A DNA stretch of 64,000 nt, taken from contig NZ_FOSW01000007.1 in NCBI RefSeq assembly GCF_900114385.1, positions 106,491 through 170,490 of the forward strand, written 5' to 3'. Below the pieces are notes generated by a model that saw only the letters and a program-made list of their open reading frames with translations, did no database searches and had not been told where the DNA came from. Both the position numbers and the translations under genes were made by a program. This document shows, one piece after another, positions 1-64,000 of the stretch. Positions within the stretch are counted from its first letter, which is position 1; each line of letters begins with the position of its first letter. The stretch comes from Geodermatophilus ruber. GTDB lineage: Bacteria > Actinomycetota > Actinomycetes > Mycobacteriales > Geodermatophilaceae.

Positions 1-146
1 AGACCGAAGGTGAGGTTGGGGACGAAGTGGGCGTCCATGACGTCGAAGTGCAGCCAGTCGGCGTCCGCGACCCGCTGGGACTCGTCGGCCAGCCGGGCGA
101 AGTCCGCCGAGAGCAAGCTGGGCGCGATCATGGGGATGCGGGACAC
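1..146 (-). CDS. rpe: Ribulose-phosphate 3-epimerase, N-terminal part (cut by window edge)
   Basis: Only about the first 48 codons are inside the window. The protein reads [19 protein letters not shown] and then a stretch containing [16 protein letters not shown]. These are the first TIM-barrel strand and the metal-binding H-x-D-x-MD loop of ribulose-5-phosphate 3-epimerase, which interconverts ribulose-5-P and xylulose-5-P in the pentose phosphate pathway. I chose GTG at 146 because a TAGACT -10 box lies 8 nt before it, suggesting a leaderless mRNA; ATG at 131 is the alternative. In many actinobacteria rpe directly follows rsmB; here a plus-strand kinase/regulator pair separates them. Confidence 0.9.
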
Positions 147-154
147 GTCTTCCG

Positions 155-182
155 AGTCTAGATGACCTATTCCACGGGTCAC
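155..182 (-). promoter_or_regulatory. Candidate promoter of rpe
   Basis: On the minus strand a GTGACC -35-like hexamer (182-177) is followed after 16 nt by TAGACT (160-155), which fits the actinobacterial TANNNT -10. The GTG start of rpe lies 8 nt further, so the mRNA would begin at or next to the start codon. This is motif reading only. Confidence 0.4.
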
Positions 183-470
183 TGGTCGTAGCGAGCAGCG
201 CTCGCCGGACGGGTGGGCCGGTGTGGTCGTTGTGCCAGGTCGCGGCGGTCAGGTCATCGGTTCCCGGCCGGGAGGGGTCATAGGACGAAAGTGCAATGGA
301 GTGCCCCCCGCGTCCGGCGGCATCCTCGTGCGGCAACCGGCGGGCGGCCTTCCGCAACCCCCCGATGCGGCACGCCGCCCGCCGGTGCCTCTGCAGGTGC
401 GCGCCGCGCGGCGCGGAGCGCGCCCGAGCGGGCCGCGCCCGGGGAGGTCCCCGGCCGGCACCACCCCACC
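183..470. other. Gene-free spacer between rpe and the sensor kinase gene
   Basis: The two divergent genes are separated by about 330 bp. I see no protein here that I would defend: open frames on both strands are low-complexity Arg/Pro/Ala products of the GC content. A 14-bp perfect palindrome, GCGCCGCGCGGCGC, lies at 401-414. The ends of the stretch hold the two candidate promoters. Confidence 0.5.
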
Positions 471-476
471 TAGTCT
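471..476 (+). promoter_or_regulatory. Candidate -10 box of the sensor kinase operon
   Basis: TAGTCT fits TANNNT. It ends 7 nt before the GTG at 484, so transcription could begin on that codon and give a leaderless message. No convincing -35 is visible. Confidence 0.4.
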
Positions 477-480
477 CTGA

Positions 481-1884
481 ATGGTGAAGCGGATCACAGT
501 GAACCGGTCCGCCGGCCGGCCCGATCGCGTGTCGGTCGCCGCGTCCGTCGCTCGCTTCACCGCGGCCGGGGTGGTGGTGACGCTGCTGCTCGCCGCCGTC
601 ATCGCCACGCTGGCCAGCCGGGCCGGCATGGAGGAGGGGACGCGGTCGGCCGAGCACGTGGCCCGCGTCGTCGCCTACGGCATCGTGGCCCCGTTGCTGA
701 CCCCCGAACTGCTCGACGGGGACGAGCAGCAGCGGACGCACCTGCGCATGGCGGTCGAGGCCGTCGCCGCCACCGGTCCCATCACACGGGTGAACGTCTG
801 GGACGCCGAGGGAAGGATCCTCTGGTCCGACGAACCACGGCTCGAGGGCGAGGTCCACCCGCTGGACCCCGGGGTCCGCGCCGCCCTGACCGAGGGCGCG
901 GTGTTCTCGGCCGTGGCCGACGCGTCCTCCCCCGACAACCGCTTCGCGCCGCCGGGGGAGGAGCAGCTCGAGGCCTACGTGGGGGTCCGCGACCGCGCCG
1001 GCCGCCCGCTGCTGGTGGAGATCGACCAGGGCTACGAGACGGTGGAGGCTCCGGCGTACTCGGCCTGGATGCGGTTCGCGCCACCCGCGCTCGGCGGCCT
1101 GCTGCTGCTGCAGCTGTTCCAGGTGCCCTTCGCCTGGCGGCTGGCCCTCCGGCTCCGGCGCCACCAGGAGATCGAGCGACGCCTGCTGCAGTCGGTCGTC
1201 GACGCCTCGGAGGCCGAGCGCCGGCGCATCGCCGCCGAGGTGCACGACGGCGTGGTGCAGGACCTGACCGGCCTGACCTACGACCTCGACGCGGCCCGCC
1301 TCGGCGCGCAGGGCAGCGACGACACGGCCCTGGTCACCCGCACCGCCGACCGGGTGCGGCACAGCGTCACCGAGCTGCGCTCGCTGCTGGTGGACCTCAA
1401 CCCGCCGAGGCTGCCGAGCGCCGGCCTGGCCCCCGCACTGAAGGTGCTCGCCGAGGGCCTGGAGCGCTCCGGCGTCCGGGTCCGGCTGGACGTGCAGGAC
1501 GCCGACGACCTGCCCGAGCCGGTCGCGACGCAGCTGTACCGGTGCGCCCTGGAGGCGCTGCGCAACGTCACGGCGCACAGCTCGGCCTCCCGGGTGCAGG
1601 TCACCGTGTCCCGGGCCGACGACGACGCCACCGTCGTCGTCGACGACGACGGCCGGGGCTTCGACGAGGTCAGCCTCGCGGCCAGCGACGCCAACGGGCA
1701 CCTGGGGCTGCGGGCGCTGGGCGACCGGCTGCAGGCCATCGGCGGATCCCTGACGGTGGCCAGCGCGCCGGGACTCGGCACCCGGGTCGAGGCGATCGTC
1801 CCGCTGGGGCTGCCGTCCGCCTCATCCCCCGAGCCGCTGTCCTCCGCCGATGCGGTGCCCGGGCGCACCGGGGCCGCGCCGTGA
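481..1884 (+). CDS. Two-component sensor histidine kinase, NarL/LuxR type (HisKA_3)
   Basis: A membrane sensor kinase of 467 aa. A first membrane helix lies at about residues 28-47 and an extracytoplasmic sensing region at 48-198. A second helix at about 199-222 is followed by a short linker. The HisKA_3 dimerisation domain carries AEVHDGVVQDLTG with phospho-acceptor His255, and an HATPase_c domain shows DDGRGFD and GHLGLRALGDRL. It should autophosphorylate and pass phosphate to the regulator encoded next, whose GTG overlaps this stop by 4 nt. The signal sensed is unknown. ATG 481 and GTG 484 are both possible starts; the -10 spacing favours 484. The gene sits on the opposite strand inside a conserved housekeeping block, suggesting insertion. 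Confidence 0.9.
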   Translation: MVKRITVNRSAGRPDRVSVAASVARFTAAGVVVTLLLAAVIATLASRAGMEEGTRSAEHVARVVAYGIVAPLLTPELLDGDEQQRTHLRMAVEAVAATGPITRVNVWDAEGRILWSDEPRLEGEVHPLDPGVRAALTEGAVFSAVADASSPDNRFAPPGEEQLEAYVGVRDRAGRPLLVEIDQGYETVEAPAYSAWMRFAPPALGGLLLLQLFQVPFAWRLALRLRRHQEIERRLLQSVVDASEAERRRIAAEVHDGVVQDLTGLTYDLDAARLGAQGSDDTALVTRTADRVRHSVTELRSLLVDLNPPRLPSAGLAPALKVLAEGLERSGVRVRLDVQDADDLPEPVATQLYRCALEALRNVTAHSSASRVQVTVSRADDDATVVVDDDGRGFDEVSLAASDANGHLGLRALGDRLQAIGGSLTVASAPGLGTRVEAIVPLGLPSASSPEPLSSADAVPGRTGAAP

Positions 1885-2528
1885 TCCGGGTCCTCGTGGT
1901 CGACGACCACGCCGTGGTCCGCACGGGGCTGATGCACCTGCTGGCCACGGCCGGTGACATGGAGTGCGTCGGGCAGGCTGCCGAGGGCGAGGCCGTGCCG
2001 GAGCTGGTCGCGCGGCTGCGCCCCGACGTCGTGCTCCTCGACCTCTCGATGCCAGGCGCGGACGGGGTGACGGTGATCCGGGATCTGCGGGCGGCGGCCT
2101 TACCGGCCCGGATCCTGGTGCTGACCTCGTTCAGCGACGCCGGGTTGGTCCTCGACGCCGTCCACGCCGGCGCCGACGGGTACCTGCTCAAGCAGAGCGA
2201 GGGCGAGCAGATCCTCGACGGCGTGCGCACCGTCGCCGCCGGGGGTGCCCCGGTCGACCCCGCCGTCGCCCGGTCGCTGCTGCGCACGGTCCGGGAGCGG
2301 GGCGGGCCGACGGTGGCGCTGACCGAGCGGGAGACCGAGGTGCTCGAGCTGATCCGGCTCGGCTACCCGAACAAGACGATCGCGCGCCGCCTGCAGATCA
2401 GCGAGCGCACGGTGAAGGCGCACGTCACGCACATCCTCCAGCGCATCGGCGTCCCCGACCGGACGCAGGCCGCGCTGTGGGCCGAGCGCAACCTGCACCC
2501 GCCGGGCAGCCGGGAGGCCCCGTCGTGA
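1881..2528 (+). CDS. NarL/FixJ-family response regulator (REC + LuxR HTH)
   Basis: A 215-aa DNA-binding response regulator starting at GTG 1881 in a GTGA overlap with the kinase stop. The receiver shows the acidic pair in VVDDH (D8, D9), phospho-acceptor D54 in LLDLSMPG, T82 and K104 in YLLKQ. The C-terminal LuxR helix-turn-helix reads LTERETEVLELIRLG and later IARRLQISERTVKAHV. It is the evident partner of the upstream kinase. Leu74 is encoded by TTA (2100-2102), a codon expected to be very rare at this GC content. The C-terminal half is closely similar to the receiver-less LuxR protein at 5641-6138. Confidence 0.93.
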   Translation: MIRVLVVDDHAVVRTGLMHLLATAGDMECVGQAAEGEAVPELVARLRPDVVLLDLSMPGADGVTVIRDLRAAALPARILVLTSFSDAGLVLDAVHAGADGYLLKQSEGEQILDGVRTVAAGGAPVDPAVARSLLRTVRERGGPTVALTERETEVLELIRLGYPNKTIARRLQISERTVKAHVTHILQRIGVPDRTQAALWAERNLHPPGSREAPS

Positions 2529-2556
2529 CCCGGGGCCCCACGCCCCAGGGCCGGGG

Positions 2557-3960
2557 TCAGCGGGTCCGGCGGAGCAGGGCCAGGAACATCGCGTCGGTGC
2601 CGTGCCGGTGCGGCCACAGCTGCCCGTACCGGCCCCGGCTGAGGTCGGGGACCTCTGGGAACAGGGGCGCCACGGGCAGCACCTCGACGTCGTCGCGCGC
2701 AGCGGCCGCGTCGACCACCGCCACCGTCTCGGCCGTGTGCGGCGAGCAGGTGACGTAGGCGACGAGCCCGCCCGGGCGTACCGAGGCGAGGGCGCGCTCC
2801 AGCAGCGCCGCCTGCAGCTCGGCCAGCGGGGGGACGTCGTCCCCGGTGCGCCGCCAGCGCACCTCGGGCCGTCGGCGCAGGGCCCCGAGGCCGGTGCAGG
2901 GCGCGTCCAGCAGCACCCGGTCGAAAGACCCCGGTGCCCACGGCGGCTGCCGCCCATCGGCCACCAGCACCTCGACGTCCTCCTCGCCGCGCAGCGACCT
3001 CCGCACCAGCTCGGCGCGGTGCGGGGCGCGGTCGGCGGCGGTCAGCCGCACGCCCGGCGGACGGACGGCGGCCAGCAGCCCGGACTTCCCGCCGGGGCCG
3101 GCGCACATGTCCAGCCATGCGGCGTCCGGCCCGTCGAGGGGCGCGCGGGCCAGCAGCAGTGCGGCCAGCTGGCTGCCCTCGTCCTGCACGGCTGCCGCAC
3201 CGGAACGCACGGCCGGCACCAGTCCCGGGTCGCCCCCTCCCAGGCGGACCGCGTACGGCGACCACGGCCCGGGCCGGCCGCCGGACTGCTCGACCAGCTC
3301 CGCGCGCGGCACCCGGCGGGCGACCAGGTGCACCTCGGGTGCCGCGTCGTCGGCCTGCAGCGCGGCCTCCAGCTCCGCCTCACCGTCGGGGGTCTCGTCT
3401 CCGAGGGCCTCGCGCCACGCCTGCACGATCCAGCGCGGGTGGTCGGTGGCCAGCGCCAGCCGGTCGTCGCCCTCGCCGTCCAGGGTCTCCAGCCAGCGGG
3501 CGCGGTCCCCGCCCGCGGCGACCCGGCGCAGCACCGCGTTGACCAGACCCGACGCACCGGCGCCGACGATCGCCCGGGTGAGGTCGACGGTGGTGGCCAC
3601 CGCCGCGTGCGCCGGCACCCGGAGGTCGAGCAGCTGGTAGGTGCCCAGCCGCAGGAGGTCGAGCACCCGGGGGTCCAGGTCGGCCAGCGGCCGGTCGACC
3701 AGGCCGGTGAGGACCGCGTCGAGGGTGCCCCGGGCCCGCAGCGTGCCGTAGGTCAGCTGGGTGGCGAAGGCCGCGTCCCGCTGCTCGAGGTCCCGCTCGC
3801 CCAGCAGCTGGGGCAGGAGCAGGTTGGCGTATGCCGCGCGGGAGGTGACCGCGTCGAGGACGTCGTAGGCGGTCAGCCGCGCGCCGTCGAGCACCGGCCG
3901 GCGCGGGGCCGGGCGGCGGTCGCGGCGTCCGGATCGGGACGCGCCGGAGGGGCGGCTCAT
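2557..3960 (-). CDS. rsmB: 16S rRNA m5C967 methyltransferase RsmB (Fmu/Sun)
   Basis: SAM-dependent RNA cytosine-C5 methyltransferase of 467 aa. An N-terminal NusB-like RNA-binding domain (about 30-150) precedes the Rossmann-fold methyltransferase domain. The SAM loop [11 protein letters not shown] is at 284-294, DAPCTG contains Cys355, and [11 protein letters not shown] contains the catalytic Cys405. The ATG overlaps the fmt stop as ATGA, so rsmB is probably translationally coupled to fmt. The def-fmt-rsmB order is classic for actinobacteria. It converges with the response regulator gene across a 28-nt gap. Confidence 0.95.
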
Positions 3961-4886
3961 CCCCCGACCCGTTCGCCGGGGCTCGGGCGGGCGCCGCGGG
4001 CCCAGTCGGCCGCCGGCAGCATCCGCTTGCCGGCCGGCTGCACCTCGCCGAGCCGGACCGCGCCGCCACCGGTGCCCACCAGGACCCCGGTCGGGCCCAC
4101 CGACAGCTCTCCCGGTTCCAGCCCGAGGGATGACGGGAGCGGCTCGACCGGCCCCAGCCGCAGCCGGTCCCCGCGCCAGGTGGTCCAGGCGCCCGGCGCG
4201 GGGGTCACGCCCCGGACCCGGCGGTCGACGACGTGCCCGGGCAGCGTCCAGTCGACGCGGGCGTCGGCCGGCTCGAGCCGGGGTGCCAGGCTGACCCCCT
4301 CGGCAGGCTGCGGCTCGGGCACCACCGTGCCGGACTCGATGCCGTCGAGGGTGGCCACCAGCAGCCGGGCGCCGCTGAGGGCCAGCCGGGCCAGCAGGTC
4401 GCCGGCGGTGTCCCGGGGGGCGATCGGCTCGGTGACCACGCCGTAGACCGGCCCGGTGTCCAGGCCCGCCTCCAGCTGGAAGGTCGACGCGCCGGTCAGT
4501 TCGTCGCCGGCCATCACCGCGTGCTGCACCGGCGCGGCCCCCCGCCAGGCCGGCAGCAGCGAGAAGTGCAGGTTCACCCAGCCGTGCCGGGGCAGGTCCA
4601 GCGCCGCCTGCGGCACCAGCGCGCCGTAGGCGACCACCGGCGCGCAGTCGACGGCGAGGTCGGCCAGCCGCTCGAGGAACTCCGGGTCGCGGGGCGAGCG
4701 CGGCTGCAGCACCGGCAGGCCCGCGGCATCGGCCCGCTCGGCGACCGGCGAGCGGCTGAGCCCGCGGCCGCGGCCGGAGCGGGCGTCGGGGCGGGTGAGG
4801 ACCCCGACGACGTCGTGCCCGGAGGCGAGCAGCAGATCCAGCGAGGGGACGGCGACGTCGGGCGTCCCGGCGAAGAGGAGTCTCAG
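3957..4886 (-). CDS. fmt: Methionyl-tRNA formyltransferase, probable CTG start
   Basis: Transfers a formyl group from 10-formyl-tetrahydrofolate to Met-tRNAfMet. The N-terminus [19 protein letters not shown] and the signature [19 protein letters not shown] identify Fmt; with a C-terminal tRNA-binding domain the product is 309 aa. No ATG, GTG or TTG stands at the expected start. A CTG (4886-4884) sits exactly where family members have Met, overlaps the def stop as CTGA, and has AAGGTGAG six nt upstream. The nearest canonical alternative, GTG 4934, would add 16 residues of non-homologous sequence. I therefore favour CTG. Confidence 0.92.
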
Positions 4887-5416
4887 TGGGGGCTCACCTT
4901 CACCGTCGGGACCCAGGCCCCGGCACCGGACCACTCGGCCTCGGCGATCTCCGCCAGCGCGGCCGCCCGCGCCTGCGCGTCCAGCCGGTCGATGAACAGC
5001 ACGCCGTCGAGGTGGTCGACCTCGTGCTGCACTGCCCGGGCCAGCACGTGCGAGCCCTCCACCCGGACCGGCTCGCCGTGCATGTCCCGGCCGGTCGCGG
5101 CCACGTGCAGGTGCCGGCGGCAGTCGTAGGCGTACCCGGGGATCGACAGGCAGCCCTCCGGTCCCTCCTCGGTCTCCTCCCCCACCGGGGTCACCTCCGG
5201 GTTGACCAGGTGCCCCAGCTCGCCGTCGACGCACCAGGTGAACACCCGGAGGCCCACCCCCAGCTGCGGGGCGGCCAGGCCGGCGCCGCCGGCGGCCACC
5301 ATGGTGTCGGTCAGGTCGGCGACGAGCCGGTGCAGCTCCCGGTCGAAGTCGACGACGGGCGCGGCGGGCGTGCGCAGCACCGGGTCGCCGTAGAGCCGGA
5401 TGGGGGTCACGCTCAC
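4883..5416 (-). CDS. def: Peptide deformylase
   Basis: A 177-aa iron/zinc hydrolase that removes the formyl group from nascent N-formyl-Met proteins. All three motifs are present: GAGLAAPQ (44-51), EGCLS (87-91, metal ligand Cys89) and HEVDH (131-135, two His ligands and the catalytic Glu). It pairs functionally with fmt, which overlaps its stop codon. GTG 5416 is preceded by a TACGAT -10 box at 6 nt, so the mRNA may be leaderless; a second in-frame GTG lies two codons on. Confidence 0.95.
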
Positions 5417-5422
5417 CGGTCG

Positions 5423-5428
5423 ATCGTA
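5423..5428 (-). promoter_or_regulatory. Candidate -10 box of def-fmt-rsmB
   Basis: TACGAT on the minus strand, 6 nt before GTG 5416. Its expected -35 position would fall at about 5446-5451, inside the inverted repeat at 5444-5480. Confidence 0.4.
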
Positions 5429-5443
5429 GGTGCCCCGGCGACG

Positions 5444-5480
5444 GCGCCGTCCCGCCGGAGCTGGTCCGGTGGGACGGCGC
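5444..5480. repeat. 15-bp inverted repeat upstream of def
   Basis: Arms GCGCCGTCCCGCCGG (5444-5458) and CCGGTGGGACGGCGC (5466-5480) pair over 15 bp with a single G-T wobble and a 7-nt loop. There is no T-tract. It could be a terminator for a short transcript ending at about 5498, or a DNA operator overlapping the def promoter. Confidence 0.6.
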
Positions 5481-5497
5481 TCCCGATGGCTCAGTAG

Positions 5498-5554
5498 TCA
5501 GTCGTCGTCCCAGCCGGCGGTGGAGTCTCCATACACACGTCGCTGTACACCCAA
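5498..5554 (-). CDS. Possible 18-codon peptide upstream of def (uncertain)
   Basis: On the minus strand a TTG-initiated frame encodes [18 protein letters not shown] and then TGA. It is followed 17 nt later by the 15-bp hairpin, an arrangement resembling a short gene plus terminator or a leader peptide. The ribosome-binding site is weak (GGGA close to TTG), and I know no family for it. It may be a remnant or chance. Confidence 0.2.
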
Positions 5555-5627
5555 GGTCCCGGGCACGACGCGCCGCCGGTGCGGCGCCGCCCGCACCGCG
5601 ACGGACCCATTCGAGCCGGAACCGACC

Positions 5628-5633
5628 TATTCT
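5628..5633 (+). promoter_or_regulatory. Candidate -10 box of the receiver-less LuxR gene
   Basis: TATTCT matches TANNNT and ends exactly 7 nt before GTG 5641, the same geometry as for the sensor kinase gene. It predicts a leaderless mRNA. The -35 is weak. Confidence 0.42.
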
Positions 5634-5640
5634 CACGAAA

Positions 5641-6138
5641 GTGATCCGCAGCACGGGGCGACGGCGCCGGCCGGTGTCCGTGGACACCGACCGGGCGCAC
5701 TCCCCCGACCCGCCGGCCGACCTCGGGCGCCCGGCGGCGGGGCTGCTCACGTCCGGCCCGGTGGCCGGGCCGTCGGTCCGGGACGCGGCCGGGCGGGTGC
5801 CGTGGTCGGACCGGTCCGAGGCCATCCTCGAGGGCGTCCGGATCGTCAGCACGGGGGGAGGACCCATCGACCCGCACGTGACACCTTCGGTGCTGGCGGC
5901 CCTGCGCGACCGGGGGCGGGGCGAGCAGCTCAGCGACCGCGAGCGGGAGGTCCTGGAATTGCTGCGCCAGGGGCACTCGAACAAGGTGATCGCCCGTCGG
6001 CTGCGCATCACCGAGGGAACCGTGAAGACGCACGCGAACCACATCCTGCACCGGGTCGGAGCCCTCGACCGGACCCAGGCGGGCCTGTGGGCGGAGCGCC
6101 ACCTCCGGCCCGGCCGTCCGCAGGAGGGCAGACGCTGA
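5641..6138 (+). CDS. Receiver-less LuxR-family regulator, paralogue of the NarL-type regulator at 1881
   Basis: A 165-aa protein with a LuxR-type helix-turn-helix at about 96-155: [15 protein letters not shown] and then [20 protein letters not shown]. Residues 60-92 ([18 protein letters not shown] and onward) match the inter-domain linker of the regulator at 1881-2528. The receiver itself is missing; the first 57 residues are unrelated, Arg/Pro-rich and probably disordered. It therefore cannot be phosphorylated in the usual way. Its stop overlaps by 1 nt the ATG of the downstream Pro-rich membrane protein. I infer a duplicated, receiver-deleted regulator, perhaps constitutive or sharing targets with its paralogue. 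Confidence 0.8.
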
Positions 6139-7118
6139 TGAGCACTGCCGCGCACGGCAACCGCCGAGAGCCCGGCCCCCCGGTCCCCGCTGACGGCCGG
6201 GACCGCCCCGTGGTGTTCCTGCGGGCCGCTCCGGCCCGCCCGCCGCGGCGCAGGTGGTGGGCCCTGGCGCGGGTGACGGCGGGCAGCCTCGTCGTCACCG
6301 GCGCCTTCCTCCTCGTCGTGCTCGTCGGGACGTGGGTCGGGCTGTCGCTGGTGGGTCGGCCCCCGGCCGACCACGCCCGCACCGTCGCCGAGCCGTTCCC
6401 GGGTGCCAACGACCTGCTGGGGCCCGGGAGCCGCGAGCCGCCGGCCGGGACCCGCGGACCGGATCCGCCCGCCGGCCCCGGCACGCTCGACCAGCCGACC
6501 CTGCAGTCCCGTCCGCCGGACGCCGGGCCACCGGAGGAGGGCGCACCCCTCGCCCGGCTGAGCGGCGAGTTGCCCGCTCCGTCCCCGCCGTCGGAGCCCG
6601 CTCCGGCCCGGGCCCCCACCCCGGCCGCGGGCCCTCCGCCTGCCCCGGAGGAGACCGCCGCCGCGCGGCAGCCCCCCGCCGCCCCGTCGGCGGCCGGCGC
6701 GCCTGCCGCGCCGCTGACCGCCCCCACTCCGGAGGCCCCAGCACCCCCCGCACCCCCGGCGGCGCAGCATGTGGCGCCGGCCCCAGCACCCGCTCCGGCT
6801 CCGGCCCCCGCACCGGCTCCGGCCCCCGCACCGGTACCCGCCCCCGCACCGGTACCCGCCCCCGCACCGGCACCGGCACCGGTCCCCGCCCCCGCACCGG
6901 CACCGGCACCCGAGCCGCCACCGGCCGGCCGCCCGGCGTCCGGACCCGGCCAGCACGAACCGGGAGACGGCCGGGCGCAGGCAGGCCGAGGGCACGGGGA
7001 GTGCCACACGGCCGCGGCCCCCGGCACCGGACCGGGCCGGACGCCCGCGGCGCGCGACGACGCGGCGCAGCCCGCCCCCGACCAGCAGCACCGGCCGGCC
7101 ACGCCCGGGCCCCGCTGA
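6138..7118 (+). CDS. Single-pass membrane protein with long Pro/Ala-rich extracytoplasmic tail
   Basis: A hypothetical protein of 326 aa starting at ATG 6138 in a TGATG junction with the LuxR gene. Residues 1-46 are basic and cytoplasmic; a membrane helix lies at about 47-73 ([20 protein letters not shown]). Some 250 residues rich in Pro, Ala and Thr follow, including a run of Ala-Pro repeats at about residues 214-258. No catalytic domain is visible. Such tails often span or bind the cell wall, but a function here is unknown. Operon position suggests that the receiver-less regulator controls it or works with it. Confidence 0.65.
6778..6912 (+). repeat. Low-complexity Ala-Pro-coding repeat
   Basis: Iterated six-base units of the type GCCCCGGCACCG or CCCGCACCGGTA encode (Ala-Pro)n with scattered Val inside the membrane-protein gene. 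This is short-period tandem DNA that could vary in length by slippage. Confidence 0.7.
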
Positions 7119-7133
7119 CCCCGCCCCGGGGTC
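7117..7133. terminator. Hairpin between convergent Pro-rich gene and priA
   Basis: GACCCCG (7117-7123), a CCC loop and CGGGGTC form a 7-bp stem starting within the stop codon of the plus-strand gene and 7 nt from the priA stop. It is placed to act in both directions. There is no T-tract. Confidence 0.45.
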
Positions 7134-7139
7134 ACCGGC

Positions 7140-9158
7140 TCACACCAGGTCGAGCGGGTCCAGCTGCACGCGGACGTGCTCGGGCACCTTCTTCGCGCTG
7201 CGCACGCCCTGCACCTCGGCCAGCGCCGCGGCCAGGGCCACCCCCTCACCGCGGGGCACCCGCACCAGGTAGCGCTCCCGCTCGCCCTCCTGGCCGGGGC
7301 GCGGCGGCTCCGGCACCGGGCCCAGCAGGTCGGCGTCGGCCGGCAGCCGGGCGGCCTCCAGGAACTCCGCCAGCGCCTGCGGCGACCCCGAGAGGGCGGC
7401 GATGCGGGTGGCCGGCGGGAAGCCGAGGGCCCGCCGGTCGGCGAGCTCCCGCCCGGCCAGCCAGCCCGGGTCCCAGCGCACCAGCGCCTGGACGACGGCG
7501 TGCGCGGCGTCCGCGGCCACGACGACCTGCCCACCGGCCGTGGCGGGGCGGACCAGCGCGGCGGCGTTCAGCCAGCGGCGCAGCGTCTCCTCCCCCGCCC
7601 GCAGGTCGGCGCGCCCGAGCAGAGCCCAGGAGTCCAGCAGCAGCGCCGCCCCGTACCCGCCCTCGGCGACCGGCTCGGCTCCCGGTGTGGCGACGACGAG
7701 CGCGGGGCCCCCGGGCACCGTGGGCAGCACCCCGGATCCGCGGCCGGACACCCGGACCGCGGCGCCCGGGAAAGCCCGGCCCAGCTCCTCGGCGGTGCGC
7801 GTGGCCCCGACGACGGAGGCCCGCAGCTTCGTCCCGTGGCAGTGCGGGCAGTCGAAGGTCGCCGCGGGGCGCGCGCACCACCGGCAGGCCGGTACCCGCG
7901 ACCCCCCGGGCCCGGGCGTGGGCGAGATGCCCAGCGGCCCGGAGCACACGGCGCAGCGCGCCGGCGCCCGGCAGCGGTCGCAGGCCAGGCCCGGTGCGTA
8001 CCCGGCCCGGGGCACCTGGACCAGCACCGGCGCGCCGTCGGCCAGCGCCTGGCGGGCCACCCGGTGCGCCAGGCTGGGCAGCCGGGCGGTGCGGGCGGCC
8101 GGGTCGCGGGCCAGCTCCGCGTCGGCGCCGAGGGCCTGCACACGGGGGGCCGCGGCGCGCAGGGCGATCCGCTCGGCGGCCAGCTCGTGCGCCCAGCCGC
8201 TCTCCACCAGCAGCTGGGCCTCCGCGGTGCGCGCGGTGGCGGCCACGACGGCCGCGCAGGAGGCCAGGTGCGCCCGGTGGAGCAGCACGTCGCGGGCGTG
8301 GGCGTAGGGGGCGCGCGGCTCGGCGTGCAGGTCGTCGCCGTCGTCCCAGACGGCGACCAGCCCGAGGTCGGCGACCGGCGCGTACACCGCGGCCCGGGTG
8401 CCGAGAACCACCCGCGCGCTGCCCCGCACGACGTCCAGGAAGCGGCGGTAGCGGGCGTCGGGAGCGGCGTCGGCCCGGAGGACGACGAAGGAGCCCGGGG
8501 GCAACCGCTGCTCGGCGGCGGCGGCCAGCCGGTCCAGGTCCTTGCCGTCGGGCGCGACGACCAGCGCGCCACGGCCGCCGGAGAGCGCGGCCTGGCAGAG
8601 CTCGACGAGCCGGGCCGGCCAGTCCTCGCCGGGCAGCGCGGTCCACACCGCCCGCGCGGGGCGGCCCTCGCCGACGGCGGTGAGCAGCGCCGGCCCGGTC
8701 GGGTAGCGGGCGAACCCGGCCGGATCGGGGGCGGGCGGCAGCGGCGGCGGCTCGGGAACGGGCCGCTTCTCGGCCGCGGCCCGGCGGGGTGGGACGGCCA
8801 GCCGCAGCACGTCGGTGACCGTGCCGCCCCAGCGGTCGGCCACCGAGCGGGCCAACACGCTGACCTCCGGGCTCAGCACCGGCTCGGCCGACACCAGCTT
8901 GGCCAGCGGGGCCAGCTTCCCGCCGTGCTCGGTGGTGTCGGCCAGCTCGAGCACGAAACCGTCCACCAGCTGGCCGGCGAACCGCACCCGCACCCGGCAG
9001 CCGGCCCGGATCTCGGCAGCCATCGCCTCCGGGACGGCGTAGTCGAACGGCCGGTCCAGGTGGGCCAGCGGCACGTCGACGACGACCCGGGCGACCCGCG
9101 GCGTGCGGGCAGCCGGTTCGGTGCCGTCAGCGGCGGACCGGGGCGGGGCCGAGGTCAG
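7140..9158 (-). CDS. priA: PriA-like primosomal protein N' with degenerate helicase motifs
   Basis: The N-terminal DNA-binding domain reads VARVVVDVPLAHLDRPFDY. The zinc site is formed by Cys pairs in CDRCRAPARCAVC and CRWCARP/DCPHCHG. The helicase core is decayed: no GxGKT Walker A is present, and DEEH is replaced by WDDGDD. In actinobacteria PriA is known to lack helicase motifs, so it probably serves in replication restart without unwinding. GTG 9074 would cut off the first strand of the N-terminal domain. The frame is open back to a stop at 9254-9252 without any ATG, GTG or TTG, so I place the start at CTG 9158, which has GGAGA 5 nt upstream. Confidence 0.82.
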   Translation of the reverse strand: MTSAPPRSAADGTEPAARTPRVARVVVDVPLAHLDRPFDYAVPEAMAAEIRAGCRVRVRFAGQLVDGFVLELADTTEHGGKLAPLAKLVSAEPVLSPEVSVLARSVADRWGGTVTDVLRLAVPPRRAAAEKRPVPEPPPLPPAPDPAGFARYPTGPALLTAVGEGRPARAVWTALPGEDWPARLVELCQAALSGGRGALVVAPDGKDLDRLAAAAEQRLPPGSFVVLRADAAPDARYRRFLDVVRGSARVVLGTRAAVYAPVADLGLVAVWDDGDDLHAEPRAPYAHARDVLLHRAHLASCAAVVAATARTAEAQLLVESGWAHELAAERIALRAAAPRVQALGADAELARDPAARTARLPSLAHRVARQALADGAPVLVQVPRAGYAPGLACDRCRAPARCAVCSGPLGISPTPGPGGSRVPACRWCARPAATFDCPHCHGTKLRASVVGATRTAEELGRAFPGAAVRVSGRGSGVLPTVPGGPALVVATPGAEPVAEGGYGAALLLDSWALLGRADLRAGEETLRRWLNAAALVRPATAGGQVVVAADAAHAVVQALVRWDPGWLAGRELADRRALGFPPATRIAALSGSPQALAEFLEAARLPADADLLGPVPEPPRPGQEGERERYLVRVPRGEGVALAAALAEVQGVRSAKKVPEHVRVQLDPLDLV

Positions 9159-9274
9159 CGGGATCTCCGTTCGGCGGATGCTGCGGGGTCGCCGCCAGTG
9201 TCGCCGCCGGGTACGACGGCGCCGCGGAGCTGCGCGGCCCCGTCCCGAGGCTCACCCCGAGCCTGTGGCGGGGT

Positions 9275-9424
9275 GAGGACGGCGGCCCCGCTGCAGGGAC
9301 CCGCCGCCAGGGTGCGAGTGGCGAGGAGGACGGCGGCCCCGCTGCAGGGACCCGCCGCGAGCGTGCGAGTGGCGAGGAGGACGGCGGCCCCGCTGCAGGG
9401 ACCCGCCGCGAGCGTGCGAGTGGC
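9275..9424. repeat. Three tandem copies of a 51-bp unit between priA and metK
   Basis: Copies begin at 9275, 9326 and 9377 with GAGGACGGCGGCCCCG and continue CTGCAGGGACCCGCCGC. Copy 1 differs slightly (CCAGGGTG for CGAGCGTG). Each copy carries the left arm and loop of the 56-bp hairpin element; only the last runs on into the right arm next to the metK stop. This looks like local tandem expansion of the element. There are no spacers, so it is not a CRISPR array. Confidence 0.85.
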
Positions 9425-9441
9425 GGGGGGCAGCGGGGTCC
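9386..9441 (-). repeat. 56-bp hairpin element, copy A, adjoining the metK stop
   Basis: Left arm CCCCGCTGC pairs with right arm GCAGCGGGG over 9 bp. After a small internal loop CCCGCC pairs with GGCGGG; the apical loop is GCGAGCGTGCGAGT. On the minus strand the metK stop reads TGA followed by GAAAGGACC and the element. Copy B lies at 12076-12131 with compensatory differences. It may act as a terminator, an mRNA-stabilising structure or a REP-like element. Confidence 0.8.
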
Positions 9442-9445
9442 TTTC

Positions 9446-10642
9446 TCAGACCCCGGTGGCCGAGCGCAGCGCGTCGACGCGGTCGAGCCGCTCCCAGGGC
9501 AGGTCGACGTCGGTGCGCCCGAAGTGGCCGTAGGCGGCTGTCTGCGCATAGATCGGGCGCAGCAGGTCCAGATCCCGCACGATCGCGCCCGGGCGCAGAT
9601 CGAAGACCGAGCCAATCGCCTTCTCCAGCACGTCGTCCGGGAGGGACCCGGTGCCGAAGGTCTCCACGAACAACCCGACCGGGTGCGCGGCGCCGATCGC
9701 GTAGGCCACCTGCACCTCGCAGCGGCGGGCCAGGCCCGCGGCGACGACGTTCTTGGCCACCCAGCGCATGGCGTAGGCGCCGGACCGGTCCACCTTCGAC
9801 GGGTCCTTGCCGGAGAAGGCGCCGCCGCCGTGGCGGGCCATGCCGCCGTAGGTGTCGACGATGATCTTGCGGCCGGTGAGCCCGGCGTCGCCCATCGGGC
9901 CGCCGATGACGAACTTGCCGGTCGGGTTGACCAGCAGCCGGTAGCCCTCGGTGGGCAGGCCGAGCGCGGCGAGCTCGGGCTCGACCACGAGCTCCTGCAC
10001 GTCCGGGGTGAGCAGCTGCTCGATGGAGATGTCCTCGGCGTGCTGGGAGGAGACGACCACGGTGTCGACGCCGACCGGCCGGTCGTCCTCGTAGACGACG
10101 GTGACCTGGGTCTTGCCGTCGGGACGGAGGTAGGGCACCGAGCCGTCCTTGCGGACCGCGGACAACCGGCGGGACAGCCGGTGCGCCAGCGCGATCGGCA
10201 GCGGCATCAGCTCGGGGGTCTCGTCGGTCGCGTACCCGAACATCAGCCCCTGGTCGCCGGCGCCCTGCCGCTCGATCTCGTCCTCGGTGGTACCGGAGGT
10301 GCGCGCCTCGTAGGCGGTGTCCACACCCTGGGCGATGTCCGGCGACTGCGAGCCGATCGAGACGCTCACGCCGCAGGAGGCGCCGTCGAAGCCCTTCCGC
10401 GAGGAGTCGTAGCCGATGCCGAGGATGGTGCGGCGGACGATGTCGGCGATGTCGACGTAGCCGGCGGTCGTCACCTCGCCGGCGATGTGCACCTGGCCGG
10501 TGGTGATCAGCGTCTCGACCGCGACCCGGCTGCGCGGGTCCTGCGCGAGCATCGCGTCGAGGATCGAGTCGCTGATCTGGTCGGCGATCTTGTCCGGGTG
10601 GCCCTCGGTCACCGACTCGGACGTGAAGAGGCGGCGTGGCAC
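9446..10642 (-). CDS. metK: S-adenosylmethionine synthetase
   Basis: A 398-aa enzyme making S-adenosylmethionine from ATP and methionine. The family signatures are intact: [12 protein letters not shown] near the N-terminus, [15 protein letters not shown] (about 125-139) and [19 protein letters not shown] (about 270-288, the phosphate-binding loop). The start is GTG 10642. A 130-nt gap separates it from coaBC upstream; I looked there for a SAM riboswitch and did not recognise one. The stop codon is followed directly by the 56-bp hairpin element. Confidence 0.97.
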
Positions 10643-10772
10643 TCGGTACTCCCTGGCTCGGTGACGTGTGGATGGGGCGGCGCTGGTCCCGTACGGCGGC
10701 AGCCGTGCGTCGGTTGCACGTTACCGGCGCGGGGCCGCGGCGGGTCGAACGCGCCCGTCGCGGTCGCGCGGC

Positions 10773-11984
10773 TCAGGACAGCCGCGGGGCCACGGCCGAC
10801 CAGATGCCGGCAGCGACGGCGTCCTTGCTGCCCTGGAGCTCCTCGCCCGCCGTGCCGTCGGCGGCCAGCACCACCGCGGCGTTGTCGGGCCGGCCGAAGA
10901 CCCCTCCGCCGGAGACGTCGTTGACCACGAGCAGGTCACAGCCCTTGCGGGCGAGCTTGGCCCGCGCGTGCGTGAGCACGTCGCCCGCGTCGTCCCCGGT
11001 CTCGGCGGCGAACCCGACGACGAGCTGCCCGGCCGGCCGCTTGGTCACCAGCTCGGCGAGGACGTCGGGGTTGCGCACCAGCGGCACCGCGCTCGGCTCG
11101 GCGGCGCCGCCCTTCTTCAGCTTGGTGGCGGCGACGGTCTCCGGCCGGAAGTCGGCGACCGCGGCGGCCATGACGACGACGTCGGCGTCGGCGGACTCGG
11201 CGAGCATCGCCGCGCGCAGCTCCTCGGCGGTCCCGGCCGGGACGACGCGGACGCCGAACGGTGCGGGCAGGTCGACGTTGGCCGCGACCAGGACCACCTC
11301 GGCGCCGCGGGCGGCGGCGACCCGGGCCAGCGCCCAGCCCTGCCGGCCCGACGAGCGGTTGCCCAGGTAGCGGACCGGGTCCAACGGCTCGCGGGTGCCT
11401 CCGGCGCTGATGACGACGCGGCGGCCCACCAGGTCCTGGGTCAGCGCCCCGGCGCCGGCCGTCAGGACGACGGAGGCCAGCGCGGCGATGTCGGCCGGCT
11501 CGGGCAGCCGGCCGGGACCGGAGTCGGGGCCGGTCAGCCGGCCGACGGCGGGCGGCAGCACGATCGCACCTCGGCGGCGCAGGGTGGCGACGTTGTCCCG
11601 GGTCGCGGGGTGCAGCCACATCTCGGTGTGCATGGCCGGGGCGAAGACGACCGGGCAGTGCGCGGTGAGCAGGGTGGCGGTGAGCAGGTCGTCGGCGCGG
11701 CCGGCGGCGGCGCGGGCGAGCAGGTCGGCCGTGGCCGGGGCGACGACGACCAGGTCGGCGGTCTGCCCGATGCGGACGTGGGCCACCTCGTCGACGTCGG
11801 CCCAGACGTCGGTGGTGACCGGGTTGCCCGACAGCGCCTCGAAGGTGGCCGCGCCGACGAAGCGCAGCGCCGCCGGCGTCGGGACGACCCGCACGTCGTG
11901 TCCGGCCTCGGTGAACGCCCGCAGCAGCAACGCGGCCTTGTAGGCGGCGACGCCCCCGCCCACGCCGAGCACGATCCGGCTCAT
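10773..11984 (-). CDS. coaBC: Bifunctional phosphopantothenoylcysteine decarboxylase / synthetase
   Basis: A 403-aa Dfp/CoaBC fusion catalysing two steps of coenzyme A synthesis. The N-terminal flavin-dependent CoaC half (about 1-175) starts RIVLGVGGGVAAYKA and carries APAMHTEMW, the PxMN-type substrate loop with His in place of Asn. The C-terminal CoaB half (about 185-403) shows VISAGGTREPLDPVRYLGN and later FAAETGD. ATG 11984 has GGGGAGG upstream. A 17-bp perfect hairpin lies 20 nt before the start. It sits in the usual mihF-gmk-rpoZ-coaBC-metK order. Confidence 0.96.
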   Translation of the reverse strand: MSRIVLGVGGGVAAYKAALLLRAFTEAGHDVRVVPTPAALRFVGAATFEALSGNPVTTDVWADVDEVAHVRIGQTADLVVVAPATADLLARAAAGRADDLLTATLLTAHCPVVFAPAMHTEMWLHPATRDNVATLRRRGAIVLPPAVGRLTGPDSGPGRLPEPADIAALASVVLTAGAGALTQDLVGRRVVISAGGTREPLDPVRYLGNRSSGRQGWALARVAAARGAEVVLVAANVDLPAPFGVRVVPAGTAEELRAAMLAESADADVVVMAAAVADFRPETVAATKLKKGGAAEPSAVPLVRNPDVLAELVTKRPAGQLVVGFAAETGDDAGDVLTHARAKLARKGCDLLVVNDVSGGGVFGRPDNAAVVLAADGTAGEELQGSKDAVAAGIWSAVAPRLS

Positions 11985-12003
11985 GCAGTCATCCTCCCCA
12001 CAC

Positions 12004-12040
12004 GAGAACGCACCCGGCAGCCACTGCCGGGTGCGTTCTC
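12004..12040 (-). terminator. 17-bp perfect hairpin between rpoZ and coaBC
   Basis: GAGAACGCACCCGGCAG (12004-12020), a CCA loop and CTGCCGGGTGCGTTCTC (12024-12040) pair without a mismatch. It lies downstream of rpoZ and just before the coaBC ribosome-binding site. No T-tract follows. It may be an intrinsic-type terminator ending the rpoZ transcript or a leader structure for coaBC. Confidence 0.65.
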
Positions 12041-12075
12041 ATCACTTCTGGGTGCCCCTGGTGAGGTACTGGAGC

Positions 12076-12131
12076 GGCCACCCTGCAGGGACCCGCCGCG
12101 AGCCTGCGAGTGGCGGGGGGCAGGGTGGTCC
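12076..12131 (-). repeat. 56-bp hairpin element, copy B, adjoining the rpoZ stop
   Basis: Same layout as copy A: left arm CCACCCTGC pairs with GCAGGGTGG, the core CTGCAGGGACCCGCC and GGCGGGGGGCAG is unchanged, and the loop is GCGAGCCTGCGAGT. The arm differences from copy A preserve pairing. The rpoZ stop reads TGA GAAAGGACC and then the element, exactly as at metK. Confidence 0.8.
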
Positions 12132-12135
12132 TTTC

Positions 12136-12399
12136 TCAGTTGTCGCCGGCGGTGTGGGTGAGCAGGCCCTCGTTGATCTCGCGCAGCGCGATGGAGAGCG
12201 GCTTCTCCTGCGGGGCGGTGTCGACCAGGGGGCCGACGTACTCCAGCAGGCCCTCGGAGAGCTGGCTGTAGTAGGCGTTGATCTGACGCGCGCGCTTGGC
12301 GGCGAAGATCACCAGGCCGTACTTGCTGCTGGTGCGCTCGAGCAGTTCGTCGATCGGCGGGTTGGTGATGCCCTCGGGGGCGGGTGCGACTCCGGACAC
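12136..12399 (-). CDS. rpoZ: RNA polymerase omega subunit
   Basis: An 87-aa RpoZ that aids RNA polymerase assembly. It reads [37 protein letters not shown] and then the actinobacterial C-terminal tail. I chose GTG 12399 because GAGGAG lies 11 nt upstream and the protein then starts close to the conserved core; a start at 12474 would add an unsupported Pro-rich leader. It follows gmk, as is usual in bacteria. The stop is fused to the 56-bp hairpin element. Confidence 0.93.
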
Positions 12400-12457
12400 G
12401 GCGGGGCTTGCTCCTCGATCGTTGGGCGGGAGTGGCGGGCGGCGGGACCAGGCCCCG

Positions 12458-13069
12458 TCACTCGGAGGCGCCACCGCTCCGGAGGGATCCGGACGACGGC
12501 GCAGTCAACAAGCCTACCAACTCGTCTGCGGCCCGGACGACGTCGTCGTTGACCACGACCACGTCGAACTCCCCGGCGGCGTCCAGCTCGGCCTGCGCGA
12601 TGGCCAGCCGGCGCTCCTGCACCGCCGCCGGCTCCGACCCGCGACCGGCCAGCCGGCTGACCAGCTCCCCCCACGAGGGCGGGGCCAGGAAGACCAGCTG
12701 GGCGTCGGTGTCGCGGGCCCGGACCTGGCGCGCCCCCTGCAGCTCGATCTCCAGCAGGGCCGGCGCCCCGGCGGCGAGGCGTTCGCGTACCGGGGCGGCC
12801 GGCGTGCCGTAGCGGTTGCCGGCGTACTCGGCCCACTCGAGCAGGCCGTCATCGGCGATCAGGCGGTCGAACTCGGCATCGGAGACGAAGTGGTAGTGCA
12901 CGCCGTCCACCTCCCCGGGGCGGGGCGGGCGGGTGGTGGCCGACACCGACACCCACACCTCGGGGTGCCGGCGCCGGACCTCGGCCACGACCGTTCCCTT
13001 ACCGACCCCGGACGGGCCGGAGAGCACGGTCAGACGTACCGGGGGGTGCTGGGGGGCGGCACTCGCCAC
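12458..13069 (-). CDS. gmk: Guanylate kinase
   Basis: A 203-aa enzyme phosphorylating GMP to GDP. The P-loop [10 protein letters not shown] is near the N-terminus, [17 protein letters not shown] forms the GMP-binding segment, and the lid region follows. The start at GTG 13069 ([21 protein letters not shown]) gives the normal family length and has GAGGAC upstream. A longer frame to 13195 exists but lacks family similarity. The neighbours mihF and rpoZ are conserved. Confidence 0.96.
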
Positions 13070-13106
13070 GCGTCGTCCTCGGCCTCCGGGTGCCTCGTGG
13101 AGCGGG

Positions 13107-13457
13107 TCAGCCCTGGGCGGAGACCTGCTCGGCGGCCGCCTGCTCGCCGCCGAACTCGGACTCCAGGGCTCTGCGCTGGTTGGCACCCAGACCACGCACC
13201 CGGCGGGTCGGGGAGATCTCGAGCCGCTCCATGATCTTCGCAGCCCGCGCCTTGCCCACTCCGGGCAGGGACTCGAGGACCGCGGAGACGCGCATCTTTC
13301 CGATCACCTCGTCGGTGTCACCCTGCCGAAGGACGTCGCTGACCGTGGCGCCCTTGCTCTTGAGCCGCTCGCGCAGCTCGGCTCGGGCCTTGCGGGCGGC
13401 TGCGGCCTTCTCCAGAGCGGCGGCGCGCTGTTCGGGGGAAAGCTCAGGAAGGGGCAT
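13107..13457 (-). CDS. mihF: Actinobacterial integration host factor (mIHF)
   Basis: A 116-aa nucleoid-associated DNA-binding protein unrelated in sequence to E. coli IHF. It starts [20 protein letters not shown], has a long N-terminal helix and ends in a helix-two-turn-helix region with [19 protein letters not shown] and [14 protein letters not shown]. It bends DNA and is generally essential in actinobacteria. ATG 13457 is preferred over the upstream in-frame codon because homologues begin M(A/P)LP. It lies just upstream of gmk in the conserved block. Confidence 0.93.
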
Positions 13458-13552
13458 GGTGCGACCCAATCATCTTGGCGCTGGCCAACTGTCGGACCAG
13501 GCGGGCTCGGTGCGGTGTCGGGGTCAGGGGCTCGCTGCTGAGCCTGGCGATC

Positions 13553-13582
13553 AACCTAGTTCCCGGCATATGCGCAGGTCAC
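13553..13582 (-). promoter_or_regulatory. Candidate promoter upstream of mihF
   Basis: On the minus strand GTGACC (13582-13577) is followed after 18 nt by TAGGTT (13558-13553), leaving a leader of roughly 90 nt before the mihF ATG. The -35 hexamer equals that proposed for rpe. Confidence 0.35.
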
Positions 13583-13727
13583 GCTCCTCTGCGCCGCCAG
13601 ATTCCCGTACTCGGCACCCCAGCGCTCACCCTGTGTGGCACTTTCCGGTGACCATCGGTCATCTCCCCAGGTCAGGAGCGAAACCGTCCGGTATCGACCG
13701 CGGCGAGATTTCCGGACGGATTCGTCC
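13583..13727. other. Remainder of the mihF-pyrF spacer
   Basis: The gap between pyrF and mihF is about 375 bp. Apart from the candidate promoter and the hairpin near pyrF, I see one further short inverted repeat, GTCCGG (13686-13691) with CCGGAC (13712-13717), and no coding frame I would support. Confidence 0.45.
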
Positions 13728-13761
13728 GACACACCGCGCGCGACACGCCGGGCGCGGTGTC
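13728..13761 (-). terminator. Hairpin downstream of pyrF
   Basis: GACAC-A-CCGCGC pairs with GCGCGGTGTC around a 12-nt loop, leaving one bulged A. It lies about 70 nt after the pyrF stop at the end of the pyr operon. There is no T-tract, as is common for high-GC terminators. Confidence 0.4.
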
Positions 13762-13832
13762 GGAACCGCTGGTGAGCGCGCCGTCCGGCGTGTCCTCCGC
13801 CCCTTCGCGGTCCGGCATGCCCCCCGCCCGTC

Positions 13833-14711
13833 TCATCCGGCCAGCTCGTCGGCCCACCGTCGGGCCGCCGCCCGCAGCCCGGCGGGATCGGGGCCGGCGG
13901 CCAGGACGTCCCGGGAAACCGTCGGCACCACGGCCGTTCCGGACCCGAACAGCCGGCGCAGATCGGCGGCCGACCCGCCCTGGGCGCCCAGCCCCGGCGC
14001 GAGCACCGGGCCGCCGAGCCCCTCGAGGTCGATGTCGAGGTCGCGCAGCGTGGCGCCGACGACCACGCCGAAGGAGCCCGTGGTCGGCCCGAACCGGCTC
14101 GCCTGGTCCCGGACTGCGGCGACGTCCGGCAGCGGGTCGCCGATGACCCAGCCGGGGGTGTTCCAGCCGCGGACGGTGTCCACGACCACCTGCGCGACGC
14201 TCCGCTCGCCCACCGACGCGTGCTGGAACGTGCCGGCGTCCGGGTTGGAGGTGCGGGCCAGCACGAACAGCCCCCCGCCGCACATCCGGGCGGTGTCGAC
14301 GGCCGGCTGCAGGGACCCCGGGCCCAGGTAGGGGCTCACGGTCATCGCGTCGACGGCGAGCGGGTGGTCGGGGCGCAGGTAGTCGGCGTAGGCGTCCATG
14401 GTCGACCCGATGTCCCCGCGCTTGGCGTCGAGCAGCACCAGCGCGCCGGCCGCCCGGGCCCGCGCGACGGCGTCCTCCAGGACCGCCAGGCCCCGCGAGC
14501 CGTGCCGCTCGTAGAAGGCCAGCTGCGGCTTGAGAACGGCGACGGTGCCGGCCAGGGCGTCGACGACGGTGGCGGTGAACCGGGCCAGCCCCTCGGGCCC
14601 GTCGGGCAGGCCCCACTTCTCCAGCAGCGGCGCGTGCGGGTCGATGCCCACGCACAGCGGGCCGCGGGCGGCGACGGCGTCGGCGAGGCGCCGACCGAAA
14701 GGGGCGGTCAC
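13833..14711 (-). CDS. pyrF: Orotidine 5'-phosphate decarboxylase, type 2
   Basis: A 292-aa enzyme converting OMP to UMP, the last step of the pathway. The catalytic DAKRGDIGSTMDAYADY segment is that of the longer PyrF type 2 found in actinobacteria, and CVGIDPHAPLLEKWGLP is the N-terminal signature. GTG 14711 has GGAGGAGAC immediately upstream and gives the usual length; a frame to 14798 is longer but not family-like. The 73-nt gap to pyrD is the only non-overlapping junction in the pyr series. Confidence 0.96.
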   Translation of the reverse strand: MTAPFGRRLADAVAARGPLCVGIDPHAPLLEKWGLPDGPEGLARFTATVVDALAGTVAVLKPQLAFYERHGSRGLAVLEDAVARARAAGALVLLDAKRGDIGSTMDAYADYLRPDHPLAVDAMTVSPYLGPGSLQPAVDTARMCGGGLFVLARTSNPDAGTFQHASVGERSVAQVVVDTVRGWNTPGWVIGDPLPDVAAVRDQASRFGPTTGSFGVVVGATLRDLDIDLEGLGGPVLAPGLGAQGGSAADLRRLFGSGTAVVPTVSRDVLAAGPDPAGLRAAARRWADELAG

Positions 14712-14784
14712 GTCTCCTCCTCGCTGGCGCTCGTCGTCACCGCGCCCGACGGTGCTGCGCCTCCGGATGACCTCGCGAGCTCGG

Positions 14785-15723
14785 TCATCTGTGCGCATAC
14801 CCGACGGCCTCGCGGAGGCTGCCGAAGCCCCGGGCGGCCAGCGCCGCGGCCAGCTCCTCGTGTACCCGGGCGACCGCGGTCGGGTCGTTGAACACCGCCG
14901 TCCCTACCGAGACAGCGGAGGCGCCGGCGAGCACGAACTGGAGGGCGTCGAGGCCGTCGCGGATGCCCCCCATGCCGAGGATCGGCACCTCCGGCAGGGC
15001 CTGGTGCACCTGCCACACGCAGCGCAGGGCGACCGGCCGGATGGCCGGGCCCGACAGCCCTCCGGTGACACCGCCGAGGACCGGCTTCATCGTGTCGGGG
15101 TCGATGACCAGCCCGAGCAGGGTGTTGATCATGGACAGGCCGTCGGCGCCGGCCTCGGTGACCGCGCGGGCGACGCTCACGATGTCGGTGACGTCGGGGC
15201 TCAGCTTCGCGTACACCGGCTGGGCGGGATCGGCCGCGGCCCGGACCGCGGCGACGACGTCGGAGGCGGCGACGGGGTCGCAGGCGAACACCTCGCCCCG
15301 GCTCTCGACGTTCGGGCAGCTGATGTTCACCTCGAGGCCGAGCACCCCCGGCACGCCGCGCAGCCGCTGGGCCAGCTCGGCGAAGTCCTCGACGCGCGTA
15401 CCCGCGATCGAGACGAACGCCCGGGCGCCGCGCTCGGCCAGCCACGGCAGGTCATCGGCGAGCAGCCCGTCGATGCCCGGGCCCTGGAGCCCGATCGAGT
15501 TGAGCATCCCGCTCGGGGTCTCGGCCATCCGCGGCGTGGGACGGCCGGAGCGGGCCCGCAGCTGCACCGACTTGGTGACCACGGCGCCGATGGCGGTGAG
15601 GTCGATGAAGGGATCGAGTTCCTGCCCGAACGCCGAGCAGCCCGACGCGGTCAGCACCGGGCTCGGGATCGGTGCCGCGCCGAGCGCCGTCGTCATGTCG
15701 ACGGCCGCATCCACCAGCGTCAC
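14785..15723 (-). CDS. pyrD: Dihydroorotate dehydrogenase B, catalytic subunit
   Basis: A 312-aa FMN enzyme oxidising dihydroorotate to orotate. It is a class 1 enzyme with the active-site Cys in NISCPNVESRG, and works with the FeS/FAD subunit PyrK encoded just upstream. The FMN site includes MGGIRDGLDALQF and AVSVGTAVF. GTG 15723 overlaps the pyrK stop as GTGA. NAD-linked class 1B use is inferred from the adjacent pyrK. Confidence 0.95.
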   Translation of the reverse strand: MTLVDAAVDMTTALGAAPIPSPVLTASGCSAFGQELDPFIDLTAIGAVVTKSVQLRARSGRPTPRMAETPSGMLNSIGLQGPGIDGLLADDLPWLAERGARAFVSIAGTRVEDFAELAQRLRGVPGVLGLEVNISCPNVESRGEVFACDPVAASDVVAAVRAAADPAQPVYAKLSPDVTDIVSVARAVTEAGADGLSMINTLLGLVIDPDTMKPVLGGVTGGLSGPAIRPVALRCVWQVHQALPEVPILGMGGIRDGLDALQFVLAGASAVSVGTAVFNDPTAVARVHEELAAALAARGFGSLREAVGYAHR

Positions 15724-16615
15724 GGCGCCACCACTCCCATCGCGTCGGCCCCCACGACGTCCCAGGGCAGCGCCCCGACGTCGGCGAAGCGCACCCGGTC
15801 ACCGCCGAAGACCGGGCCCTCGGTGCACGAGCGGGAGAAGCGGGTGCGCCCGTCCTCACCCACCACAGGCAACACGCACGTCATGCAGACGCCCACCCCG
15901 CAGGCCATCGACTCCTCGACCGCGACGTAGGACGGCAGCCCCGCGGCGGTCGCTCCCTCGGCCACCGCGCGCAGCATCCCCATCGGGCCGCACGCGTAGA
16001 CCACGCCGACCCGCCCGAGGACCCCGGCCATCGCGTCGGTGACCCAGCCCTGCCGGCCGGCGCTGCCGTCGTCGGTCGTGACGACCACCTCGGCCAGTTC
16101 ACCCAGCTCCTCGACCGAGGAGAGCCGGTCGGCCGAGGCGGCGCCGCAGATCGCGGTCACCGGGGAGCCGGCGGCCCGCAGCCGGGCGGCCAGCCCGACC
16201 AGCGCGGCCGCGCCGTACCCGCCCCCGACCAGCAGCGCCGGGGTGCCGTCGGCCGGCATCGGGTAGGGCCGGCCGAGCGGGCCCACGACGTCGACGGTGT
16301 CCCCGGCCTGGAGCGCGGCCAGCCAGGTGGAGCCGGGCCCGTGCGGGGCCACCACGACCGTGACCTCGCCGTCCCCGGCACCGGCGATCGCGATCGAGCG
16401 GCGCAGCAGGTGCGCCGACGTCGGCCCGCCGACGGCGAAGGCCACGAACTGACCGGGCTCGCTGCGCTCGGCGATGTCCGGCGCGGCGAGGACCAGCTCC
16501 ACGTAGGCCCCGACCGGCCGCCGCCGCGCCACCTCGACCACCCGCTGCACCGGCCGGTGCGTCGCCCGGGGCGCCGGGGAGGTCAGCAGCGGGCCGACCT
16601 GGCCACGTCGGCCCG

Positions 16616-16619
<4 letters not shown>
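15720..16619 (-). CDS. pyrK: Dihydroorotate dehydrogenase electron-transfer subunit
   Basis: A 299-aa ferredoxin-reductase-like protein carrying FAD and a 2Fe-2S cluster, passing electrons from PyrD to NAD. The FAD region shows [11 protein letters not shown], the nucleotide part shows [12 protein letters not shown], and the cluster ligands lie in [13 protein letters not shown] plus Cys in [11 protein letters not shown]. It starts at GTG 16619 overlapping the carB stop by GTGA and ends overlapping the pyrD start, so all three are likely co-translated. Confidence 0.94.
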
Positions 16620-19904
<3,285 letters not shown>

Positions 19905-19912
<8 letters not shown>

Positions 19913-21014
19913 TGCGGTTCTCCTCCATGAGGTCGACGAACCGCTGGAAGAGCGGAGCGGCGTCGTGCGGCCCGGCCGCCGACTCGGGGTGGAACTGGAC
20001 GCTGAACGCCGGCGCCTCGAGCAGGCGCAGGCCCTCCACCACGTCGTCGTTGAGGCCGACGTGGCTGACCTCCACCCGCCCGTAGGGGGTGTCGGTCGGC
20101 CGGTCCAGTGGCGCGTCCACGGCGAAGCCGTGGTTGTGGCTGGTCACGCGGACCGTGCCGCTGACCCGGTCGAGGACCGGCTGGTTGAGCCCCCGGTGCC
20201 CGAACTGCAGCTTGTAGGTGCCGAGTCCCAGGGCCCGGCCGAGGATCTGGTTGCCGAAGCAGATGCCGAACAGCGGCCGGCGGGCGTCGAGCACGCCCCT
20301 GACCGCGTCGACCGCGTAGCCGGCGGCGGCCGGGTCGCCCGGGCCGTTGGAGAGGAACACCCCGTCCGGCCCGGCGGCCAGCAGCTCCTCGGCCGTGGAC
20401 GTCGAGGGCAGCACGTGCGTCTCGACGCCGAGCGCGGCCAGGTGCCGCGGGGTCGCGGTCTTGATGCCGAGGTCGAGGGCGGCGATCGTGTACCGCTTCT
20501 CCCCCACCGCCGGGACGACGTACGCCTCACCGGTGCTCACCTGGGGCGCGAGGTCCGCGCCGGTCATGCTCTCGGCCGCCTGCACCACCTCGAGCAGCTG
20601 GTCCTGGTCGAGCTCGGTGGAGATGCCCACGCGCATCGCGCCGCGGTCGCGCAGGTGGCGGGTGAGGGCCCGGGTGTCGATGCCGCTGATCCCGACGACC
20701 CCCTGCTCGGCCAGCTCGTCGTCCAGGCTGCCGGTGGCCCGCCAGTTGGCCGGCCGGCGGGCGGGGTCGCGGACGACGAACCCGGCGACCCACATCCTCC
20801 GGCTCTCGTCGTCCTCGTCGTTGACGCCGGTGTTGCCGATGTGCGGGGCCGTCATGACGACGACCTGGCGGTGGTAGCTGGGGTCGGTCAGCGTCTCCTG
20901 GTAGCCGGTCATGCCGGTGGCGAAGACCGCCTCACCGACCGTCGTCCCGACCGCGCCGTAGGACTCGCCCCGGAACGTCCTGCCGTCCTCCAGGACGAGC
21001 AACGCTTCTCTCAC
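19905..21014 (-). CDS. carA: Carbamoyl-phosphate synthase, small (glutaminase) subunit
   Basis: A 369-aa glutamine amidotransferase providing ammonia to CarB. The N-terminal CPSase domain starts [20 protein letters not shown]. The class-I amidotransferase domain holds the catalytic Cys in [16 protein letters not shown], with the His/Glu pair in [18 protein letters not shown] 21014 overlaps the pyrC stop as GTGA and has an AGAGG ribosome-binding site inside the pyrC end. Confidence 0.97.
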
Positions 21015-22300
21015 CTCTGTGCCTTTCCGTCCAGAACGGTCGGGATCCCACGCAGGAAGGTCGCGACCACCCGGCCGGGCAGTTCCCGGCCGGCATAGGG
21101 GCTGTTGCGGCTGCGGCTGGCCAGCGCCGCGGGGTCGACCGTCGACCGCACGCCGGGGTCGAGCAGCAGCAGGTTCGCCGGCTCCCCCGGCTCGAGCGGG
21201 CGGCCGTGACCGTCGAGGCGGCCGATCGCCGCCGGGCGGGCCGACATCCGGTCGGCGACGCCGCGCCAGTCCAGCAGGCCGGTCTCGACCATCGTCTGCA
21301 CGACCACCGGCAGGGCCTGCTCCAGCCCGAGCATCCCGGGCCGGGCCTGCGCCCACTCGCACTCCTTGTCCTCCACCGGGTGGGGGGCGTGGTCGGTGGC
21401 GACCGCGTCGATCGTCCCGTCGGCCAGCCCGCGCCGGACGGCCTCGACGTCGGCGTCGGTGCGCAGCGGCGGGTTCACCTTGAACACCGGGTCGTAGCTC
21501 TCGGCGCACTCGTCGGTGAGCAGCAGGTGGTGCGGTGTGACCTCCGCGGTCACCTGCACGCCCCGCGCCTTCGCCCAGCGCAGGATGTCCACCGAGCCGG
21601 CCGTGGAGACGTGGCAGATGTGCAGCCGGGCGCCGACGTGCCCGGCGAGCAGCACGTCGCGGGCGATGATCGCCTCCTCGGCGGCGGCGGGCCAGCCGGT
21701 CAGGCCGAGGCGCGCCGAGCGGTCGCCCTCGTGCATCTGGGCGCCCACGGTCAGCCGCGGTTCCTCGGCGTGCTGGGCGACGACGCCGTCGAGCGCTTTG
21801 ACGTACTCCAGCGCCCGGCGCATCAGCGCGGGGTCGGCGACGCAGTGCCCGTCGTCGGAGAACACCCGCACCCGGGCGGCGGAGTCGGCCATGGCGCCCA
21901 GCTCGGCCAGCCGCTCACCGGCCAGCCCCACGGTGACCGCACCGACCGGGACGACGTCGACCAGTCCGGCCTCCTGGCCCAGCCGCCACACCTGCTCGAC
22001 GACGCCGGCGGTGTCGGCCACCGGGTCGGTGTTGGCCATCGCGTGCACCGCGGTGAAGCCGCCGAGCGCGGCCGCGCGGCTGCCGGTCTCGACGGTCTCG
22101 GCGTCCTCCCGGCCCGGCTCGCGCAGGTGGGTGTGCAGGTCGACCAGGCCGGGCAGGGCGATCAGCCCGGCAGCGTCGACCACCTCGGCGCCGGTCGCGG
22201 CCAGCGACTCGCCGATGGCGGCGATCCGGCCGTCCTTCAGCAGGAGATCGACGGCGTCCCCGCCGTAGGGCCGTGCGCCCTTGATCAGGTACGAGGTCAC
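21011..22300 (-). CDS. pyrC: Dihydroorotase
   Basis: A 429-aa class I amidohydrolase cyclising carbamoyl-aspartate to dihydroorotate. Zinc ligands are seen in [16 protein letters not shown], with further His in ICHVSTAGS and EVTPHHLLL and the Asp in [11 protein letters not shown]. The start at GTG 22300 overlaps the pyrB stop. In actinobacteria PyrB and PyrC are often adjacent; whether they form a complex cannot be read here. Confidence 0.97.
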
Positions 22301-23217
22301 TGGACGCCGCCTCCCAGCAGCAGGTAGAGCACGGCCATGCGCACGGAGACCCCGTTGCCGACCTGCTCGACGATGGTGGAACGGGCCGAGTCGGCCACGT
22401 CGGCGGCGATCTCCATGCCGCGGTTCATCGGGCCCGGGTGCATGACGATCGCGTCGTCGGGCAGGGCCGCCATGCGGGGGGCGTCGAGGCCGTAGCGGCG
22501 GCTGTACTCGCGGGCGCTGGGGAAGAACGAGGCGTGCATCCGCTCGGCCTGCACCCGCAGCATCATCACCACGTCGGACTTGGGCAGCACGGGGTCCAGG
22601 CCGTAGCTGACCTCCGCGGGCCAGCTGCCCACGCCGACCGGCAGCAGCGTCGGGGGCGCGACGAGGGTGACCTCCGCGCCGAGGGTGTGCAGCAGCCGCA
22701 CGTTCGAGCGGGCCACCCGGCTGTGCAGCACGTCGCCGACGATCGCCACCCGAACGCCCTCGAGCCGGCCCAGCCGGCGCCGGACGGTGTAGGCGTCCAG
22801 CAGCGCCTGGGTGGGGTGCTCGTGGGTGCCGTCGCCGGCGTTGACCACGCTGCCCCGCACCCAGTGCGCCAGCCGGTGCGGCGCCCCGGAGGCGCTGTGC
22901 CGGACGACGATGGCGTCGCTGCCCATCGCCTCCAGGGTCAGCGCAGTGTCCTTGAGGCTCTCACCCTTGGAGACGCTGCTGCCCTTGGCCGAGAAGTTGA
23001 TGACGTCGGCCGAGAGCCGCTTGGCCGCCAGCTCGAAGGAGATCCGGGTGCGGGTGGAGTCCTCGTAGAAGAGGTTCACCACGGTGCGGCCGCGCAGCGT
23101 GGGCAGCTTCTTGACCTCGCGACCGGCCAGCGCGGCGTCGATCTGCGCCGCGGTGTCGAGCACCAGGGTCGCATCGGCGCGGTCGAGGTCGGCCGCCTCC
23201 AGCAGGTGCCGCTTCAC
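22297..23217 (-). CDS. pyrB: Aspartate carbamoyltransferase, catalytic subunit
   Basis: A 306-aa enzyme joining carbamoyl phosphate and aspartate. The carbamoyl-phosphate site [19 protein letters not shown], the [12 protein letters not shown] loop, [14 protein letters not shown] and the [11 protein letters not shown] segment are all present. GTG 23217 overlaps the pyrR stop as GTGA. No regulatory pyrI is nearby, in keeping with actinobacteria. Confidence 0.97.
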
Positions 23218-23807
23218 CGCTCGCCCCCGAGGAGCACGACCTCGTCGGCCCCGTCGATCTCGGTCAGCCGCACCTTGACCTGCTGGGTGAGCGAGGTCGG
23301 GACGTTCTTCCCGACGTAGTCGGCGCGGATCGGCAGCTCGCGGTGCCCCCGGTCGACCAGCACGGCCAGCCGCACCGCCCGGGGCCGGCCGAGGTCGCGC
23401 AGGGCGTCGAGAGCGGCGCGCACCGAGCGGCCGGAGAAGAGGACGTCGTCGACGAGCACCACCAGCCGGCCCTCGATGCCCGCGGCGGGCAGCAGCGTCG
23501 GCTCCAGCGCGCGGACGCCCTGCCGCCGCAGGTCGTCGCGGTAGAGGGTGATGTCGACGGTGCCGACGTCGACGGGGATCCCGGAGAACGCCTCGACGCG
23601 GGCGGCCAGCCGGCGGGCCAGCGGGGCACCGCGGGTGGGGATGCCGACGAGGACCAGATCGGAGAGACCGCCGTCCGGGGCGCCCGGACTGGCGGCCGCC
23701 GCCCGCTCGATGAGCTGGTGGGCCATCCGGTCCACCACACGGGTGACGTCGGCGGCGGAGAGCAGAACGCCGGTCGCGGGCGCGCTGCCGAGGGCATGCT
23801 CGGCCAT
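23214..23807 (-). CDS. pyrR: PyrR pyrimidine operon regulator / uracil phosphoribosyltransferase
   Basis: A 197-aa RNA-binding regulator with a phosphoribosyltransferase fold. The PRPP loop reads [32 protein letters not shown] and [12 protein letters not shown] are further family signatures. ATG 23807 has a strong AAGGAGG site. The mRNA just upstream folds into a hairpin with the PyrR-binding sequence, so PyrR with UMP or UTP probably represses its own translation and that of the overlapping pyr genes. Confidence 0.96.
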
Positions 23808-23819
23808 CAGGCCTCCTTC

Positions 23820-23837
23820 CCCGCCTCACGGGACGGG
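23820..23837 (-). promoter_or_regulatory. PyrR-binding RNA hairpin overlapping the pyrR initiation region
   Basis: The minus-strand sequence CCCGTCCCGTGAGGCGGG folds as CCCG, a bulged U, CC, loop CGUGA, GG, CGGG. The core UCCCGUGAGG fits the UCCNGNGAGG core known for PyrR-binding loops of Bacillus. The hairpin ends immediately before GAAGGAGG, the pyrR ribosome-binding site, so bound PyrR would block translation. Translational repression of this type is described in mycobacteria. Confidence 0.75.
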
Positions 23838-24069
23838 TCGTTAAAGGAGTGGGGTGGACCGCCGACGACGGTACTGCACCCGGCCGGCAGCCCGCCGGAG
23901 TGGGCCCGAGCGACCGCGGTCGCCCTCCGGGGCTCGACCGTGGTCCCCGCCGGCGGCGGCCGCGCCGGCGCCGACCGGGCCCACGAATTCGGCGGTTCGC
24001 ACGAACGGATGTGGCCCGTACCGGGGCGATGAGCGCGAGGATCGTGGCCGGATAACCCAGAGGAGTGTG
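23838..24069. other. Spacer between pyrR and bldD
   Basis: The pyrR and bldD starts are about 345 bp apart. Besides the PyrR hairpin on one side and a possible upstream peptide on the other, I see no supported gene. A TACCGT at 23873-23868 on the minus strand is a possible but isolated -10 for pyrR. Confidence 0.4.
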
Positions 24070-24108
24070 ATGGTGCCGTTACCTTTCCTTGACCAGTACG
24101 CTCCGTGA
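24070..24108 (+). CDS. Possible 12-codon upstream peptide before bldD (uncertain)
   Basis: ATG 24070 is preceded by AGAGGAG at 4-nt spacing and encodes [12 protein letters not shown] and then TGA; bldD starts 44 nt further on. Codon 4 is TTA and several others (CCT, CTT) are rare for this genome. It could be a regulatory leader peptide. The same sequence also resembles a promoter (TTGACC at 24089, TACGCT at 24097), in which case it would not be translated. Confidence 0.25.
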
Positions 24109-24152
24109 CGACAGATCGCTAACCACGACGACGGACAGTGAGCAGGACAGCG

Positions 24153-24698
24153 ATGAGCACCGACTACTCACGGGCCCTCGGTGCCCGGCTTCGCGCGATT
24201 CGCAACCAGCAGGGGCTCTCGCTCCAGGGAGTGGAGGACAAGTCACACGGCCGCTGGAAGGCCGTCGTCGTCGGCTCGTACGAGCGCGGTGACCGCGCGG
24301 TCACCGTGCAGCGGCTCTCCGAGCTCGCCGTCTTCTACGGCGTGCCGGTCTCCGAGCTGCTGCCCGACCCGCGCCCCAGCTCGGCGGTGACGTCGACGAC
24401 GAAGATCGTGCTGAACCTGGAGTCGCTCGGGTCGCTGCCCGCCGACGAGGCCGGCCCGCTGGCGCGTTACGCCTCGACGATCCAGGCGCAGCGGCACGAC
24501 TACAACGGCAAGGTGCTCTCCATCCGCGCCGAGGACCTCAAGTCGCTGGCGATCATCTACGACATGAGCCCCGACGAGCTCACCTCCCGGCTCATCGAGT
24601 GGGGCGTCCTCTCCCCCGGCATGGAGGGCATCGCCGGGGGAGAGGACGAGGACGAGGAGATCAACCCCAACTGGGAGCGCCGCCGCTCCCCGCGCTGA
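24153..24698 (+). CDS. bldD: BldD developmental transcription regulator
   Basis: A 181-aa regulator. The N-terminal XRE helix-turn-helix (about 6-70) contains QQGLSLQGVEDKSHGRWKAV and ERGDRAVTVQRLSELAVFYG. The C-terminal domain carries the cyclic-di-GMP signature of Streptomyces BldD at the same residue numbers: R114-x-D116 (RHD) and R125-x-x-D128 (RAED). In Streptomyces tetrameric c-di-GMP drives BldD dimerisation and repression of development genes; use in this organism is inferred. ATG 24153 matches homologues. It is divergent from pyrR, a common actinobacterial arrangement. Confidence 0.93.
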   Translation: MSTDYSRALGARLRAIRNQQGLSLQGVEDKSHGRWKAVVVGSYERGDRAVTVQRLSELAVFYGVPVSELLPDPRPSSAVTSTTKIVLNLESLGSLPADEAGPLARYASTIQAQRHDYNGKVLSIRAEDLKSLAIIYDMSPDELTSRLIEWGVLSPGMEGIAGGEDEDEEINPNWERRRSPR

Positions 24699-24721
24699 CC
24701 TCGGCGTCGTTCAGCCGGTCC

Positions 24722-25768
24722 TCACGGCCCGGTGATCGGCGCGAAGGGCGCGGCGGACGGCGGCACGAGCCGGCTGCCGGCCGGAACCGGGAAGGGGAAC
24801 CCGAGGACGGCCAGCCGCCCGCGGACCTGGTTCTGCGCCTGGCAGTCGGAGGTGCACTCGGTCGGCGGGTTGGCCACCTCGACGGAGTCCTCACCGGTCA
24901 CGAAGCCCATCCGGCCGCCGCTGGCGACGTCCCAGACCGACACCCGGCCGCAGTGCTCGACGCTCGGCGTCACCGGGGCCTGGGTGTTGCACTCCGGCTG
25001 CGGCACCCGGTCGGCGACCTGGGCGCTGTCGCGGGCGACGAACCGCGAGGAGACGTCGTTGCCGATGTTCACCCGCGGCGAGACCCGGACGCAGAACCGG
25101 CTCGGCGGGCCGGTCTCGACGCTGGTGCACTCCGACCCGAGGTACTGCCCCTGGCGGGCACGGAAGTTCGGGTTGTCGAAGTAGAAGGCCTCGGGTGCCA
25201 GCGTGTGCTGGATGCGGGTCGCGGTGCCGTCGCCGCGCTCGGGCTCCATCTGGAAGATGCCGCCCTGCGCGCAGTCCTTGGACTGGATCTTCATCGACAG
25301 GCCGGTCCCGGTGCGGCTGATGACCAGGTCCTCGTCCTCCATCTGGACGGTGACGGCGCTGCTGAGCGCCAGGCCGCGGTGGTCGGGGACCTTGCTCTCC
25401 CACACCGGGGTGAACCGGCCGCCGGTCATGTCCAGCCGGTTGGCCGCGCCGGTGAAGGCGTAGTCGAACAGCGCGAGGTCGCTGGCCCGGACCACGAACT
25501 GGTTGTAGCGGCCCTGCACGGTGAACGTGGCGCCGAGGGTGACCGCCGGGACCGTGGTCACGACCTCCCGGTCGGTGGCCCGCGCGACGACCGCGCCGGT
25601 GCTGCTGATCAACCGGTAGCCGCCGTTCTCGCACGCCTTCGACGAGGCCGCCTGCGCCGGTGAGGCGAGGGCCGCCAGCGGCACCGCCAGGGCGAGGGCG
25701 ATCAGGGCTGCGCGCCAGCGGGAGCCGGCGCGACGGGCGCGGCCGCGGTCGGGATCGCGGTCTCTCAT
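24722..25768 (-). CDS. Secreted protein of unknown function, Cys-containing
   Basis: A 348-aa protein with a signal peptide: basic start, hydrophobic core ALIALALAVPLAAL and probable cleavage after SPAQA (about residue 40). The mature part has eight Cys, suggesting disulfides outside the cell, and reads as beta-rich: alternating short hydrophobic strands such as TFTVQGRYNQFVVRASDLAL. I do not recognise the family and see no catalytic motif. ATG 25768 has AGGAGG upstream. It stands alone, convergent with bldD, beside the decayed ABC transporter. Confidence 0.8.
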   Translation of the reverse strand: MRDRDPDRGRARRAGSRWRAALIALALAVPLAALASPAQAASSKACENGGYRLISSTGAVVARATDREVVTTVPAVTLGATFTVQGRYNQFVVRASDLALFDYAFTGAANRLDMTGGRFTPVWESKVPDHRGLALSSAVTVQMEDEDLVISRTGTGLSMKIQSKDCAQGGIFQMEPERGDGTATRIQHTLAPEAFYFDNPNFRARQGQYLGSECTSVETGPPSRFCVRVSPRVNIGNDVSSRFVARDSAQVADRVPQPECNTQAPVTPSVEHCGRVSVWDVASGGRMGFVTGEDSVEVANPPTECTSDCQAQNQVRGRLAVLGFPFPVPAGSRLVPPSAAPFAPITGP

Positions 25769-25836
25769 GGTGTCCTCCTGGGTCGGGATGCGCCCTGATC
25801 CTGGGCACCGGCGAGGAGGGGACCCCAGTGCCCATT

Positions 25837-25846
25837 GGTCGTACGA
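25837..25846. promoter_or_regulatory. Perfect 10-bp palindrome upstream of the secreted-protein gene
   Basis: GTCGTACGAC lies about 70 bp before the ATG. It could be an operator half-site pair, but it is short and may be chance. Nearby GGGCAC (25803-25808) and GTGCCC (25828-25833) form a second inverted repeat. Confidence 0.2.
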
Positions 25847-25952
25847 CAGGCCGCTGAGCTGGGCTTCCGTGCGCCGCGGGCCGGTTCGGCCGGCGGGTTG
25901 TGCCAGGGTGCTCGCCCCCGAGGCGGACCCACAGGGAGGCCCCACGCCGGCC

Positions 25953-26340
25953 GTGCAGACGACCGCGGTCTCCAAGACCTACCGGCCTGCTTCAGACGCA
26001 GGGCCGGGGTGTGCTGCTCACCGTGTTCTCCGCGCAGCTCGGCTTCGGCCTGACCAGCATCGTGCGCAACAGCGGCGCGGCGCTGGGCATCGCGTTGGTC
26101 TACGTCGTGGTCGCCCAGACCGCGGTGCGGGCGATGCGCCCGCGGTGACAGCCCGGCTGCTCACCGACATCGCGCGGGGACCGGTGCAGGAGGGCGGCAA
26201 CACGATCGTCGTCCACGACGGCGTCCCCGACGCCACCGGCTTCCTGCAGCCGTGGGAGTACCACCTCGGGCACCTGCAGTCGGGGGTCACCCGCGGCGTC
26301 CTGCTCTTCGCCCGCCGCGACCTGCAGTGCCGCTGTGCAC
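25953..26340 (+). pseudogene. Decayed ABC transporter (fused ATPase start and permease tail)
   Basis: GTG 25953 opens VQTTAVSKTYRP, which looks like the first residues of an ABC ATP-binding subunit. It then jumps into a permease C-terminus: VLLTVFSAQLGFGLTSIVRN with a hydrophobic helix, in another frame, ending at 26148. The tail continues in the first frame at about 26144-26335 with LQPWEYHLGHLQSGVTRGVL and ending LFARRDLQ, typical of ABC-2 permease ends. An internal deletion and at least two frame breaks are needed to explain this. No intact transporter remains. Confidence 0.6.
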
Positions 26341-26372
26341 CTGGCCCGCGACAGGAACCGGGGCAGCCGTCG

Positions 26373-26795
26373 TCAGCTTCGAGGGGGGCCCTCGGTGGGG
26401 ACCTCCCGGTCCAGGATCGCCCCGAGGACACCGTTCACGTACGCCGGCGAGTCGTCGGTGGACAGCGCCCTGGCCAGCTCCACGGCCTCGTCGATGACCA
26501 CCGCGTCGGGCACGTCGTCGACCCAGAGGAGCTCGAAGACGGCCATGCGCAGGATCGCGCGGTCGACGTCGGGCAGCCGCTCCAGCGTCCAGCCGGTGGC
26601 GTGCCGGGAGATCAGCTCGTCGATCCGGTCGGCGTGCTCCGCGACGCCCTCCACGAGGCGCACGGAGTGCTCGCTGACCGGCGGGTGCCCCTCGGCGATC
26701 CGCTCGCGCAACAGCTCCAGGCGGTCGGCGCCGCGTAGATCGGCCTCGTAGAGAACGTCGACGGCACGCTTGCGCGCCTTGGACCGGGCGGCCAT
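26373..26795 (-). CDS. nusB: Transcription antitermination protein NusB
   Basis: A 140-aa all-helical RNA-binding protein that with NusE (S10) supports rRNA antitermination. It starts MAARSKARKRAVDVLYEADL and has the C-terminal signature VVIDEAVELARALSTDDSPA then YVNGVLGAIL. ATG 26795 lies 16 nt after the efp stop. The efp-nusB order is conserved in actinobacteria and suggests one operon. Confidence 0.96.
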   Translation of the reverse strand: MAARSKARKRAVDVLYEADLRGADRLELLRERIAEGHPPVSEHSVRLVEGVAEHADRIDELISRHATGWTLERLPDVDRAILRMAVFELLWVDDVPDAVVIDEAVELARALSTDDSPAYVNGVLGAILDREVPTEGPPRS

Positions 26796-26811
26796 GGTCG
26801 GAGCCGGGCGG

Positions 26812-27372
26812 TCAGTTGGCGCGGCCGAGGTACCGGCCGTCGCGGGTGTCGACCTTCAGCCGGTCGCCGGTGTTGATGAACAGCGGGACCTGGATCTGCG
26901 CGCCGGTCTCCAGGGTGGCCGGCTTGGTGCCACCGGTGGAGCGGTCGCCCTGCAGGCCCGGGTCGGTGTGCTCGACGACGAGCTCCATGGTCACCGGCAG
27001 CTCGACGTAGAGCGGGGTGCCGTCGTGCACCGCCACGACGGCCTCGGTGTTCTCCAGCAGGTAGTCCGCGCCGCCACCGACGGTCTGGGCGGACACGGGG
27101 ATCTGGTCGAAGGTGTCGCCGTCCATGAAGACGTAGTCGGCGCCGTCCTTGTACAGGTAGGTCATCGACCGCTTGTCCACGTTCGCCGTCTCGACCTTGG
27201 TGCCGGCGTTGAAGGTCCTGTCGACCACCTTGCCCGAGAGCACGTTCTTCAGCGTGGTGCGGACGAAGGCGCCGCCCTTGCCGGGCTTGACGTGCTGGAA
27301 CTCGGTGACGGCCCAGAGCTGGCCGTCCAGGTTGAGAACCATGCCGTTCTTGAGGTCGTTGGTGGTAGCCAT
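26812..27372 (-). CDS. efp: Translation elongation factor P
   Basis: A 186-aa factor relieving ribosome stalling at polyproline. The KOW-like N-terminal domain carries the tip Lys in [11 protein letters not shown]; two OB domains follow, with the C-terminal [17 protein letters not shown] signature. It abuts the M24 peptidase stop directly. The factor is relevant here because several proteins in the window (the Pro/Ala membrane protein, mltG, secD) have long Pro-rich stretches. Confidence 0.97.
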
Positions 27373-28497
27373 CTAGAGAACCAGCAGTTCCTTGCTCGTG
27401 AGGGTCAACAATTCGGGCTCGCCATCCATGACGACCAGCGTGTCCTCGATCCGGACCCCGCCGTGGCCGGGCAGGTAGACCCCTGGTTCCACGGTGACGG
27501 CCATGCCGGCGGCCAGCGTACCCGCGCCGAGCTGCCCGATGCCCGGCGCCTCGTGGATCTCCAGGCCCACGCCGTGCCCCAGGCCGTGGGTGAAGTGCTC
27601 GCCGTGACCGGCCGCGGCGATGACGTCGCGGGCGGCGGCGTCGACCTGCACCACGTCGGCGCCCACGGCGAGCGCCGCCCGCCCGGCCGCCTGCGCGGCG
27701 GCAACCAGCTCGTAGATCTCCCGCTGCCAGTCCGCGGCCGTGCCGTGAGGGCCGCCGAGGACCACGGTGCGGGTCATGTCCGAGTGGTATCCGTCGACGG
27801 TCGCGCCGAAGTCCAGCTTGAGGAAGTCGCCCTCCCGCAGCACGGTCGCATCGGGCCGGTGGTGCGGGATGGCGGAGTTGGCGCCGGTGGCCACGATCGT
27901 CTCGAACGACGGCGCCTCGGCCCCCATCGCCAGCATGCGGGCGTCGAGCTCCCGGCTGACCTGCAGCTCGGTGCGCCCCGGGCGCAGCGCCCCCTCTGCC
28001 GCCAGCTCGGCCAGCGCCGCGTCGGCCACCGCGCAGGCCCGCCGCAGGGCGTCGATCTCCGCGTCGTCCTTGATCGCCCGCTGATCCTCGACGGCGCGCC
28101 GCACGCTGGTCAGCTCCGGGACCGTCCCGCCCTCGGCGGCGTCGGCGAGCACCCGCTCGAGGGCGCGCAGGGCGTCGACGGTGAGGTGGTGGCTCTCGTA
28201 GCCGATCCGGCCGGCCCCGCGCCGGACCGCCGCCCGGGCGAGCGCGCCCACCGTGCCCCGGTCGACCAGCAGCTCGACGTCGGGCACCTGCGCGCCGGCC
28301 TGGGTGGTGTAGCGGCCGTCGGTACCGAACACGTCGGCGCCGTCGGTGCGCAGCAGCAGCGCGCCGTTGGACCCGGTGAACCCGGTCAGGTAGCGGACGT
28401 TGAGCAGGTTGGTCACCAGGACCGCGTCCAGCCCCCGCTCGGCCGCGGTGGCCCGCAGCCGCTCCCGCCGCTCCGCCGCGCGGCTCACCGGGTTCAC
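27373..28497 (-). CDS. M24-family metallopeptidase (Xaa-Pro aminopeptidase/dipeptidase)
   Basis: A 374-aa creatinase-fold peptidase. The N-terminal domain (about 1-130) precedes the pita-bread domain with metal ligands in [17 protein letters not shown] (two Asp), [12 protein letters not shown] (His), VEPGVYLPG and GVRIEDT (two Glu). It probably removes residues next to proline from peptides. Exact specificity (PepP or PepQ) is not decided by sequence alone. GTG 28497 overlaps the aroQ stop as GTGA. Confidence 0.92.
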
Positions 28498-28928
28498 CGG
28501 TGATCCCGGGCGGCCAGCCAGCGGAGGGCCAGCACGTAGCCGTCCACGCCCAGCCCGGCGATGACGCCGTCGGCCACGCGGGAGACGTAGGAGTGGTGCC
28601 GGAACTCCTCCCGCCGGTGGATGTTGGTGAGGTGCACCTCCACCACCGGCGCGGTGGCCGCGGCCAGGGCGTCGTGCAGCACGACCGAGGTGTGCGACCA
28701 GCCGCCGGGGTTGATGACGACCGGGTGGCCGGCGTCGGCGGCGTCGTGGACCCAGCGCAGCAGCTCACCCTCGTCGTCGGTCTGACGCACCTGCACCTGC
28801 AGACCGAGCTGCGCGGCGGCCGCCTCGATCAGCTCGACCAGCTCGGCGTAGGTCGTCGTCCCGTACTTCTCCGGCTCGCGCTTGCCCAGCCGGCCGAGGT
28901 TGGCGCCGTTGAGAACCTGGATCGTCAC
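28494..28928 (-). CDS. aroQ: 3-dehydroquinate dehydratase, type II
   Basis: A 144-aa dodecameric-type enzyme converting 3-dehydroquinate to 3-dehydroshikimate. It starts [20 protein letters not shown], has the catalytic Tyr loop in [10 protein letters not shown], Asn in [11 protein letters not shown], and ends with [21 protein letters not shown] 28928 overlaps the aroB stop as GTGA. It belongs to the aroC-aroK-aroB-aroQ operon. Confidence 0.96.
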
Positions 28929-30013
28929 GCGCGCTCCTGTTCGGGTGAGGGGGCGGCCACGGCCGCCCAGGCCGCGTCCAACCAGGCCTGGTCGGGGTCG
29001 GCGAGGATGCGCGGGCGGCCCAGCCCGTCGAGGACGACGAAGCGCAGCGACGCGCCCCGGGCCTTCTTGTCCACCCGCATGACCGACTGCAGGCCCTCCC
29101 AGTCCCCGGCGTAGCGGGTGGGCAGGTAGCGGGTGGGTAGACCGATCGCCTCGATCAGCGTGCGGTGCCGGTCGACCTCGCCGCGGGTCAGCAGGCCGGC
29201 CTGCCCGGCCAGCTCCGCGGCGAACACCATGCCCACCGCGACGGCCTCGCCGTGCCGCCAGCCGAAGTCCTCCACCCGCTCGATGGCGTGGGCCAGGGTG
29301 TGCCCGTAGTTGAGGAACTCCCGGCGGCCGGTGTCGAAGAGGTCCTCCCCCACCGCGTCCGCCTTGACCTGCACGGCGCGCTCGATCAGCTCCGCGGTGT
29401 TCCGCCGGCCGCTGGGATCGGCCGCGAGCAGGTCGAGGATGCCGCCGTCGGCGATGAAGCCGCACTTGACCACCTCGGCGAGCCCGGCCCGGAACTCCGC
29501 CTCCGGCAGCCCGGCGAGCACGTCGGTGTCGGCCAGGACCCCCGCGGGCGGGTGGAACGCGCCGACGAGGTTCTTGCCGGCGCCGGTGTTGATGCCGGTC
29601 TTCCCGCCCACGGCGGCGTCGACCATGGCCAGCAGGCTGGTCGGCAGGTGCACCACGCGCACGCCCCGGACCCAGGTCGCGGCCAGGAAGCCGGCCAGGT
29701 CGGTGACCGCCCCGCCCCCGACGCCGACGACGGCGTCGGACCGGGTGAGCCCGAGCCGGCCGAACTCCTCCCACGCCCCTGCGGCCACCTCGGCGGTCTT
29801 GGCCGCCTCGCCGTCGGGGACGACGACCGCCTCCGCGGCCACGCCCGCGGTCTGCAGGGTCTCGACCGCCGCGCCGGCGAGCGCGGCCAGCGGCGGCGCG
29901 TGCACCACCGCGGCCCGCGCGGTGCCGGCGAGGAGCAGGCCCAGCTCGGCCTGCGCCCCCGGCCCGATGACGACCTCGTAGGGCTTGTCGCCGGGAACGG
30001 TCACCCGCCTCAC
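28925..30013 (-). CDS. aroB: 3-dehydroquinate synthase
   Basis: A 362-aa NAD- and metal-dependent enzyme cyclising DAHP to 3-dehydroquinate. Visible motifs are [19 protein letters not shown] for NAD binding, [28 protein letters not shown], and metal-binding His residues in [11 protein letters not shown] and [13 protein letters not shown] 30013 overlaps the aroK stop as GTGA. Confidence 0.97.
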
Positions 30014-30546
30014 GAGGGGCTCCGCTGCGGCGCGACGGCGGCGGCGACCTCGGCGATGACCTCGTCCGGCTGGCGCCCGCCGGTGGGCACGGTCAGGGTG
30101 GCCACCTCGCCGTAGAGGGGGGCGCGGGCCACGAGCATGTTCCTCAGCGTGGCCCGCGGGTTCATGCCGAGGACCGGGCGCTCCCGGCCCAGGCCGACCC
30201 GCTTGGCGGCCGAGGCGAGGTCGACGTCGAGCCAGACGACCGTGCCGCCCTCCCGGACGTAGCGCACGAGCAGGGCGCGGGTGGCCGCGCTGAGCACCGC
30301 GCCACCCCCCAGCGCCAGGACGCCGCCGTGCGCGGCGAGGGCGAGCGCCACCGCCTGCTCCTCCAGTGCCCGGAAGTGCGGCTCTCCGCGCTCGATGAAC
30401 AGGTCGGCCACCGTCTGGCCGGTCACGTCCTCGATGTCGGCGTCGGTGTCCCGGAACGGCACGCCGAGGATCCCGGCCAGCGCCGTGCCGACGGTCGTCT
30501 TGCCCGACGACGGCGGGCCGACGAGGACGGCGAGGGGACGGGTCAT
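30010..30546 (-). CDS. aroK: Shikimate kinase
   Basis: A 178-aa kinase phosphorylating shikimate at O3. The P-loop [15 protein letters not shown], the shikimate-binding Asp in [21 protein letters not shown] and the GGGAV loop are present, with lid residues RERPVL. ATG 30546 overlaps the aroC stop as ATGA. Confidence 0.96.
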
Positions 30547-31721
30547 CGGATCGCGAGGGAGTCGAGGTAGGCCTGCGCGTTGCGGCGGGTCTCGGCCAGG
30601 GAGTCGCCGCCGAACTTCTCCAGCACCGCGTCGGCCAGCACCAGCGCGACCATCGCCTCCATGACGACGGCCCCGCGCGGCACCGCGATGGCGTCGCTGC
30701 GCTGGTTGATGGCGACCGCGGGCTCCCTGGTGGCGACGTCGACGGTGGCCAGGGCCCGGGGCACGGTCGAGATCGGCTTCATCGCGGCCCGCACCCGCAG
30801 CACCCCGCCGTTGGTCATCCCGCCCTCGATGCCGCCGGCGCGGTCGGAGAGCCGCTGGATGCGTCCGTCGGCCAGCACGATCTCGTCGTGGGCGACCGAT
30901 CCGCGGCGGCGGGCGGTCTCCAGCCCGTCGCCGACCTCGACCGCCTTGACCGACTGCACGCCCATGAGCGCGGCGGCCAGGCGGGAGTCCAGCCGGCGGT
31001 CCCAGTGGACGTGGCTGCCCAGGCCCGGCGGCAGCCCGTGCACGACGACCTCGATGACCCCGCCGAGCGTGTCGCCGTTCTTCCGGGCGTCGTCCACCTC
31101 GGCGACCATGAGGGCGCTGGTCTCCGGGTCGGCGCAGCGCACCGGGTCCTCGTCGATGCGCGGGTTGTCCTGCGGTCCGGGCACGATCCCGTCGGGCACG
31201 ACGACCGGCCCGATGCCGACGACGTGGCTGACGACCTCCACGTCGAGGGCCTGGCGCAGGAAGGCCCGGGCGATGGCGCCGAGGGCGACGCGGGCCGCGG
31301 TCTCGCGGGCGCTGGCCCGCTCGAGCACGGGGCGGGCGTCGTCGAAGCCGTACTTCTGCATGCCCGGCAGGTCGGCGTGGCCGGGCCGGGGGCGGGTGAG
31401 GGGCGCGTTGCGGGCCTGCCCGGCGAGCTCCTCGGGGTCGACCGGGTCGGCGGACATCACCGTGGTCCACTTCGGCCACTCGGTGTTGCCGACCTGGACG
31501 GCGATCGGGCCGCCCTGGGTGCGCCCGTGCCGGACCCCGCCGGTCAAGGTCACGACGTCCTGCTCGAAGGACATCCGCGCGCCGCGGCCGTGGCCGAGCC
31601 GGCGGCGGGCCAGGTCGAGGTCGAGGTCGGCGGTCCGGACGTGCACGCCGGCGGGCAGGCCCTCGAGGATGGCGGTGAGCTGCTGGCCGTGCGACTCACC
31701 GGCGGTCAGCCAGCGCAACAT
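30543..31721 (-). CDS. aroC: Chorismate synthase
   Basis: A 392-aa FMN enzyme eliminating phosphate from EPSP to give chorismate. It begins [20 protein letters not shown], contains [20 protein letters not shown] and ends with the segment having [15 protein letters not shown]. The ATG 31721 start gives the normal length; a longer upstream open frame is not family-like. The 62-nt gap to the prepilin peptidase stop is the start of a tight aroC-aroK-aroB-aroQ unit. Confidence 0.97.
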
Positions 31722-31783
31722 GCCCGTGATTCTGCCAGGCGGGCGCTGCGCGCTCCGCCGCGGCTGCCGGCCCGGTCCTCCGC

Positions 31784-32455
31784 TCAGCCGAGCGGGACCG
31801 GGCCCTCCAGGGCCAGGGCCAGTGCGGCGCCGACGAGCAGCGGGGGCCCGAACGGCAGCGCGGTGCGCCAGCCCGCGCGCCGGCCGGCGACCAGGGCCAG
31901 CGACACGAGGGCTCCGGTGAGCAGGCCGAGGAACACCCCGGCCAGCAGCGCACCCCAGCCCACCCAGCCGAGCACCAGCCCCAGCAGGGCGAGCAGTTTG
32001 ACGTCGCCGAAGCCGAGGCCCTCGGGTGAGAGGAGGGCCGCGAGCAGCGCCAGCCCGAAGGCCGCGCCGGCGGCCAGGACGGCGCGCAGCAGCGCGGGCC
32101 ACGTGCCGAGCACGGCGGCGTCGACCAGCAGGGCGGCGGCGACCGCGGCGCAGGCGGGGAAGGTCACGCGGTCGGGCAGCCGGTGGACGGCGAGGTCGAC
32201 CGCGCCGAGGACGAGCCCCGCGGCCGCGGTCCAGGCGAGCCCGACCGTGGCCGGGCGCAGCCCGCTCAGCGCGAGGACGGCGGCGAGGAGGGCGACCAGC
32301 GCGAGCGTGGTGACCGCGATCCGCCGTCCCGACGGCAGCGCGGTCTCGTCCCGGGCCGCCAGCCGCACCGAGACGCGGGCCAGCCAGGGACCCACCGCCA
32401 CGGCCGCGAGCAGCACCGCGGCCAGGACGGGGCCCGGCGCATCCCCGAGGCTCAG
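31784..32455 (-). CDS. Prepilin peptidase (A24 family), short type
   Basis: An all-helical integral membrane aspartic protease of about 223 aa. The two catalytic Asp are in [16 protein letters not shown] and in the GxGD motif [17 protein letters not shown]. The N-terminal Cys/methyltransferase part of PilD is absent, as in many actinobacteria. No pilus genes are nearby. No clear ATG/GTG start exists at the expected place: a CTG (32455) overlaps the aroE stop as CTGA but with a weak ribosome-binding site, and GTG 32416 is the canonical alternative. Confidence 0.82.
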
Positions 32456-33285
32456 CGGGCGTCCAGGGCGGCGCGCATCGCGGCGATCGGCGCGGGCTGC
32501 CCGGTCATGAGCTCGACCTGCGCGGTGGCCTGCCAGAACAGCACCTCGAGGCCGCTGATGACGGTGCCCCCGCACGCGGTGACGCGGGTGGCCAGCGGGG
32601 TGGGCCACGGGTCGTAGAGCACGTCGAGCACGGTCTGGCCGGTGCACCACTCCAGCGCGGCGGCGGCGGGTTGCCCGCCGACCGGCACGGTGCTGACCAC
32701 CACCGGCGCGTCGACGGTGGTCCCGGCCAGCGGCCGGACCGTGGTCGGCACGGACAGGGTGTCCAGGACGCGCAGCAGGTCCGCGGCGCGGGCGGGCTCG
32801 CGGACGATCACGTCCACGTGCTCGGCGCCCAGCGAGGCGAGGGCGACGGCGGCCGCGGCCGCGGTGCCGCCGGCCCCGACGAGCGCGGCCCGCCCGACCC
32901 GTTCGACGCCGGCCAGCTGCAGCGCCATCCCGATGCCGGCGACGTCGGTGTTCTCCGCGCGCCAGCCGGCCTCGGTCCGCACCAGCGTGTTGGCCGCGTG
33001 CAGCAGCCGCGGCAGCGGTTCGACGACGTCGGCGACGTCCACCGCGGCCTGCTTGCACGGCATGGTCACCGAGAAGCCGCGCCACTCCTCGCCCAGCCCG
33101 GCCAGCAGCACCGGGAGGTCCGCAGGCCCGATGTCGAGGGCGTCGTAGGTCCACCCGGTGAGCCCGAGCGCGGCGTAGGCGGCCCGGTGGAGCAGGGGGG
33201 ACAGCGAGTGCCCCACGGGCCGGCCGAGGACGGCCGCGCGCGCGCCGGCGGGCCCCGCCTTCCCCCCGGCGGTCCCGTCAGCCAC
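32452..33285 (-). CDS. aroE: Shikimate dehydrogenase
   Basis: A 277-aa NADPH-dependent enzyme reducing 3-dehydroshikimate. The shikimate-binding [14 protein letters not shown], the catalytic Lys in [10 protein letters not shown], the ENTDVAGIG segment and the nucleotide fold [16 protein letters not shown] are visible. GTG 33285 overlaps the mltG stop by 8 nt. Linkage with mltG and ruvX upstream is usual in actinobacteria. Confidence 0.94.
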
Positions 33286-34996
33286 CGCAGCCGAGGCCGG
33301 CGGCGGCGCACCGCTCCCGCGCCGCCTGGAACTCGGCGTAATCGGCGGTGAAGAAGTGCCGGCCGTCCGGCGACTCGAGCACGTAGTACAGGAGGTCGCC
33401 GGCGGTCGGGTTCAGCGCCGCCTGGAGGCTGGCCTCGCCCGGGGAGCTGATCGGCGTGGGCGGCAGGCCCGGGCGGGTCCGGCTGTTGTACGGGCCGTCG
33501 GTCTGCAGGTCGGTGACCGTCAGCTCGTTGCCGTTCTTTCCCAGGCCGAAGGCCAGCGTGGCGTCGATGCCGAGCGCGATCCCGCGGTCGAGCCGGTTGT
33601 AGATGACCTGCGCGACGGTCGTCCGCTCCTCGTCCAGCCGGGTCTCCGACTGCACCATCGAGGCGACGGTCACGATGTCCTCGACCGTGCGCCCGCTGGC
33701 CGCGGCCCGCTGCTCGAGCTGCATGCGCGCGGCGGTCTCGGTGAACTTGCCGACCATCGTCCGGAGCATGTCCACCGGGGTGGTGTCCGGGGTGAAGTCG
33801 TAGGTCGCCGGGAACAGGTAGCCCTCGAGCTGGCCACCGGCGTAGGCGGGCAGGCCCAGCGCCGCGGGATCGGCCGCGGCGGCCTGCAGCTCCTCGACCG
33901 GCGTCTCGGTGGCCTCGGCGAGCCGGTCCAGCACCGCCTGCACCGTGAAGCCCTCGGGGATGGTCACCCGGGAGAACAGCCGGGTCGCCGGGTCGAGCAG
34001 CAGGTCGAGGGCGGCCTGCCCGCTCATCTGCTCGCGCATGGCGTAGACGCCGGGCTGGATGCCCATCGCCGCGGGCTCGACCTCGGCGGCGTCGACGAAC
34101 GGGCCGACGGAGGCGATCACGCCCGCGTCGGTCAGGGCCCGGGCGATGTCGCTGAGGGTGTCCCCCACCGCGATCCGGACCTCGACGCTGCCGCTGCCCT
34201 GCCCGGCGAAGTCCTCGCTGGGCGGGTTCACCAGGGTCAGCAGCGCCTTGCCGCCGAAGACGATGCCGGCCACCAGGCCGGCGAGCACCACGAGGGAGAC
34301 GACGACGGCGATCGGGCTGCGGCGACGCCGCCCGGCGGCCGGGTCGCCGGCTCCGCCGCCGTCCCCGTGCCGGGCGCGGCGCCGCGACCGGGGGAGCTCC
34401 TCGGTGCCGGGCGTGCCGAGCACCTCCAGGCCACCGGTGGAGTCCTGCTCGTCGTCCCAGGCATCCCGGCCGCGGGTTCCGGCCTCCTCGACGGGGTCGT
34501 CGTCGCGCGGCTCGCCGGGCACGCCGGGGGCGGCGGCGAGCGGCTGGGCGACGGTCTGCGCGTCGTCGGGGCCGGCCTCGTCGCGGCGCTGCAGGCGCGA
34601 CCAGGCGCCGGCCGGCCGCGGCGGCAGGCCCGGCAGCGGGGCCGACGGGTGGGTGCCGGGCTCGTGCGCGGCGCCGGGCACCGGCCGGGCGGGGCCGGGA
34701 ACGGTGCCCCCGGCGGGCGGGATCAGGGGGCCGGTGCGGTGCTCCCCGTCGGAGGGGCCGGATGCCGCCTCGCGGAACAGCCCACCCGGCGGCACCTGCG
34801 GGACGCCGGTGGCCGGGGTGGCCCGGTGCAGCCGGGGCGCCGGTGCGCCGAACGCGCCGGCCGGGACCGGGTTGCCGGGCCCCTCCCCGGTCACCTGTCG
34901 CGGCATGGCGGCCCGCCACGCGTCGGCGGGCACGCCGCCGAACTCGTCGGGCGAGGCGTGCCGACCCCGCCGCCGGGGCGGGGTCGGATCACTCAC
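33278..34996 (-). CDS. mltG: Endolytic murein transglycosylase MltG
   Basis: A 572-aa membrane-anchored lytic transglycosylase releasing nascent glycan strands. A long Pro/Ala/Arg-rich cytoplasmic N-terminus (about 1-226) precedes one membrane helix (IAVVVSLVVLAGLVAGIVFG), a LysM-like segment and the YceG domain with EGYLFPATYDF, catalytic Glu in ASMVQSETRLDEE, and RPGLPPTPISSPGEAS. The N-terminal extension is far longer than in E. coli. GTG 34996 overlaps the ruvX stop as GTGA. Confidence 0.93.
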   Translation of the reverse strand: MSDPTPPRRRGRHASPDEFGGVPADAWRAAMPRQVTGEGPGNPVPAGAFGAPAPRLHRATPATGVPQVPPGGLFREAASGPSDGEHRTGPLIPPAGGTVPGPARPVPGAAHEPGTHPSAPLPGLPPRPAGAWSRLQRRDEAGPDDAQTVAQPLAAAPGVPGEPRDDDPVEEAGTRGRDAWDDEQDSTGGLEVLGTPGTEELPRSRRRARHGDGGGAGDPAAGRRRRSPIAVVVSLVVLAGLVAGIVFGGKALLTLVNPPSEDFAGQGSGSVEVRIAVGDTLSDIARALTDAGVIASVGPFVDAAEVEPAAMGIQPGVYAMREQMSGQAALDLLLDPATRLFSRVTIPEGFTVQAVLDRLAEATETPVEELQAAAADPAALGLPAYAGGQLEGYLFPATYDFTPDTTPVDMLRTMVGKFTETAARMQLEQRAAASGRTVEDIVTVASMVQSETRLDEERTTVAQVIYNRLDRGIALGIDATLAFGLGKNGNELTVTDLQTDGPYNSRTRPGLPPTPISSPGEASLQAALNPTAGDLLYYVLESPDGRHFFTADYAEFQAARERCAAAGLGCGG

Positions 34997-35652
34997 GGGC
35001 GCTCCCGCTGGGCGTCCAGGTATGCCTGCAGGATGACCACGGCGGCAGCCTGGTCGATCACCGAGCGCTGCTGACGGCTGTCGAGACCGTTCGCCCGGAG
35101 GGAACTGGCTGCGGTCACGGTGGAGAGCCTTTCGTCGACGAGGTGCACGGGCACGTTCCCGATCCGCCCGGCAAGAGCTCGAGAGTAGGCACGGGCCTCC
35201 CGCGCCGAGGCGCCCGACGCACCCGAGAGGTGCCGCGGCTCCCCCACGATCACCTCTGTCACCTCGTGTTCCACGACCAGCGCCGCGATGTGATCCAGGT
35301 CCGATTCGTCACGGCGGCGCTGGACGGTCTCCAGCGGGCTGGCGAGGGTCCCCGTGGGGTCGGAGACGGCGACGCCGACGCGCACCGTGCCGACGTCGAT
35401 CCCGAGGCGCCGGCCCTGCCGCGGGCGCCGCGGCGGGATCGGCAGCCCGCCGGGCAGCCCGCCGCTCAGATCGATCTGCGAGGTCTCGTGCCGCACCGGG
35501 GGGAAGCCGGCGGAGAGGTCGATCGCCTCGGTCCGGTGGTGGACCTGTTCGGGCGTGGTGCGGGGGCGCGCCGGCGGCACCGCGGGGCGGCGCACGGAGC
35601 GCTCTCCTACCGGACCGGTCTCGTCGGGCCGCTGCTGGGGCACGGGGCTCAC
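34993..35652 (-). CDS. ruvX: RuvX/YqgF resolvase-like nuclease with N-terminal extension
   Basis: A 219-aa protein of the YqgF RNase-H fold (pre-16S rRNA processing / Holliday-junction resolvase-like). The core begins RLGIDVGTVRVGVAVSDPTG and includes VIVGEPRHLSG, VHLVDERLSTVTA and the final DQAAAVVILQAYL. About 75 extra N-terminal residues include two similar segments, EAIDLSAGFPP and SQIDLSGGLPG. GTG 35652 overlaps the alaS stop as GTGA. A shorter start is possible, but no better ribosome-binding site was found. Confidence 0.9.
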   Translation of the reverse strand: MSPVPQQRPDETGPVGERSVRRPAVPPARPRTTPEQVHHRTEAIDLSAGFPPVRHETSQIDLSGGLPGGLPIPPRRPRQGRRLGIDVGTVRVGVAVSDPTGTLASPLETVQRRRDESDLDHIAALVVEHEVTEVIVGEPRHLSGASGASAREARAYSRALAGRIGNVPVHLVDERLSTVTAASSLRANGLDSRQQRSVIDQAAAVVILQAYLDAQRERP

Positions 35653-38333
35653 CTTCCTGCGGCGGTCGCGACCGCCTGCTCGCCGGCCTGCAGGGCCGCG
35701 GGGATGCCACCGGCATCGGTTCCGCCGCCCTGGGCCACATCGGCCTTTCCACCGCCCCGGCCTCCGACCGGGGGCGCCGCCGCACGCAGGACGTCGTTCG
35801 CGGACAGCCCGCGCTCCTGTGCGGCCGGGTTCAAGGCTGCCACCAGTGCCACCTTGCCCGCCGACTCCGAGGCGAGCAAGACCACTGCGGGCCGGTCGGC
35901 CGACAGCCGGCCGCGGACGTCGAGGGCCAGCGTGCGCAGGTCCCCGCCGCCCAGCCCGGTCGGCGAGCCGGTGACCACCGCGATCCCGCCGACGTCGTGC
36001 GCCGAGGCGGCCAACGAGCCGGCCGCGGCGAGGGCCTGCTGGCCGCGCAGCTCGGCCAGTTCCTTGTCCACGTCGCGGATCCGGGCGAGCATGCCGCTGA
36101 CCCGCTCGACCAGGTTGTCGGTCGGCGTCCTGAGCATCTCCCCGAGCTGGCGGACGAGGTCGCGCTCGCGGGCCAGGTAGCGGAAGCCCTCCAGGCCGAC
36201 GACGGCCTCCACGCGGCGCGAGCCGGAGCCGACGGAGGACTCGCCGGTCAGCGCCAGCGTGCCGATCTGGGCGCTGCCCTGCACGTGGGTGCCACCGCAG
36301 AGCTCGCGCGACCACGGCCCGCCGATCTCCACGACCCGCACCTGCTCGCCGTAGGTCTCGCCGAACAGGGCCAGGGCGCCGATGGCCCGCGCCTCCGCCA
36401 GGGACATGTAGGTGGCCGACACCTTGTGGTCGGCGCGGACCGCGGCGTTGGCGACGTCCTCGATGTCCTGGCGCTGCTGGGGGGTGAGCGCACCCTGCCA
36501 GGCGAAGTCCAGCCGCAGGTAGCCGGGGCGGTTGTAGGAGCCGGACTGCAGCGCCTGCGGGCCGAGCACCTGCCGCAGGGCGGCGTGCACCACATGGGTG
36601 CCGGAGTGGGCCTGGCAGGCGTCCAGCCGCCACTCCCGGTCCACCTCGGCGACCAGCTCGGCGCCCTCGCGCAGCTCTCCCTCCAGCACCCGCACCTGGT
36701 GGGCGACCAGGCCCTTGACCGGCCGTTGGACGTCGAGCACCTCGGCACGGCCGCCGTCCCAGGTGAACACGCCGGCGTCGGCCACCTGGCCGCCGGACTC
36801 GGCGTAGAACGGCGTGCGGTCGAGCACCACCCGGGTGATCTCCCCCGGCCCGGCCGGGGCGGCCCCCCCGTCGGCCTCGGCGAGGTCGGAGACCAGGCCG
36901 AGCACGCGGGCGTCGGTGCGCAGCGTGTCGTAGGCCCGCCAGTCGGTGGGACCGTGCTCGGCCAGCAGCCGGCGGTAGGCCAGGACGTCCACCGAGCCGG
37001 TCTTCTTGGCGCGGGCGTCGGCGCGGGCCCGCTCGCGCTGCTGCTGCATGAGCGCGCGGAACCCCTCCTGATCGACGGTGACGCCCTGCTCGGCGGCCAT
37101 CTCCAGGGTGACGTCGATGGGGAAGCCGTAGGTGTCGTGCAGCGAGAAGGCCTGCTCCCCGGAGAGGATCGGGCTCCCTGCCTGCTTGGCCTGCGCGACC
37201 GCGGTGTCGAACAGCGCGCTGCCGGAGGACAGCGTGCGGCGGAAGGCCTCCTCCTCGGCGTAGGCGACCGCGGCGATGCGGTCGAAGTCGGCGGCCAGCT
37301 CGGGGTAGCTGGGGCTCATGGCGTCCCGGGACACCGGCAGCAGCTCCGGCAGCGTGGCCGAGTCGACCCCCAGCAGCCGCATTGAGCGGACCGCGCGGCG
37401 CAGCAGGCGGCGCAGGATGTATCCGCGCCCCTCGTTGCCCGGGGTGACGCCGTCACCGATGAGCATCAGGCCGCTGCGCACGTGGTCGGCCACGACCCGC
37501 AGCCGGACGTCGTCCTCGTGGTTGCGCCCGTAGGTGATCCCGGCGAGCTCGGCGGCGCGGTGCAGCACCGGCGCGACCTCGTCGATCTCGTAGAGGTTGT
37601 CCACGCCCTGCAGCAGATAGGCCACCCGCTCCAGGCCCATGCCGGTGTCGATGTTCTTCTTCGGCAGGTCGCCGACGATGCGGAACTCCTCCTTGCTCCG
37701 CACGTCCTCGATCTGGTGCTGCATGAAGACCAGGTTCCAGATCTCGAGGAACCGGTCCTCGTCGACGACCGGCCCGCCGTCCTTGCCGTGCGCGGGGCCG
37801 CGGTCGACGTAGATCTCGCTGCACGGCCCACCCGGGCCCGGCTGGCCGGTGTGCCAGTAGTTGTCCTTCAGCCCGCGGCGCTGGATGCGCTCGTCGGGCA
37901 GCCCGGCGATCCGCTTCCACGCCTCGGCGGCCTCGTCGTCGTCCAGGTAGACGGTGACCCAGATCTTCTCCGGGTCGAAGCCCAGCCCGCCGTCCTCCAC
38001 CGAGCCGGTGATGAGCTCCCAGGCGGACTGGATCGCGCCTTCCTTGAAGTAGTCGCCGAAGGAGAAGTTGCCGTTCATCTGGAAGAACGTGCCGTGCCGG
38101 GTGGTCTTGCCCACCTCCTCGATGTCGAGGGTGCGGACGCACTTCTGCACGCTGGTGGCCCGCGGGTAGGGCGCGGGCTCACGGCCGGTCAGGTACGGGA
38201 TGAACGGCACCATGCCGGCCACCGTGAACAACAGCGACGGGTCCGGGGAGACCAGCGAGGCGCTGGGGACGACGGTGTGCCCGCGCGCGGCGAAGTGCTC
38301 GAGGAAGCGGCGGCGGATCTCGGCGGTCTGCAT
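35649..38333 (-). CDS. alaS: Alanyl-tRNA synthetase
   Basis: An 894-aa class II synthetase. The catalytic core has FTVAGMVPFIPYL, RHGTFFQMNGNFSFGDYFK and MGLERVA. The editing domain carries zinc ligands in HSGTHVVHAALRQVLG and LCGGTHVQ; the C-terminal C-Ala region ends GGRGGGKADVAQGGG. ATG 38333 is clear. It overlaps ruvX downstream by 4 nt and follows the DUF948-DUF6167 pair. Confidence 0.98.
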   Translation of the reverse strand: MQTAEIRRRFLEHFAARGHTVVPSASLVSPDPSLLFTVAGMVPFIPYLTGREPAPYPRATSVQKCVRTLDIEEVGKTTRHGTFFQMNGNFSFGDYFKEGAIQSAWELITGSVEDGGLGFDPEKIWVTVYLDDDEAAEAWKRIAGLPDERIQRRGLKDNYWHTGQPGPGGPCSEIYVDRGPAHGKDGGPVVDEDRFLEIWNLVFMQHQIEDVRSKEEFRIVGDLPKKNIDTGMGLERVAYLLQGVDNLYEIDEVAPVLHRAAELAGITYGRNHEDDVRLRVVADHVRSGLMLIGDGVTPGNEGRGYILRRLLRRAVRSMRLLGVDSATLPELLPVSRDAMSPSYPELAADFDRIAAVAYAEEEAFRRTLSSGSALFDTAVAQAKQAGSPILSGEQAFSLHDTYGFPIDVTLEMAAEQGVTVDQEGFRALMQQQRERARADARAKKTGSVDVLAYRRLLAEHGPTDWRAYDTLRTDARVLGLVSDLAEADGGAAPAGPGEITRVVLDRTPFYAESGGQVADAGVFTWDGGRAEVLDVQRPVKGLVAHQVRVLEGELREGAELVAEVDREWRLDACQAHSGTHVVHAALRQVLGPQALQSGSYNRPGYLRLDFAWQGALTPQQRQDIEDVANAAVRADHKVSATYMSLAEARAIGALALFGETYGEQVRVVEIGGPWSRELCGGTHVQGSAQIGTLALTGESSVGSGSRRVEAVVGLEGFRYLARERDLVRQLGEMLRTPTDNLVERVSGMLARIRDVDKELAELRGQQALAAAGSLAASAHDVGGIAVVTGSPTGLGGGDLRTLALDVRGRLSADRPAVVLLASESAGKVALVAALNPAAQERGLSANDVLRAAAPPVGGRGGGKADVAQGGGTDAGGIPAALQAGEQAVATAAGR

Positions 38334-38399
38334 GTGGTTCTACTCGGCTTCTGTCGTTCCTGGGCCGGCGCCGGTCTCGCGCGGACGGCTCGGGGATGG

Positions 38400-38687
38400 T
38401 CAGCGGTCGGCGGCGTGCGCGCCCCGGCGGGCGGGGAGCTCCACGTGGCCCCGGGTGGGCAGGGGCGCATCCAGTTCGGTGCCCGCGCGCAGTTCCTGCT
38501 CCCGCTCCGCGGCGGCGGCGCGCACGTCTGCGCCGAACTCGCCGATCGCGTCGGCGAGATCGCGCAGCCCCTCCACGAGGGCACCGGCGACGCCCTGTGG
38601 GGTGAGCTTCTCGGCGGCCCGGGACAGCTTGCGGACGACCAGGGCTCCGATGGTAATGCCCATCGCGAGCCAGAAGAGCCGGCGCAT
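38400..38687 (-). CDS. DUF6167-like small membrane protein
   Basis: A 95-aa protein with one N-terminal membrane helix (RLFWLAMGITIGALVVRKL) and an amphipathic helical region rich in Ala, Glu and Arg. It matches the small proteins regularly found between DUF948 and alaS in actinobacteria. Its function is unknown. ATG 38687 overlaps the DUF948 stop by one nt (TGATG), so the two are probably made together. Confidence 0.75.
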   Translation of the reverse strand: MRRLFWLAMGITIGALVVRKLSRAAEKLTPQGVAGALVEGLRDLADAIGEFGADVRAAAAEREQELRAGTELDAPLPTRGHVELPARRGAHAADR

Positions 38688-39112
38688 CAGGCGGCCCGCC
38701 GGGCGGCGCGACGGGTGCGGCGCGCCTCCTTGTCACGGCGGGCGGCCTCGGCGATGGCCTGCCCCTCCCGCTTCTTGCGCGTGGCGCTGCGGACGCCGTA
38801 GCTGAAGGCGGCCACCTTGATCAGCGGGCTGCCCACGGTGGCGGCCACCACGCTGGTCAGGGCGGCGACGTTGCTGGAGACGTTCGCGGCGTTGCCGGTG
38901 ATGTCGTCGACCCGCTCGAGGTTGCTGTTCACGTGGGCGACCGTGGTCGAGGCCTGGCTCAGGATCGGTGCGCTCTGCTCGCGGGTCTGCCGGATGGTCA
39001 GCGTCGCCTCGTCCAGCGTGCGCCCCAGCTTGAGGATCGGGACGGCCAGCAGCACCACCAGCAGCAGCAGCGCCAGCGCTGCGATCATTCCGGCCCACTC
39101 TCCTGCGGACAC
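38687..39112 (-). CDS. DUF948 family membrane protein
   Basis: A 141-aa protein with a membrane helix (WAGMIAALALLLLVVLLAV) followed by a long amphipathic, probably coiled-coil segment containing LDEATLTIRQTREQSAPIL. This is the DUF948 layout. I chose GTG 39112 because AGGAGA lies just upstream and the helix then sits near the N-terminus. Function is unknown; some relatives are general-stress proteins. Confidence 0.8.
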   Translation of the reverse strand: MSAGEWAGMIAALALLLLVVLLAVPILKLGRTLDEATLTIRQTREQSAPILSQASTTVAHVNSNLERVDDITGNAANVSSNVAALTSVVAATVGSPLIKVAAFSYGVRSATRKKREGQAIAEAARRDKEARRTRRAARRAA

Positions 39113-39200
39113 GCGCGGTCTCCTGTTCCTCGTTCGACGCCTCTGCACGCACCTGCCCGGCTCCGACCGGCGGGCGTCGGTCCGGCGTGGTCACAGTAGT

Positions 39201-39220
39201 CGCGGCCGACGACGGCCGCG
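39201..39220 (-). terminator. Terminator-like hairpin after rarA
   Basis: CGCGGCCG (39201-39208), loop ACGA, CGGCCGCG (39213-39220). An 8-bp GC stem with a tetraloop 18 nt downstream of the rarA stop; no T-tract. Confidence 0.5.
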
Positions 39221-39237
39221 GGGAGCCCGCTGGGGGT

Positions 39238-40572
39238 TCAGCGGCCGCGCCGGACGATCGCCCTCAGCTTGCCCAGGCGGGCGGCGATCGGCCCCTCCGC
39301 GCCGCGGCTGGTGGGCCGGTAGTAGTCGCGGCCGACGAGGGCGTCGGGCGGGTACTGCTGCGGCACGATGCCGTCGGGCGCGTCGTGGGGGTAGCTGTAG
39401 CTCCGGCCGTGGCCGAGCTTCTTCGCCCCGGCGTAGTGCGCGTCCCGCAGCCCGGGCGGCACCGGCCCGGCCAGCCCGGCGCGCACGTCCGCGATGGACT
39501 CACTGATCCCCACCGTGAGGGCGTTGGACTTCGGCGCGGTGGCCAGGTGGACGACGGCCTGGGCGAGCGGGAAGTGCCCCTCGGGCATGCCGATGAAGGC
39601 GACGGCCTCGGCGGCCGCGACCGCGGTCTGCAGCGCCGTGGGGTCGGCCATGCCGATGTCCTCGCTGGCGGCGATGACCAGCCGGCGGGCGATGAAACGC
39701 GGGTCCTCCCCCGCCTCCACCATCCGGGCCAGGTAGTGCAGGGCGGCGTCGACGTCGCTGCCGCGGATGCTCTTGATCAGCGCGCTGGCGACGTCGTAGT
39801 GCATGTCGCCCTGCCGGTCGTAGCGGACCGCGGCCTGGGCCACCGCCGTCTCCAGGGTGGCGAGGTCGAGGACGTCGGTGCCCATGGCCCGCGCCGCCCC
39901 GGCCCCGGACTCCAGCGCGGTCAGCGCCTTGCGCGCGTCGCCCCCGGCGACCCGCACCAGGTGCTCCTCGGCCTCCTCGGTGAGGGTCACCGCGCCGTCC
40001 AGGCCCCGGTCGCTGGTCAGCGACCGCCGCAGCACCGCGCGGACGTCGTCGTCGGACAGCGGCTGGAGGGCCAGCACCAGGGAGCGGGACAGCAGCGGGC
40101 TGACGACGGAGAAGAAGGGGTTCTCGGTGGTCGCGGCGATGAGGCTGACGATCCGGTCCTCGACCGCGGAGAGCAGGCTGTCCTGCTGGGTCTTGGAGAA
40201 GCGGTGCACCTCGTCGATGAACAGCACCGTGCGCCGGCCGGCGTAGGTGAGCTCGCGCTTGGCGCCCTGGATGACGGCCCGGACCTCCTTGACCCCGGCG
40301 TCGAGGGCGGACAGCTGCACGAACTGCCGCTTGGTGGCCAGCGAGATGACGTGCGCCAGCGTCGTCTTGCCGGTGCCTGGTGGGCCGTAGAGGACGACCG
40401 ACATCGGCTCGTCGGCCTCGACCAGCCTTCTCAGCGGCGAGCGGGCGCCGAGCAGGTGCTCCTGGCCGACGACCTCGTCCAGCGAGCGCGGCCGCATCCG
40501 CACCGCGAGCGGCGCGCCGGGGTCGACGGTCGCGCCCTCCTCCGCGGCCGGGGCGTCGAACAGCGAACTCAC
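39238..40572 (-). CDS. rarA: Replication-associated recombination protein A (RarA/MgsA)
   Basis: A 444-aa AAA+ clamp-loader-like ATPase acting at stalled forks. Walker A is [12 protein letters not shown], Walker [10 protein letters not shown], sensor 1 AATTENPFF; the C-terminal MgsA domain contains [14 protein letters not shown] and the final RYYRPT-like segment ([11 protein letters not shown]). GTG 40572 is preceded by a TAGCGT -10 box at 7 nt, suggesting a leaderless message. It is divergent from the aldo/keto reductase gene. Confidence 0.95.
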
Positions 40573-40579
40573 GAATACG

Positions 40580-40585
40580 ACGCTA
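40580..40585 (-). promoter_or_regulatory. Candidate -10 box of rarA
   Basis: TAGCGT on the minus strand ends 7 nt before GTG 40572, the same spacing as the sensor kinase and receiver-less LuxR promoters. The -35 is weak. Confidence 0.4.
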
Positions 40586-40634
40586 CCTGCGGGGCACGAC
40601 CGTTCCCGGTTCCCGATCCGAGGAGGAGTCTTCC

Positions 40635-41510
40635 GTGCAGCAGCGCAGCATCGGCAACGACGTGGTCGGTCGGGCTCCGGTCGGGGCCATCGGCCTGGGG
40701 GCGATGCTCCTGTCGACCAGGGAGGACCGCCCCTCGCCCGCCGACGCGGAGGCCACCGTGCACGCCGCGCTCGACGCCGGGGTGACGCTGATCGACACCG
40801 CCGACGCCTACGCCCACGACGAGTCCGAGTTCGGGCACAACGAGTCGCTGGTCGCGGCCGCCCTGGCCTCCTACGGGTCGAGCACGACCGACGTGCTCGT
40901 CGCGACCAAGGGCGGGCACACCCGGCGCGGCACCGGCTGGGAGCTGGACGGGTCCCCGGCCTACCTGCGGCGGGCGTGCGAGGCGTCGCTCAAGCGGCTC
41001 GGCGTCGACGCCATCGGGCTCTACCAGTTCCACCGGCCCGACCCGGACACCCCCTGGGAGGAGTCGATGGCGGGGCTGCGGCACCTGTACGACGCCGGCC
41101 TGGTCCGGATGGTGGGCATCTCCAACGCCGACGTCGCGCAGATCGACGTCGCCCGGGCGGTCCTGGGCGACGCGCTGGTGAGCGTGCAGAACCAGTTCTC
41201 CCCCGGCTGGCGGTTCTCCGCCGACGAGCTGGCGCACTGCGCCGCGCACGGGCTGGCGTTCCTGCCGTGGAGCCCGTTCGGCGGGATCTCGGCCGCCGGC
41301 TCGCTCGCGGCGGCCGCGCCGGCGTTCGCGGAGGTCGCCGCCGAGCTCGGCGTGTCGGTGTACCGGGTGACGCTGGCCTGGCACCTCGCCCAGGCCGACG
41401 TCCTCGTCCCTATCCCCGGGGCGTCCCGGCCCTCGTCCGTCACCGACTCCGCCGCGGCGGCCGACCTCGCGCTCACCGCCGAGCAGCTCGCCCGCCTGGA
41501 CGCCACCTGA
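40635..41510 (+). CDS. Aldo/keto reductase
   Basis: A 291-aa NADPH-dependent oxidoreductase of the TIM-barrel AKR superfamily. The catalytic Asp-Tyr-Lys-His set appears as [30 protein letters not shown] and [15 protein letters not shown], with [14 protein letters not shown] binding cofactor phosphate. GTG 40635 has AGGAGGAG upstream. The substrate is unknown. It stands alone between rarA and the first 72-bp palindrome. Confidence 0.9.
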
Positions 41511-41520
41511 CCCTGCCCGC

Positions 41521-41592
41521 GTTGATCATCGTCTGCCTGCACGACATCCGGGCAGGCACACCGCTGAGCCGTGCACCCAGACGATGATCAAC
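41521..41592. repeat. 72-bp imperfect palindrome, left copy
   Basis: Perfect 15-bp outer arms GTTGATCATCGTCTG and CAGACGATGATCAAC, then a 3x3 internal loop and a second stem GCACG/CGTGC. It starts 10 nt after the aldo/keto reductase stop. A second 72-bp copy, about 80 percent identical by eye, lies at 42552-42623, so the pair brackets the nuclease-like gene. It may be a terminator or a REP/MITE-like element. Confidence 0.85.
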
Positions 41593-41675
41593 TGCAAGGG
41601 TCGCGTTCCACAGGTCCCGGCCCGTCCACAGATCCGATCAACGGCCCCGCCCGACCCGCCCACGCCCTCAGCGTC

Positions 41676-41696
41676 GCGGTATGGAGGGCATACCGC
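41676..41696 (+). promoter_or_regulatory. Hairpin enclosing the start codon of the DUF559-like gene
   Basis: GCGGTATG (41676-41683), loop GAGGG, CATACCGC (41689-41696) pair perfectly over 8 bp. The ATG is inside the left arm, so the mRNA could mask its own start; no separate ribosome-binding site is visible upstream. Confidence 0.55.
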
Positions 41697-42556
41697 TGGG
41701 CAGCTCGTACACGTGGTCGGAAGCCCGCCGTCGCGGCGTGACGCGCCGGCAGATCGCTGCGGACGGTGTCGCGATCGGCCGAGGCCTGTACCTGTCCCGC
41801 GCGGTCGAGCCGACGCTCGCCGAGCGCTGCCGCGCCTGGGCCGGACTGCTCCCGGCAGACGCCGCCTTCGGGTTGGGCACGGCCACCGCGTTGTACGGGG
41901 TGACCGACCCGGAACCGCACGCTCTGCACGTCGTGTTGCGCCCGCGCTCTGTTCTTCCCCAGCAGACCGAGCTCACCGTGCACGCACGCCGGCTGACCGA
42001 CGAGGACGTCGTCGTACACGGCGATCTCCGGTTGACCTCGGGGCCGCAGACCTACCTGGACATGGCGGCCCGGCTTCTGGCACCGGACCTGCTCGCCCTC
42101 GGCGACGCCCTCATGCACGCCGGCCACATGGATTCCGAGGCGCTCGAACGCCGGTTGAGCCGTGCCGATCGGGTCCGCGGGGTGGTGCGCGCCCGCGAAT
42201 GGGCCCCGCACCTTTCCGGCCGGGCTGCCTCGCCACGCGAGAGCTGGCTGCGGTACTGCCTTCTCGCCAGCGACCTGCCCGACCCGGTGATGCAGGTGCC
42301 CATCGTGGACCGCTGGGGGCGCGCGGTCGTGCACGCCGATCTCGGCTATCCGGCGTGGAAGCTGGCGCTGGAGTACGAGGGACGGCAGCACGCCGAACGC
42401 GAGCAGTTCGACCGCGACATCGACCGGTACTCGCTCATGGCGGCCGACGGCTGGCTGGTGCTCCGCTTCGGCGCCCGCAACTCCGGTGCCGGCGTGGTCG
42501 TGGAGCGCACCCGACGGGCCCTCCTCAGCCGGGGCTGGCAACCCGGCCTCAGTTGA
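41681..42556 (+). CDS. DUF559-like nuclease-fold protein with AbiEi-type N-terminal domain
   Basis: A 291-aa protein. The N-terminus (YTWSEARRRGVTRRQIAADG then GRGLYLSR) resembles the winged-helix domain of AbiEi-type proteins. The C-terminus carries the DUF559/Vsr-like PD-(D/E)xK pattern VVHADLGYPAWKLALEYEG then RQHAEREQFDRDIDRYSLMA. Nuclease activity is inferred. No toxin or methylase partner is adjacent. Its stop codon lies inside the right 72-bp palindrome and its start codon in a hairpin. Such genes are often accessory in actinobacteria. Confidence 0.72.
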   Translation: MEGIPLGSSYTWSEARRRGVTRRQIAADGVAIGRGLYLSRAVEPTLAERCRAWAGLLPADAAFGLGTATALYGVTDPEPHALHVVLRPRSVLPQQTELTVHARRLTDEDVVVHGDLRLTSGPQTYLDMAARLLAPDLLALGDALMHAGHMDSEALERRLSRADRVRGVVRAREWAPHLSGRAASPRESWLRYCLLASDLPDPVMQVPIVDRWGRAVVHADLGYPAWKLALEYEGRQHAEREQFDRDIDRYSLMAADGWLVLRFGARNSGAGVVVERTRRALLSRGWQPGLS

Positions 42557-42623
42557 TCACCGTCTGCGTGCACGACCCCTGGGTGGACACGCCGCCCGAC
42601 CGAGCACGCAGACGATGATCAAC
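42552..42623. repeat. 72-bp imperfect palindrome, right copy
   Basis: Arms GTTGATCACCGTCTGCGTGC and GCACGCAGACGATGATCAAC pair over 20 bp with one mismatch. It has the same length as the left copy and the same orientation-independent ends. The TGA stop of the DUF559-like gene (42554-42556) is within the left arm; the convergent aminotransferase gene ends 17 nt beyond the right arm. Confidence 0.85.
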
Positions 42624-42639
42624 TCACGGGGAGGTCGCC

Positions 42640-43731
42640 TCAGCGGCCGAGGACCTCGCGCAGCGCCCCCAGCACCAGCGTCACGGTGTCCGGGCGGGCG
42701 TTGTGGCCCATCAGCCCGATCCGCCAGACCGACGCGGCGTACGCGCCCACACCGCCGCCGATCTCCAGGTCGTAGCGCTCCAGCAGCTCCTTGCGGACGG
42801 CGGCGGAGTCCACCTCGTCGGGCACGCGGACCGTGGTCAGCTCCGGCAGCCGGTGCCCCTCGGCGGCGAAGAGCTCCAACCCCATCGCCTGCAGCCCCTC
42901 CTGCAGGAGCCGCCCGGCCTCCGCGTGCCGGGCGTGGACGGCGTCCAGGCCCTCGTCGAGGATCCGGCCGAGCGCGGCGTGCAGCGACACGACCATCCCG
43001 GTCGGCGCGGTGTGGTGGTAGGTGCGGCCACCGGAGCCCGCGGCCTCCCCGGCGTAGCCGCCGAGCATGCCCAGGTCCAGGTACCAGCTCTGCGGCTTCG
43101 CGATCCGCCGCTCCCACGCGCGGTCGTTGATCGTGAACGGCGCGAGGCCGGGCGCCACGCCCAGGCACTTCTGCGCGCCGGAGTACGCGAGGTCCACACC
43201 CCACTCGTCCAGCTGCACCGGGATCCCGCCCAGCGAGGTCACGCAGTCGGCGAGCAGCAGCGCGTCGCCCTTGCCCGCGGCCAGCGGCGTGAGGTCGGAC
43301 AGCGCACCGGTGGAGGTCTCCGCGTGGACGGCGGCGATCAGCTTCGGCGCGGGGTGCGCGGCCAGCACGCGGTCGGCGTCGACCGGCTGCCCCCACTCGT
43401 GGTCCACCCGGACGACGGTGGCGCCGCAGCGGCCGGCGACGTCGACCATCCGCTCGCCGAACAGCCCGTTGACCGCGACGACGACCACGTCGCCGGGGCC
43501 CACGGTGTTGACGAACGCCGCCTCCATCCCGGCCGAGCCGGTGGCCGACAGCGGCAGGGTGCGCCGGTTCGCCGTCCCGAAGACCTGCCGCAGCCGGTCC
43601 GACGTCTCGTCCAGCACCTGCAGGAACACCGGGTCGAGGTGCCCGAGCAGCGGCTGCCCGAGGGCCACCGTCGCCTCCGGGTAGGGATTGGAGGGGCCGG
43701 GTCCGAGGAGGGTGCGGGCACGCAGCGGCAT
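42640..43731 (-). CDS. Class-V aminotransferase (alanine/serine-glyoxylate type)
   Basis: A 363-aa PLP enzyme of fold type I. It begins MPLRARTLLGPGPSNPYPEA and shows ATGSAGMEAAF, ADCVTSLGGIPV and the PLP-binding Lys in YSGAQKCLGVAPG. This resembles alanine-, serine- or aspartate-glyoxylate aminotransferases; the exact donor is not decidable. ATG 43731 gives the family N-terminus; GTG 43764 would add 11 residues. There is no strong ribosome-binding site. Confidence 0.87.
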   Translation of the reverse strand: MPLRARTLLGPGPSNPYPEATVALGQPLLGHLDPVFLQVLDETSDRLRQVFGTANRRTLPLSATGSAGMEAAFVNTVGPGDVVVVAVNGLFGERMVDVAGRCGATVVRVDHEWGQPVDADRVLAAHPAPKLIAAVHAETSTGALSDLTPLAAGKGDALLLADCVTSLGGIPVQLDEWGVDLAYSGAQKCLGVAPGLAPFTINDRAWERRIAKPQSWYLDLGMLGGYAGEAAGSGGRTYHHTAPTGMVVSLHAALGRILDEGLDAVHARHAEAGRLLQEGLQAMGLELFAAEGHRLPELTTVRVPDEVDSAAVRKELLERYDLEIGGGVGAYAASVWRIGLMGHNARPDTVTLVLGALREVLGR

Positions 43732-43819
43732 GGGAGGGACGCTACCGGTGAGACCGTGACCCACCGGCGTGGGACATCGACGCCGTGTCCGGGTCGGGGC
43801 CGTCCGGGACGGTGTCGCC

Positions 43820-43835
43820 CCCGGCCTCGGCCGGG
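43820..43835 (-). terminator. Possible hairpin after aspS
   Basis: CCCGGCC and GGCCGGG separated by TC, about 10 nt downstream of the aspS stop. The very short loop means the top pair would open. Weak evidence. Confidence 0.3.
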
Positions 43836-43845
43836 TCGTCGTGCA

Positions 43846-45624
43846 CTACGGCCGGATCGTCACGCCGCTTCCCGGCGCGCCGGGCTCCCCCGGCAGCGGC
43901 GGCTCCTCCGGCGTGGCGTCGATGCCGGCCTCCTTGCGCTGCTCCTCGGTGATCGGCGTGGGCGCCCCGGTGAGCGGGTCGTAGCCGGCCCCGGTCTTCG
44001 GGAAGGCGATGACCTCGCGGATCGAGTCCACCCCGGCCAGCAGCGCGACGGTGCGGTCCCAGCCGATCGCGGCGCCGGCGTGCGGCGGCGGGCCGTAGGA
44101 GAACGCCTCCAGGAAGAACCCGAACCGCTCCCGGGCCTCCTCCTTCGACATGCCGAGGGTCTCGAACACCCGCTCCTGCAGCTCGGCGTCGTGGATGCGC
44201 ACCGAGCCGCTGGCCAGCTCGTTGCCGTTGACCACCAGGTCGTAGGCGTCCGACAGGGCGTTGGCCTTGTCCTCGGCGAACCGGTCCCGCCACTCGGGGG
44301 TGGGCGAGGTGAACGGGTGGTGCATGAACGTCCAGCCGCCGTCCTCGGTCTCCTCGAACATCGGGAAGTCCACGACGAACAGGAACGACCAGGTGCCGGG
44401 GGAGATCATGTCCAGCCGGCGGGCGATCTCGTTGCGGACGGCGCCCAGCAGCTCCTGCGCCGGGCGGCGCGCGCCCGCGGCGAAGAAGACGGCGTCGCCG
44501 GGCTGCGCGCCCACGGCCGCCACGAGACCGGCGCGCTCCTCCTCGGAGATGTTCTTCGCGACCGGCCCGCCGAGGGTGCCGTCCTCGCCCACGGTGACGT
44601 AGGCCAGCCCCTTGGCGCCTCGCGACTTCGCCCAGTCCTGCCACGCGTCGAACGCCCGCCGTGGCTGCGACGCACCGCCGGGCATCACCACGGCGCCCAC
44701 GTACGGTGCCTGGAACACCCGGAACGGGGTGTGCGCGAAGTAGGAGGTCAGCTCGGTGAGCTCCAGGCCGAAGCGCAGGTCCGGCTTGTCCGATCCGAAG
44801 CGGTCCATCGCCTCGCGGTAGCTCATCCGCGGGATCTCGGGCACCGCGTAGCCGGCCAGCTCCCGCCACAGCGCCCGGACGACGTCCTCGGCCACGGCCA
44901 GGACGTCGTCGCGGTCGACGAAGCTCATCTCGAAGTCCAGCTGGGTGAATTCCGGCTGGCGGTCGGCGCGGAAGTCCTCGTCCCGGAAGCACCGGGCGAT
45001 CTGGTAGTAGCGCTCGAGCCCACCGATCATCAGCAGCTGCTTGAACAGCTGCGGCGACTGCGGCAGGGCGTACCACTTGCCCGGCTGCAGCCGGACCGGG
45101 ACCAGGAAGTCGCGGGCGCCCTCGGGGGTGGACCGGGTGAGGTCGGGGGTCTCCACCTCGACGAAGCCGTGCCCGGCCATCACCTGGCGGGCGATCCGGT
45201 TGACCTCCGAGCGCAGCCGCAGCGTGCGGGCCGGGCCCTGCCGCCGCAGGTCGAGGTAGCGGTACTTGTAGCGGACGTCGTCGTTCGCGGCCTGGTCAGT
45301 CTCGATCGGGAACGGCAACGGCGCCGACGCCGACAGCACCTCGAGCGAGGACGTGGCGACCTCGATCTCGCCGGTCGGCAGGTCGGGGTTCTCGTTGCCC
45401 TCCGGGCGACGGCGCACCTCACCGGTCACGAGCACGCAGTACTCGTTGCGCAGGTGGTGTGCCTCCTCCTCGCGCACGACGACCTGCACGTACCCCGAGG
45501 CGTCGCGCAGGTCGAGGAAGACCACGCCGCCGTGGTCGCGGCGGCGGGCCACCCAGCCGGCGAGGGTGACCGTGGAACCGGCGTCGGACGCGCGCAGCGT
45601 GCCGGCGTCGTGGGTGCGAAGCAA
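43846..45624 (-). CDS. aspS: Aspartyl-tRNA synthetase (bacterial type)
   Basis: A 592-aa class II synthetase. An N-terminal OB anticodon-binding domain ([20 protein letters not shown] onwards), catalytic motifs [18 protein letters not shown] and [11 protein letters not shown], and a bacterial GAD insertion are present. Whether it discriminates tRNA-Asp from tRNA-Asn is not decided here. The start is TTG 45624. The likely ribosome-binding AAGG is within a small CCTT-CCGA-AAGG hairpin on the mRNA. It follows a 59-codon gene and hisS. Confidence 0.96.
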
Positions 45625-45660
45625 GGTGGGGTGCCTTTCGGAAGGAGGGGACGGCGAGGA

Positions 45661-45840
45661 CTACCAGCGGTCGTGCACGTGCGCGCGGATGCGCTCGTCG
45701 TACACGCGCTCGAGATCGGCCAGCTGGGTGTCGGTGAGAGGGGCGCGGGCCGCGGCGACGCGGACCCCGGCCTTGGCCGGTGCGGGCAGCAGCTCCTCGG
45801 CTCCCGTCCGGCCGAGCGGGCGGGTCTGCACGGGACTCAT
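45661..45840 (-). CDS. Small protein (59 aa) between hisS and aspS, unknown
   Basis: ATG 45840 overlaps the hisS stop as ATGA and the frame runs to TAG at 45663-45661. It begins [20 protein letters not shown] and ends in a charged helical stretch [20 protein letters not shown]. About 54 of 59 codons end in G or C, matching neighbouring genes. I do not recognise a family and see no membrane helix or metal site. Translational coupling to hisS suggests a real gene of unknown role in the hisS-aspS operon. Confidence 0.6.
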
Positions 45841-47102
45841 GCCCCCACCGTCGCACGCACCCGCTCGAACAGCTCACCGGTCGGGACGGCGATCTGCTCG
45901 CCGGTGCGCAGGTCCTTGAGCTGGCCGACCCCCGCGGCGAGGTCCCGCTCGCCGATGACCACCGCGTGGGAGGCGCCCGACCGGTCGGCGGCCTTCATCG
46001 CGCCCTTGAGCCCGCGGTCGCCGTAGACGGTGTCGGCCGAGATCCCGGCCTGCCGCAGCTGCCCGACCAGGCGCACCGCCAGCCGCTTGGCCTCCGCCCC
46101 CAGCGGGACGACGAACGCCTGCACGCCGGTCGCGACGCCGATGTCGAGCCCCTCGGCCTGCACGGCCAGCAGCGTGCGGTCCACGCCGACGGCGTAGCCG
46201 ATGCCCGACACGTCCGGCCCGCCCAGCGCGGCCGACAGCCCGTCGTAGCGGCCCCCGCCACCGATCGCCGACTGCGCGCCGAGCCCGTGGTGCACGAACT
46301 CGAAGGTGGTCTTCGTGTAGTAGTCCAGGCCGCGCACCAGCATCGGCGCCTCGGTCCAGCTGATGCCGAGGTCGGTGAGGTACTGGCGGACCGCGTCGTA
46401 GTGCGCCCGGGAGGAGTCCGACAGGTGGTCGACCATCAGCGGGGCGTCCTGGAGCTGGGCCTGCACCTCCGGCCGCTTGTCGTCGAGCACCCGCAGCGGG
46501 TTGATCTCCGCCCGCCGGCGGGTGTCCTCGTCGAGGTCGAGCCGGTCCAGGTAGGCGACCAGCTTCTCCCGGTACTGCGGCCGGTCGCTGCCGTCGCCGA
46601 GGGAGGTCAGCAGCAGCTCGAAGTCGGTGAGCCCCAGGTCCCGGAAGCCCTGCACCCCGAGCGCGACCACCTCGGCGTCCAGCGCCGGGTCGTCGACGCC
46701 GAGCGCCTCCATGTCCACCTGGGTGAAGTGCCGGTAGCGGCCGGCCTGGGGCCGCTCGTAGCGGAACGCCGAGCCGACCGTCCACAGCTTCACCGGGAGC
46801 GCGCCGGTGTGCAGCCGGTGCTCGATGAACGCCCGCATCAGCCCGGCGGTGAGCTCGGGCCGCAGGGTCAGCGAGCGGCCGCCCCGGTCGTCGAAGGTGT
46901 ACATCTCCTTCGTCACGACGTCGGTGGACTCCCCCACCCCCCGGGAGAAGACGGCGGTCTCCTCGAACACCGGCGTCTCGACGTAGCCGTACCCGGCCCG
47001 CCGCAACGGCGCGGTCAGCGTCTCCCGGACGGCCAGGAACCGCTCCGACTCCGGCGGCAGGACGTCGAAGGTGCCCTTGGGCGCCCGCAGTCCCTCACTC
47101 AC
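45837..47102 (-). CDS. hisS: Histidyl-tRNA synthetase
   Basis: A 421-aa class II synthetase. It starts [20 protein letters not shown] and shows [34 protein letters not shown], the histidine-specific [15 protein letters not shown] and GGGGRYDGL, then an anticodon-binding domain. GTG 47102 overlaps the metallo-hydrolase stop as GTGA. MBL-hisS-(small ORF)-aspS appears to be one operon. Confidence 0.96.
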
Positions 47103-47794
47103 AGCCCTCGCCCCTTCGGCGCCGGCCCCTGCCCCGCGGCCGCCTCGGCCAGGTACGGGTTGGTCGCGCGCTCGCGCCCGATCGTGGTGGCCGGGCCGTG
47201 CCCGGGCAGCACCACGGTCGCGTCGTCCATCGGCAGGACGACCTCGCGCAGCGAGCGCAGCATGTCCTCCCAGGAGCCGCCGGGCAGGTCGACGCGGCCG
47301 ACCGAGCCGGCGAAGAGGACGTCGCCGGCGAGCAGGCCCGGGGCGTCGTCGAGGTCGACGGAGAACATCACCGAGCCCTGGGTGTGGCCGGGGGCGTGCC
47401 GCACGGTCAGCTCCACCCCCGCCAGCGACAGCACGGCGCCGTCGTCCAGCGGGCGCACGTCGGAGGGGTCGGGCAGCTTCACCCCGGTGATCAGCGGCGC
47501 CAGCTGCGGGCCGTGCCAGCGCACCGGGTCGGCGAGCATGTCGAAGTCGCGGGGGTGCAGGTAGGCGGGGATGTCGTAGCCGTCGCAGACGGGCAGCACG
47601 GAGAACGTGTGGTCGAGGTGGCCGTGGGTCAGCACGACGGCGACCGGGCGGAGACCGTCCTCGGCCAGCATGCGGGCCAGCGGCTCGACGGCGTCCATGC
47701 CGGGGTCGATCACCACGCACTCCTGCCGCGGCCCGGGGGCGACGGCGTAGCAGTTGGTGCCGAACGCACCGGCCGGGAACGAGCGGATGAGCAC
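47099..47794 (-). CDS. Metallo-beta-lactamase-fold hydrolase (glyoxalase II-like)
   Basis: A 231-aa enzyme with the zinc motif [11 protein letters not shown], the downstream His in [12 protein letters not shown], Asp in [10 protein letters not shown] and His in [11 protein letters not shown]. It lacks the long C-terminal domain of true glyoxalase II. It is probably a thioester hydrolase; the substrate is unknown. GTG 47794. The link to hisS and, divergently, to cyclophilin genes is also seen around M. tuberculosis hisS-relA. Confidence 0.88.
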
Positions 47795-47868
47795 CCCAGC
47801 AGGTTACGCGGGCCCGTTCCGCCGCACCGGGGCTTCCCGGCAACCAGGGAACGTCCAGGAACTGCACC

Positions 47869-47874
47869 TAGACT
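47869..47874 (+). promoter_or_regulatory. Candidate -10 box of the cyclophilin operon
   Basis: TAGACT, fitting TANNNT, about 80 nt before GTG 47954 in the divergent gap with the metallo-hydrolase gene. No clear -35. Confidence 0.28.
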
Positions 47875-47953
47875 CGCGCGGAGTCCCGCGGTGTGCGGGC
47901 GCGCCCCGGGGCGCCGCCCCGCCGCAGCACACGCCGTCCGAGGAGTACGACCC

Positions 47954-48772
47954 GTGCCGAGCAACAAGCAGCGGCGGCAGGCCGCCCAGCGTCGCCTGCA
48001 GCGCCAACTCGAGCGCCGTGCCGAGCTGGCCCGCAGACGCCGGCGCAACCTGCTGATCGGGGTCACCGCCGCCGCGGTGGTGCTCGTCATCGGCGCCGTC
48101 TGGCTGATCACCGGGGGCGGCGGCGACACCGACAACGCCGCCGCGGAGCCGACCACCGCCGCCCCCACCAGCCCCGCGGTCGTCGACGGCAGCGACGGCA
48201 CCTGCGACTGGACCCCGGCCGACACCGCGAGCAACCCCGCCCTGCGCGGTGACACCGGCACGCCGCCCACCGAGGTGAACCCGACCGGCACCACCCCGGC
48301 CACGATCACCACCAACCTCGGGACGATCGGGCTGACGCTGGACAACGCCAACGCCCCGTGCGGCGTGGCGAGCATGGTCCACCTGGCCCAGCAGGGCTAC
48401 TACGACGGGACGGTCTGCCACCGGGAGACCGACTCCGAGGGCCTGAAGGTCCTGCAGTGCGGCGACCCCAGCGGCACCGGCCGGGGCGGCCCCGCCTACC
48501 AGTTCCCCACCCAGGTCACCGGCGCGGAGACCTACCCCCGGGGCACGGTGGCGATGGCCAACAGCGGGCAGGGCTTCGACGGCAGCCAGTTCTTCCTGGT
48601 CTACGGCGACAGCCAGCTGCCCCCGAGCTACACCGTCCTGGGGACGATCGACGAGGCCGGGCTGGCGACCCTCGACACCATCGCCGCCAACGGCAACGAC
48701 GGCAGCAACGGCCCCGGGGACGGCGCGCCGACCCAGGAGGTCCGCATCGAGTCGCTGACGGTCGCCTCGTGA
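47954..48772 (+). CDS. Membrane-anchored cyclophilin-type peptidyl-prolyl isomerase
   Basis: A 272-aa protein. An Arg/Gln-rich N-terminus and one membrane helix (LLIGVTAAAVVLVIGAVWLI) are followed by a Thr/Ala/Pro linker and a cyclophilin domain outside the membrane. Catalytic Arg is in VCHRETDS, and GQGFDGSQFFLVYGDS is the substrate loop. Four Cys are conserved with the next gene's product and may form disulfides. GTG 47954 has AGGAG 8 nt upstream. Confidence 0.88.
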   Translation: MPSNKQRRQAAQRRLQRQLERRAELARRRRRNLLIGVTAAAVVLVIGAVWLITGGGGDTDNAAAEPTTAAPTSPAVVDGSDGTCDWTPADTASNPALRGDTGTPPTEVNPTGTTPATITTNLGTIGLTLDNANAPCGVASMVHLAQQGYYDGTVCHRETDSEGLKVLQCGDPSGTGRGGPAYQFPTQVTGAETYPRGTVAMANSGQGFDGSQFFLVYGDSQLPPSYTVLGTIDEAGLATLDTIAANGNDGSNGPGDGAPTQEVRIESLTVAS

Positions 48773-48845
48773 CCGAGCCCGCGAGGTCACCCATGGGCAC
48801 GGCGCGCCGCGTTGCGGGCTCGACGAGCGCCGGCGGGGAGCGCCC

Positions 48846-49565
48846 GTGACGCTGCGCCTGCGCGCAGGCGCCGGCCTGGCCGGTGCGCTGCTGCTCCTGT
48901 CCGCCTGCTCCGGTGAGGTGAGCGGGTCGGGCGCCCAGGCCCGCGCCGGGAGCGGCGGCGGCTCCGGGACGGCCGGTTCCGGCGAGACGGTGACCTGCGA
49001 GTGGTCGGCCGCCCCGTCACGCAACCCCTACCTCATCGAGGTGGACCAGCCGGCCGACGAGGTGCCCGCCGAGGGGACCGCGCAGCTGCGCATGTCGACC
49101 AACCTCGGTGAGCTGACGCTGACCCTGGACCGGGCGGCCACGCCCTGCACGGCGGCCAGCCTGGTGCACCTGGCCGAGGAGGGGTACTTCGACGACTCCC
49201 CGTGCCACCGGCAGACCGACAGCGCCTCGCTGCAGGTGCTGCAGTGCGGTGACCCGACGGGCACCGGCGCCGGCGGGCCGACCTACAACTCCCCCACCGA
49301 GGTGACCGGCGAGGAGACCTATCCCCGCGGCACCATCGCCATGGCCAACAGCGGGCAGGGCGTCGACGGCAGCCAGTTCTTCCTGGTGTGGGGCGACAGC
49401 CTGCTGCCGCCGGACTACACGGTGGTCGGCACCGTGGACGACGCCGGCCTGGCGGTGCTCGACGAGGTGGCGGCCAACGGCAACGACGGCTCGCTGGATC
49501 CCAGCCCGGGCGGCGGCGCCCCCACCGAGCCGGTGACCATCGAGTCGATGACGGTCGCGGAGTGA
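48846..49565 (+). CDS. Lipoprotein cyclophilin-type peptidyl-prolyl isomerase
   Basis: A 239-aa paralogue of the preceding gene. It has a signal peptide with lipobox LLLLSAC, then a Gly/Ser linker and a cyclophilin domain with PCHRQTDS and GQGVDGSQFFLVWGDS. The same four Cys positions as its neighbour are kept. GTG 48846 has GGGGAG upstream. Tandem duplication followed by a change from membrane helix to lipid anchor is the likely history. It overlaps the DUF3105 gene by 4 nt. Confidence 0.88.
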   Translation: MTLRLRAGAGLAGALLLLSACSGEVSGSGAQARAGSGGGSGTAGSGETVTCEWSAAPSRNPYLIEVDQPADEVPAEGTAQLRMSTNLGELTLTLDRAATPCTAASLVHLAEEGYFDDSPCHRQTDSASLQVLQCGDPTGTGAGGPTYNSPTEVTGEETYPRGTIAMANSGQGVDGSQFFLVWGDSLLPPDYTVVGTVDDAGLAVLDEVAANGNDGSLDPSPGGGAPTEPVTIESMTVAE

Positions 49566-50158
49566 CCCTCCGGGCGGGCCTCCGCCGTCCCGGCGTCGTG
49601 CTCGCGGCGGTCGCCACGGTGCTTGCCGTGGCCGCCGTCGCCGGCTGCACGGGCACGGTGACCGGGGACCCCGCCCCCGCCCCCGACGCGGTCACCCTCG
49701 AGAACACCCGCGTGGCCGACTACGCCCCCGGCCAGCCGCACGTGACCGGGGACGTCCCCTACGCCGAGCGCCCGCCCGTCGGCGGGCCGCACGACCCGGC
49801 CTGGGCCGACTGCACCGGCACCGTCTACGCCGCGCCGATCCGGCCGGAGAACGCCGTCCACTCCCTGGAGCACGGCGCCGTCTGGATCACCTACGACCCG
49901 CAGCTGGCCGACGCCGAGTCCGTCGCCGCGCTGGCCGCCGCGGTCGAGGGCGTGCCGGGCCTGATGCTCTCGCCGTACCCGGACCTCGGCGTGCCGGTGT
50001 CCCTGCAGGCGTGGAACCATGCGCTCCGCCTGGACGCGGCGGACGACCCGCGCCTGCGGCAGTTCGTCGAGCTGCTCACCGGTAACCCCGAGACGACGCC
50101 GGAACCCGGCGCCCCCTGCGAGAACGCCCGCTTCCTGAGCGAGACGCTCCCCGCCTAA
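49562..50158 (+). CDS. DUF3105 lipoprotein
   Basis: A 198-aa protein with a signal peptide and lipobox AVAGC, starting at GTG 49562 in a GTGA overlap with the cyclophilin stop. The DUF3105 pattern YAERPPVGGPHDPAW and AVHSLEHGAVWITYDP is clear, and two Cys (ADCTG, APCENA) may pair. Function is unknown; the operon suggests a role in envelope protein maturation. Confidence 0.85.
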   Translation: MTLRAGLRRPGVVLAAVATVLAVAAVAGCTGTVTGDPAPAPDAVTLENTRVADYAPGQPHVTGDVPYAERPPVGGPHDPAWADCTGTVYAAPIRPENAVHSLEHGAVWITYDPQLADAESVAALAAAVEGVPGLMLSPYPDLGVPVSLQAWNHALRLDAADDPRLRQFVELLTGNPETTPEPGAPCENARFLSETLPA

Positions 50159-50171
50159 GCCCCGCGCCCGG

Positions 50172-50191
50172 CCGCCTGAGGGTGCCGTTTC

Positions 50192-50199
<8 letters not shown>
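50172..50199. terminator. Bidirectional hairpin between DUF3105 gene and relA
   Basis: CCGCCTGAG (50172-50180), a 10-nt loop and CTCAGGCGG (50191-50199) form a perfect 9-bp stem that includes the relA stop codon. The genes converge here. No T-tract; the loop has GTTT. Confidence 0.55.
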
Positions 50200-52660
<2,461 letters not shown>

Positions 52661-52751
52661 GGCGACTCCTGCAGGCCTGAGGAGGAGGAACCCTCACCAT
52701 GGTAGTCGGCCCCTGGACGAGGACTGCCTGCTCGGGCAGGTCATCTCCCTC

Positions 52752-53360
52752 TCAGGTGGTCCACAGCGCGTGCACCGTGTGCGGGGCCAGCCGCTGGCGC
52801 CCGGCCAGTGCGGCGAGCTCGACCACCACGGAGACCGCCGCGACCACCCCGCCCAGCTGCTCGACCAGCGCGATGGCCGCGCCCAGCGTGCCGCCGGTGG
52901 CCAGGACGTCGTCGACGATCAACACCCGCTGCCCGGGGCGGATGGCATCGGTGTGCAGCTCGAGAGTGGCGGTCCCGTACTCGAGGGCGTAGTCGGCGGA
53001 GACGCGTTCCCGCGGCAGCTTGCCGGCCTTGCGGACGAGGACCACGCCCACACCCGCGTCCAGGGCCACGGCCGCCGCGAGCAGGAAGCCCCGGGCCTCC
53101 ACGCCGACCACCACATCGAAGCCCGGATCTCCCGGCGGGTGCGGCGCGGGCCCCGCCAGCGCGGCGGCCCGCGGGTCGGAGGCCCCCGGCGCGGCCAGGC
53201 CGTCGATCATCCGGCGGAACGCCCGCCCGTCGGCGAAGACCGGCGTGAGGTCACGGAAGACGACGCCCGGCTCCGGGTGGTCCGGGATGTCGACGGTGAG
53301 ACCGGCGATGAGCTCGTCCAGCGGCTCGTCCACGACCTCCTGGGCCGGCTCGACGTTCAC
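52752..53360 (-). CDS. apt: Adenine phosphoribosyltransferase
   Basis: A 202-aa salvage enzyme making AMP from adenine and PRPP. It shows DHPEPGVVFRDLTPVFAD, VVVGVEARGFLLAAAVAL and the PRPP loop VLIVDDVLATGGTLGAAIAL. About 15-20 extra residues (GASDPRAAALAGPAPHPPGD) are inserted after the first helices. GTG 53360 overlaps the secF stop as GTGA. Confidence 0.94.
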   Translation of the reverse strand: MNVEPAQEVVDEPLDELIAGLTVDIPDHPEPGVVFRDLTPVFADGRAFRRMIDGLAAPGASDPRAAALAGPAPHPPGDPGFDVVVGVEARGFLLAAAVALDAGVGVVLVRKAGKLPRERVSADYALEYGTATLELHTDAIRPGQRVLIVDDVLATGGTLGAAIALVEQLGGVVAAVSVVVELAALAGRQRLAPHTVHALWTT

Positions 53361-54733
53361 CGGCGCTTCTTCCCGCCGCCGGACCGGCCCGGGCGCTGCG
53401 GACGGGCGCCGGGCCGCGGGGCCGCCGTTCCACCCCGCGGCTCGGGCTGCACCGAGTCCGGCGATTCCACCACCATGTCGGCCTGCGCCGGACCGAGGTC
53501 CTCCTCGCGCTCGGCCAGGGCCACGCCGGCGGCGCGGGGTGCTGCGCCACGGGCGCGACGGGCGCTGGCCACCGGGCCGGCGTCCGGGCGGGCGCCGCCC
53601 TGGCGGGCCTGGGCGGCGCGCCGGGCCAGCACCCGCTTGCGCAGGGCCTGGACCTCGGGCTCGCGGGCCTTGAGGTCGGCGACGATCGGGGTGGCCAGGA
53701 AGATCGACGAGTACGTGCCCGCCGCCAGCCCGACGAACAGGACCAGCGCCAGATCCTTCAGCGTGCCCACGCCCAGCAGGCCGGCGCCGACGAACAGCAA
53801 CCCGGCGACCGGCAGCAGCGCGATCACCGAGGTGTTGATCGAGCGCATGAGGGTCTGGTTGACCGCCAGGTTCGCCGCCTCGCCCCAGGTCATCCGGGCG
53901 GTCTTCATGAGATCCCGGGTGTTCTCGTCGACCTTGTCGAAGACCACCACGGTGTCGTAGAGGGAGAACCCGAGGATGGTGAGGAACCCGATGATCGTCG
54001 ACGGGGTGACCTCGAAGCCGACCACGGCGTAGACGCCCGCGGTGAGGACGATGTCGTGCGCCAGCGCCGCTATCGCGCCGACCGCCATCTTCAGCTGGAA
54101 CCGCAGCGCCAGGAACGCCACCACGGCGACGAGGAACACCGCCAGCGCGATCAGCGCCTGCTGGGTGATGTCCCGGCCCCACTCGGGGCTCACCGCCTCG
54201 ACACTGACCTCGGACGGCTCGATGTCGGCGGCCTCGGCCACCGCCTGGATCACCTTGCGCTCGGCGTCGTTGCTGAGCGCGCCGGTCCGCAGCAGCACGG
54301 TGTTGCCGCCCACGATCTGCGCGCTGGCGACATCCGCACCCGCCTCCTCGGCGGCCTCGCGCACCTGGCTCAGCTCGGCCTGGGTGCCGGGCAGCCGGAA
54401 GCTGTTGCCGCCGGCGAAGTCGATGCCGAAGTTGAAGCCCCGGAAGACGATCGCGAGGATGCAGGCCAGCACCACGACCGCGGTGATCCGGTAGATCAGC
54501 CGGCTGCGGCCGACCACGTCCAGCCCGGCCTCGCCGTTGTAGAGCCGGTGCCCCAGCGACGCGCGCCGCTCGGGACGGCGCGCCGCGGTGCCCTCGCGGG
54601 GCAGCCCGGCGTCCTCGAGCGCGGTGTCCGCCGCGGTCCGGCCGGTGGGGGTGTGCTCCGCCGCCCGGCCGGGACGGGGCTCCACGGGCGGGTCGCCGTC
54701 GGTCCGGGTGGGCGGCTCGTCGCGGGGGGTCAT
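53357..54733 (-). CDS. secF: Protein-export membrane protein SecF
   Basis: A 458-aa six-helix RND-type subunit of SecDF, which uses proton motive force to aid protein export. The first helix is followed by FNFGIDFAGGNSF, and the membrane core has GFSLYDTVVVFDKVDENTRD and NQTLMRSINTSVIALLPV. Both ends carry long Arg/Pro/Ala-rich cytoplasmic tails. ATG 54733 overlaps the secD stop as ATGA. Confidence 0.95.
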   Translation of the reverse strand: MTPRDEPPTRTDGDPPVEPRPGRAAEHTPTGRTAADTALEDAGLPREGTAARRPERRASLGHRLYNGEAGLDVVGRSRLIYRITAVVVLACILAIVFRGFNFGIDFAGGNSFRLPGTQAELSQVREAAEEAGADVASAQIVGGNTVLLRTGALSNDAERKVIQAVAEAADIEPSEVSVEAVSPEWGRDITQQALIALAVFLVAVVAFLALRFQLKMAVGAIAALAHDIVLTAGVYAVVGFEVTPSTIIGFLTILGFSLYDTVVVFDKVDENTRDLMKTARMTWGEAANLAVNQTLMRSINTSVIALLPVAGLLFVGAGLLGVGTLKDLALVLFVGLAAGTYSSIFLATPIVADLKAREPEVQALRKRVLARRAAQARQGGARPDAGPVASARRARGAAPRAAGVALAEREEDLGPAQADMVVESPDSVQPEPRGGTAAPRPGARPQRPGRSGGGKKRR

Positions 54734-56331
54734 GACGTGCTCCTGTCCTGGGCACCGGCCCGGGAGGCGGTGCCCGCGGTGGCCAGCTGCTTCGACCCGG
54801 CCGGGGCGGGCCGGGCGGGACGGCGGGTGTGCTCGACCTGCCCGAGCCCGGAGAACCGGCTGCCGGCGAAGCCCTTGAACCGGGAGAGCACCGCCATGAG
54901 GGGATGGGTGAAGAGGAAGACCACGATCAGGTCCAGGACCGTGGACATGCCCAACGTGAACGCGAAGCCCTTCACGTCGCCGATGGCGAGCACGTACAGG
55001 ATCGCCGCAGCCAGGAAGCTGACCGCGTCCGCCGAGAGGATGGTGCGCCGGGCGCGCACCCAGGCGCGCGGCACCGCCGACCGCAGCGTGCGGCCCTCGC
55101 GGATCTCGTCCTTGAGCCGTTCGAAGTAGACGACGAAGGAGTCGGCGGTGATGCCGATGGACACGATGAACCCGGCGATGCCGGCCAGGCTCAGGGTGAA
55201 CCCGATCTGCCGGCCCAGCAGCACGAGGACGGCGTAGACGACCACCGCCGACAGGATCAGGCTGGCGAGCATCACCAGGCCCAGCAGCCGGTAGTAGATG
55301 AGCGCGTAGACGAAGACCAGCGCCACGCCGATGGCCCCCGCGATCAGCCCCGCCCGCAGCTGCTCGGCGCCCAGCTCGGTGGAGATCGACTGGGCGGTGG
55401 CCTGGGTGAACGTGAGCGGCAGGGCGCCGTAGCGCAACTGGTTGGCCAGCTCCTCGGCGCTGGTCTGGTCGAACTGCCCGGTGATCGTCGTGGGGTTGCT
55501 GGTGATCGCGCTCTGGATGGTCGGGGCGGAGATCACCCGGCCGTCGAGGGTGAACGCGACGTTCTTCCCCACGTTGGCCGCGGTGTAGTTGGCCCAGGTG
55601 GTGCGGCCGGTGTCGTTGAAGTCCAGGAGCACGACCCACTCGCCGGTGCCCTGCTGCGTGCCGGCCCTGGCGTCCTCGATCTCGGTGCCCTCGATGATCG
55701 TGGGGCCGAGCAGGTACTTGACCTCGCCGTTCTCGCTGCACGCGGCGACGTAGTCCTCGGAGCGGTCCACCGCGCCGAGCGGCTCGTCGGCGCAGGTGAG
55801 CGTCGCGTACTCGGCGGCCGCCTGCTCCTCGGTCACCGGAGGCGCGTCGGGGGCGGGCGCCGCGGGGGCGGACCCGTCGGTCGGGGTGGCCTCGCCCGAC
55901 GGCGAGGGCGTGTCGGTGGGCGGCGCGCCCTCGACCGCCCCGGCCGGCGGCGTGGCCGGCTCGGGGCCGGCCAGCACCGGCCGGAACCGCAGCTGGGCGG
56001 TCTGGCCGAGTTCGCGGGCCTGCTCCCCGTTGTCGCCCGGGACGGAGATGACGATGTTCGAGTCGCCCTCGGTGACCACCTCGGCCTCGGCGACACCGAG
56101 ACCGTTGACCCGCTGCTCGATGATCTGGCGGGCCAGGTCGAGATCCTCGGGATCGGGAGCCTTGCCGTTCGGCGTCTGGGCGGTCAGCGTGACCGTCGTG
56201 CCGCCGCGCAGGTCCAGCCCGAGCTGCGGCGTGCGGGTGTCGCCGGTGAGGAAGATCAGGGTGTAGAGCAGGGCGACGAGCAGGAAGAACGCGCCGATGT
56301 AGCGGCTCGCCGGGAGCTGACGCTGGGCCAC
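54730..56331 (-). CDS. secD: Protein translocase subunit SecD
   Basis: A 533-aa partner of SecF. The first helix is followed by LGLDLRGGTTVTL and a large extracytoplasmic P1 region; the membrane core has GIAGFIVSIGITADSFVVYF and ERLKDEIREGRTLRSAVPRA. P1 contains an insert of about 60 Pro/Ala/Thr residues after FRPVLAGPEP. GTG 56331 has GGAG upstream. It follows yajC with a 13-nt gap. Confidence 0.95.
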   Translation of the reverse strand: MAQRQLPASRYIGAFFLLVALLYTLIFLTGDTRTPQLGLDLRGGTTVTLTAQTPNGKAPDPEDLDLARQIIEQRVNGLGVAEAEVVTEGDSNIVISVPGDNGEQARELGQTAQLRFRPVLAGPEPATPPAGAVEGAPPTDTPSPSGEATPTDGSAPAAPAPDAPPVTEEQAAAEYATLTCADEPLGAVDRSEDYVAACSENGEVKYLLGPTIIEGTEIEDARAGTQQGTGEWVVLLDFNDTGRTTWANYTAANVGKNVAFTLDGRVISAPTIQSAITSNPTTITGQFDQTSAEELANQLRYGALPLTFTQATAQSISTELGAEQLRAGLIAGAIGVALVFVYALIYYRLLGLVMLASLILSAVVVYAVLVLLGRQIGFTLSLAGIAGFIVSIGITADSFVVYFERLKDEIREGRTLRSAVPRAWVRARRTILSADAVSFLAAAILYVLAIGDVKGFAFTLGMSTVLDLIVVFLFTHPLMAVLSRFKGFAGSRFSGLGQVEHTRRPARPAPAGSKQLATAGTASRAGAQDRSTS

Positions 56332-56344
56332 GGGAAGCTCCGGA

Positions 56345-56686
56345 TCAGCGCAGGGGGTCCGCGGGGCCGTCGTCGACGGACCCCGGCGTGTCGTCACGGG
56401 GCGCGGCGGGGCCGGGCTGGGCATCGGCCGGACGTCGCACCTCGAGGATCGCCTGCCGCGCGAACGTGGCCACGACGCCGGGGGCGATCTCCAGGTCCAC
56501 GGTGCCCTCACCGAGGCCCGCCACCGTGCCGTGCAGCCCGGAGGTGGTCATGACCGGGGTGCCCGGCGCCAGGGACTCCTGCATCGCCTGGGCCCGGGCC
56601 TGCATCTTCTTGCGCTGCCGGGCGGGCAGCACGATGAGGAGCACGAAGGCCAAGGCCAGGAGGACGAGCGGGAAGTACTGCTCCAC
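56345..56686 (-). CDS. yajC: Preprotein translocase subunit YajC
   Basis: A 113-aa small membrane protein of the SecDF-YajC complex. The N-terminal helix YFPLVLLALAFVLLIVLPA is followed by QRKKMQARAQAMQESL and GTPVMTTSGLHGTVAGLGEG, the YajC hallmark. GTG 56686. The 148-nt gap to ruvB may contain a promoter, but I could not pick one. Confidence 0.93.
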   Translation of the reverse strand: MEQYFPLVLLALAFVLLIVLPARQRKKMQARAQAMQESLAPGTPVMTTSGLHGTVAGLGEGTVDLEIAPGVVATFARQAILEVRRPADAQPGPAAPRDDTPGSVDDGPADPLR

Positions 56687-56834
56687 GACAGATGTGCCTC
56701 TCTACCGCGGCGCGTCGCGCGGTGGGTACGGCCCCGGACGGGACCGCTCGGGAACGTCGGTTGCGGCACGCCGACGACCGGCGCACGGGGCGCGGCCGGG
56801 GCTGAGCTCGGGTTGCGCGCCAGCGACGTGCAGT

Positions 56835-57962
56835 CTAGGCGTCGAACAGTGGCTCCGCTGATGTCCCCGGTACCTGCGGGACGGCTGTGACCGATCCGAG
56901 CGGGATCCCGCCGCGCGGGACCGGCTGCCCCAGGTGACGCCACGCCGCTTCGGTGGCCACCCGGCCCCGCGGGGTGCGGGCGAGCAGCCCGGCCCGCACG
57001 AGGAAGGGCTCGCAGACCTCCTCGACGGTGTGCGGCTCCTCCCCCACCGCCACGGCGAGGGTGGCCACCCCGACCGGACCACCGCCGAAGCGCATGACCA
57101 GGGCTTCCAGCACCGCGCGGTCGAGCCGGTCCAGCCCGAGGTGGTCGACGTCGTAGAGCGCCAGCGCCGCCTCGGCCACCTGCCGCGTGACCCGCCCGTC
57201 GGCCTTGACCTCCGCGTAGTCGCGCACCCGGCGCAGCAGCCGGTTGGCGATGCGCGGCGTCCCGCGCGAGCGGCCGGCGATCTCGGCCGAGCCGGCCTCG
57301 GTGAGCTCCACGCCCAGCAGCGCCGCGCTGCGGGCGAGCACCAGCTGCAACTCGGCGGGCTCGTAGAACTCCATCTGGCCCACGAACCCGAACCGGTCGC
57401 GCAGCGGGCCGGTGAGCAGCCCGGCCCGGGTGGTCGCCCCGACCAGCGTGAAGGGGTTGATCTCCAGCGGGATCGCCGTGGCCCCGGGCCCCTTGCCGAC
57501 GACGACGTCGACGCGGAAGTCCTCCATCGCCATGTACAGCAGTTCCTCGGCCGGCCGGGCGATCCGGTGGATCTCGTCGATGAACAGCACGTCACCGGGG
57601 CCGAGGTTGGACAGCATCGCGGCCAGGTCGCCGGACCGCTCGATCGCCGGGCCGCTGGTGATCTTCACCGCGGTCCCGAGCTCCGAGCCGATGATCAGGG
57701 CCAGGCTGGTCTTGCCCAGACCCGGCGGGCCGGACAACAGCACGTGGTCCGGCGGCCGCCCGCGGCGCTTGGCCCCCTCGAGCACGAGGTCCAGCTGGCG
57801 GGCCACCTTGGGCTGGCCGATGAAGTCGGCCAGGGAGTGCGGGCGCAGCGCCGACTCGACGACCCGCTCCTCGTCCCCGGCCTGCGCGGACACCGCGTCG
57901 AACGGCCCGGGGCCCACGGCGTCGGACTCGGCCAGCAGCGGCCGGTCGAACGGCGCGCTCAT
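56835..57962 (-). CDS. ruvB: Holliday junction branch-migration ATPase RuvB
   Basis: A 375-aa AAA+ motor. Walker [16 protein letters not shown], Walker [19 protein letters not shown], sensor [12 protein letters not shown] and the C-terminal winged helix ([17 protein letters not shown]) are present. ATG 57962 lies 28 nt from the ruvA stop, in the ruvCAB operon. Confidence 0.97.
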
Positions 57963-57990
57963 GCGCTCACCCCCTCACACCGACGGTCGC

Positions 57991-58632
57991 TCACGACCGC
58001 CCCAGCAGCTGCAGCGCCTGCCGCAGCAGAACCGCGACCTCGACGGCACCGCTCGCCGCCACCTGCTCGTCGGCGAGCGGCGCGAGCTGGACGACGGCGC
58101 CCTCGGCCTCCTTGCCCGACCAGCCGAGCCCGACCAGGGCGGAGGTCAGCTGGTCCCGCCACGGCGCGACGGGGGTGACCGGCCCCAGGCCCGCGGGGAT
58201 CGGCGCGCCGTCCAGCTGGGTGTCGGTCGTCGTCGTGCCCAGCCGGTCGCGCAGCTCCAGGATCAGCCGCTCCGCGCCCTTCTTGCCGATGCCGGGCACC
58301 TGCATGAGCGCCTTGACGTCGGCCGTCGACACCGCCCGCCGCACCTCGCGCGGTGGGTGGATGGCCAGCACCGCCTGGGCCAGCCGCGGGCCCACGCCGT
58401 TGGCGGTCTGCAGCAGCTCGAACAGCTGCCGCTCGTCGTCATCGGCGAAGCCGTAGAGGGTCAGCGAGTCCTCCCGGACCACCAGGCTGGTCGACAGCCG
58501 GGCGCTCTGCCCCACCTGCAGCCGCGCGATCGTGCCCGGTGTGCACTGCACGGCCAGCCCGACGCCCCCGACCTCCACCACGGCGCCGTCCGGCGAGACC
58601 GCGGCGACCCGGCCGCTCACGCTGGCGATCAT
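57991..58632 (-). CDS. ruvA: Holliday junction DNA helicase subunit RuvA
   Basis: A 213-aa junction-binding protein. The OB domain starts [20 protein letters not shown]; the helix-hairpin-helix region has [16 protein letters not shown] and [18 protein letters not shown], and a C-terminal domain contacts RuvB. ATG 58632 overlaps the ruvC stop as ATGA. Confidence 0.96.
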
Positions 58633-59198
58633 CGGGCCGACACCCCCTGCCAGCGGGGCAGCGTGCGCTGCACGACGGGCGCCCCGAGCCCGCCGGCGAG
58701 CGCCGCGCTCCGCAGCCGCTGCTGTGCCGGGCCGCGCCAGGCGTGGCAGACCGCCAGCGCCAGGGCGTCGGCCGCGTCGGCGGGCTTCGGCGGGCTCGCC
58801 AGCCCGAGCACCCGGGTGACCATCAGGGTGACCTGCTCCTTGTCCGCACGGCCGCTGCCGGAGATCGCGGCCTTGACCTCGCTCGGGGTGTGCCAGGCAA
58901 CCGGCCGGTCGGCCTGGGCCGCGGCCAGCGCCGCGACCCCGGCCGCCTGGGCGGTTCCGGTGGCCGTGCTCTTGTTGTTCTGGGTGAACACCCGCTCGAT
59001 CGCCACGACGTCCGGCCGGTGCTCGCGCAGCAACGCGGTGACCGTGGTGTGCAGCTCGAGCAGCCGCAGCTCCAGGTCCAGCTCCGCGGCGGTGCGGATC
59101 ACGCCCACGCCGACCGCGGTGGGCCGGGCGCCGGGACGCCCGTCGACCACGCCCCACCCGCACCGGGTCAGGCCCGGGTCGATGCCGAGCACCCGCAT
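58629..59198 (-). CDS. ruvC: Crossover junction endodeoxyribonuclease RuvC
   Basis: A 189-aa Holliday-junction resolvase of RNase-H fold. The acidic active site is seen in [19 protein letters not shown], in AIERVF and in [19 protein letters not shown] 59198 lies just after a self-complementary GGAGGCGCCTCC that includes the ribosome-binding site. It is followed by ruvA and ruvB. Confidence 0.96.
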
Positions 59199-59275
59199 GG
59201 AGGCGCCTCCCGCCGTCAGCCGAACTGGTGTTCGACCCACGCTAACCGCCGCGGCCGACGATCCGGCACCGCGAC

Positions 59276-59300
59276 GCGGACTTCCGCGCCGAAAGTCCGC
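59276..59300 (-). terminator. Terminator-like hairpin after yebC
   Basis: GCGGACTT (59276-59283) and AAGTCCGC (59293-59300) form a perfect 8-bp stem 8 nt downstream of the yebC stop. It would separate yebC from ruvC or attenuate read-through. Confidence 0.55.
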
Positions 59301-59308
59301 CGGTGGCG

Positions 59309-60061
59309 TCAGCCGACCTTCTCGAGCACCTCGTCCGAGACGTCGTAGTTCGCGTACACGTTCTGCACGTCGTCGCAGTCCTCGAGGGCGTCGATGAGCC
59401 GGAAGACCTTGCCCGCCGTCTCCTCGTCGAGCTCCACCGTGACGCTGGGCACGAACCCGGCCTCGGCCGAGTCGTAGTCGATCCCGGCGTCCTGCAGCGC
59501 CGCGCGGACGGCGACCAGGTCGGTGGGCTCGGAGATGACCTCGAAGGTGTCGCCCTGGTCGCGGACCTCCTCCGCGCCGGCCTCGAGCACCGCCAGCAGC
59601 ACGCTGTCCTCGTCCACGCCGTCGGCCTTCGGCACCACGACGACGCCCTTGCGGGAGAAGAGGTAGGCGACCGACCCGGGGTCGGCCATCGACCCGCCGT
59701 TGCGGGTCATGGCGGTGCGCACCTCCATGGCCGACCGGTTCTTGTTGTCGGTCAGGCACTCGACGAGGACGGCGACACCGCCGGCGGCGTAGCCCTCGTA
59801 CGTGATGCCCTGGTAGTCGACCCCGCCGGCCTCGAGACCGGCACCGCGCTTGACCGCCCGGTCGATGTTGTCGTTGGGCACCGAGCTCTTCTTCGCCTTC
59901 TGGATGGCGTCGAACAGCGTCGGGTTGCCGGCGGGGTCACCGCCGCCGGTGCGCGCCGCGACCTCGATGTTCTTGATCAGCTTGGCGAAGAGCTTGCCGC
60001 GCTTGGCGTCGATCCCGGCCTTCTTGTGCTTGGTGGTCGCCCACTTGGAATGGCCGCTCAC
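59309..60061 (-). CDS. YebC/PmpR family DNA-binding regulator / translation factor
   Basis: A 250-aa protein starting with the family signature [20 protein letters not shown] and containing [20 protein letters not shown] and [19 protein letters not shown]. Members are described as transcription regulators, and some as easing translation of proline-rich stretches. GTG 60061 overlaps the pdxT stop as GTGA. The linkage with ruvC is conserved across bacteria. Confidence 0.94.
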
Positions 60062-60705
60062 GGCACTCCCCTCTCGTTCCCGGCGCCCGATCGGTCCGCC
60101 ATGTGTGTGCGCACCAGGTCGACGAACAGCGCGTGCACCCGGCGGTCCCCGGTCAGTTCGGGGTGGAAGCTGGTGGCCACCAGGTTCCCCTGGCGGACTG
60201 CGACGATCTTACCGTCGGCCGGCCCCCCGACGACCCGGCCGAGGATCTGCACCCCGGGGCCGGCCTGCTCGACCCACGGGGCCCGGATGAAGACGGCGTG
60301 CAGCGGGCCCCCGGGTACCCCCTCGAGCGCGATCTCGGACTCGAAGGAGTCGACCTGGCGACCGAAGGCGTTGCGCCGCACGGTGACGTCCAGCCCGCCG
60401 ATCGTCACCTGGTCCGGCGGCGCGTCGAGCAGCCGGTCGGCGAGCATGATCATCCCGGCGCAGGAGCCGTACACGGGCAGGCCGCCGGCGACCGCGGACC
60501 GCAGCGGCTCCAGCAGGCCGAAGCGGGTGGCCAGCCGGGCCATGGTGGTCGACTCCCCGCCCGGGATCACCAGCCCGTCGACGGAGGCCAGCTCGGCCGG
60601 ACGGCGCACGGTGACCGCCGCGGCTCCCTGCGCGCGCACCGCCGCCAGGTGCTCGCGGACGTCACCCTGCAACGCCAGCACTCCGATGAGCGGTTCGGCA
60701 CGCAC
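60058..60705 (-). CDS. pdxT: Pyridoxal 5'-phosphate synthase glutaminase subunit
   Basis: A 215-aa glutaminase feeding ammonia to PdxS for vitamin B6. It begins [17 protein letters not shown], has the oxyanion-region [10 protein letters not shown], nucleophile Cys in [10 protein letters not shown] and the His-Glu pair in TSFHPEL. GTG 60705 gives the family start; the ribosome-binding site is weak. It is separated from pdxS by a membrane-protein gene. Confidence 0.95.
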
Positions 60706-60716
60706 GAGGGACCAAT

Positions 60717-61922
60717 CTACGGCGCCCGCTCCGGGGCCTCCGGGGGCCCGACGGCGTCCCGGGCGGTCGCGGGTCCCGTCCCGGCCGCCCGCCCGGAGCT
60801 CCAGGTGAGCAGCCGTTCGAGCGCTCCCCGCCCCAGGAGCAGCCGCCAGAGGGACGCCACGAGCAGCGCGGCGGTGCAGAAGCGCAGCCACAGGCCGGCC
60901 CCGGCCGGGAAGCCGGGGTCGAGCCACCACAGCGCCACGAGGTGCGCGCTGTACACCGACAGCGCCAGGGCGCCCACGGCCGCCAGCGGGTAGGTCAGCC
61001 GGGGCAGCCGGTCGGCGAGCACCAGGCACAGGCCGATGACCGCCAGCGCCACCCCGGTGGAGCCGAGCACCTCGAACGTCGTGCCGCCGTGCGCGGCGGC
61101 GCCGCTGAGCCAGGCCGCGTCCCACTCCCCGAGCTGCGGGAAACCGACGTCCACCCCGGTCGACGGGCGGCCGTCGGCCAGCAGCTCGGTGCTCAGCCAG
61201 CCGCCGGCGTAGCCCAGGGCGGCCAGCGTCGCGCCGCCCGGCACCAGGGCCGCGCGGACCCGGGCCGCGCCGAGATCCAGCCGGCCGACCGCGAGGCCGA
61301 CGAGCACGAAGGCCCACCAGAGGACGGCCGGGTAGACGCCGGTGAACAGCAGATCGGTGAACGGCCGGTCCGCGGCGCCCTGCTCGGTGGCCAGCTGCCC
61401 GACGAGCAGGTCGACCGGAGGCGCCACCACGGCGAGCGCGCCGGCGAGGGTCAGCAGCCGCGGCGGGGACCAGCGCAGGAACGGGACGGCGAGGACGAAC
61501 AGGACCGCGTAGACGGGCAGGATGACCGCGACGAAGGTGTCGAGCAGCTCCAGCAGGCCACCGATCGCGAAGAGCCAGGCCGCCCGGACCAGGATGCGCA
61601 CGCGGGCCTGCACCAGCTGGTCGCCGTCGGGCGGGCGGGTGCGCCCGGACAGCAGCGCCATCGACACGCCCGCGAGGACGGCGAACAGGATCGACGACCG
61701 GCCGTTGACCACCTCCGACCAGGTGGCGGGGTCCCAGGACAGGTCGTCGGCGAGGCCCATGTGGGCACCGAACATGCCCAGCACGGCGAGACCGCGCGCC
61801 AGGTCGATGCCGCCCACCCGGGGAGCCGGCGCGCCCGGCCGGGCCCCGGCCGCCTCGTCCGGGCGCTCCTGCCGCACCGCCACGGGCCGCACACTAGGCG
61901 CGGAGCGCATCGCTCCGGTCAC
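60717..61922 (-). CDS. DUF418/acyltransferase-like multi-spanning membrane protein
   Basis: A 401-aa integral membrane protein with about ten hydrophobic helices. The N-terminal signature [20 protein letters not shown] is typical of the DUF1624/heparan-acetyltransferase-like and DUF418 group. Activity is unknown; a membrane acyl transfer is only a guess. GTG 61922 lies 22 nt after pdxS; ATG 61910 is an alternative. Its position between pdxS and pdxT suggests co-transcription rather than a role in B6 synthesis. Confidence 0.75.
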
Positions 61923-61944
61923 GTGCGCACCGCGGGGCGCGGGA

Positions 61945-62871
61945 TCACCAGCCGCGGGTGGCGTACCGCTCGCTGTCGGGCAGGGTGGCCACGTTGATGC
62001 CGACCATGGCCTCGCCGAGCCCGCGGGAGACCTTGGCGATCACGTCCGGGTCGTCGAAGAACGTCGTCGCCTGCACGATCGCCGCGGCGCGCTGGGCGGG
62101 GTCGCCGGACTTGAAGATGCCCGAGCCGACGAAGACGCCCTCGGCGCCCAGCTGCATCATCATCGCCGCGTCGGCCGGGGTGGCCAGGCCGCCGGCGGTG
62201 AACAGCACGACCGGCAGCTTCCCGAGTCGCGCCACCTCGGCGACCAGGTCGTAGGGGGCGCGCAGCTCCTTGGCCGCGACGAACAGCTCGGTCTCGTCGA
62301 GGGTCGCCAGGCGGCGGATCCCGGAGCGCAGGGCCCGCATGTGCCGGGTGGCCTCGACGACGTTGCCGGTGCCGGCCTCGCCCTTGGAGCGGATCATCGC
62401 CGCGCCCTCGGCGATGCGCCGCAACGCCTCGCCCAGGTCGGTGGCGCCGCACACGAACGGCACGGTGAACGCGTGCTTGTCGATGTGGTGCGCCTCGTCG
62501 GCCGGGGTCAGCACCTCGGACTCGTCGATGTAGTCCACGCCCAGGCTCTGCAGCACCTGCGCCTCGACGAAGTGACCGATGCGGGCCTTGGCCATGACCG
62601 GGATCGAGACCGCCTCGATGATGCCCTGGATCATGTCGGGGTCGCTCATCCGCGCGATCCCGCCCTGCGCGCGGATGTCGGCGGGCACCCGCTCGAGCGC
62701 CATGACGGCGACGGCGCCGGCGTCCTCGGCGATCCTGGCCTGCTCCGGGGTGACGACGTCCATGATCACCCCGCCCTTGAGCTGCTCGGCCATGCCGCGC
62801 TTGACGGCCGCGGTGCCGGTGGTGGCGGCGGGGAGGACGGAAGGGTTCTGCTGTGCGTCGTGCGCTGCCAC
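61945..62871 (-). CDS. pdxS: Pyridoxal 5'-phosphate synthase lyase subunit
   Basis: A 308-aa TIM-barrel enzyme assembling PLP from ribose-5-phosphate, glyceraldehyde-3-phosphate and ammonia. Signatures are [36 protein letters not shown] with a catalytic Lys, and [20 protein letters not shown]. The start is GTG 62871. It pairs with pdxT downstream. Confidence 0.97.
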
Positions 62872-62923
62872 GGGATGCTGCCTCAGGTTCGACGATGATC
62901 GGGCAGGCTCATCGTACGGCCCG

Positions 62924-63475
62924 TCAGGGCCTGCCCCGACCGGCGCCGGAGACGCTGCCGGTCACCTCGTCCAGACCGTCCTCGATGTCGAAGAACCGCG
63001 GCAGCGGCCGGGAGGCGTGCAACCGCAGCAGCCCGGTGAGCCGCCGGGTGCGCAGCAGGTGGGTGTCGCGGACGGCGTCGTTGTAGAAGCGCCGGGCCAG
63101 CCCGATCCGGGTGGCGGTGCCCCGGAGGTCGGCGAGGAGCGCGGGAGGCACCCCCGGCAGCTCCGCGGGGAGCTCGCGCAGCTCGCGGCCCAGCTGGTTC
63201 TCCGCCAGCTCCCGGTCGCCGGCCCGCGGGTCGCGCGCCTCGCGCGCGGCAGCCGCCAGCCGGGCCGCGTGTTCCCTCCCCAGCGCGGCGGCGTGGTCGC
63301 GGGTCAGCTCGGCGGCCAGCCCGGCGCGCCGCCGCAGCTGGGTGTCCAGGGCGATCCGGGCGCGCTCCACGCGCGTCTCCAGGCGCCGCAGCCGGGTCAG
63401 CGTCCAGCCGGCCCACAGCATCAGCAGCAGCACGGCGGCGGCCACCGCCAGCAGCAGCCAGACGTCGGGAGTCAC
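62924..63475 (-). CDS. LemA-like membrane protein
   Basis: A 183-aa protein with an N-terminal membrane helix ([20 protein letters not shown]) followed by helical coiled-coil-like sequence [20 protein letters not shown], and later [14 protein letters not shown]. This resembles LemA-type proteins but lacks their fuller length. Function is unknown. It begins 11 nt after the glycosyltransferase stop, so the two are probably co-transcribed. Confidence 0.65.
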
Positions 63476-63486
63476 GACGGGTCAGG

Positions 63487-64000
63487 CTAGCGCTGGACCC
63501 ACCGCCGCAGCGGTGACCGGGACGGGGCGTCCGTGGGTTCCCCGGGCAGGAGTGCGGGCACGGCGGGCAGCTCGACGTCCTCCGCCGCGGTCACCTCCGG
63601 CCCGCCGGGCAGCACCACGGTCTCGTAGACGGCCAGGATCCGGCGCGCGACCACCGACCAGTCGTAGCCGGCGGCCGCCGCCCTGCCGGCGGCCGAGAGC
63701 CCGGCCCGCCGGTCGGGGTCGGCGAGCAGGTCGCCCAGGGCCCCGGCCAGCGCCCGGGGGTCGCCGCGGCGGACCAGGACGCCGGCGGCGCCGTCCTCGA
63801 GCACCTTGGCGAAGGCGTCCAGGTCGCTGGCGACGATCGGCGCCCCCGCGGCCATCGCCTCGATGAGGATGATCCCGAAGGACTCGCCGAGCAGGTTCGG
63901 GGCGCAGTAGACGTCGACCGAGCGCAGGAAGGCGGCCTTGTCCTCCTCGGCGAGCTCGCCCAGGAGCGCGACGTGCGCGCGCAGGTCCTCCCCCAGCAGC
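63487..64000 (-). CDS. pimA: GT4 glycosyltransferase, PimA-like, C-terminal part (cut by window edge)
   Basis: About 170 C-terminal residues. The GT-B nucleotide-sugar site is seen as YCAPNLLGESFGIILIEAMA (the E-x7-E motif) and AGAPIVASDLDAFAKVLEDG. Linkage to pdxS-pdxT-yebC matches phosphatidylinositol alpha-mannosyltransferase PimA of mycobacteria, which starts PIM glycolipid synthesis at the cytoplasmic membrane. The assignment to PimA rests partly on context because the acceptor-binding half is outside the window. Confidence 0.78.
   Translation of the reverse strand, partial: LLGEDLRAHVALLGELAEEDKAAFLRSVDVYCAPNLLGESFGIILIEAMAAGAPIVASDLDAFAKVLEDGAAGVLVRRGDPRALAGALGDLLADPDRRAGLSAAGRAAAAGYDWSVVARRILAVYETVVLPGGPEVTAAEDVELPAVPALLPGEPTDAPSRSPLRRWVQR

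Follow-up and report, generated by a model that had tools for sequence, protein, structure and literature searches.

A probable REP-like family of mobile DNA hairpins behind stop codons in Geodermatophilaceae

Two closely similar hairpins stand directly behind the genes metK and rpoZ in a 64,000-nucleotide stretch of the Geodermatophilus ruber genome, which is referred to here as the window. The first-pass annotation described them as two stop-codon-linked hairpins of 56 bp with compensatory stem changes, and proposed that selection on pairing rather than on sequence had shaped them. The locus thereby raises the question of whether the element acts as RNA, as a terminator or 3'-end stabiliser, or is a structured mobile repeat. 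The features listed below are given in window positions, and both hairpins are read on the minus strand. R2 is a covariance model built from 103 copies, including both window copies.

9275 to 9385, minus strand: a pair of additional 51-bp tandem units following copy 1 and comprising loop, 3' half and a portion of the flank, from TRF and R2
9386 to 9441, minus strand: element copy 1, behind metK (R2 match of 77.0 bits, E 9.2e-14; in the training set)
9446 to 9448, minus strand: metK stop codon TGA with a C before it, which makes the CTGA flank (from the open reading frame and the CTGA preference)
9446 to 10642, minus strand: metK open reading frame
12004 to 12040, minus strand: separate perfect 17-bp hairpin between the element and coaBC, outside the element (compare the separate rpoZ hairpin in other genomes)
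12059 to 12075, minus strand: 17-nt tail GCTCCAGTACCTCACCA, part of a longer form of the element (from tails behind other copies)
12076 to 12131, minus strand: element copy 2, behind rpoZ, with outer arms that covary with those of copy 1 (R2 match of 79.3 bits, E 3e-14; in the training set)
12136 to 12138, minus strand: rpoZ stop codon TGA with a C before it, again a CTGA flank (from the open reading frame)
12136 to 12474, minus strand: rpoZ open reading frame

Both hairpins were recovered at the positions listed, each of 56 nt and beginning 4 nt past the stop codon, and the gene end and hairpin start read CTGA-GAAA-GGACC at metK and rpoZ alike. Copy 1 consists of an 11-pair outer stem with a bulged A, an inner stem of 8 positions and a 10-nt apical loop, TCGCANGCTC. 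The two copies are unlike at 5 of 56 positions, which represent two compensated stem pairs (C-G replaced by A-T, G-C by C-G) and a single base of the loop, so that the compensatory changes were indeed as first described. TGAGAAAGGACC (at most 1 mismatch) is present at two places in the window, where 0.05 would be expected, the 32-nt core (at most 3 mismatches) has 4 matches there against 0.00 expected, and R2 ranks the metK and rpoZ copies at the top of the window, while an Rfam search of the window at the gathering score gave 0 matches. As single RNAs, the two hairpins fold with a stability that is ordinary for their composition (z-scores of -1.3 to -2.1), and the case is carried by covariation and not by energy.

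The first description had missed the tandem units behind metK, the 17-nt tail behind rpoZ and the genome-wide family. The repeat reported by TRF behind metK spans 9275-9425, with a period of 51, 3.0 copies and 98% matches, and within its units R2 matched at 9345-9379 (partial) and 9284-9339. A tail with at most 3 substitutions was found behind 47 of 388 copies, the latter being those left once partial 5' ends, duplicates and short flanks had been dropped (the number dropped was not recorded); conversely, 50 of the 93 matches to the tail pattern adjoin an element. Two loci of another genome (L257 and L280 of G153) contain arrays in which 3' halves and tails are repeated, which gives the impression that newer copies took the place of older 5' halves, and the metK end of locus L249 (genome G151) has a tail-like GTTCCAGCGCGTCACC close behind the stop and no hairpin. 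A GC-rich array with periods of 6, 18 and 24 bp lies elsewhere in the window, at 6773-6925, inside long open frames of both strands.

The window copies belong to a dispersed family of repeats, abundant in a bacterial family that lives in soil and on stone. The core (at most 3 mismatches) had 30 matches in the own 5.0-Mb genome and 0 in the reversed control. When the own genome and its relatives were searched with covariance models, as the first-pass annotation had suggested, a model from 13 copies gave at least 116 matches at E≤1 in the own genome (150 of 17142 candidates scored), and R2 matched 28 of the 38 genomes sampled from the own family, taken to be Geodermatophilaceae from the titled hits. 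All copy numbers per genome are lower bounds, with 37-150 candidates scored in each. Over the named genomes, the core pattern was present in at least 115 contig stretches, and the titles among the 80 matches listed were those of Geodermatophilus, Blastococcus, Modestobacter, Trujillonella, other Geodermatophilaceae and one Frankiales MAG. Among 150 genomes sampled from the order, 20 had an R2 match, 18 from the own family and 2 from other families; 110 non-matching genomes of this sample are without a listed family, so that the 18 give no frequency within the own family. Nine of the 10 family genomes without a match belong to the genera g58, g60 and g61. The tenth, G159 of genus g6, has no match at E≤0.001 and one weak match at E≤0.1, whereas its congeners G120, G163 and G188 have 81-149; G064 has four matches at E≤0.1. 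The copies outside the family (G058:C17:105-160 and G068:C6:471-525, one listed hit each) sit 105-525 nt from the starts of contigs of 89 and 21 kb, and may reflect transfer or contamination. Among the titles and abstract openings listed in searches of an open-access library, none describes such a repeat in Geodermatophilaceae.

Comparison of the copies defines the unit as a foot, (N)GAA, and behind it a hairpin 56 nt in length that has a bulged A as well as internal bulges. The apical loop TCGCANGCTC is largely conserved and both stems are variable; in some copies a longer form of the unit ends in the tail GTTCCAGNACGTCACC. In an alignment of 100 distinct copies, which was fitted to the structure (alignments A4 and A5 were fitted to the model), standard pairs made up 91.1% of the pair cells, compared with 78.1% in shuffles and 39-49% when the partner was slid, and 16 of 19 pairs had changed on both sides. 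Thus, the arms of further copies covary strongly, and the proposal that pairing and not sequence is kept holds among the copies. A mutual-information scan that used no structure, run on ungapped copies of 56 and 54 nt, again placed the stem pairs at the top. In the first alignment, of 13 copies, the measure of further pair types, one of five used for covariation, stayed no higher than in the shuffles, and of 186 copies whose loop could be recognised, 50 have no perfectly complementary arm of at least 7 nt. The 54-nt copies of the own genome also showed covariation of positions 15, 38 and 42 as C-G-C or T-A-T; this triple pattern rests on one subfamily and was taken as a founder effect.

The gene calls used to place the copies were made with a simple base-position score, for which five genes of the window served as the training set. 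In the own genome, 102 copies were used after the 14 weakest of the 116 matches had been dropped: tandem gaps hold 47 in the sense orientation and 10 in antisense, convergent gaps 33 and divergent gaps 3, and 9 overlap a called frame. A similar picture was obtained for 144 copies (hits under 18 bits excluded) in 1.2 Mb of the sister species G171 and G174, with 69 tandem sense, 16 tandem antisense, 52 convergent, 5 divergent and 2 in genes. The gene pairs in the same 1.2 Mb are 686 tandem, 168 convergent and 163 divergent, and it should be noted that G171 and G174 share orthologous genes, so that these pooled counts are not independent. In convergent gaps there was no bias towards one replication strand (29 versus 23, one region being taken as one replichore).

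In the flank sample of 388 copies, whose 115 named loci were selected by core match, 232 copies start no more than 12 nt from the stop of a coding frame and 165 at exactly 4 nt. Among the 232 stop-flush copies, 162 have TGA at 4 nt and 13 have TAG at 2 nt. The base before the stop matters: an element follows 99 of 465 CTGA ends, compared with 11 of 245 GTGA and 1 of 52 ATGA ends (12 of 297 together; p-value of 2e-12). The stop link of the element is therefore partly a sequence preference. TTGA ends are too rare for listing, but by subtraction about 4 of 14 carry an element, as do 10 of 55 GTAG and 4 of 44 CTAG ends, and since TTGA and GTAG ends are thus also used, the flank rule is not strictly CTGA. 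The commonest start of the unit is directly after CTGA, with CTAG and GTAG as rarer flanks; it is usually found at a gene end, and both orientations occur. Seventeen antisense or divergent copies have no called gene end on their 5' side, and 10 of them (7 distinct sites) follow a TAG or TAA located 2 or 5 nt before the foot, while four others appeared nested by eye. A second peak of the stop distance, at 29 nt (8 copies in G171 and G174), fits a nested form.

The copies are exchanged rapidly between G171 and G174, the flanks of which are mostly more than 90% identical. For 50 of the 73 G174 copies the corresponding G171 site could be resolved, and it holds the same element in 18 cases, a different one in the same orientation in 14, one in the opposite orientation in 4 and none in 14. 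In the reverse comparison, 36 of 82 G171 copies were resolvable, with the same element in 16, a different one in 11, an opposite one in 2 and no element in 7. The 'same element' counts in both directions are upper bounds, as the arms are not alike in some of the pairs above 85%. Across the genus, the elements at rpoZ ends likewise vary in arms and orientation, and in one case G171 carries a nested copy where G174 has the outer loop CTCGCGAACCTCGCG. In ten pairs of filled and empty ends, picked by eye, the empty end reads CTGA or CTAG each time. One of the 'filled' ends has only an element-like foot, and right-hand anchoring failed for two; in the remaining pairs the target DNA is mostly lost or too different to call, and the cleanest loses four bases. 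By eye, neither target duplications nor terminal inverted repeats, the hallmarks of a MITE, were noticed at these ten ends, including the two unanchored on the right. Lastly, a difference in the stop or in the base before it was seen at 11 of the 45 ends where the elements are unlike or on one side only, compared with 21 of 254 ends without (p-value of 0.003), element status being taken here from a rough pattern with some visible misassignments. Some elements may therefore bring their own stop. For GTAG REPs, one study reports that they provide TAG stops (PMC3733652).

These results fit the 'structured mobile repeat' of the first-pass annotation, in that the family is dispersed and turns over between close species. 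The alternative is a functional RNA, in which the hairpin behind the stop would terminate transcription, protect the mRNA 3' end or slow terminating ribosomes, and in which the stems would be kept by compensation. The strong covariation, the sharp 4-nt spacing from the stop and the sense bias in tandem gaps (47 versus 10 in the own genome, 69 versus 16 in G171 and G174) all suit this view, and the element resembles an intrinsic terminator in being a GC-rich hairpin behind stop codons. However, it differs from a terminator in its conserved loop, in its absence from many orthologous ends and in the window copies being without a T-tract; between 9100 and 12500, 0 terminator-like sites were found. 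Orthologous ends differ in whether an element is present, in its type and in its orientation, and occurrence follows the base before TGA, which is not obviously needed for a role after the stop. At rpoZ ends (52 loci, 2 of them without an rpoZ end in view), the element was detected in 30 of 50 genomes, and 37 of 50 have, no further than 300 nt away, a separate hairpin with 9 bp or more, which is seen in 23 of the 30 genomes with the element (one of these hairpins, in G029, is probably within coaBC) and in 14 of the 20 without; at least 4 of these 20 (G163, G092, G113 and G181) carry a degenerate or reversed element by eye, and excluding them leaves 10 of 16. Judged from its counterparts in other genomes, the hairpin at 12004 to 12040 is probably the native rpoZ 3'-end hairpin. 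Sense copies kept as mRNA would favour G.U over A.C mismatches, but in two alignments the outer stem had 36 G.T and 51 A.C pairs and the inner stem 29 G.T and 211 A.C (185 of the latter at two positions); G.U is thus not in excess and A.C not rarer in the sense RNA, which speaks for the DNA level. Where copies are kept at one site, changes were counted at 15 of 386 stem sites and at 21 of 197 loop sites, and a weak constraint on the stems at fixed sites is possible. Yet in the 11 copies common to G171 and G174 at one site, 13 of the 14 changed pairs were changed on one side and one was compensated. REPs close to a stop codon reportedly affect translation, according to Liang, Rudd and Deutscher. 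A role of REPs in regulating translation is also mentioned in PMC6006769. Taken together, the lesser change of stems than of loops and the dominance of sense copies leave an RNA role some room, but a terminator or 3'-end stabiliser finds little favour in these data and we regard a functional RNA as distinctly improbable.

Several known mobile systems resemble the element. As a short high-copy intergenic palindrome behind gene 3' ends, with a long bulged hairpin and a tag by the foot, it is like the GTAG REPs that belong to RAYTs (PMC3733652; PMC6006769). Indeed, it is a palindrome within the 20-65 nt range of REPs, with 116 matches and only 2 of 144 G171 and G174 copies inside genes. It differs from GTAG REPs in its main flank, CTGA, its larger conserved apical loop, its tail and its actinobacterial host. 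The GTAG or GTGG tag 0-2 nt before the foot is found in a minority only (13 of 232 with TAG at 2 nt), and there is no Y1 tyrosine transposase in 57 family genomes; on account of the tag and the transposase we do not file the element as a GTAG REP. The CGTC REPs, for which no dedicated transposase is reported (PMC3733652), are likewise REP-like, but they have a CGTC (or TGTC or CCTC) tag, a stem of 8-9 bp and a loop of 4-5 nt, in contrast to the two stems, 10-nt loop and CTGA or TAG flank seen here. REPINs share the miniature mobile palindromes and the compensatory hairpin changes, but are REP doublets tied to RAYTs (PMC3116915), whereas the present unit is a single hairpin. Left-end hairpins of IS200/IS605 elements have in common with it a flanking target tetranucleotide, a short foot and the absence of a noticed target duplication (PMC6006769); here, in contrast, there is no transposase gene and no right-end hairpin, and target DNA is often lost. 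By analogy with these systems, the flank tetranucleotide, short foot and bulged hairpin may work like REP or IS200/IS605 ends (PMC6006769).

The search for a mobilising enzyme covered three candidate families, none of which could be retained. PF01797, the family of RAYT and IS200/IS605 transposases, was found in 0 of 57 family genomes and not in the own genome, whereas the control search found it in 5 of 14. Of 38 genomes, 21 encode reverse transcriptase (PF00078), yet G000, G057, G085 and G175 (120-149 matches) do not, and 25 encode IS110 (PF01548), which G170, G120 and G106 (105-149 matches) lack. A long autonomous version of the element was also rejected: G171, G174 and the 115 named loci contain 284 GA[AG]GGACC feet, of which 132 have no element hit, and the 17 of these that follow a stop triplet were read as nested, degenerate or chance occurrences. 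Two special cases of mobility can be considered. Spread could be enzyme-free: replication stalled at the hairpins would switch template between copies that share CTGA-NGAAGGACC, carrying one element to another gene end and deleting local DNA. The absences of all three families just described, the lost target DNA, the frequent swaps at one site and the differing stops and preceding bases at element ends, as assessed with the rough pattern, agree with this. However, the flank homology amounts to only about 4 to 12 nt, nested copies replace a defined segment, the loop, and the near-empty G159 beside copy-rich congeners suggests a specific factor that can be lost; we consider this route rather unlikely. 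The element might instead be a canonical GTAG REP whose RAYT was lost or missed, since the hairpin-bulge-hairpin form matches the REP criteria quoted in PMC6006769 and TAG two nt before the foot occurs in the 13 stop-flush copies mentioned as well as in others. TGA at 4 nt in 162 of 232 copies and the distribution of PF01797 speak against it, as does the fast turnover between two close species, which argues against extinct machinery, and we give it a slightly smaller chance still. Both cases overlap with the main explanation, so that the likelihoods assigned to the different readings do not sum to one.

Altogether, the family is best explained as a REP-like repeat of Geodermatophilaceae without a RAYT and with a CTGA or TAG flank, not as a terminator or stabiliser RNA, and we consider it probable that the element is mobile DNA in the form of a miniature palindrome. 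In this process, one DNA strand would fold into the hairpin, a putative protein would recognise foot, bulge and loop, and, as with the ends of REPs or IS200/IS605 elements, the unit would be attached on the 3' side of the flank motif. The concentration of copies at gene ends would follow from three things: TGA accounts for most stops, CTGA makes up about half of all ends, and insertions at other places are purged. The arms would stay complementary because well-paired copies are better donors. Several findings count against such mobility: no enzyme turned up in the PF01797 search of 57 family genomes, the convergent gaps of one region show no strand bias, the flank rule extends to TTGA and GTAG ends, filled and empty ends rarely resemble clean insertions, not all copies are well paired (the 50 of 186 above), the dominance of sense copies is also predicted by an RNA role, and the smaller change of stems than of loops at fixed sites may reflect local constraint. 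A more specific proposal, namely that a class of mobile hairpins spreads to CTGA gene ends and to the loops of its kin without a Y1/HUH transposase, by an unrecognised enzyme or by replication template switching, its arms being kept or rewritten as complementary pairs in each round, is a tentative one that we hold to be somewhat short of an even chance.

How REP-like repeats without a dedicated transposase spread is an open puzzle, which has been stated for CGTC REPs in PMC3733652. With its abundance, fast movement and measurable flank motif, the present family is a good case for learning how tiny elements spread, and the near-empty G159 beside the copy-rich G120, G163 and G188 means that the machinery could be sought by comparing gene content. 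It also shows that textbook covariation and a fixed place four bases behind a stop codon do not by themselves make a hairpin a regulatory RNA.
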